Shown: positions 1 through 29,266 of the stretch, one piece after another | How positions within the stretch are numbered: the first letter of the stretch is position 1 | Layout of the letters: each line of letters opens with the position of its first letter | Origin: a virus | Direction: 5' to 3' (one strand) | DNA: 29,266 nucleotides | Virus record (IMG/VR): IMGVR_UViG_3300009548_000024 | Coordinates: 1 to 29,266 of that record | Position numbers and translations under genes: made by a program | Notes under the pieces: generated by a model | Told to the model about the DNA's origin: nothing | The model's input: only the letters and a program-made list of their open reading frames with translations | Database searches by the model: none

Positions 1-1
1 C

Positions 2-154
2 AATGGAACATTTGATGATTCGGTTATGTCGTGGTTGATTGGTCAATATGTCCGTGAAACTCTGCCCTATGCTACACGGACACGCAAAGGTCCGGGAGAT
101 AATAAAGGTCGCGGTGGAAATCAAAAAAAACCTTCATCAAAAGCATATTATTGA
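2..154 (+). CDS. Probable terminase large subunit, C-terminal fragment
   Basis: An open frame enters from the left edge and stops with TGA at 152-154, giving the last 50 residues of a longer protein. It begins NGTFDDSVMSWLIGQYV and ends in a Lys/Gly/Asn-rich basic tail (about residues 27-50 of the fragment). The Asp-Asp followed by a hydrophobic helix resembles the last acidic motif of the TerL RNase-H-like nuclease, which in many terminases sits near the C-terminus. Position supports this: TerL normally lies a few genes upstream of the portal. TerL drives ATP-dependent DNA packaging through the portal and cuts the concatemer. The ATPase motifs are outside the window, so the call is inferred from a short tail plus context. 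Confidence 0.5.
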   Translation, partial: NGTFDDSVMSWLIGQYVRETLPYATRTRKGPGDNKGRGGNQKKPSSKAYY

Positions 155-165
155 AAGGAATAATT

Positions 166-753
166 ATGAGAGATTCAGGGCTTGTAACAAGGACTCCAGT
201 AACAAAACCCGATTATATGATAACATCTAAAAACAATTCAGGCTCAAAAGAAAAAAATCTTTTAATAGCTAGATGGCTTGGGAGAAGAGGTTTAGGCATA
301 AAAGATTGGGCCTCTGATGATAATATGGCATTGAAATTACTTCCTGAACTTGTGAAAAGGAAATATATTCCTACCTTGCAATTCGATGTGAATCTCAATT
401 TATGGAAGATGCACATTGCGCCGAAGCCCTTTGAAGGCCATGATAGGCTAATTATTATTCGCACGGGTGCTACTTTATCACAGTCAATTGTCAATGCAGT
501 TTTAGAACTTCCTGAAGTGAAACAGATACAAGAGAAGGTGAAAGATAAGTTTAAACATGAGATAGAACAGATCGTTAATAACGCCAATGCGGAAGGGGTT
601 CATATCCCGGCATTGGAAGTAAAAGAAATTACTTGTATTTGTAAAAAGTGGCCTTATAAAGTAATAAAATTAGATAAAAATCATAATTGTGCTGAATGTG
701 GCTTACCTTTAAACCTATATCCCAAGGAGAACTTGTATGAAATTAAAACCTAA
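166..753 (+). CDS. Unknown 195-aa protein with C-terminal four-cysteine (zinc-ribbon-like) end
   Basis: The start is ATG 166, preceded by AAAGGAA; a TTG at 151 in the same frame has no useful ribosome site and overlaps the previous stop. Residues 47-115 read as an alpha/beta segment: a helix, then a strand around the Trp in NLNLWKMHI, then a helix in GATLSQSIVNAVLEL. This order vaguely recalls small phage alpha-beta sandwich proteins, but the match is weak. Residues 118-140 are a charged helix. The C-terminus carries Cys157-x-Cys159 and Cys175-x2-Cys178, spaced like a zinc-binding knuckle. The gene overlaps the next one by 17 bases. Function not recognised; a regulator or nucleic-acid-binding role is only a guess from the cysteines. 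Confidence 0.8.
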   Translation: MRDSGLVTRTPVTKPDYMITSKNNSGSKEKNLLIARWLGRRGLGIKDWASDDNMALKLLPELVKRKYIPTLQFDVNLNLWKMHIAPKPFEGHDRLIIIRTGATLSQSIVNAVLELPEVKQIQEKVKDKFKHEIEQIVNNANAEGVHIPALEVKEITCICKKWPYKVIKLDKNHNCAECGLPLNLYPKENLYEIKT

Positions 754-1078
754 CGATCAGATAGTGAATGAATTTGTGATACCTTTTACAATCGCGCTGA
801 AGAAGTGGTGTACTGAACATACTCTTCAGCTTTACGGGCCGATAGAACATCGACGGGTGCCGGGTGACGCGAAACATCCTGAAGAGGGCTTTGTCTTATA
901 CGGCGGTGTGGAACATATTATCAGCCACGATCAATGCGAGTTTGGTGTTTCCTTTGGGGAACGCTTCAATAATCCGATTCCTGAAACACTCGATGAGTTG
1001 CAATCAGTTTTGGATAGTGTGACAGACCCTCTCACGGATTATTTTTGGCCTGGGAGAAGAAAAGAGACGGTGCATTAA
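737..1078 (+). CDS. Unknown 113-aa phage protein
   Basis: ATG 737 follows an AAGGAGA ribosome site (723-729) that lies inside the end of the previous gene, so the two are probably translationally coupled. The product is soluble, with no signal peptide or membrane segment. It has a helical N-terminus (IVNEFVIPFTIALKKW), a middle section rich in Gly, His and Glu, and an acidic helical stretch (ETLDELQSVLDSVTDPL) before a short basic tail. No motif is recognisable. It sits in the small-gene cluster between the terminase end and the portal. Confidence 0.75.
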   Translation: MKLKPNDQIVNEFVIPFTIALKKWCTEHTLQLYGPIEHRRVPGDAKHPEEGFVLYGGVEHIISHDQCEFGVSFGERFNNPIPETLDELQSVLDSVTDPLTDYFWPGRRKETVH

Positions 1079-1111
1079 CGGCTAGCCGGATGACCGGCAA
1101 AGGAGATGACA

Positions 1112-1399
1112 ATGGGTATCGGTGAATTATTCGAGTTCGAGAAAACAGGGCAAATACTGCCGGAAAGAGGGCCGGTCGATCCGCTTGTTATCTCTGCATC
1201 TCGCCAAAACGGTTCTATGCCGTGGGACTTGCTTTTTGCCCACGGATGGCGAATTGTCGGAATGAACCATTATCGCCTTGACGGGAAAGAATGTCTGTTC
1301 TGTGCCATGATAAAAGACGGCAGATGCATTGTCGCGGAAGGGCCACAAGACATCGGTATTTTCAAGTGGCTCGAAGAGAAGGCCGGGTTAAAGGGATAA
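1112..1399 (+). CDS. Unknown 95-aa phage protein
   Basis: Two in-frame ATGs occur at 1106 and 1112. AGGAG at 1101-1105 abuts the first and is spaced six bases from the second, so 1112 is chosen. The product is small and soluble with several aromatic residues (MPWDLLFAHGWRIVGMNHY) and two cysteines close together in CLFCAM. I see no known domain. It is the last gene before the 256-base control region that precedes the portal operon, so it probably ends the upstream transcription unit. Confidence 0.75.
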   Translation: MGIGELFEFEKTGQILPERGPVDPLVISASRQNGSMPWDLLFAHGWRIVGMNHYRLDGKECLFCAMIKDGRCIVAEGPQDIGIFKWLEEKAGLKG

Positions 1400-1408
1400 C
1401 AAACAGCT

Positions 1409-1425
1409 CACGCGCTCGTCGCGTG
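1409..1425 (+). other. Short RNA hairpin after the upstream gene cluster
   Basis: CACGCG (1409-1414) pairs with CGCGTG (1420-1425) around a five-base loop. No T-run follows, so alone it is not an intrinsic terminator. It lies ten bases after the stop of the gene ending at 1399 and could stabilise the 3' end of that message. Confidence 0.4.
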
Positions 1426-1444
1426 TAGCGGGAGTTAATTTCTC

Positions 1445-1473
1445 TTGACAGAAAAGTTGCTTTGGAATATATT
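1445..1473 (+). promoter_or_regulatory. Sigma-70-type promoter (TTGACA, 17 bp, TATATT)
   Basis: A consensus -35 box TTGACA at 1445-1450 is followed by a 17-base spacer and TATATT at 1468-1473, five of six matches to the -10 consensus. Transcription would start at about 1480 and run into the leader, the small gene at 1656 and the portal operon. The likely start point falls inside the left arm of the terminator hairpin at 1475-1511. RNA begun here would therefore lack the outer half of that arm, while RNA arriving from upstream would form it in full. The boxes are seen directly; activity is inferred. Confidence 0.65.
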
Positions 1474-1474
1474 C

Positions 1475-1511
1475 CCGGCTAATATTAATTTTAATTAGCC
1501 GGTTTTGTTTT
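1475..1511 (+). terminator. Intrinsic terminator 1
   Basis: CCGGCTAAT (1475-1483) and ATTAGCCGG (1494-1502) form a perfect nine-pair stem with an A/T-rich ten-base loop. TTTTGTTTT (1503-1511) follows directly. This is the standard rho-independent pattern on the + strand. It would end transcripts coming from the small-gene cluster. It directly abuts the promoter at 1445-1473. Confidence 0.75.
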
Positions 1512-1520
1512 AAATGGTTC

Positions 1521-1641
1521 TCTACAATGGGTAGGGGGCCATAAGACCGTAAGCCAAAAGGGTGGATACGGCATGAGAAAGCAACTAATCAGAGCCGTAG
1601 TGTAGGCGCTTATTCAGCGTCCATGCTACGGCTTTCTTTTT
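1521..1641 (+). promoter_or_regulatory. Candidate structured leader RNA or small RNA with alternative pairings
   Basis: No good reading frame occupies this stretch, yet it is rich in complementary segments. CCGTA at 1547-1551 can pair with TACGG at 1567-1571. The segment TACGGC at 1567-1572 can instead pair with GCCGTA at 1594-1599, which is the left arm of the terminator at 1593-1641. The right arm of that terminator, CTACGGC, can also pair with the first segment. Mutually exclusive pairings of this kind are typical of attenuators and riboswitches, but they are also possible by chance in a GC-containing leader. It matches no riboswitch class I can recall. It could equally be a free RNA of about 160 bases ending at the terminator. 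Confidence 0.4.
1593..1641 (+). terminator. Intrinsic terminator 2 (possible attenuator before the portal operon)
   Basis: AGCCGTAG (1593-1600) pairs perfectly with CTACGGCT (1626-1633). An inner extension GGCGC/GCGTC with one G-U pair closes a short loop, and the U-rich tail TTCTTTTT (1634-1641) follows. Because it lies downstream of the promoter at 1445 and only 15 bases before the next gene, it may limit rather than block transcription of the capsid operon, or it may end a small RNA. Confidence 0.7.
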
Positions 1642-1655
1642 CATGGGGGTTTAAA

Positions 1656-1796
1656 GTGTCTCCTAAAAATACCAAGGTAGATAAAATTTATCAGGCAATC
1701 AAAAAGAAATCCGGTGATAAGGGCATGGCGGCTGCGACTGCTCAAAATATAACTGGTAAATCGCTGGCAACCGGCAAAAAGCCAAAAGGTAAATAA
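1656..1796 (+). CDS. Small basic pre-portal protein (46 aa)
   Basis: A GTG start at 1656 opens a 46-residue frame whose TAA stop overlaps the portal ATG (TAATG). A G-run (GGGGG, 1645-1649) serves as a modest ribosome site. The product has KVDKIYQAIKKK, then GMAAATAQNITGKSLATGK and a Lys/Gly-rich end. This resembles a recurring class of very small phage proteins with a helix, an AA-x-Ala-Gln/Asn-x-TGKSL motif and a basic tail that often sit beside terminase or portal genes; their function is not established. The coupled overlap with the portal supports a real gene. A true start elsewhere is unlikely because no other suitable codon lies upstream in frame. Confidence 0.7.
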   Translation: MSPKNTKVDKIYQAIKKKSGDKGMAAATAQNITGKSLATGKKPKGK

Positions 1797-3820
1797 TGGC
1801 TGAACAAGCCCTACAAAAATCAGGCATGGTTGATTTGGAAGATATTTTCCCTGGCATTGACCCGGACATGATGGATATTCCTGAACCTCATGACCAGCTT
1901 GCCGTTCATGTTCGTTCTGTTTGGCAAACGAATTGGCAAGCCAAACAGGTTATTGAGCAAGAAGATTTAGCCAATGAGCGCCGGGTTAAAGGTGAATATG
2001 ACCCTACACACCTTGCCGCGATAAAAGACGCTGGCCTTCCTGAAGACACAATACGCATGACCTACCACAAGTGCCGTGACTGCTGTTCATGGGTGCTTGA
2101 TACCATTGATCCTCTCGGTGATCGTACATGGGACGTTGAGCCGGATGGTGTTGTTGAAATCCCTCCTGAGCTTCACGATCAACTCATTCAGCAAAAACAA
2201 GCAGAGATGCTGCAAGCGATTATGCAACAAGCTCAAGCATCCGGTCAACAACTCGACGAAAATCAAGTTCTACGAATGATTGAATCTTCTGAGCCTGAAC
2301 TTATCGGCCTTATTCTTGAGGAAGCGAAAGCCGTTGCTGAAGAACGCTGCACCAATATGGAACGGCTGATTATGTCTCAACTTCATGAAGGTGGGTGGGA
2401 TGATGCATACAAGGCTTGCGTTGATGATTTCTCAAAGCGTAAAGCTGCGGTAATGAAAGGCCCACTCCCTAATAAAATCAGAGTGCTGAAAAATGATGAA
2501 AAGACGGGAAGATATAAAGCAGTAGATAAAGTTGTACCCGGCTTCTGGCGGGTAAATCCTTTTGATGCTTATCCTGCGCCAAATTCTCTGAATCCGAATG
2601 ACGGCGATTTCATAGAGATTGAACATTATGATCCGCTCGACCTTTCCCGGCTGATTGGTCAACCCGGATATGATAGTGACGCCCTCCGTAAAATTCTTGC
2701 CCTATACCCGAAAGGGCATCATGAAACAACAGTAATTGATGATGAGCGTAAATGGCTTGAGAATGAAGATGTAAGCGGTGCTCAACTCGATGCTTACGGC
2801 GGGAAAATAGACTGTATCAACTTTTGGGGTAATGTCCAGGGCAAGATTCTCCGTGATTGGGGAATGAGCGAAAAGAAAGTTCCTGATGGAGATTCGTATT
2901 ATCCCGTCAATGTGAAGATGGTTAACAACATCATTTTCCAGGCCCGTATTAATCCTGACCCTCTTGAACGCAATCCTTACGATTCCGCTTCATTCGTTAA
3001 AAATAACGATAGTGTGTGGGGTGAATCTCCTGCTGACTTGATGAAGGGTCTTGAAAATATGGCCCGTGCTACGATCAGAAACATGATGTATAACGTGGCG
3101 ACTTCTTCAGGTGCAGTATGGGAAATTGATGAAACTCGGCTGGCTCCTGGGGATGATGGCGATATTTATCCCGGCAAAAAGTTGATGACTACCAACAAGA
3201 GGATGCAGGAAGGTCCGGCACTTCGGATGTATCAGGCCAAACTGAACGCTCAAGAGTTACTTTCTGTTTTCGATAAATTTACCAAACAGGCTGATGACAC
3301 AGTTGTTCCGGCCTTTGCCAATACTGCTGCTGGTGGGGAAAGAACGACCTCGGCTCTTTCAATGAGAATGTCTGCTGCTGGCCGGAATATCAAGATGGCT
3401 GTTGATAATATCGACAGTGGCATAATCCACAACAAGATTGACAAGTTATTTACATGGAACATGCTGAATGTCGATGATCCTTCCATCAAGGGAACGACAA
3501 GGGTAGTGGCTCGGTCTACCAAGTCTCAAGCTGCGCGTGAACAAATGGCGACACGGCACTCTGAATTTGTTGACAGGATTGCGCGTAATCCCATTCTCAC
3601 AAGGATCGTCGGTGATAAGGGGCTTGCTTATGCCTTGGGCGAAAATGCAAAGTCACTTCAAATGAATGTGAAGATGTTGATTCCGAACCTAGAAATGATA
3701 GAGAAATCTCCAAATCAACCGCTTAACCCGGCTCAAGGTGGAGAACAGCCCCCTGCGGCAAATGGGGAGACTCTTGACCATGCCGGTAATCCTGCTGGTG
3801 GGCCACAAGGAGCCGCTTAA
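1796..3820 (+). CDS. Portal protein
   Basis: This 674-residue protein has the size and layout of podovirus-type portals, which form the dodecameric ring at the unique capsid vertex through which DNA is packaged and ejected. A helical N-terminus (residues 35-100) leads into a Gln-rich insert (about 126-157). The central part (220-300) contains the segments GPLPNKIRV, FWRVNPFDAYPAPNS and DFIEIEHYDPLDLSRL. The later part has SVWGESPADLMKGLENM and SALSMRMSAAGRNIK, resembling the portal stem and crown helices. The C-terminal 30 residues are Pro/Gly/Asn-rich and probably disordered. Upstream terminase context and the downstream scaffold and capsid genes agree. Start and stop overlap the neighbours by one base each, indicating coupled translation. 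Confidence 0.88.
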   Translation: MAEQALQKSGMVDLEDIFPGIDPDMMDIPEPHDQLAVHVRSVWQTNWQAKQVIEQEDLANERRVKGEYDPTHLAAIKDAGLPEDTIRMTYHKCRDCCSWVLDTIDPLGDRTWDVEPDGVVEIPPELHDQLIQQKQAEMLQAIMQQAQASGQQLDENQVLRMIESSEPELIGLILEEAKAVAEERCTNMERLIMSQLHEGGWDDAYKACVDDFSKRKAAVMKGPLPNKIRVLKNDEKTGRYKAVDKVVPGFWRVNPFDAYPAPNSLNPNDGDFIEIEHYDPLDLSRLIGQPGYDSDALRKILALYPKGHHETTVIDDERKWLENEDVSGAQLDAYGGKIDCINFWGNVQGKILRDWGMSEKKVPDGDSYYPVNVKMVNNIIFQARINPDPLERNPYDSASFVKNNDSVWGESPADLMKGLENMARATIRNMMYNVATSSGAVWEIDETRLAPGDDGDIYPGKKLMTTNKRMQEGPALRMYQAKLNAQELLSVFDKFTKQADDTVVPAFANTAAGGERTTSALSMRMSAAGRNIKMAVDNIDSGIIHNKIDKLFTWNMLNVDDPSIKGTTRVVARSTKSQAAREQMATRHSEFVDRIARNPILTRIVGDKGLAYALGENAKSLQMNVKMLIPNLEMIEKSPNQPLNPAQGGEQPPAANGETLDHAGNPAGGPQGAA

Positions 3821-4083
3821 TGATAAGGCCGGGAAAAGAACTTAACTATAGCTTGTCACGGTTGATACTTAATAACCCTGAAATTATTAAATGGTTCAAA
3901 GATTCATTAGCGGATCAACTAGATGTGAATATCGACTTAATAGATGAACCTGGGATTCGCGGCCAAGGAAAGGCTCAAGAACTTCGGGAGATCATCCAGT
4001 TTATAGAAGCTGCACCTGAACAAGTAAAAAATCAGCAAAAAAGGGACAGCCACCCGGCACCCAAACAAATGAGGATAGTCTAA
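3820..4083 (+). CDS. Small post-portal protein (87 aa)
   Basis: ATG 3820 overlaps the portal TAA by one base. The product has a helical N-terminus (LNYSLSRLILNNPEIIKWFKDSL) and the segment IRGQGKAQELREIIQFI at about residues 46-62. Small proteins with a Gln-Gly-x-Ala-Gln-x-Leu motif followed by a helix are common between portal and scaffold genes in short-tailed phages. Their precise role is not known to me. The basic C-terminal tail is probably disordered. Context makes a head-assembly accessory role likely. Confidence 0.75.
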   Translation: MIRPGKELNYSLSRLILNNPEIIKWFKDSLADQLDVNIDLIDEPGIRGQGKAQELREIIQFIEAAPEQVKNQQKRDSHPAPKQMRIV

Positions 4084-4138
4084 AGACACCTCAAATCTAA
4101 TTATGGAGAGAGCGAAAGCACTCCAAGGAGAGTAACAA

Positions 4139-5209
4139 ATGGCACTCGGAACGGACAGAGAATCAATCAGGAAAGAAGCTGAAGAAGCTGAAGCAGAATT
4201 GCTCAAGATCAAAGCGGAAAACGACCAGAAAGAAGCAGATAGGTTAGCCGAAGTCAAAGAACTTCCGGTAGGGTCTGTTGCTATCGAAGATATTTTCTCG
4301 GCTGAAGGTGACACCACTATTCCTTCCGGGTCTGGCATTGAAGTTAAAACCGATGATGCAACTCCTGCTGCTACTGCGGTCACTGACACTGAAGCTGCGG
4401 CGTTGAAAGCGGAAAATACTCGGCTTCAATCGGAACTGGCGAAACTCAATGCTCGTTTTGAATCGACCTTTGGCAATTTCAACAAGGCTGGCATGGCTGA
4501 ACTCCAGAAGAAGGTTGATGATCTGGAAAACAAGCTGGCTGCTGCAACTGCGGCTCCTGCTGCCGTTTCTGAAGTGTTTACTACAAATCGTGAAGAGATG
4601 GTGAAAGACCTGGGGGAACCGGCTGTTAAGGTAATTGAATTTCTCCAGGGCAAAATCACTTCTCTTGAAACAGCCCTTACTGATGTAACCGGACAGGTCA
4701 AGGCTACCGGCGAAAAGGCGGGTAAACTGGAAGAAGGCCAAACAGCGATTGCGACACGAAGCTATTATTCGGCTCTCGATAGTCTCGCTCCTGACTGGCG
4801 GAAGATCAACGGTGACGATAAGACCCCTCAAAACCCGAAATTTCTTACTTTCCTAGACAAACAGATTCCGGGAACCGATATGACCTATGATTATGCTATC
4901 AAGGTTTATCATGAGCGGGGGAACGCCGTCAAAGTGGCTGAAATATTCAATCTCTTCAAGGCGTCAGAAGGTGCTGTTACTACGGCTGCTGCTGGCGGTG
5001 ATAAAGAGGAAATTATACCTGAACCGGGTAAAACTGGTAGGGGTAGTACCCTACCCAAACAAAAAACTGAAAAACGGACCTATACTCAAGCGGAAATAGA
5101 TCGCTTCGATACGTTGAAGAAGGCCGGGAAACTGAAAGCGACTCAGGCTCAAATAGACGCAATCGAAAGCGATATTCAAGACGCAATTTTAGAAGGAAGG
5201 GTCCGTTAA
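4139..5209 (+). CDS. Probable capsid scaffolding protein
   Basis: The ATG follows a well placed AAGGAGAG site. The 356-residue product is highly charged and helical. Coiled-coil stretches lie at about residues 6-40 (rich in Glu, Ala and Lys) and 85-130 (AENTRLQSELAKLNARF, then LQKKVDDLENKLAAA). Ala/Pro/Thr-rich linkers separate them, and a further helical region runs from about 160 to 200. Residues 205-275 look more globular (SYYSALDSLAPDWRKIN). The C-terminus is Lys/Gln-rich and helical, as in scaffolds that bind the capsid through a basic C-terminal helix. Position directly before the major capsid gene is the classic scaffold slot. It has no protease motif that I can see. Confidence 0.75.
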   Translation: MALGTDRESIRKEAEEAEAELLKIKAENDQKEADRLAEVKELPVGSVAIEDIFSAEGDTTIPSGSGIEVKTDDATPAATAVTDTEAAALKAENTRLQSELAKLNARFESTFGNFNKAGMAELQKKVDDLENKLAAATAAPAAVSEVFTTNREEMVKDLGEPAVKVIEFLQGKITSLETALTDVTGQVKATGEKAGKLEEGQTAIATRSYYSALDSLAPDWRKINGDDKTPQNPKFLTFLDKQIPGTDMTYDYAIKVYHERGNAVKVAEIFNLFKASEGAVTTAAAGGDKEEIIPEPGKTGRGSTLPKQKTEKRTYTQAEIDRFDTLKKAGKLKATQAQIDAIESDIQDAILEGRVR

Positions 5210-5222
5210 AAGGAGCCTTACG

Positions 5223-6302
5223 ATGAAGAATTTCAACAGATTCATGCAGTCAAAATGGGGGATATTCGCCCTCGTTATCCTGTGCGCTGCAATCGCACAC
5301 CTTCAGGGACATAGTGCTTTTGCATTTATGGCCGCTGGCCTTATTGCTGGTGTCCCTGGTGAAGTGGATTATACAAACCAGACAGGTGACGCCCGTATCC
5401 CGGCCCTTTTCTCTCGGATTTACCGGGATAAGTTTTATGATGCAGTCTGCGCGGCCAACATTACCAACACGAAATATACCGGTGAGTTGAAAGGACTCGG
5501 CAACCAAGTAACTATCAATACCATTCCTACCGTCAAGATTTACCCCCTGGTGCGCGGTCAGAAGCGCCAATGGCAAGAGCTTACTTCTGCGCCGGTTATC
5601 ATGACCGTCAACCGTGGGACCGTCTTTGACTGTCTTATCCTCGACGCCGATAAATCCCAAATGTGGGATAAGGATTTCCTTGGGACTCTTTCCAAGGATG
5701 CTCGTCAACAGAACGCGATTTACGTTGATGGTCTTTTCCTGTCCACCAACTATCCCTATGCCGCTGCCGCTAATACTGGTACTGCTGCCGGTAAGAAATC
5801 TGGTACTACTGCAACCGTCGCCGGTCCCGGCTACAACATGGGCGTAAGCGGTACGCCTCGCGGCGTCAACAAGGTCAACGTGGTTGACGCAATCCGCGAT
5901 TGCCAGTCTGTCGGTGACGAACAATCCTGGCCTACGGATGATCGGTGGATGGTCATTCCTACCTGGATGGAAAATATCATGGATATGTCGGATTACAAGG
6001 ATGAATCCATGACCGGCATGAAATCTACCTGGGCTGGCGGACGGATCGGCACTTGCGCCAAATTCAAGCTCTATTCCACAAACCTCTACACGCCGATTGC
6101 TGACGGCTCCGGCCACACGGCATATCCGGTGATCTTCGGCCACATTTCGGCAATCAGCTTCGTGCAGCAACTCGCCAATGTCAAATATTTCCCGGAACTT
6201 CAGGAAGTCAACGGCGCTGGTCTGTGCGGAGAAAACATCTTCGATTGGTCCGTGACTTATCCTGACGCTCTCGGCGTTCTGTACTGCTACCAGAACCGGT
6301 AA
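5223..6302 (+). CDS. Major capsid protein with a signal-like N-terminal leader
   Basis: A 359-residue protein follows the scaffold with a strong AAAAGGAG site seven bases before ATG 5223. From about residue 45 it reads as an HK97-type capsid subunit: DARIPALFSRIYRDKFYDAV (N-arm), GNQVTINTIPTVKIYPL (extended loop), VFDCLILDADKSQMWDKDFL and QQNAIYVDGLFLS (spine helix region), and a P-domain-like C-terminal half with DDRWMVIPTWMENIM. The first 36 residues are odd: two Lys and an Arg, then WGIFALVILCAAIAHL and an AFA motif, like a Sec signal peptide. ATG 5328 would remove this leader, but no ribosome site precedes it. A cleaved propeptide or assembly leader is possible. Confidence 0.82.
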   Translation: MKNFNRFMQSKWGIFALVILCAAIAHLQGHSAFAFMAAGLIAGVPGEVDYTNQTGDARIPALFSRIYRDKFYDAVCAANITNTKYTGELKGLGNQVTINTIPTVKIYPLVRGQKRQWQELTSAPVIMTVNRGTVFDCLILDADKSQMWDKDFLGTLSKDARQQNAIYVDGLFLSTNYPYAAAANTGTAAGKKSGTTATVAGPGYNMGVSGTPRGVNKVNVVDAIRDCQSVGDEQSWPTDDRWMVIPTWMENIMDMSDYKDESMTGMKSTWAGGRIGTCAKFKLYSTNLYTPIADGSGHTAYPVIFGHISAISFVQQLANVKYFPELQEVNGAGLCGENIFDWSVTYPDALGVLYCYQNR

Positions 6303-6325
6303 TAATCGGCTCAATCAATCATAAT

Positions 6326-6343
6326 GGGGGGCTTCGGCCCTCC
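6326..6343 (+). other. UUCG-tetraloop hairpin between capsid and next gene
   Basis: GGGGGGC (6326-6332) pairs with GCCCTCC (6337-6343) around TTCG, giving seven pairs with one G-U. No T-run follows, so it is not an intrinsic terminator. C(UUCG)G loops are very stable. In this position it may protect the abundant capsid message from exonucleases or reduce read-through. Confidence 0.65.
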
Positions 6344-6359
6344 AATGGAGGTTAGAACA

Positions 6360-6848
6360 ATGAAGAATTTTAAAGACTTTCTGAAGAGGATTTATCTCTT
6401 CCCGGTCAACATGCTTCTCGGTGTCACCACTACTGCGGTTGTTGGGACTGCTGCGGTTCCTTACCGTAGCATGGGTAAAAGTTTTATCACCCCTCCGGCT
6501 ACTGTCACTGTGCCTTTAACAGCCGTCACCAATGATGTCGTGCAATGCGTCCCTTATCTCAAAGGGTGGCTGATTGAAGGAATCATAGTAAAGATGCTTA
6601 CCAGAGGTACAGCAACCACGATTACCGGTCAGTTTGGTATAACCGGTGGCACTACCAATGGCTTCGCGGCTTCTGCTGACCTCACGGCGGCTGGCCCGTT
6701 CCTTTCTCCCCTCGCTGGTACTTATCCTGCTGCTGGTGGTTTCCTTGCGGCTGCTGATGGTACTGTTGACTTGCTTCTTTCAACGATCACTTTAATGACT
6801 GTTGCTCCGATAATAAGCGTCCAGTTGATCGTCAACGACACTAACTAG
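6360..6848 (+). CDS. Probable virion structural protein, capsid-associated (162 aa)
   Basis: ATG 6360 is chosen because GGAGG at 6347-6351 is eight bases upstream; an earlier in-frame ATG at 6324 lies just before the hairpin and has no site. The product opens with MKNFKDFLKR, then a hydrophobic stretch (IYLFPVNMLLGVTTTAVV) to about residue 28, recalling the leader of the capsid protein, which also begins MKNF. The remainder is beta-rich and Thr/Ala/Gly-rich (TATTITGQFGITGGTT), as in small decoration or spike proteins. Placement right after the capsid gene fits a head-surface role. No specific family recognised. Confidence 0.7.
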   Translation: MKNFKDFLKRIYLFPVNMLLGVTTTAVVGTAAVPYRSMGKSFITPPATVTVPLTAVTNDVVQCVPYLKGWLIEGIIVKMLTRGTATTITGQFGITGGTTNGFAASADLTAAGPFLSPLAGTYPAAGGFLAAADGTVDLLLSTITLMTVAPIISVQLIVNDTN

Positions 6849-6906
6849 CCCTAATTTACCCTGCGGCTAAAGGCCGGGAAAATACGGCATAGACAAGGAG
6901 AAAATT

Positions 6907-7620
6907 ATGGGAAGAAACATCCAAACATTTGGTGAGGTAGTCCTGGAAGGCGCGATAAACCAGGATGGGGTTTATGTCATGCTTCGTGACTTAAATCTGA
7001 ATGCCTTTTATTGCGCTGGCGCAAGCACGGCCCCTTCGGGCAAGGCGCATTATGCGGTAGGTTGCACTTACGTCAACATGACAACCGGCGCAAAATACAT
7101 CAACACTGGTTCTATAACCTCTTGCACATTCGTTCTTCAGTCTGCGACACCAAGTAATACAATAACTACCGCAATGCTGATGGCGAATGTAGTCACCAGT
7201 GGCAAGATCGACACGGGCGTTATCCAGGTGGACAAGGTTTCCATCTCAGCGGCCAACATCATATCAGGCACTACGATGAAGCAGCTTGTGGCTGCTCCTG
7301 CTGCTGGCAGTTATCTGGAACTGCTTTCTTGCACACTGGCAATAACCTTCGGGACGGCTGCGTACACTGGTGGCGGCAACGTGTCAATAGCGTTGGGTAC
7401 GACTCCTATTACCGGTATCATATCCAATGCCAACAGTTTCGGTAAAGGCTCAAATGCAGTCATTCAGTTTAATCCGCTGGCTGCGGCGGCAACCGATATT
7501 TCAGCGTTGACTGCAACGGCGCTGAACATCAACGTGGCTTCAGGGGCGTTTACTAATCCTGGAACCGCTGCGGGAACGGCGGTTGCTTACGTCGCTTACC
7601 GCATTCTCACAACCACATAA
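6907..7620 (+). CDS. Probable head decoration or fibre-like structural protein (237 aa)
   Basis: ATG 6907 follows AAGGAG. The protein is beta-rich and Ala/Thr/Gly-rich throughout. Residues 45-75 include KAHYAVGCTYVNMTTGAKYINTG and a segment ending CTFVLQS. This resembles the 'ApGC-x-li-D-x-x-x-g-k-x-YvNtG' pattern found in capsid decoration and head-fibre proteins that sit beside major capsid genes. The rest has long runs of alternating small residues without lysine clusters, typical of trimeric beta structures. It is flanked by other small structural genes. The decoration role is inferred from the motif and position. Confidence 0.7.
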   Translation: MGRNIQTFGEVVLEGAINQDGVYVMLRDLNLNAFYCAGASTAPSGKAHYAVGCTYVNMTTGAKYINTGSITSCTFVLQSATPSNTITTAMLMANVVTSGKIDTGVIQVDKVSISAANIISGTTMKQLVAAPAAGSYLELLSCTLAITFGTAAYTGGGNVSIALGTTPITGIISNANSFGKGSNAVIQFNPLAAAATDISALTATALNINVASGAFTNPGTAAGTAVAYVAYRILTTT

Positions 7621-7640
7621 GTTTGATCTGTTGAAGGATG

Positions 7641-7663
7641 GGCCGGAACTGTTTATTCCGGCC
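7641..7663 (+). other. Perfect 8-bp hairpin in the 83-base gap
   Basis: GGCCGGAA (7641-7648) pairs with TTCCGGCC (7656-7663) around a seven-base loop. The following bases (TTGACTT) are not a T-run. It may be a weak transcription brake or an mRNA-stabilising element. It is the second gene-separating hairpin in the capsid region. Confidence 0.6.
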
Positions 7664-7703
7664 TTGACTTGAACGGCCAAGCCAATTAAGGAGGATTTAC
7701 GAT

Positions 7704-8054
7704 ATGCGAATAAAAATGAGTAACATGGTATCAGTCTTTGAATTCGGTGCAACGGGAACGACTGTCAAAGTCCCTTCTGATGTTAACGGCTGGCTTAAAC
7801 AGATGATTGTTGATGTAACTGGCATTACGACTCAAAGAGCAATTATAACTATTGTTGACCCTATGGGATACATAGTTTTTACTTCTGCTTCATGCCCTGC
7901 CAGCACAATAACCCGGATTGGTGACACGATAACTGCGGCTGAACTCGGTCAAATCCCTCTCGGTGAATGGCCCTGGTATCTTCAGTGTACTCTTTCCGGC
8001 AATGCGGGTGGTATAGGTGGCAATGTCACGGTAGTTTCATATTTCAGTTTATAA
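7704..8054 (+). CDS. Small beta-rich structural protein (116 aa)
   Basis: An AAGGAGG site at 7688-7694 precedes ATG 7704; another in-frame ATG lies four codons later. The product alternates strands and turns (VSVFEFGATGTTVKVPSDV, ITTQRAIITIVDPMGYIVF) and ends in GGNVTVVSYFSL. It has no membrane segment, cysteine cluster or charge-rich region. It is flanked by capsid-associated genes, so it is probably a minor head or neck protein. Not assignable to a family. Confidence 0.7.
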   Translation: MRIKMSNMVSVFEFGATGTTVKVPSDVNGWLKQMIVDVTGITTQRAIITIVDPMGYIVFTSASCPASTITRIGDTITAAELGQIPLGEWPWYLQCTLSGNAGGIGGNVTVVSYFSL

Positions 8055-8066
8055 GGAGATCGACAA

Positions 8067-8645
8067 ATGGCGAAGCATAGAATGTTGCAACTGGTTAAAG
8101 AAGGTGTACCCGATGAGCGCCTTTGGCATTGGACGCCGGAACTGGCAAAAGACCCGAACATGAGAGAGGTCTATGTCGAAAAAGGGAAAGGGCAATCGGT
8201 GTTGGTAGTTAAGGAAGAGATTGCAGACACGCCCACGATTGTTTATTCGGCTCGGCCTTCTGGCTTCGGAGAGTTTGATATTATCAAGACAATCCCGGCT
8301 GAAGCCGATGGGGATGAACCGGTTGATGAGATCATAGATCATATCACCGGGATTGAGGCGGCAAAGGCAAGAGTGGAAGAATTGAATTATCCTCAAGGAA
8401 GATCGGATATACCGTCTCCGGCTCCTGAACAGAAGGAAATGAGCGCCGAAGAACGCATATCGGCCATAGAGGATGCTATATCGAGTATGGATGAAGCGGA
8501 TTGGGGTAAAGGCCCGTTGCCTTACCCGAAAGTTCCGGCTGTCTCGGCCATTACTGGCTTCAAGGTATCTTTCCAGGAAATCAAAGCTGTATGGGACAAC
8601 ATGAAACCGGCTCCGGCTGCACCGGAAGATAAAGAAGAGGCATAA
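8067..8645 (+). CDS. Unknown 192-aa phage protein, acidic
   Basis: An AAGGAG site precedes the ATG. The N-terminal part (residues 1-60) is mixed, with EGVPDERLWHWTPELAK and a Lys-rich beta segment. The middle (85-110) is acidic and helical (EPVDEIIDHITGIEAAKARVEEL). The C-terminal part has Pro/Lys/Glu-rich linkers around an acidic helix (AEERISAIEDAISSMDEADW). The stop codon is followed immediately by the ATG of the adaptor gene. The interrupted helices and acidic linkers suggest a flexible accessory protein of the head or connector. Function unknown. Confidence 0.7.
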   Translation: MAKHRMLQLVKEGVPDERLWHWTPELAKDPNMREVYVEKGKGQSVLVVKEEIADTPTIVYSARPSGFGEFDIIKTIPAEADGDEPVDEIIDHITGIEAAKARVEELNYPQGRSDIPSPAPEQKEMSAEERISAIEDAISSMDEADWGKGPLPYPKVPAVSAITGFKVSFQEIKAVWDNMKPAPAAPEDKEEA

Positions 8646-9425
8646 ATGCTGGCTTCAGATTTGGTAAAAAGGGTCAGACACCGGTTATTTGATACGGTGG
8701 GAAAGCGGCATACGCACTACTGGAGTGATTATGAATTGCTTGAGGAGTACGGCAATGCTGCGCTCGACAAGCTCTTTCTCGGTGTCCGTAAACTCATTAC
8801 TGACTCTAAAACAGCGTCTGATATACAGGGTAATCCGTTATGTGTTCTCCCTTTGGTGGAGTCTCAAGCGGATTATCCTGTTTCCCCAAAAATCATCGAA
8901 ATCAATACCGCCACAATCACAGAGATAACAGACCCGGTTGCAGGAACTACACTGATAAAACCTATGGCGGTTATGACCGTTGCGGAGATGGACGCAAGGT
9001 ATTCTTACTGGCGTAGTGTTGGTGCTGGTACTCCAAAAGTTGTCATAACCGATTTGAACACGGATAGTCTGACGGTCTGGCCTACTCCTGAATTGAATTT
9101 AAATCCTCCCCCTACTCTACTGACTCCCACTGTGAATCTGACGGTTCATAGGTTTATGCTGCGACGCCTGGGAATGATTCAAGTTGGAAGCGAATTTAAA
9201 CCGGATGATTCTGTGATTCTTACTTTCAGGGAAGAGTACCACGAATTTCTGGTTTACGGTATCCTTGCTGAAGCATATACCAAGGATGATGGAGAAACCA
9301 AACGGCCTGACTTGGCCGCGCTGAACGAAAAGAAATTTAATGATAAAATAGAAAGTGCCAAAGACGATTTAAGCCGTAGAATGAGAGTGAATACAGGCGT
9401 AAGGACAAGACTGGCCTTCAGGTAA
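8646..9425 (+). CDS. Head-tail adaptor / head completion protein (gp4-like)
   Basis: ATG 8646 immediately follows the previous TAA. The 259-residue product opens with MLASDLVKRVRHRLFDT, then HYWSDYELLEEYGNAALDKLF. This is the helix and Trp-Ser/Thr-Asp-x-Glu-Leu motif that marks adaptor proteins bound below the portal ring in short-tailed phages. The middle is beta-rich (LPLVESQADYPVSPKIIEI) and the last 50 residues are a charged helix with Lys/Asp (LAALNEKKFNDKIESAKDDL). The order portal, scaffold, capsid, adaptor, propeller-like protein supports the call. It would seal the portal and provide the attachment ring for the tail. Confidence 0.75.
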   Translation: MLASDLVKRVRHRLFDTVGKRHTHYWSDYELLEEYGNAALDKLFLGVRKLITDSKTASDIQGNPLCVLPLVESQADYPVSPKIIEINTATITEITDPVAGTTLIKPMAVMTVAEMDARYSYWRSVGAGTPKVVITDLNTDSLTVWPTPELNLNPPPTLLTPTVNLTVHRFMLRRLGMIQVGSEFKPDDSVILTFREEYHEFLVYGILAEAYTKDDGETKRPDLAALNEKKFNDKIESAKDDLSRRMRVNTGVRTRLAFR

Positions 9426-9427
9426 TT

Positions 9428-10336
9428 ATGAGAGCATCTGCTTCTGACATGAAGTTTCAAGTCACGGGTTTTGCCGGGACAAATAATACACAGGATGCCG
9501 CAAGGCTGAATGGTCCTGTTGTTGGTAGACCTTCTGCCAATGCCGAATGTGCAATGATAAGTAACTTTGATATTACGGATACTCTTTCTGCTACAACTCG
9601 TCAAGGTAAGAGTAAAATTTATTCTGGCACTCCTCATAGTTTTGATCCGAATGGATCAGGGTATTTTGTGGAGGGGAATTATTTTAAGCAACTCCTGCCG
9701 GATTATACGGTGTTTATCTTTCCCGGTGTTCTGAAGGCTCCATATTTGCCAATGAGCTACACAAAAGTCAATTATTTGATGGTGTGCTCTAACGGTATTG
9801 ATCTTTTTATAGTGGAGAATGGTGTGATCTCGGCTTTCAGAACGCCTACTGCCACTTTCAAATTACCTATTCTCCCCTCTCAAATTGTCGCTTTCTTCGG
9901 AAGACGGCTTTATTATGTAGTTGGGAATGTCCTGTATTACTCGGATGCTGACAATATCGAACAGGCAGATACAAGGGATGATCCTTTCGTTTTCAATAAA
10001 CCAATTACGATGGTGCTCCCTCTCGATAATGGTATCTATGTTGGTGCGGATAAAGTCTACTGGCTGGCTGGCCGTGCTCCTGAAGACTTCCAAATAAATG
10101 GTGTCGCTTATGACGGTGGTGCAGTTGCGGGTACAGGAATAGCTTTCGATGCCTCTATGGTCGGTGGTACAGGTAAAATAGGAATGTTCACGGCTACGGA
10201 TGGGATTTGTCTTTGTACGGATGGTGGTCAAGTGCAGAACCTTACTCTAAACAAAATCAACTTCACTGATGGTCATCGTGGGGCTGCTCTCATAAGGAAA
10301 TCAGGAGACTTTAACCAGTACATATCTTGGACATAA
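9428..10336 (+). CDS. Propeller-like tail/stopper protein (P22 gp10-type candidate)
   Basis: ATG 9428 starts three bases after the adaptor stop, with only a weak site (CAGG). The 302-residue protein is beta-rich with repeated blade-like segments: YFKQLLPDYTVFIFPG, YTKVNYLMVCSNGIDLFIVENG, SQIVAFFGRRLYYVVGNVLYYSD and VLPLDNGIYVGADKVYWLAG. Phrases of the form 'GRLY-x-x-x-GN-x-LYYS-x' and 'D-x-GIYVGAD-x-x-Y-x-L-G' recur in phage proteins related to the packaged-DNA stabilisation and tail-plug family. The position directly after the adaptor agrees. A six- or seven-bladed fold is inferred, not shown. Confidence 0.62.
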   Translation: MRASASDMKFQVTGFAGTNNTQDAARLNGPVVGRPSANAECAMISNFDITDTLSATTRQGKSKIYSGTPHSFDPNGSGYFVEGNYFKQLLPDYTVFIFPGVLKAPYLPMSYTKVNYLMVCSNGIDLFIVENGVISAFRTPTATFKLPILPSQIVAFFGRRLYYVVGNVLYYSDADNIEQADTRDDPFVFNKPITMVLPLDNGIYVGADKVYWLAGRAPEDFQINGVAYDGGAVAGTGIAFDASMVGGTGKIGMFTATDGICLCTDGGQVQNLTLNKINFTDGHRGAALIRKSGDFNQYISWT

Positions 10337-10348
10337 AGGAGAAAACAC

Positions 10349-11146
10349 ATGAAAGTTAGCGACGGAATGAGCCTTGCGGTAGCAAATAATGGTGGATGGT
10401 GGGATAACCTTCAGGGTGGCGTTCTGGATTGGTGGAGTGGCGCTGAACCGGCAACCGCTAATTTAGCCGCAAGTGGTACTCTCCTGGCGACTCTGACAAA
10501 GAGTGGAAGCGCCTGGACTGCTGAAACTTGCGCTCAATGGAAGATCACCCTCGGCGGTTCTTCCGGGTCCGTCAACACTATCAAGCTCGGTGGGGTGGAA
10601 GTCCTTGGAACTGGGGTCAACTTTACCACTGATTTAACCACTACGGCGGCTCTCGTTGCGGCCACTATCAACGCTCATACATATCCGAATTACTTTGCAA
10701 CTTCTGTGGGTGCGGTGGTTTACATCTATGCTCCTATCGGTTCAGGAGTGGGACGTAACGCCATTGTCTGCGCCACAACGGTAACAACCATGACGGCGAC
10801 TGTGGCCGGTGACGGGACTCCTTCCGGTTCCGGTGGTACGGCTGGCATAGCGTCGGCAAATGGCCTGAGTTGGCAATATCCAGGTATAGTGACTGCGGAT
10901 GTTGGTACTCTCTTCACCAAGGAGACAACTATCTGGCAAATGACTACTCCTACACAGAACGGGACTGTTGGTTACATGCGGCTCCGTCTGGATGGTGCTG
11001 ACGATCAATCGGCAAATGCGACTTATCGGCGTGTTCAATTTTCGGTGGGTACGAGTGGTGCCGATGCAATAAGTTCAAATCTCACGGTAACTGCTGGTGT
11101 CCCGGCTATTGTGAATACAGCTACTTTCCTTGTCCCTGAACTGTAA
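10349..11146 (+). CDS. Tail-associated structural protein with Ig-like repeat-type domain (265 aa)
   Basis: AAAGGAG lies before ATG 10349. Residues about 70-155 contain SGSVNTIKLGGVEVLGTGV, then a segment with ALVAATINAH and YFATSVGAVVYIYAPIGSG. This is a recurring phage structural domain of the kind 'V-x-x-I-x-V-n-G-v-x-i-L-x-x-x-V, aA-x-x-aINa, yta-x-x-x-g-x-x-v-x-i'. The N-terminus has Trp-rich GGWWDNLQGGVLDWW. The C-terminal third (VGYMRLRLDGADDQSANA) is beta-rich. The gene sits in the tail block. Exact role unknown; baseplate or neck component likely. Confidence 0.68.
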   Translation: MKVSDGMSLAVANNGGWWDNLQGGVLDWWSGAEPATANLAASGTLLATLTKSGSAWTAETCAQWKITLGGSSGSVNTIKLGGVEVLGTGVNFTTDLTTTAALVAATINAHTYPNYFATSVGAVVYIYAPIGSGVGRNAIVCATTVTTMTATVAGDGTPSGSGGTAGIASANGLSWQYPGIVTADVGTLFTKETTIWQMTTPTQNGTVGYMRLRLDGADDQSANATYRRVQFSVGTSGADAISSNLTVTAGVPAIVNTATFLVPEL

Positions 11147-11157
11147 AAGAGGTCTAA

Positions 11158-12063
11158 ATGGCCTTTGCAATAGCCACAAATGTACCTAAACCGGTAGCAA
11201 GCATCAGTTTTAATGCTGTCAATATTAAAACTGTTGCTTTGCTGCCGGTTGCCTCAATAGGGATAAATATCACCCCTGTCTTTAGGATTAAGGCAGAGGC
11301 TCAACTTCCTGTTGGAGCTATACTTTTTAACGATACCTTTAAAATCAAGGCTTCTGCTCTTCTGCCTGATGCCTCTCTTAGTTTCAATTCATCCACGGTA
11401 TTCTCCATTGCAGCAAAAAGCAAATTGCCGGTTGCTTCTATTCTTCTCGGATCGGCATTGGTTATCCATGCCAAAGCAACTTTGCCGGTTGCCAGTTTGA
11501 TTTTTGTTGGCAATTCTCCACCGTTCAATATTGCGGCAAGGGCTAAAATACCGGTTGCAAATATTATCTTCGGTCATGGAGATATTGCAACTTACACCGT
11601 CATGGTCATGAATCTGAAAAATAAACTGGTGTCTTTCTACCAGAATTACAACTTTGAATCGGTGGGTATCTTCAATGGGGTGCCTATCGGATGTGACCCG
11701 GCAAGTGGGCTTTATCTTCTCTCTGGGGCTGATGATAACGGAACTGACATTGCTGCTTCAATTCTTCTCGGTGATTACGACTTTGGGATTAACAATATCA
11801 AAACAAATCCTGAGTTTTTTGTGAATTATTCAGGGAATGGAGAAGTACAGGTATCGGCTACGATAGATCAGGAAGATGATACAAATGGACCTTATGAGGT
11901 TCCTGCTCCACATGAAACAAAAGTCCAGACAAGACGGGCTATAATAGATCAGGGCCTAAGGGGAAGTCACTGGCAATATCTGATTGAGAATATTCAAGGT
12001 TCTCAAGTTACTATTCAAAATATAGGGCTTAATTTCAAGAAATCACAAAGGAGCCTACATTGA
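11158..12063 (+). CDS. Tail protein with N-terminal LPVASI repeats and C-terminal phage domain
   Basis: ATG 11158 follows AGAGG. Residues 11-138 hold seven copies of a short motif, LPVASI-x-F or close variants, spaced 18-22 residues apart, each preceded by a strand-like segment such as VFSIAAKSK or FKIKASAL. From residue 143 to the end, a separate domain runs through TVMVMNLKNKLVSFYQNYNF, LYLLSGADDNGTDIAASIL and RAIIDQGLRGSHWQYLIEN. That C-terminal pattern (GlyAla/Asp-Asp-x-Gly, then RG-RG-x-x-W-x-f-x-i) is frequent in phage tail proteins. Its stop TGA overlaps the TTG start of the next gene. Probably a tail or fibre-attachment protein. Confidence 0.65.
   Translation: MAFAIATNVPKPVASISFNAVNIKTVALLPVASIGINITPVFRIKAEAQLPVGAILFNDTFKIKASALLPDASLSFNSSTVFSIAAKSKLPVASILLGSALVIHAKATLPVASLIFVGNSPPFNIAARAKIPVANIIFGHGDIATYTVMVMNLKNKLVSFYQNYNFESVGIFNGVPIGCDPASGLYLLSGADDNGTDIAASILLGDYDFGINNIKTNPEFFVNYSGNGEVQVSATIDQEDDTNGPYEVPAPHETKVQTRRAIIDQGLRGSHWQYLIENIQGSQVTIQNIGLNFKKSQRSLH
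11188..11571 (+). repeat. Seven degenerate protein repeats (LPVASI-x-F), encoded in tandem
   Basis: Repeat cores start at residues 11, 29, 50, 69, 90, 109 and 131 of the protein starting at 11158: PVASISF, LPVASIGI, LPVGAILF, LPDASLSF, LPVASILL, LPVASLIF and IPVANIIF. Codons differ between copies, so the repeat is old and kept at protein level rather than a recent DNA duplication. Confidence 0.85.
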
Positions 12064-12686
12064 AACCGGGAAAGTATGATTTCATAATAGATCAGGGCGC
12101 GAATTGGGGGCAGACATTCTACTTTGGCAATAGCGCGATAGGTCCGACTCTTCTCCCTTCTTCTCCTTATACGATAGTTGTTGATGGAGTAGTAAAAACT
12201 TTCACTCGTAATGATGGTGGCTCTTTTCTGACTGATGGCCTTGCAATCGGTAACTATCTGGTCTGTTCAGGATTCGCAAATAAGGTTAATAACGGCTCTC
12301 ACTTGATTACGAATGTCACGGCCACGGTGATAACCTGTTCTGGCGATACAATGACCACGGAGACGGCTTCTCCGTCGCTTTCGGGACAAAGTATTATGGT
12401 AGTCAAGGCTATGGACTTAACGGCGGCTACAGGTGCTTCCATGATCCGTCAACAGTACAGTGACGTAAGCCCTGTTGCCACAATAACGGTTGCTTTCTCC
12501 GGCACTCCTACTGATGGTTCCATAGCTCTTTCTCTAACTCATACTCAAACGGCGGCGATTCCTGCCGGGAAAGATGTTTGTTCACAGGCAAGTCAGTATG
12601 TATGGGATTTGAACGTAACTCAGTCAGGGCTGGTCACAAGAATGTTAGAAGGTAAAGTCTCTATTGATCCGAGTGCTACCCATTGA
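12060..12686 (+). CDS. Tail protein, upper-baseplate-like (208 aa)
   Basis: No ATG lies near the beginning. A TTG at 12060 overlaps the previous TGA (TTGA) and is preceded by AAAGGAG, so it is the start. The N-terminus [17 protein letters not shown] resembles the 'i-x-qGa-tf' opening of phage proteins followed by a 'DLTG-A-A-x-x-IR' domain. That second part appears at about residues 125-145: [16 protein letters not shown], then [16 protein letters not shown] and [20 protein letters not shown] long insertion of beta-rich sequence lies between the two. The resemblance suggests a fibre-anchoring or baseplate-periphery protein. Its own stop overlaps the next TTG start. Confidence 0.7.
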
Positions 12687-14533
12687 GCGATTTTGAAGAA
12701 ACCACAATAGTTGAAACGATAGCAGAAAACGAGATTGTGGTTATTCCACAACCTAATGCAGCCGTTATTGTTGCGGTCCCTGCTCCAGAACAGCCAATTA
12801 TTGTCTTTGTTGGCAATTCTCCGGGTGCTAAAGGTGCTGATGGTGCTCCTGGTGCTCCTGGCACTCCAGGCACTAACGGGACAAATGGCACTAATGGGAC
12901 TAATGGTACGAATGGAACAAACGGTGCTCCGGGTGCTGATGGTGCTCCTGGTCCTAATCTGGTATCGACTTCGACCTCTACAAATATCACTGGTCTTTTG
13001 AAAGGCGACGGTTCCCATGTTAATCAGGCGACTGCCGGGGTGGATTATATTACTCCTGCGGAAGTCCCTACCACTCTCCCTCCGAATGGCTCTGCCGGTG
13101 GAGATTTAACCGGGAATTATCCAAACCCTACTTTAGCGGCGCTCGGTTCACCCCCTACTGGTAGCTATACCAATGCGAATATCACTGTTGATGCAAAAGG
13201 ACGGGTGACGGCTGCGGCGAATGGATCAAGTAGCGGTGCTGGAGATGTGGTTGGCCCTGCTTCAGCGGTTGACAATCATGTGGTATTTTTCGACGGCACA
13301 ACCGGTAAATTAATCAAAGATAGCGGTTTGACTCTTTCCGGGTCAAATACTGGAGATCAGGATTTATCTGGTAAAGAAAATACACTTCCACTTACTACTC
13401 TTGGTGATACGCTTTATCAGGATGGATCAGGTCGTCAACGGCTGGCTGGAAACACAACCACTTTTCAAAAGTTTCTTTCACAAACTGGTGACGGGTCAAT
13501 CTCGGCGGCTCCTTCATGGCAAACTATACCGATCCAATCAACTTTAACGTATTACTTTCAGGACACTGCCTCGGCGGTTGCGACGTATAAAAAACAAATT
13601 ACAACTCCTTATACTCCTAAAACTACAGAAACATATACTCCGGCAAACGGGACTCATGTCATCCAGAACTTTATCACTGATCCTGGATTCCCTGGGTTGG
13701 CCTTTATTCCTGCGGGTCAATTTGAGTTCCATATCCATGCGTCAAGGGCTGGAGGCAACTTCACTGTTTATGCTGAAATATGGGAAACAGATTCTGCCGG
13801 GGTTGATATTGCTTTAATCGGAACGTCTGAGCACTCTACTAATACTACAACTTCAGAGGCGGAATATCGTTTATTTTTCGTTACGATAAACACCTATACA
13901 TTGGCTTCGACGGCAAGCCGGATTGTGTGCCGAATTTGGGCTATTACAACGTCTTCTGCAACCTGTAACCTATACGTTGGTGATACGGCTGATTCACACT
14001 TGACTCTGCCGACAAATACGGTGGACGCAAGTAACTTTATCCCTTATATCGGGGCAACGGCTAATATTAACACAGGCGCGTTCACCGTAACCTCGGCTGG
14101 TTTTTCAGGGCCATTAACCGGGAATGTCACAGGTAACTGTTCGGGTTCCTCTGGTTCTTGTACGGGTTCATCAGCATCGTGTACCGGGAATTCAGCCACG
14201 GTGACGGGATTTTCTCCGACTGGCGGGAAAACACTTACATTGACTGATAGTACAACCCTTGGGAATGCCTCTATATCTCTTGCCAATGGTAAAGCTCTTA
14301 CTCTCACGGGCAATTTAACAGCAAGTTCGGACGCTACTGTTTCAGGGACAAATACAGGCGATCAAACGAGTGTAAGCGGTTCATCTGGTTCCTGCACAGG
14401 AAATGCAGCGGGGCTTTCAGGCCAATATATCGACTGGAACGCCTCAAGCGGTGGAACTTCAATCGCAAATAAACCATCTATCCCTTCTGCTGCGTCAAAT
14501 ATTTTATTACAACAGAATTTTGGAGGTTTCTAA
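12683..14533 (+). CDS. Tail fibre protein with collagen-like segment
   Basis: This 616-residue protein opens at TTG 12683, overlapping the previous TGA; the ribosome site is weak, so translation is probably coupled. After an acidic N-terminus comes a collagen-like run of Gly-X-Y triplets (residues 48-91), a trimerising element common in phage fibres. Next come fibre-type segments such as [33 protein letters not shown] and [18 protein letters not shown] globular beta-rich section (about 285-455) follows. The C-terminal part is Gly/Ser/Thr/Cys-rich, with [18 protein letters not shown], the usual repeating style of fibre shafts. It most likely contacts the host surface, with the tip formed by it or by the proteins encoded next. 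Confidence 0.8.
12824..12958 (+). repeat. Collagen-like Gly-X-Y repeat (15 triplets)
   Basis: Glycine occurs at every third residue from 48 to 90 of the fibre protein. It includes six Gly-Thr-Asn triplets (residues 63-80) between Gly-Ala-Pro/Asp blocks. Synonymous codons vary from unit to unit (for example ACA AAT GGC, ACT AAT GGG), so slipped-strand change would be limited. Confidence 0.9.
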
Positions 14534-14977
14534 ATGTCCTCAAATACTTCACCAATATTTCCTTTAACTCCATTGGCCCCTAGTGTAACTTTGGCTGGTG
14601 TAACGGCTTGTTCCACAAGAGCACCCACGGCTTCAGCCAGTCTTGCGGGTGCAAATATCTTCCAACTCTTAGCCTCTCAGACGAATGGATGCAAAATTGA
14701 CAGAATCCGTGTCCAGGCTTGCTCATCGTCAATAACTGCTCCGACTGTGGCTCAAACGGTCTTAATCTGGCTCTTGGATGGTACAACGGCCTGGGTGATA
14801 GATGAAATACTTGTTACTGCGGTCACACCTTCAACCACGGCTGCGGCCTTCTCTACGGAGAAAACATATAGTAATTTGGTGATCCCTACGGGGTATTCTC
14901 TCTATGCCTCGACTACGGTAACAACAACTTCATCCACAACGGCTTTACAAGTAACAGCTTTCGGGGGAGCCTTTTAA
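14534..14977 (+). CDS. Beta-rich structural protein (147 aa), fibre accessory candidate
   Basis: ATG 14534 directly follows the fibre stop, with GGAGG a few bases upstream. The product is Thr/Ser/Ala-rich with few charged residues (SITAPTVAQTVLIWLLDG, VTAVTPSTTAAAFSTEKTY), ending in TALQVTAFGGAF. It looks like a beta-sandwich protein of the small decoration type. Together with the next gene it forms a pair of similar-sized beta proteins after the fibre. Function not recognised; assembly with the fibre or tail tip is likely from position. Confidence 0.7.
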   Translation: MSSNTSPIFPLTPLAPSVTLAGVTACSTRAPTASASLAGANIFQLLASQTNGCKIDRIRVQACSSSITAPTVAQTVLIWLLDGTTAWVIDEILVTAVTPSTTAAAFSTEKTYSNLVIPTGYSLYASTTVTTTSSTTALQVTAFGGAF

Positions 14978-15405
14978 TGTTTAACTCTCTCAATCCGATA
15001 GTTATTGCTGCCAGAAAAACCATCATATTTAGCAATACTATTGCCTCGTTAGGTCAGGCCACTGGTTTTATTATCATGGCTAAGAGTATCAATGTGCTAA
15101 CTGTTTTAATAGATCAGCCCTGTCGGGTAAGACTTTATTCAACTGCTGCTGCTAGAAACGCTGATTTAACTCGGATGACAACAATTCCTCCCACTCCAGG
15201 GACTCAGCATGGCGTGATAATGGATTTAGTCCTTTCCACTGCTGCGGTTGGCTCTTTTCCGGCGACTTGGTTTCTTTCTCCTGCGGCGATTGGGAATAAT
15301 GACGATAATCCTGCATCGAGTAATATTTATTACACTGTGGATAATCTGACAGCATCGGCAAAGGCTATCAATGTAACAATAAGCTATTTACCGATTGAAA
15401 CTTAA
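14977..15405 (+). CDS. Beta-rich structural protein (142 aa)
   Basis: ATG 14977 overlaps the preceding TAA by one base (TAATG). The N-terminal segment is hydrophobic and beta-like (VIAARKTIIFSNTIASLGQATGFIIMAKSINVLTVLID). The middle has CRVRLYSTAAARNADLTR, and the end is YTVDNLTASAKAINVTISYLPI. The pattern 'R-v-R-l-Y-x-t-x-a-x-R-x-a-D' appears in small phage structural proteins downstream of fibres, but I cannot name the family. Confidence 0.7.
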   Translation: MFNSLNPIVIAARKTIIFSNTIASLGQATGFIIMAKSINVLTVLIDQPCRVRLYSTAAARNADLTRMTTIPPTPGTQHGVIMDLVLSTAAVGSFPATWFLSPAAIGNNDDNPASSNIYYTVDNLTASAKAINVTISYLPIET

Positions 15406-15419
15406 TAAGGAGTCTTAAT

Positions 15420-16319
15420 ATGTATGCAACATACACATATGCTGCAAGCTCTACGGCGGCAAATATCTTGGCTGATGTAGTTTTGTTACTGACAGGAACA
15501 ACGGATAAAGGCACTTTATCAGCTAACTGTGTCCAAGGAACAACAAGCATAGATGCTAGTGTCACTGTTGCCGGATGGACTGTCTATGATGCTTCAGCCG
15601 GAACTAATGCTCAATGTCTTAGAGCACCTGTGGCAGATAATGCAAGCCAGTATAAATATCTTGTTATTGATACAAATACTGCTGGTTATATTTTACAAAA
15701 GGTATATGAAACATGGAATAGTGGCACTCATGCAGGGACAAACCTAGCGTACAATTCAGATAATACTACTTATTCACAACGGACCTTAATTGCATCTGGC
15801 GGAACATTATATATAAGTGCAAATGTACGTCATTGCTTTATATATTCTCTTCAAGGCGGTGTTTATGGCAATAGCTCATCGTCAAATCCGTCTGGGATAC
15901 TTGAACGATCAAGGCTCTCTCCTTGGGACACAGTGGCTAACGGGTATCCACCATTTGTATATTGGGGTGCTTATTCTGTGATATATGAACCACGCTCTCT
16001 GAATGCGACTGGTGCCGATATAACAGGAAACGGATCATTAATGACAATAGTTTTTCCATTGGGGGGGTCAGCTGAAACTCCCCCCACGACTTCGGTAATA
16101 TCTAATTCAAATAAAGTTACATTAGGCCATGTTTTTTTACCGTTCGGCGCGTGCAAGGCTACAAACGGTCATCTTGGGGGTGATTTCTCAAGTTTCTCAG
16201 ACATATGGTTGACTACATATAATAGTGGAAGTCCATTAGATACAGTAGTCTATGGCGGTAATACTTATAACATTTGGTCAGCTGCGACGACATGGCGCTA
16301 TGCTGTCAGGCAGGGGTAA
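15420..16319 (+). CDS. Tail-region structural protein (299 aa)
   Basis: AAGGAGTC precedes ATG 15420. The product opens MYATYTYAASSTAANILADVV, then a beta-rich domain with WTVYDASAGTNAQCLRAPV and KYLVIDTNTAGYILQKVYETW. A middle segment has LIASGGTLYISANVRHCFIY and SSSSNPSGILERSRLSPWDT. The style, a self-contained beta domain followed by Gly/Ser/Asn/Tyr-rich sequence, is typical of phage tail-tip or receptor-facing proteins. No enzyme motif is evident. The next 147 bases hold a separate small gene. Confidence 0.68.
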   Translation: MYATYTYAASSTAANILADVVLLLTGTTDKGTLSANCVQGTTSIDASVTVAGWTVYDASAGTNAQCLRAPVADNASQYKYLVIDTNTAGYILQKVYETWNSGTHAGTNLAYNSDNTTYSQRTLIASGGTLYISANVRHCFIYSLQGGVYGNSSSSNPSGILERSRLSPWDTVANGYPPFVYWGAYSVIYEPRSLNATGADITGNGSLMTIVFPLGGSAETPPTTSVISNSNKVTLGHVFLPFGACKATNGHLGGDFSSFSDIWLTTYNSGSPLDTVVYGGNTYNIWSAATTWRYAVRQG

Positions 16320-16322
16320 ATT

Positions 16323-16469
16323 ATGGCTGCATGGACAGGTGCGGGTTTTCTTGAAAATTATAGTGAACCGGGTAGCTCAACTGTGTTTGTAATTTGGCGC
16401 TGGGAAAGTTGGCTTGCTTCCAGGAATATGACTGGCAATGTGAGCGGATCAGGACAAGTTTTCCCTTGA
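16323..16469 (+). CDS. 48-aa aromatic small protein
   Basis: ATG 16323 follows AGGGG and lies four bases after the previous stop. The product is MAAWTGAGFLENYSEPG, then SSTVFVIWRWESWLAS and a short Gly/Ser tail. It has four tryptophans but no signal or clear membrane segment. It fills a gap that would otherwise be non-coding and keeps the tight packing of the region. Function unknown; it may be a fragment of a larger beta-rich tail protein. Confidence 0.5.
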   Translation: MAAWTGAGFLENYSEPGSSTVFVIWRWESWLASRNMTGNVSGSGQVFP

Positions 16470-16476
16470 GATAAAA

Positions 16477-18306
16477 ATGCCTCTTAAACTTGAATTATTG
16501 ACTTCTAAAGGTACGGAATGGATCGGATTGTGCAAACATCGACTCCATATGATGTCTGTCATGAGAAAGCCTGGTGCCATACTGAAACAGACTTATTATT
16601 TGCCAAAAGGCGTTATGGCTCAAGTTATTTCTTCTGATGTCTGCGATATTATCAGAATATGGGGCGGTGGTCTGACAGGTATTATTTGTCATCCTCGGTC
16701 AAAAGATCAAGCAACATTATATGTTATCCCTGCGGCTCTTCCCGGCCAAGAGGCTATTTCTGTAATTGCAATAGTTGGCGGCTGGCATACCGATAAAGAC
16801 GGTAATTTTGTAGAGTTAACAAGTAACTTTGATTATCCTCTGGTCGATTCCGATAACGCCTCATTTCTCTTCTCTGGTGAGGATTCAGTAAAAAGCGGTG
16901 GTTTTCTTGGTAGTGAAGGGAATTATGGCAATATTTACTGGCATAACAACGACAAAAGTAACTTGAGTGTAATTTCCTACAAAGGCATTCCCACTCGTCA
17001 CTTCATGTTAGATCAACAAGGGGCTATTAACGGTGCGGACTTTGCTACTGACGGGCAAGGTATTTGCCTTTACAAATCTGGAATATTTCTCACATATACA
17101 AGAAAAGGTCAAGACGGCAAAAATGAGGTTGTGAACGGTGCTGCGGAACTTGAAGGAGAGGTTATTTGCTGTACTCCATCCGGCGTTTCAATCCTTCAGG
17201 GAAGTAAATGGGTGGATATACCAATTATCGGATGGGTGGCTAGTCCAGCATGGTATTTCGATAGTACAGGTAAAAAAGCAATTAATTCAGAAGGCACTCG
17301 TATCCTGACTTTCCAAAAAGCTGACAATGGTTCGGTTACTGGTGTTCAGACAGCCAATTATGTCCCTGCAACAAATAAATATTTATATCTTACCTCTTCA
17401 GGGCAGACTGGTTACTCTAGTTTAGAGTATAATAGCGACAAAATATCACAGGATTCATGCTTTGAATTAAAAGCAAATGGGGATATTGTCAACCTAAGTG
17501 TTATTGCTTCTTTGACAGCTAAAAGCGAATATAAATCAAGTGCGAGTAAGAGTTTTGCTGATTACGCTATCTATGACGATGGTAAAAAATACATTGTTAC
17601 ATTAACTTATGACGGTAACGTAACAGTATGTGCGGGACTGGCAAACCTGGATGGCTCACCTGCAAGTTTCCCTCCTGGTGTTGCTTGCGGCCCGTTTACA
17701 TATTCGTTTACGGGTGCCACTCAAATAGGAAATACCAGTTGTGCTAAGTTAGACCCTACCTCGGCATGTTGTCCAAATGCTGTGGTAATGAATGTTTCGG
17801 CAACTATAACTGGTCCGGGGGTGGATGCTACAGGTAGTAGAGATATTACAACGGTGGCTAAGGCTGGTTCATGGGTAATGACATCTTGCAATCTGGAATG
17901 GGTAACATATGATACAGGTGCCGCTCCGCCATGCGGTTGCACTTCACTTACTGACACCACAGATAATGCTTATTATATGGCTCACGGTTTACCCTCATAT
18001 AGTGCTGCTTTGGACCCTGTTTATTCTCCATGCGGAGGGACAAAAACACAAGAATTCACCCGGTCAGGCAGTTATGTAAGAGATATAATTGGCGGTGGAC
18101 TTCCTGTGGCCCATTCAGGATGTAACCCCCCTTTTAATTTTGTGTCAATTGGAACGGATGTCATAGGAGGCGGATGCGCTCTTGTTTTTGGTGGTGAAGG
18201 TGATCCCTGTGGAATGCCAGGGGAATACTATTGTATTCAGAATGTAAATGAATATGGCGCACAGTACAGCATAGGAACAGTGACTTATACATGGGTGTGT
18301 CCATGA
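16477..18306 (+). CDS. Tail-tip or receptor-binding candidate with cysteine-rich C-terminus (609 aa)
   Basis: ATG 16477 has a weak site (TTGAGAT). The first 380 residues are beta-rich, with blade-like repeats such as GGFLGSEGNYGNIYWHNNDK and GICLYKSGIFLTYTRKGQDG, suggesting a propeller. The last 225 residues contain 14 cysteines, including adjacent Cys-Cys and Cys-Gly-Cys, mostly in turns between Gly/Ser/Thr segments. A cysteine-rich extracellular-style domain is unusual for a phage virion protein. Position after the fibre module suggests a host-binding protein. It is followed by another cysteine-bearing gene. The codon use looks more A/T-rich than in the capsid genes. Specific function unknown. 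Confidence 0.68.
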   Translation: MPLKLELLTSKGTEWIGLCKHRLHMMSVMRKPGAILKQTYYLPKGVMAQVISSDVCDIIRIWGGGLTGIICHPRSKDQATLYVIPAALPGQEAISVIAIVGGWHTDKDGNFVELTSNFDYPLVDSDNASFLFSGEDSVKSGGFLGSEGNYGNIYWHNNDKSNLSVISYKGIPTRHFMLDQQGAINGADFATDGQGICLYKSGIFLTYTRKGQDGKNEVVNGAAELEGEVICCTPSGVSILQGSKWVDIPIIGWVASPAWYFDSTGKKAINSEGTRILTFQKADNGSVTGVQTANYVPATNKYLYLTSSGQTGYSSLEYNSDKISQDSCFELKANGDIVNLSVIASLTAKSEYKSSASKSFADYAIYDDGKKYIVTLTYDGNVTVCAGLANLDGSPASFPPGVACGPFTYSFTGATQIGNTSCAKLDPTSACCPNAVVMNVSATITGPGVDATGSRDITTVAKAGSWVMTSCNLEWVTYDTGAAPPCGCTSLTDTTDNAYYMAHGLPSYSAALDPVYSPCGGTKTQEFTRSGSYVRDIIGGGLPVAHSGCNPPFNFVSIGTDVIGGGCALVFGGEGDPCGMPGEYYCIQNVNEYGAQYSIGTVTYTWVCP

Positions 18307-19298
18307 GTAATTGTTATAATTCTACAGGCAATTCTAGTAAAGTTTTATGCACAAAGCCGTGTGTAAACGGTATGTATGGTAGCATTCCATGTGCAGCTTC
18401 ATCAGAAGGGACACAGACAGTCAAACATACTCTTAATAGTAATGCAACTGCCACATTTGGACCTTTCACCATACCTATTTTAAATACTATTAGAAATTTT
18501 ACATTCATTGGAGGCTCTAACACTACTCCACTTTCCAGGGATGTAACAGGTTCTATATCAGAATCAATAAAACAGACAAGTTGTATTTTCCACTATGTTA
18601 ATAGTGCAGAGGAAGTATGTTTATATAAAAAGACAGTGACTAAATTATCATTTTCAGGGTCAGAATCCGGTTGTGTTTCTTCACTGCATTTCAACAACAG
18701 TTATGCAAAAGTGATAGTAAGCAATCTGTCACTCACAAAAGATCACACTTATATTTTGTTAAGAAATGGACTTGAAGAAACATTAGGGTCATATAGTGAA
18801 AATTCAGGCGGTTCAGGAGTGTGGAAAATGTTTCTCGCTCCTACTCCTGACTTGGATGCTTTGCAGTTTGACTTGGATATACAAAAATACGGTTTTTATA
18901 ACGATTATGATTCTTGTCCTAATGCGGCTGTTGATTCTCTCACGGCCCTTGACGGTGGGCCTGATATGTTCTATCCTGAGTGGGCTAGAGACTGGACACC
19001 TGACATGATGTGGCAACAAGTAGCGGTCAATAAATTCTATGGATGCAAGAGCGGGACACCTATATTAAAGGATAATTTTGGGTTTGGAATATCAACTGAA
19101 CCTGTGCCAATAGGCGATTTTGCGAGACACCCCAAACTTGGTGATTGCTATAGTTGGTTGCTCTCCTTGGGGAAGGATATAAAACTGGTGAATTTTATAA
19201 ACGGCCAAAAAGATGATAGTTTACTGTCTGATGCACTTAAACCACACCATATTGATTTGAAAAAGTTGGTTGCGTATTATCCAATTTCTCTTATATGA
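18303..19298 (+). CDS. Cysteine-containing unknown protein (331 aa)
   Basis: Two ATGs are possible, 18291 and 18303. The latter overlaps the previous TGA (ATGA) and is preferred, though neither has a strong ribosome site. The first 30 residues hold four cysteines (NCYNS, LCTKPC, IPCAAS), and six more are scattered later. Beta-rich sequence dominates to about residue 200, then a more helical part with Trp-rich FYPEWARDWTPDMMWQQV. No domain is recognised. It shares the cysteine-rich, A/T-rich style of its upstream neighbour, so the two may form one receptor-binding or host-range module. Confidence 0.65.
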   Translation: MSNCYNSTGNSSKVLCTKPCVNGMYGSIPCAASSEGTQTVKHTLNSNATATFGPFTIPILNTIRNFTFIGGSNTTPLSRDVTGSISESIKQTSCIFHYVNSAEEVCLYKKTVTKLSFSGSESGCVSSLHFNNSYAKVIVSNLSLTKDHTYILLRNGLEETLGSYSENSGGSGVWKMFLAPTPDLDALQFDLDIQKYGFYNDYDSCPNAAVDSLTALDGGPDMFYPEWARDWTPDMMWQQVAVNKFYGCKSGTPILKDNFGFGISTEPVPIGDFARHPKLGDCYSWLLSLGKDIKLVNFINGQKDDSLLSDALKPHHIDLKKLVAYYPISLI

Positions 19299-19305
19299 GG
19301 TTTCA

Positions 19306-19785
19306 ATGCTGATAAATAATGCACAACGGTTAAATGTATGGTTAGGGCTGAATGACAAGTTCAGTTATGAAGAAATGTGTGCAGCTTCTACCGCTCAAGG
19401 AGTTCAGTTGTTGACAGCTATGGTATTTGCGGCTAAGGTAGGGATGATGATGGTTGCAAAATCTGAATTTCCTGAAATGGAATATAAAGACGCTGTTATG
19501 GCATTTGCTGCTAAATATAACGGACAAGAAATATTCTATCCGGCTTCTGAAATAAAAAATGAACAGGTGCCGTCGCCTGAGAATAAGGGAAGGGGCTGCT
19601 GTGGTGATAATGGTGTCCCTTCTCAATCCCGTGGTTTAGGAGACACGGTGTTTAAAATCACACATGCCACTGGCCTTGACAAACTAGCAGAGATATACAC
19701 AAAGATTACAGGTCAACCATGCGGATGTGCTGAACGTCAAGAGGCTCTTAACAAACTATTTCCTTACGGTATAAGAGAGGAATGA
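19306..19785 (+). CDS. Small protein with conserved-looking GLGDT...CGC...LNKLFPY end (159 aa)
   Basis: ATG 19306 with GAGG just upstream is chosen; an in-frame TTG at 19270 would need an overlap with the previous gene. Residues 1-75 are helical (ALA-rich, with Met-rich AAKVGMMMVAKSEF). After a linker, residues 98-159 have CCGDNG, GLGDTVFKITHATGLDKLAEI, PCGCAERQEALNKLFPY. The pattern 'GLGDT-x-x-kIt-x-aTG-i-x-x-L' and 'CGC-x-x-R-x-x-x-LNk-x-FPY' recurs in phage genomes in my recollection, but with no agreed function. Cys98, Cys99, Cys139 and Cys141 may bind metal. Confidence 0.72.
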   Translation: MLINNAQRLNVWLGLNDKFSYEEMCAASTAQGVQLLTAMVFAAKVGMMMVAKSEFPEMEYKDAVMAFAAKYNGQEIFYPASEIKNEQVPSPENKGRGCCGDNGVPSQSRGLGDTVFKITHATGLDKLAEIYTKITGQPCGCAERQEALNKLFPYGIREE

Positions 19786-19786
19786 T

Positions 19787-20827
19787 ATGGCAGCAACTAT
19801 TGATCCCCAAACAATCCTCACTGAATCTGAAAATCTTGTTAATGATTTTTTAAGTAGAATTGACGACTCAATAAGCAACTTACAGAACTTTGTTGACGGT
19901 CGCACTACTTATGTAACTTACAATCCTCCTACTGCGTTTGCTCCTTCGGCTCCTGCGCCGATTCCTTTAGATCAGTTACCGGTTTTAACCCCTGCAATTC
20001 TTGATGCTGACTTTGGAAATCCTCTGTCTGAAATGGACGCCTATAAAGGGCATGTTTATATCGCTCCTATTCTCGATCAAATGGAAGCGACTTTAACCGG
20101 GTGGATCAACTCTAAGACTCTGGCCGGGGTGGATGCGGCTGGAAATCTGCTGACTTCTGGTGGGGTTGGGATTGATTCGACTACCCAAAACGCCATATAC
20201 CAGAATGGACGGCAGAGAGATTTACTTGCTCTCTCTGATGCGCTCGATGCCATAGCTTCAAGAGATGCGAAGAGAGGTTTTGCTTATCCGACTTCACGGA
20301 GAGCTTCTGATGCGGCTATTGTCGAGTTCCAACAGAATTACGAGAATCGAAGCTGGCAGATCACGGCTCTCATGTCCGACTTGGCTCAAAAGAATATCCA
20401 ACTGGCAATACAAAGCAATATGAGTATAGAAGGGTTACATGCCTCTTTTGCTCAAGGCTTCGGTAGTCTCTTCCTGAACTTGAAAAAGTTGATTGTGGAT
20501 ACTTTTAAGGTGGAGGTCGATGAAAGAGTAGAAGTATTTAAAGCTCAACTCTCGGCAGTCATAGCCGGTTATCAACTCTCTGAAATCAATGGTAAACTGT
20601 CTATTTCTTTCCAGGAATTGCTTTTGAAACAATGGGAAATCCTGACTGAAACATCTACTGACAGAGTGAAGAGCCTTATTGCACAAGCTGAAGAGGGGAA
20701 TAGGATACAGCTTGAGGCTGCTAAAGCTCTTGTTTCCTCTTTGGAGAGCATAATTCAGGCGGCATTATTCCAGACAAACGGAGTAGTGGCGCAGATAGAT
20801 AGTCAGACTTCAGGAAGTAGTGCATAA
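19787..20827 (+). CDS. Coiled-coil virion protein (346 aa)
   Basis: ATG 19787 lies one base after the previous stop, with AGAGAGG just upstream. The N-terminal 90 residues have a helix (ENLVNDFLSRIDDSISNLQNF) and a Pro/Ala linker (PPTAFAPSAPAPIPLDQLP). From about residue 100 the protein is largely helical with long amphipathic stretches, including RGFAYPTSRRASDAAIVEF and LEAAKALVSSLESIIQAAL. It lacks the size and repeats of a tape-measure protein. Phage genomes often carry helical proteins of this style before internal-protein genes, so a tail-tube, needle or ejection-linked role is possible. Not assigned further. Confidence 0.68.
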   Translation: MAATIDPQTILTESENLVNDFLSRIDDSISNLQNFVDGRTTYVTYNPPTAFAPSAPAPIPLDQLPVLTPAILDADFGNPLSEMDAYKGHVYIAPILDQMEATLTGWINSKTLAGVDAAGNLLTSGGVGIDSTTQNAIYQNGRQRDLLALSDALDAIASRDAKRGFAYPTSRRASDAAIVEFQQNYENRSWQITALMSDLAQKNIQLAIQSNMSIEGLHASFAQGFGSLFLNLKKLIVDTFKVEVDERVEVFKAQLSAVIAGYQLSEINGKLSISFQELLLKQWEILTETSTDRVKSLIAQAEEGNRIQLEAAKALVSSLESIIQAALFQTNGVVAQIDSQTSGSSA

Positions 20828-20837
20828 GGAGTTAATC

Positions 20838-23024
20838 ATGATCTCTCCGCAAATTGAAAACCTTGTCAGAATGAAAGTTCAGCAATCCAATGTGATGTTG
20901 GCCTCTCAACCGCAACCGGGTCAAGTGCCTGGAAGGGCTGAAGGTGGCTCGGCTCCTGGCATTATTCCTGGTCCTGTTTCTATGATGGGTGGAGATAATA
21001 CAATGACTCCTACCAAATCAGGTGAATATATCCTGCCGGTTGAGGCTGTCATGGGCCTTGGAGTGCGGATGGGTGCCACTACTCATGGTGACGCTCTGGC
21101 AATTGGAAAGCATATCCTTGATAAAGAGGTTATGGGGCTGAAAAAGGAAATGGGGAATAACACTCCTCCCCGCAATTCAGGTATTTCGACTGGCGCGGAT
21201 CAGGCTTCTCCTACTCCCGGTCAAGGGGTTGGCTTTGCTGAAGGTGGCATAATTTCGGATGCAACACAATGGTTGGGAAGTCATGTTGTTGACCCTTTAA
21301 AAAATATGATGACTCCAAAACCGGGTATTCCTGTTGGCTCTACTCCTCCTTTGCAACCTCAACAGGTGGGGAGTGGTTATCTTAACCGTACAGGAACGGG
21401 GTTACAAAGTCATAATTCAGCGGTTGAACAGGTGGCAAGAGATACCGGTTATGCTGAAGGTGGCGGAGTAGGGAATTGGTTAAGTGAGCATGTTGTTCAA
21501 CCGGTTAAATCTGCTCTTACTCCTAAACCTGGGATACCGGCTTCTCCTTCTTCGACTGCTCTTGGTACTGGATATGCCCGTAATACGGCAGATACAGTAA
21601 AGACACACAACCAGGCTGTGACGGATGCGGCCAAAGGTTATGCTGAAAGGGGTATGCCGGATAATCAGTTTATACCAGTAGAGAAACAGCCTATAGTAGC
21701 TCCTCATAGTGCAGAAGGCTCTTTTGAATTACCTCCTCCGAAACCCGGTATCCCTGCTCCGGCTGCTACAACTCCTCCCGGCCCTGCCTCTCCTCCCCCT
21801 GCACCTTCTGGAATGGGTATCGCTCCTGACCCTCACGGCTCCGCACAAATCGGTAAACAGAAAGTCAATTATGGTGACATTGGCGTAATGGGTAAAGACC
21901 CGCTGGCCGGGAAAAGTACGGGTAGTGTCAATACAATGACTGGTGAAGAGTTCCAGAGATCAGGATTGGCTGCGGACCCGAATTTCGGTAAGACGGGCAT
22001 GGAATACAACACGGCAACAAAAACCTGGGGTAAACCGGACCCTGAAATAATGGTTGGCAATCCGAATGGTATCATGTCAACGATGAAGGAATCTGAAGCC
22101 TACAATAAGGGACTAATGAATCCTCAACAACGGCAGAGTTATGAAGCTCGGCAAATGCAGGAAAAGGAACTTCAGGCCAAAACAGATATTGCAAAAGGAA
22201 CGATGGGTATCAAACAGGAAGAAGTTGATACAAAGAAAACTGCGGCTGAATCGTTGGCTGCATACCATAAGCAACTCGGTGACGCAAAAACTAACTTTGG
22301 TAAAGGGGTTATGAGTAGTTTAAGCCCTGAAGCCGTACATGATCTTGCTTCACAATTTGCCAAAACAGGCCAAATGCCAGCAATGGGAATGGGTGGCATG
22401 GCGGATAGAGAGGCTATCTTTAACGAATGGTCGAAAATGATGCACACTCAAGGCGGGACTCTTAATGACCAACTTGAACAACGTGCTGCTCTCAAGGCAA
22501 GTCAAGGGGCGCTTAACAATGATGTTAAACAGTATGACCTGATGGAGAAATCCGAGAAACAGGCTGCGGGTGCTGCAAAGTTACTTCGTGAATCGTCAAA
22601 GAACTATGGGCGAACCGGTGTCAGATTCGTCAATTCTATGGAAGCTCTGACAAGGAATGCGGTCAATGACCCGAAACTTGCTGACCTCCAAATGAAATTA
22701 CTTGCATTCACACGTGAATATTACAAAATTACGACAAATGCCTATGCAAGCGTAGGGGAACTGTCAAGAGGGGCGCAAGAACAGGCCGACAAGCTCCTTA
22801 ACGCTTCAGACAGTTATGAATCCCTTGATGCGAAGATAAGGGCTGCTGAACAGGAAATAGCAAACACCAAGGGTACTTTTAAAGAGACTATTGACGCTCG
22901 GAAGAAGGATATTTCCAGTGTTGGTAAAGAACTTACTCCTGACATTGCGGCTCAATACAAAGCCAAATATGGAGATAGGGCAAAAGCGGAAGCGGCGGCA
23001 AAAGCGGACGGTTACACCTTCTAG
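20838..23024 (+). CDS. Large internal/ejection-type virion protein with AEGG repeats (728 aa)
   Basis: ATG 20838 has AAGGAG six bases upstream; a GTG at 20820 overlaps the previous gene and lacks a site. Residues 32-110 include RAEGGSAPGIIPG, then GEYILPVEAVMGLG. Two tandem repeats follow: FAEGGIISDATQWLGSHVV with MTPKPGIPV, and YAEGGGVGNWLSEHVVQPV with TPKPGIPA. Pro/Gly-rich linkers occupy 285-345. The C-terminal 350 residues are helical with acidic/basic coiled-coil sequence. Long, repeat-bearing and charged, it matches the style of phage proteins ejected with the genome. That function is inferred from style and position. Confidence 0.68.
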   Translation: MISPQIENLVRMKVQQSNVMLASQPQPGQVPGRAEGGSAPGIIPGPVSMMGGDNTMTPTKSGEYILPVEAVMGLGVRMGATTHGDALAIGKHILDKEVMGLKKEMGNNTPPRNSGISTGADQASPTPGQGVGFAEGGIISDATQWLGSHVVDPLKNMMTPKPGIPVGSTPPLQPQQVGSGYLNRTGTGLQSHNSAVEQVARDTGYAEGGGVGNWLSEHVVQPVKSALTPKPGIPASPSSTALGTGYARNTADTVKTHNQAVTDAAKGYAERGMPDNQFIPVEKQPIVAPHSAEGSFELPPPKPGIPAPAATTPPGPASPPPAPSGMGIAPDPHGSAQIGKQKVNYGDIGVMGKDPLAGKSTGSVNTMTGEEFQRSGLAADPNFGKTGMEYNTATKTWGKPDPEIMVGNPNGIMSTMKESEAYNKGLMNPQQRQSYEARQMQEKELQAKTDIAKGTMGIKQEEVDTKKTAAESLAAYHKQLGDAKTNFGKGVMSSLSPEAVHDLASQFAKTGQMPAMGMGGMADREAIFNEWSKMMHTQGGTLNDQLEQRAALKASQGALNNDVKQYDLMEKSEKQAAGAAKLLRESSKNYGRTGVRFVNSMEALTRNAVNDPKLADLQMKLLAFTREYYKITTNAYASVGELSRGAQEQADKLLNASDSYESLDAKIRAAEQEIANTKGTFKETIDARKKDISSVGKELTPDIAAQYKAKYGDRAKAEAAAKADGYTF
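21234..21638 (+). repeat. Two tandem protein repeats (about 63-72 aa)
   Basis: Residues 133-204 and 205-267 of the protein starting at 20838 share the order AEGG, W-L-x-x-H-VV-x-P-x-K, TPKPGIP, GYxRNT/GxG, and HNxAVxxxA. The second copy is shorter in the linker. A truncated AERG follows at residue 269. DNA similarity is modest. Confidence 0.8.
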
Positions 23025-23033
23025 GAGTATATT

Positions 23034-25202
23034 ATGCCAAATGCCTTCGATCATGTTTATGCTGATGATAATAAAACAGGCAGCAATGCGTTTGATAAAG
23101 TGTATGGTGCTCCCCCTCCTGCTGCGGCGGCTCCTACTCAAGCTCCGGGTATCCCTGCTGGCCCTCCTGCACCTGAACAAGAATCCGGGTTGAAATCAAC
23201 TTTAATGGAAATCCCTCGTCTCGGTAGTGAAATAGTATCGGGTATGGCAAATATCCCTGTAAAAGCATACAAGGGCTACAAGGGCATTGCTGCAATGGGT
23301 CAAGCTGCTTTGCAAGGGAAGGGGTTGGATGAATCTTTACAGGCTGGCACGGCGGCGATAGGTGATAGAAATGCGGTTAAATCTCCGTTGGCTCCTTCCA
23401 AAACAGGGGAGTTCATTGGTAAGAAAGTTATTCAACCAGGGATTAAAAGTGTTTCTGAAACAACCGGATTGCCTGAAGAACTGGTAAGTGGTGGGGTTGA
23501 GGCTGCTGGTGACATTGCAGGGCTTTATGGTTTGAAAGCTGGTATTCCTCCGGCTGCTCGGCTGGCTGGCAAAGTGGCTGGTAAAACTGCTTCTGGCCTG
23601 GGTGATACCGGTGCAGGGCTACTCGGCACTTATACAGGCACGGGAAAACGGTTTATCAAAGAAGCTGCGGCTCCTGGGGATACAGAGACTTTCACTAAAT
23701 ACATGCGTGGTGGAGAAGAGGGCGGTAAGGAAATCGTAAGCAAGGCAAAGGATGCCGTTCAGAAAATCAAAGATCAACGTGGTGAGGAATATCGCGCTAA
23801 ATTGGCTCAACTTGCTGAGAATCAGGCTCCTATTACTGATGCTCCTGCAATATTGCAAGATAGACTTAATACGCAACTTAGCAAATTCGGCGTGAAAATG
23901 ACCAAAAATCCGGCTGGTGAGGATGTCCCTGACTTTTCCCGGTCAACAATAGATCGTAAATCTCAAGGGGATGTTACTCATATCATTGATACAATTCAGG
24001 GATGGGGTAAGAAACCCGGTGATTTAACTCCGCTTTCTCTCGATACTCTCAAAAGACAACTTGACGATTTTTACAGTGATTCAAAAAATAGCCGTGCAAT
24101 GGTAGCAAGTCTCCGTGACGGTGTTAAAAAGTTGATTGTTGATAAAGTCCCTGAATATGCCGATATGACAAAGGGCTATGCAGAAGCAACGGGGCTTATC
24201 AACGAACTTGAGCGCACTCTTTCTCTCGGTAAAAAACCGATGATTGACACGACAATGAGGAAACTTACTTCATCCATGCGTGATAATTTCAGTTTCCGTA
24301 CTGAATTGCTCCATCAACTTCAAGAGGCAACTGGTGAGAATCTTGAATCTGCCATAGCCGGTTACAATCTCTCTTCAATGGCTCCTCAAGGTGGATTCGG
24401 CAAACTTACTTCAGGATCATTGAGCGTGGGGGTGTTGGCCCATGCTTTATCCCCTCATTACCTAGCCCTTCTTGCCATGTCTTCTCCCCGGATCGTCGGT
24501 GAATCTCTCCGTGCTCTCGGTATAGGTGCTCGGTATGTCAACCGGATTCTTCATAAACTGCCTGACATAAAAAAATACGTTGGTGGAGGCAAGGCTGCTG
24601 GTGGTGAAGCAGGGCAAGCTGGTACTGCGGGGGTTGCTGGTGAGGCTGTTCCTCCGAAACCTGGGGTAGAACCGGCCCCTGTACCTCCACAAACTGCTGA
24701 AACTGCTGCGCCCTTATCCTCCACTGCCCCTGCCCCTGAACCTGTGGTAGAACCTTCTATGCCGGATTACAAAGATATTCTGGACAGTTTAACGAAACAA
24801 ACAGGAATAGTAAGAGGCAAGGGTAAGAAAAACTGGACCGATAGTGATTTCCGTAACTGGCTTAAACAGTCATATCCCACGGTTGCTGCGAGATATGCTA
24901 AAAGTGATATATTTAAAGCTCTGGAAGGTCAAATAAGGGGTGAGAAACTAGGTAAACATCAACAGCGGGTTATAGATGCTTTCAATGAAGATCATACTAC
25001 GATGACGGCGAATGAAACTTATAAAACATCTCAAAAAGCAGACCGGTATGCAGCCGAAGCTGGTATGGACACAACCGGGTGGACGGATGAAGATAAATCA
25101 AACTTCGTTGAACAATATGAGGATTTTAAAAGAGGGCAAGGGAAACAGTCACAACCTGTTAAAGATGATCCATTTCCTCATTACAAACATAAAATAGATT
25201 AA
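23034..25202 (+). CDS. Second large internal/ejection-type virion protein (722 aa)
   Basis: AGGAG at 23023-23027 gives the start at 23034. The product opens with two DNAFDKVY-like elements (NAFDHVYADD and NAFDKVYGA), then Pro/Ala and APGIPAGPP. Residues 60-215 are Gly/Ala-rich helix. From about 265 to 450 a charged helical domain contains LSLDTLKRQLDDFYSD, MVASLRDGVKKLIVDKV and STMRKLTSSMRDNF-like sequence, similar to a domain seen in phage internal virion proteins. A hydrophobic segment lies near 455-490 (SLSVGVLAHALSPHYLALLAM), possibly for membrane insertion. A Pro/Ala-rich linker and a helical C-terminus follow. An injected, membrane-interacting role is plausible. Confidence 0.68.
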   Translation: MPNAFDHVYADDNKTGSNAFDKVYGAPPPAAAAPTQAPGIPAGPPAPEQESGLKSTLMEIPRLGSEIVSGMANIPVKAYKGYKGIAAMGQAALQGKGLDESLQAGTAAIGDRNAVKSPLAPSKTGEFIGKKVIQPGIKSVSETTGLPEELVSGGVEAAGDIAGLYGLKAGIPPAARLAGKVAGKTASGLGDTGAGLLGTYTGTGKRFIKEAAAPGDTETFTKYMRGGEEGGKEIVSKAKDAVQKIKDQRGEEYRAKLAQLAENQAPITDAPAILQDRLNTQLSKFGVKMTKNPAGEDVPDFSRSTIDRKSQGDVTHIIDTIQGWGKKPGDLTPLSLDTLKRQLDDFYSDSKNSRAMVASLRDGVKKLIVDKVPEYADMTKGYAEATGLINELERTLSLGKKPMIDTTMRKLTSSMRDNFSFRTELLHQLQEATGENLESAIAGYNLSSMAPQGGFGKLTSGSLSVGVLAHALSPHYLALLAMSSPRIVGESLRALGIGARYVNRILHKLPDIKKYVGGGKAAGGEAGQAGTAGVAGEAVPPKPGVEPAPVPPQTAETAAPLSSTAPAPEPVVEPSMPDYKDILDSLTKQTGIVRGKGKKNWTDSDFRNWLKQSYPTVAARYAKSDIFKALEGQIRGEKLGKHQQRVIDAFNEDHTTMTANETYKTSQKADRYAAEAGMDTTGWTDEDKSNFVEQYEDFKRGQGKQSQPVKDDPFPHYKHKID

Positions 25203-25216
25203 ACTGAAGGTGATAT

Positions 25217-26785
25217 ATGATTCTCCCTGCAATAAAATTTAAAGATCAAATTCATAAAGGGTCATTTGAAGATCATCATTCTGATATTCTGGCGGCAAAC
25301 AAGATCGGCAAAAAGCAGCCCCATAAAGAGGGATTCGTTATTGGTGGCCGGTTTTATAGCCGCAAGTATGCCAGTGATTACATGAAATCGAAAGGCTATA
25401 ATGTCCCGGATGAACTTCATTCTGAAGATATGAGAAAGGCGATAAATGATCCACAACAGGGAAAAACCGAGAAAGAAACCAAAGTGAAGTTGAAGGATGT
25501 GAAAGATGTTGTTGCTTGTGTGATTGATTATGGCACTTTCATTTGTGTAGCAGATACCCTTAGCAAAACAATGAAAAAGGTCTATTGCTATAACTTCACT
25601 GCTGAAGAATTTTATTCCATAGCAGATTTATGCAAGGCAACAGGTCTGAAAAATGTAGTAAGAACAAACGATATTTTTAGCCCTGAGATACTGGATACCA
25701 TTGATCTTTTTATCTTCCCGGATATTGGTTATGAAGGTTTGCAAAAACATTTTAAAACACTCGGCAAGGCAGTATGGGGAAGCATGGGAGTTGATGCAAT
25801 AGAAATTCTGCGGGATGAATTTCTGGAATTAATAAAAAAACTTGGGTTGCCAGTAATTAACTCTGTGCCAATAAAGGGTGTTTTAAACCTTCGTGAACAT
25901 CTTTCCAAAGTCAAAAATAAGCATGTTAAAGTTAATATATATCGTAAAAATATGGAGACATGGCATCACATTGATATAGAACATAGTCAGTCAGAACTTA
26001 ACAGGATGGAAACCGAATTCGGCGGTTTAGAGGATATTGTTGAATTTATCGTACAGGATCATATAGATACCGATGTTGAAACTGGATATGATGGGTGGAG
26101 TATTGACGGTATCTTTCCGGTATTTTGTTCTCAAGGCTATGAAAAGAAAAACGAGTTATATCTTGCTGCCTTAGTGGAATACAAAAATGTTCCCGACGAA
26201 ATTAAGGAGATTAATGATGCGATAGCTCCGTTGTTGAAAAAATATGGCTACCGGAATTTTTGGGCTACAGAAATTCGCGTGAAAGGTAATAAAAACCATT
26301 TCATTGATCCTACTCCTCGTATGCCTGGGATGAGTGGTGAACAGTTTATGATGACATGCGAGAATATTGCAGAAGTCATTTGGAAGGGCGCGAATGGGAT
26401 TATGGTGGAACCGAAATTTAATGCTAAAGTTGTTGCGGCGGCAACTATTTATTACACTGATTATATAGACGATAAGCATTGGATGGTATTGGACATACCT
26501 GAGAAAGTTAGGCCATATTTCAAAGGCTGGCATTATTGTTTTCATAACGGTAAATTCCATTGGCCTCCTAAAGACAATTGTGAGCTTGGTCTTATCTTAG
26601 GGGCTGGTGATAACATAAGAGAAGCAATTGAACATCTTAAAAAGAACATTGAACTATTGAAGGATGAACCTGTCAAATTCAAACTGCATGGTTTCAAGGA
26701 AATCTTGAAGGATATTGTTGAGGCCGAAAAACACGGAATTTATTTTAACGATCAGAAAATACCTGATATAAGTGATATTATTTAA
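25217..26785 (+). CDS. Probable ATP-grasp ligase fused to a phage N-terminal module (522 aa)
   Basis: ATG 25217 follows GAAGG. Residues 5-75 form a module seen at the N-terminus of other phage proteins: HSDILAAN, then GFVIGGRFYSRKYASDYM and LHSEDMRKA. Residues 185-400 have the order of an ATP-grasp enzyme: VWGSMGVDAIEILRDEF (186-202), VKVNIYR with a candidate ATP-binding Lys238, EFIVQ hinge (276-280), GYDGWSIDG (290-298), TEIRV (351-355) and FIDPTPRMPG (362-371), the last matching the metal-binding 'lEvNpR' segment with Thr in place of Asn. ATP-grasp enzymes join a carboxylate to an amine or similar via an acyl-phosphate. The substrate is unknown. Identification is by motif, so a diverged or inactive member remains possible. 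Confidence 0.62.
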   Translation: MILPAIKFKDQIHKGSFEDHHSDILAANKIGKKQPHKEGFVIGGRFYSRKYASDYMKSKGYNVPDELHSEDMRKAINDPQQGKTEKETKVKLKDVKDVVACVIDYGTFICVADTLSKTMKKVYCYNFTAEEFYSIADLCKATGLKNVVRTNDIFSPEILDTIDLFIFPDIGYEGLQKHFKTLGKAVWGSMGVDAIEILRDEFLELIKKLGLPVINSVPIKGVLNLREHLSKVKNKHVKVNIYRKNMETWHHIDIEHSQSELNRMETEFGGLEDIVEFIVQDHIDTDVETGYDGWSIDGIFPVFCSQGYEKKNELYLAALVEYKNVPDEIKEINDAIAPLLKKYGYRNFWATEIRVKGNKNHFIDPTPRMPGMSGEQFMMTCENIAEVIWKGANGIMVEPKFNAKVVAAATIYYTDYIDDKHWMVLDIPEKVRPYFKGWHYCFHNGKFHWPPKDNCELGLILGAGDNIREAIEHLKKNIELLKDEPVKFKLHGFKEILKDIVEAEKHGIYFNDQKIPDISDII

Positions 26786-26797
26786 GGAGCGATAATA

Positions 26798-26884
26798 ATG
26801 AAAACGCCTCCAGGACATGATGGAATACCGGACCCTATGGCTGGCGGATGGGGCGGGACTACTGGTGATGAGGACGACGAATGA
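26798..26884 (+). CDS. 28-aa acidic peptide next to the ATP-grasp gene
   Basis: AAGGAG at 26784-26789 lies eight bases before ATG 26798. The peptide reads MKTPPGHDGIPDPMAGGW followed by GGTTGDEDDE; its stop overlaps the next ATG (ATGA). A strong ribosome site and the overlap argue that it is translated. The end has two Thr and five acidic residues in ten positions. Such hydroxyl-plus-acidic arrangements occur in precursor peptides crosslinked by ATP-grasp ligases, but short Gly/Pro-rich peptides are also common in phage genomes without any modification. Function unknown. Confidence 0.6.
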   Translation: MKTPPGHDGIPDPMAGGWGGTTGDEDDE

Positions 26885-27129
26885 AAAAAGGATACGATGG
26901 ATATAAAGAAAAGAATGATATTACGGCTCTTGAAAATATTAATATTTATCGTGCAACCTTCAATCCTCCTGAACTATTTCCCATTATCCGTTATAGGACT
27001 GTTCGGGGAGAAGATTTTGGGGTATTGATGAACAAAGGGGAGAGGGTCACTATATGGAATGGCTTTACAGAAAAGCTAGAACATTATCATATTCATGATT
27101 ATGAAAACCGATTCATAGGGATGGTCTGA
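26881..27129 (+). CDS. Unknown 82-aa protein
   Basis: ATG 26881 overlaps the preceding TGA (ATGA), with GAGG seven bases upstream. The N-terminus is basic (MKKGYDGYKEKND), then a mixed segment with LFPIIRYRTVRGEDFGVLM and RVTIWNGFTEKLEHYHIHDY. It is soluble with no cysteines. No family recognised. Translation appears coupled to the acidic peptide, so the ATP-grasp enzyme, the peptide and this protein probably form one operon. Confidence 0.65.
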   Translation: MKKGYDGYKEKNDITALENINIYRATFNPPELFPIIRYRTVRGEDFGVLMNKGERVTIWNGFTEKLEHYHIHDYENRFIGMV

Positions 27130-27143
27130 CCTGTGATTAATCT

Positions 27144-27172
27144 TTGACTTTTAGCTGTTTTTACTGTATAGC
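27144..27172 (+). promoter_or_regulatory. Sigma-70-type promoter (TTGACT, 17 bp, TATAGC)
   Basis: TTGACT (27144-27149), a 17-base spacer and TATAGC (27167-27172) give five of six and four of six consensus matches, with the -10 preceded by ACTG. The likely start lies near 27179, about 36 bases before the ATG of the 52-aa gene. The 85-base gap is unusually long for this window, which supports a regulatory purpose. Confidence 0.5.
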
Positions 27173-27214
27173 GGATAGTGTCTGTAGCACAACATCAACA
27201 TGGAGGTATCGACA

Positions 27215-27373
27215 ATGGGTGGAGCATCGAACGTACCAAAAGGGATGGGGAAGGGTATCGGGAAGGGGAAAGCTCCTTCCAAGGGTGCAGTAGGAGCCAT
27301 GCCGGGTGGCCCGAAGAAGGGCAAGGGTATGATGAGCATCGACAAGCATCCTTCCAAACCGAAGAAAGCGTAG
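27215..27373 (+). CDS. 52-aa Gly/Lys-rich basic protein
   Basis: ATG 27215 has TGGAGG eight bases upstream. The protein is mostly Gly, Lys, Pro, Met and Ala (MGGASNVPKGMGKGIGKGKA, then GGPKKGKGMM and HPSKPKKA) with a single acidic residue, so it is strongly basic and probably disordered. Such composition suits nucleic-acid binding, but nothing more specific is shown. It stands alone between its own promoter candidate (27144) and an intrinsic terminator (27381), which suggests separate, possibly high, expression. The real product could be a DNA-condensing or host-directed small protein. Confidence 0.68.
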   Translation: MGGASNVPKGMGKGIGKGKAPSKGAVGAMPGGPKKGKGMMSIDKHPSKPKKA

Positions 27374-27380
27374 CGAAGAG

Positions 27381-27404
27381 GGGAGCCTAACGGCTCCCTT
27401 TTCT
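27381..27404 (+). terminator. Intrinsic terminator after the 52-aa gene
   Basis: GGGAGCC (27381-27387) and GGCTCCC (27392-27398) pair perfectly around TAAC, followed by TTTTCT (27399-27404). It is placed eight bases after the stop codon. Confidence 0.85.
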
Positions 27405-27425
27405 CAAATTTAAGGGAGGTTTTCC

Positions 27426-27641
27426 ATGCAACACATATCTGTCGATTCCAGTAATATTGCTTCGGTTGGTCATGAAGGCGACACTATGCAAGTTACTTTT
27501 AAACATGGTGGGACGTATCAATACAGCGGAGTGGACAAGGATACATTCAACGGCCTTTTGTCGGCTCCGTCCATTGGCAAGGCTCTTAACCAGTCAGGGT
27601 TGGTAGGTGTAAAACTTAATCCTGAAAAGAAGGAGAAATGA
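27426..27641 (+). CDS. KTSC-domain protein (71 aa)
   Basis: AAGGGAGG precedes ATG 27426. The whole protein matches the small KTSC domain: SSNIASVGHEGDTMQVTF (V-x-SS-x-I-x-x-i-G-x-x), then GGTYQYSGVDKDTFNGLL and SIGKALNQSGLVGVKL. KTSC domains occur alone or beside lysyl-tRNA synthetase and in many phages; their biochemical role is not well established. It begins a series of small genes before the lysis genes, just after the terminator at 27381-27404. The domain match is by eye but clear. Confidence 0.8.
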   Translation: MQHISVDSSNIASVGHEGDTMQVTFKHGGTYQYSGVDKDTFNGLLSAPSIGKALNQSGLVGVKLNPEKKEK

Positions 27642-27642
27642 G

Positions 27643-28017
27643 ATGAAATACTTTATTATTCTGTTTGCTATACTGATGATCTTTGTCAGTGTATCCCCTT
27701 CTGTCAAGGCTTCCCAAAGCTCTTATCCTGTAGTTTTTAGACCTACATCTTCTGCGGCTACTACTCCCAATATCAGACTGTGCATCATGAAGCAAGGGCT
27801 TTCTCAAGATCAGGAGACTTCTGGTGGCACAATACAGAGCATTGTCTGTGACACACGACCGGGTTACAATGTAACCAAATATCTTTCTACTACGCTTACC
27901 AACGTGATACTTTTGAATATCTGTGTCGATCAGGATACCAAGTATAATAACGATGGGTCATTGACAAACTATACCTTAATCAAGTCCGGCACTTGTTGGA
28001 GCGAGGCGGTACGGTAA
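27643..28017 (+). CDS. Secreted four-cysteine protein (124 aa)
   Basis: ATG 27643 lies one base after the previous stop, with AAGGAGA upstream. Residues 1-23 are a textbook Sec signal peptide: MKYFIILFAILMIFVSVS, then PSVKA with a likely cut after Ala23. The mature part has four cysteines (47, 69, 94, 118), suggesting two disulfides in the periplasm or outside. It lacks a lipobox. Its stop overlaps the next ATG. Phage-encoded exported proteins of this size may act on the envelope or block superinfection, but no such function can be assigned here. Confidence 0.75.
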   Translation: MKYFIILFAILMIFVSVSPSVKASQSSYPVVFRPTSSAATTPNIRLCIMKQGLSQDQETSGGTIQSIVCDTRPGYNVTKYLSTTLTNVILLNICVDQDTKYNNDGSLTNYTLIKSGTCWSEAVR

Positions 28018-28535
28018 TGGTAGCTGCTATCACTGAACAACGGAAACAGGAAGAGAGAAGAGTACATTTACTCCAGGAGTGTCCTCAATCTGAAAGAATC
28101 CAGGTCGTAAGCGAAACGCTGACCGAGTTAAAAGACAGTAATAAACGGGTTGCTATAGCTCTTGAAAATATTGCAAAACAGGGCGCTCAAGTAGATAGTC
28201 ACGAAAAGCATCTTGATACTCATGATTCACAGCTTGATACAGCTTTCTTTCAAATTCGTAAGATAGATGAACGAGTTATGAACCTTGAAATTAAAAAAGG
28301 CGAATGGGAAGGGGCAAAAAAGGCTAAAGATGAAATCATATCTACCGTAGAGAAGGAGAAGGAAAAGGAACAGATTGCTGCGGAAAAAGAAAATCAGAAA
28401 ATATGGACGCTTTTGGAGAGACTCCAACTTTTAACTCCGATTCTCTTATGTCTAGGATTTATTATATATATAATAGAAAAATTCACTATAATGACTAAAC
28501 TTATCAAGTTAATCAAAGAAGCATGGCCGTTTTGA
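28017..28535 (+). CDS. Coiled-coil protein with C-terminal membrane segment (lysis-region)
   Basis: ATG 28017 overlaps the previous TAA; an earlier TTG at 27993 would add eight residues. Residues 10-125 are mostly charged helix with heptad-like spacing (VSETLTELKDSNKRVAIAL, HEKHLDTHDSQLDTAFFQI). Residues about 136-155 (LQLLTPILLCLGFIIYIIEK) are one membrane helix, followed by a short basic tail. One-helix, coiled-coil proteins beside endolysins include holin-like and XhlA-type proteins and other lysis accessories, but this is longer than usual for those. A lysis or membrane-anchoring role is inferred from position. Confidence 0.7.
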   Translation: MVAAITEQRKQEERRVHLLQECPQSERIQVVSETLTELKDSNKRVAIALENIAKQGAQVDSHEKHLDTHDSQLDTAFFQIRKIDERVMNLEIKKGEWEGAKKAKDEIISTVEKEKEKEQIAAEKENQKIWTLLERLQLLTPILLCLGFIIYIIEKFTIMTKLIKLIKEAWPF

Positions 28536-28696
28536 ACAATGAATGCCCTTACATAAATATCTGTAAGTATCAAGCAGAAGATCACCTTAGATGTAAATCA
28601 ACTTGCCCTTACCGGAGGATATTAAATGGCAAAAATATTGCCTCAAAAGAATCTGAAAACTCATTGGTGCGAAACCCAAAGCAGGGAAAGGATTAG
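28532..28696 (+). CDS. 54-aa four-cysteine mini-protein (TTG start)
   Basis: A TTG at 28532 overlaps the previous TGA (TTGA), the same arrangement as at 12060 and 12683. The product reads NECPYINICKYQAEDH, then RCKSTCPYRRILNG and a polar tail. Cys5, Cys11, Cys21 and Cys25, with the repeated Cys-Pro-Tyr, look like a small metal-binding knuckle. It overlaps the next small gene by 71 bases in another frame, which lowers confidence, since one of the two may not be translated. No clear ribosome site. Confidence 0.42.
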   Translation: MNNECPYINICKYQAEDHLRCKSTCPYRRILNGKNIASKESENSLVRNPKQGKD

Positions 28697-28775
28697 TCAT
28701 TGCGGATTTAAATATTGCAAACATCCTGATAAGCCAAAGGAGATAGCTTATGAAGGCAAGCCGAAAGTGCCTTGA
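28626..28775 (+). CDS. 49-aa cysteine/histidine mini-protein
   Basis: GGAGG at 28614-28618 lies seven bases before ATG 28626, a strong site. The product has THWCETQSRERISHCGFKYC then KHPDKPKE, with Cys15, Cys26, Cys31 and nearby histidines, a possible small zinc site. It overlaps both the TTG-started upstream gene and the first 26 bases of the endolysin. Function unknown; placement suggests a lysis-cluster or regulatory peptide. Confidence 0.6.
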   Translation: MAKILPQKNLKTHWCETQSRERISHCGFKYCKHPDKPKEIAYEGKPKVP

Positions 28776-29238
28776 ACTTATCGAGAGCGAAGAGGGCAAA
28801 GTCAATCATTTTTATCACGATCAGGCTGGCTACCCTTCAATCGGTATCGGTCATAAACTGACACCTTTACAAGTTGCTTCTGGCAAACTGGTTATAAACG
28901 GTGAGTCAGTCATATATGCCAATGGCCTGACGGATCAGCAATGTTACGACCTCCTGGCTCAAGATATTATCCCGGCTGAAAATGAAGTGAATCAGGCTGT
29001 TCAAATAACTTTGAATCAGAATCAGTTTGACGCATGTGTTGATCTGGCTTTTAACATTGGTTCGGGTGGGTTTAACGGGAGTTCTGTACTCATGTATATT
29101 AACGCAGGGCATTTTGATGATGCTGCTAAATCATTTGCCTTATGGAATAAAATCACAAAGGATGGTGTTCATGTAGTTTGTGACGATTTAACAAAACGGA
29201 GAGCCAATGAAGCGGCACTATTCATGGAGGATGTATGA
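28750..29238 (+). CDS. Endolysin, GH24 phage lysozyme
   Basis: AAAGGAG is seven bases before ATG 28750. The 162-residue protein matches T4/P22-type lysozymes, which cut the glycan MurNAc-GlcNAc bond of peptidoglycan. The active-site region is ESEEGKVNHFYHDQAGYPSI: Glu15 (general acid), Asp24 eight residues later, and Ser30 where T4 lysozyme has Thr26, followed by GIGH. The middle has LNQNQFDACVDLAFNIGSG, the conserved substrate-cleft helix (Phe-Asp-Ala...Asn-x-G), and the end has LWNKITKDGVHV and KRRANEAALF. Length fits. It has no signal peptide, so release would depend on a holin. It overlaps the next gene by ATGA. Confidence 0.93.
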   Translation: MKASRKCLELIESEEGKVNHFYHDQAGYPSIGIGHKLTPLQVASGKLVINGESVIYANGLTDQQCYDLLAQDIIPAENEVNQAVQITLNQNQFDACVDLAFNIGSGGFNGSSVLMYINAGHFDDAAKSFALWNKITKDGVHVVCDDLTKRRANEAALFMEDV

Positions 29239-29266
29239 AAAAGTTACTTGTAGCACTCGTACTCTG
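29235..29266 (+). CDS. Start of a secreted or lipoprotein gene, cut by the window end
   Basis: ATG 29235 overlaps the endolysin stop (ATGA), with GGAGG just upstream. Only ten residues are visible: MKKLLVALVL, a typical signal-peptide opening. After an endolysin, a spanin or other envelope protein is common, but the rest is not in the window. Confidence 0.6.
   Translation, partial: MKKLLVALVL

Follow-up and report, generated by a model that had tools for sequence, protein, structure and literature searches.

A predicted PurD-like ATP-grasp ligase encoded beside virion genes of uncultivated phages

An ORF between the virion genes and the lysis block of an uncultivated virus encodes a protein whose core, as modelled, is a complete ATP-grasp protein with PurD (GAR synthetase) as its closest counterpart. 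The window analysed is the whole of a 29,266 base stretch, the IMG/VR record IMGVR_UViG_3300009548_000024. We give an even chance to the reading that the product is a late virion-linked or late-effector carboxylate–amine ligase of PurD architecture, catalytically competent, virus-specific and other than a GAR synthetase, which would modify a host or virion component. The features of the window are as follows.

1796-3820: portal-type gene, near the window start
5223-6302: major head protein gene, near the window start
20820..23024, + strand: 734-aa ORF, internal/ejection-type; 36% identity over 200 aa to its equivalent in the related locus L063
23034..25202, + strand: 722-aa ORF upstream of the ligase, likely ejection protein; weak PF16928 match and similarity to L063
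25206..25212, + strand: Shine-Dalgarno-like GAAGGTG ahead of the ligase ATG, read directly from the sequence
25217..26785, + strand: PurD-fold ATP-grasp ligase ORF, ATG start, 522 aa, from its relatives and the family alignment
25217..25486, + strand: N-terminal extension, aa 1-90, mostly of low pLDDT and lacking in most family members
25487..26719, + strand: PurD-like core, aa ~91-501, from the AlphaFold model against the PDB and the PurD profile alignment; by model and PDB comparison its domains are, in order, N-terminal Rossmann-like, ATP-grasp and C-terminal
25928..25930, + strand: codon of Lys238 (HVKVN), predicted ATP-binding lysine, present in 25/25 members and aligned with PurD VIKADG
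26117..26164, + strand: signature loop around SQGYEKKNELYLAA, aa ~301-316, with G307, E309, K311 and Y315 invariant in 25/25 members
26270..26320, + strand: E352 ... D364-P-T366-P-R368, predicted metal-binding and catalytic segment, from the family alignment and AccC/PurT spacing
28750..29238, + strand: phage lysozyme (endolysin) of the lysis block, last gene of the window (Pfam PF00959, E 4.7e-31)

The first-pass annotation had placed the ORF in a virion-to-lysis region, and this placement holds, with two large virion/ejection-type ORFs before it and the lysozyme gene after. The ligase starts 14 nt downstream of the end of the 722-aa ORF. The product of that ORF matches PF16928 (P22 injectosome translocase) weakly (E 0.27) and shares 50% identity across 384 aa with a segment of a 1489-aa protein from L063, where the next protein upstream is the counterpart of the 734-aa product. 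Neither ORF has a firm family assignment; given their position and the weak PF16928 match, both products are most simply taken to be ejection (internal virion) proteins. Recent foreign acquisition of the ligase gene was considered and rejected on composition, as its GC content is low (0.37, z -1.8) but its GC3 is ordinary (z -0.7). Between the ligase and lysis genes lies a gene for a KTSC-domain protein (27426-27641; Pfam E 3.9e-15). Opposite the major head protein gene, an antisense open frame of 354 codons (5250-6314, - strand) is probably a coding-strand artefact.

An AlphaFold model of the window protein, built on a 15-row alignment, has a pLDDT of 78.7 overall, with core blocks mostly at 80-95 and the N-terminal 90 residues poorly modelled. 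Foldseek returned 453 PDB matches at E <= 0.001, the best being the PurD entry 3lp8 (E 4.3e-18). All PDB matches listed (the best 50 per search, Foldseek and VIA) are ATP-grasp proteins or larger enzymes containing one, the latter being carboxylases and carbamoyl phosphate synthetase. Among the VIA matches listed, the top 13 are all PurD/GAR synthetases (Z 27.7-23.9), including 2xcl (Z 27.7; 383 residues aligned at 3.8 A and 12% identity, model residues 98-501 on chain residues 1-421). These are followed by PurK, PurT, PylC and biotin carboxylases at Z of about 23-20 (22.8-20.9 for PurK, PurT and PylC). The predicted model, compared with the PDB, therefore has the ATP-grasp fold with its two alpha+beta subdomains. 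The first-pass proposal of an ATP-grasp enzyme with a complete run of motifs is upheld by this structure prediction, and chance does not explain the motifs, whose key residues are the same in all 25 divergent members.

A profile of the 25-row family aligns end to end with a profile of 22 bacterial PurD proteins and E. coli PurD (23 in total), over 392 columns with a global E of 4.5e-9, and locally with an E of 2.4e-4 and a probability of 43.7%; these E-values apply to a single comparison, PurD being the sole multi-sequence profile tried. At the level of sequence profiles the alignment shows relatedness to PurD, and by itself it ranks PurD above neither PurK nor PurT. Like the structural alignment, it spans the full-length PurD architecture. 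With single-sequence templates hhalign gave no signal. The profile search proposed in the first-pass annotation yielded a relationship to PurD and no family name: the window protein is assigned to none of the families in Pfam, PHROGs, NCBIfam or PADLOC. NCBIfam purD (TIGR00877) was the only hit of two relatives, below threshold (10.9-11.7 bits against a cut-off of 288), and the window protein did not hit this model.

PurD as both the closest fold and the only NCBIfam near-hit would suit an auxiliary purine gene, that is, a PurD encoded by the phage to produce glycinamide ribonucleotide and raise the nucleotide supply. However, the PurD substrate motifs GNGGREHAL, SQDHKR and GPNTGGMGAYSP (reference, E. 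coli PurD) are absent from 25/25 members, so the protein is probably no GAR synthetase. Pfam GARS_A likewise has no match, against 14/14 control genomes positive, the gene sits in virion blocks, and no further purine gene was found in the two relatives read through. A purine role is most unlikely; the ligase appears PurD-like in build, yet on its sequence it should not be filed as PurD.

The predicted ATP-binding Lys and acidic metal ligands are conserved throughout, K238, E352, D364 and R368 being invariant in 25/25 members. Such invariance makes catalytic activity probable. The stretch ATEIRV..FIDPTPRMPG has its counterparts in segments of E. coli AccC, PurT and PurK AMECFVTPQGLLINELAPRVH, and the E352-D364 spacing equals that of E. 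coli AccC (TFEF...FIEMNTR) and PurT (GVEL...SEVSPR) and matches PurK too. The Thr that replaces Asn in DPTPR had been noted at first pass as a feature that might mean altered chemistry. This reading does not survive comparison, nor is the Thr an oddity of this protein. D-P-T-P-R is common in the close family, most members have Thr at this position and the distant L022, L023, L025 and L076 have Cys or Ala; because E. coli PurT has Ser here (EVSPR) and PurK Ala (ELAPR), both without Asn, the Thr gives no reason to expect a different chemistry. The same substitutions (Asn to Thr, Cys or Ala), together with a PurD-like AAGKGV glycine loop that is unrecognisable in the phage family, could be taken to indicate a catalytically dead ATP-grasp fold retained as a structural virion protein. 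Set against the invariant Lys, Glu, Asp and Arg, and against PurT and PurK, which likewise do without the Asn, a dead fold is very improbable.

The alignment comprises 25 divergent members, down to 27-30% identity, from uncultivated viruses and two short MAG-binned contigs. It contains 32 invariant positions, among them D104, K238, R243, E247, E288, G290, D292, G307, E309, K311, E352, R354, D364 and R368. In two close pairs dN/dS is 0.036 (L002/L013) and about 0.10 (L022/L023), which indicates strong purifying selection on the family. This conservation of the active site makes the function directly testable with a single recombinant protein.

Searches of IMG/VR gave 24 family loci from two scans, to which a portal search added L068, L073 and L076. 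A tblastn search with three divergent members found nothing in 50,697 phage records. One scan of genome contigs, which searched bacterial genomes by peptide patterns and was not exhaustive, gave two matches only, both on contigs of <5 kb that are binned in MAGs and carry viral-type neighbours, and so no cellular relative. As far as searched, the family appears to be virus-only. A role as an anti-defence gene was rejected, PADLOC giving just a chance-level match to Cmr6.

The N-terminal extension, in which GFVIGGRFYSRKYA forms residues 39-52, had been described at first pass as a phage-type module. As far as searched it is no general module, and it has one clear match only: residues 4-41 resemble the C-terminal tail of the 1489-aa ejection protein of L063 at 34% identity (score 66 against 35.2 +/- 4.9 in 2000 shuffles, 0 as high). 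This protein is the counterpart of the gene directly upstream of the ligase in the window, and the ligase was not found in the stretch of L063 read. Most relatives begin at the ATP-grasp core, and the ejection-tail fusion is peculiar to the window phage. To judge from this match, an ejection-protein tail seems to have been placed onto the ligase. A widespread module was rejected: neither isolate phages nor viral contigs gave a match, and PHROGs matched only at E 0.08; a two-sequence profile of the segment found nothing further in the fetched loci, and no wider spread came to light. The likeness to an ejection tail supports a virion link, short of proof. The earlier idea of a virion-carried enzyme gains from this and from the adjacency to virion genes across the family, while packaging itself is a reasonable guess.

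Two other N-terminal and C-terminal additions were seen. In L002 (5656-6045) and L013 (5605-6000) the ATP-grasp protein has a different N-terminal stretch, with HAD-like motifs (DFDGVIT, TGRP, FIDD) and no convincing Pfam match. The 1489-aa ejection-type protein of L063 (5401-9870) is lengthened at its C-terminus by a long stretch containing an HEVFH motif and a SCGACYVDAKRM segment. This stretch has the appearance of an effector region that was added on; no Pfam family matches.

Three placements of the gene recur, all on the virion-gene strand, and virion genes adjoin it wherever neighbours can be named. The first is a portal-scaffold slot (e.g. L003, L006, L008, L009, L010 and L073), the second follows ejection-type proteins ahead of lysis or portal genes (the window, L001, L002, L004, L012-L014 and L026), and the third lies within a siphovirus tail block (L022, L023 and L025). 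Mapped on a maximum-likelihood tree, the slot labels require five changes or more, three to four of them forced by well supported branches; none of 200 shuffles had placements as clustered as these. At a minimum, about four moves of the ligase gene from slot to slot are implied, each ending beside virion genes. The conserved position could reflect a need for late expression alone. Among loci related by portal, 11/15 have the ligase, a fraction biased upward by a portal query taken from ligase-bearing phages; it is absent from L069 and L077, and L070 and L071, not individually examined, give the same match as L069. Because it is lacking in related phages that share the structural genes (L063, and, judged by portal, L069 and L077), the ligase is not essential to the virion type.

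Overlaps of 4 nt join the ligase to the portal gene (L006, L073) or to a gene termed c6 (L005, L009, L010, L027) and suggest translational coupling. The c6 products (L008:2177-2608, L009:5525-6007, L073:9412-9813 and others) form an unnamed HExxE family of 125-170 aa with invariant H65-E66-x2-E69, H123 and E130 (L009 numbering). In about ten loci their gene is a neighbour of the ligase gene, on one side or the other, and two more ligase-bearing records have it elsewhere; it was not found in the window or in several other ligase-bearing records. The c6 model (pLDDT 88) has weak structural matches, mainly to zincin metallopeptidases (best Z 4.4), and a zincin-like assignment is not firm. Two portal ORFs (L005:2230-5403 and L068:3-2093) look intein-interrupted, with Hint-like segments; the L005 product has 1057 aa, whereas portals of relatives have about 700-750.

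The portal-scaffold slot is where a head protease is encoded in many phages. Occupation of this slot by the ligase, its overlap with the portal gene and the frequent adjacency of c6, with its weak zincin matches, would fit a virion-maturation enzyme whose target, cross-linked or given a covalent modification at assembly, is a protein of the head, the portal or the ejection apparatus, with c6 sometimes taking part. We consider this unlikely, as the targets of PurD-type enzymes are small molecules, c6 is absent from the window and the ligase is dispensable in related phages.

Other neighbours are sporadic. In L004 the ATP-grasp gene shares its last 4 nt with a GNAT acetyltransferase gene (7359-7829), and a weakly CDP-glycerol-glycerophosphotransferase-like gene lies near the ligase in L010 (9838-10932) and L017 (4169-5194). 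A late change to a cell-wall or surface-polymer precursor, serving superinfection exclusion or lysis timing, could be read from these genes (the transferase-like one also being near in L015) and from the lysis genes that adjoin in the window, L001, L002 and L013. Such an envelope role is doubtful, given that these neighbours are not constant and that the portal-slot members are distant from lysis genes.

In the preferred reading, a late virion-linked or late-effector ligase, the enzyme would be made from the late virion/lysis block. The predicted reaction uses ATP and Mg2+: an acyl-phosphate would be formed from a small carboxylate, for which an amino acid is the likeliest candidate, and the activated group would then be passed to an amine, the acceptor probably being other than phosphoribosylamine. 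The enzyme would most likely modify a host or virion component in this way, and would not serve as an auxiliary purine gene. A bolder version, which we put forward as a tentative possibility of low probability, is that PurD-fold ligases form a virion-linked enzyme class of a new kind. Such enzymes would either attach covalent modifications to virion proteins in maturation or be injected to modify a host target, and in many phages the portal-scaffold slot would hold them together with a zincin-like partner.

Central metabolism and natural products both contain peptide-like bonds made by ATP-grasp ligases. A branch confined to viruses, conserved beside portal and ejection genes, missed by the family libraries searched and lacking in isolate phages, would point to uncultivated phages having a modification step driven by ATP. 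Full-text literature searches, with most subscription journals outside their coverage, turned up no account of a PurD-type ATP-grasp protein in virion blocks. The phage ligase has in common with PurD the three-domain architecture over the whole chain, the order of motifs and the predicted Lys/acid/Arg set. It differs in its low identity (about 12%), in lacking the three substrate motifs, in having D-x-T-x-R where PurD has E-x-N-x-R and in being, as far as searched, virus-only and located in virion gene blocks. PurK, PurT, PylC and biotin carboxylase have the same fold with lower structural scores (Z 20-23); PurT and PurK resemble the phage family in a metal motif without Asn, and AccC shares its E-x11-[DE]-x-[NT]-x-R spacing.

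Other phage-encoded ATP-grasp proteins are known. LUZ24-like phages have an amidoligase-GATase-ATP-grasp cassette with GATase_6 and Amidoligase_2 (PMC3890496), which resembles the present case in being a phage-encoded ATP-grasp ligase of unassigned product, but lies in the early region, unlike the phage ligase in its virion blocks. GATase_6 was found in 0/18 relatives' records, some of which may be incomplete, against 14/14 positive controls; Amidoligase_2 was found in 0/18, with the control genomes also all without a match. The R2K and CDC123 ATP-grasp peptide ligases occur in phages and are thought to modify host proteins (PMC4431377, PMC7824862); for the phage ligase the best folds are PurD-type, and the fold ranking favours PurD. 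For polyvalent, injected phage effectors, ATP-grasp is mentioned only for RNA ligases (PMC5512222). The phage ligase, a candidate for injection, resembles those effectors in being encoded inside a virion block, on the same strand as the virion genes, and in having an N-terminus like the tail of an ejection protein.
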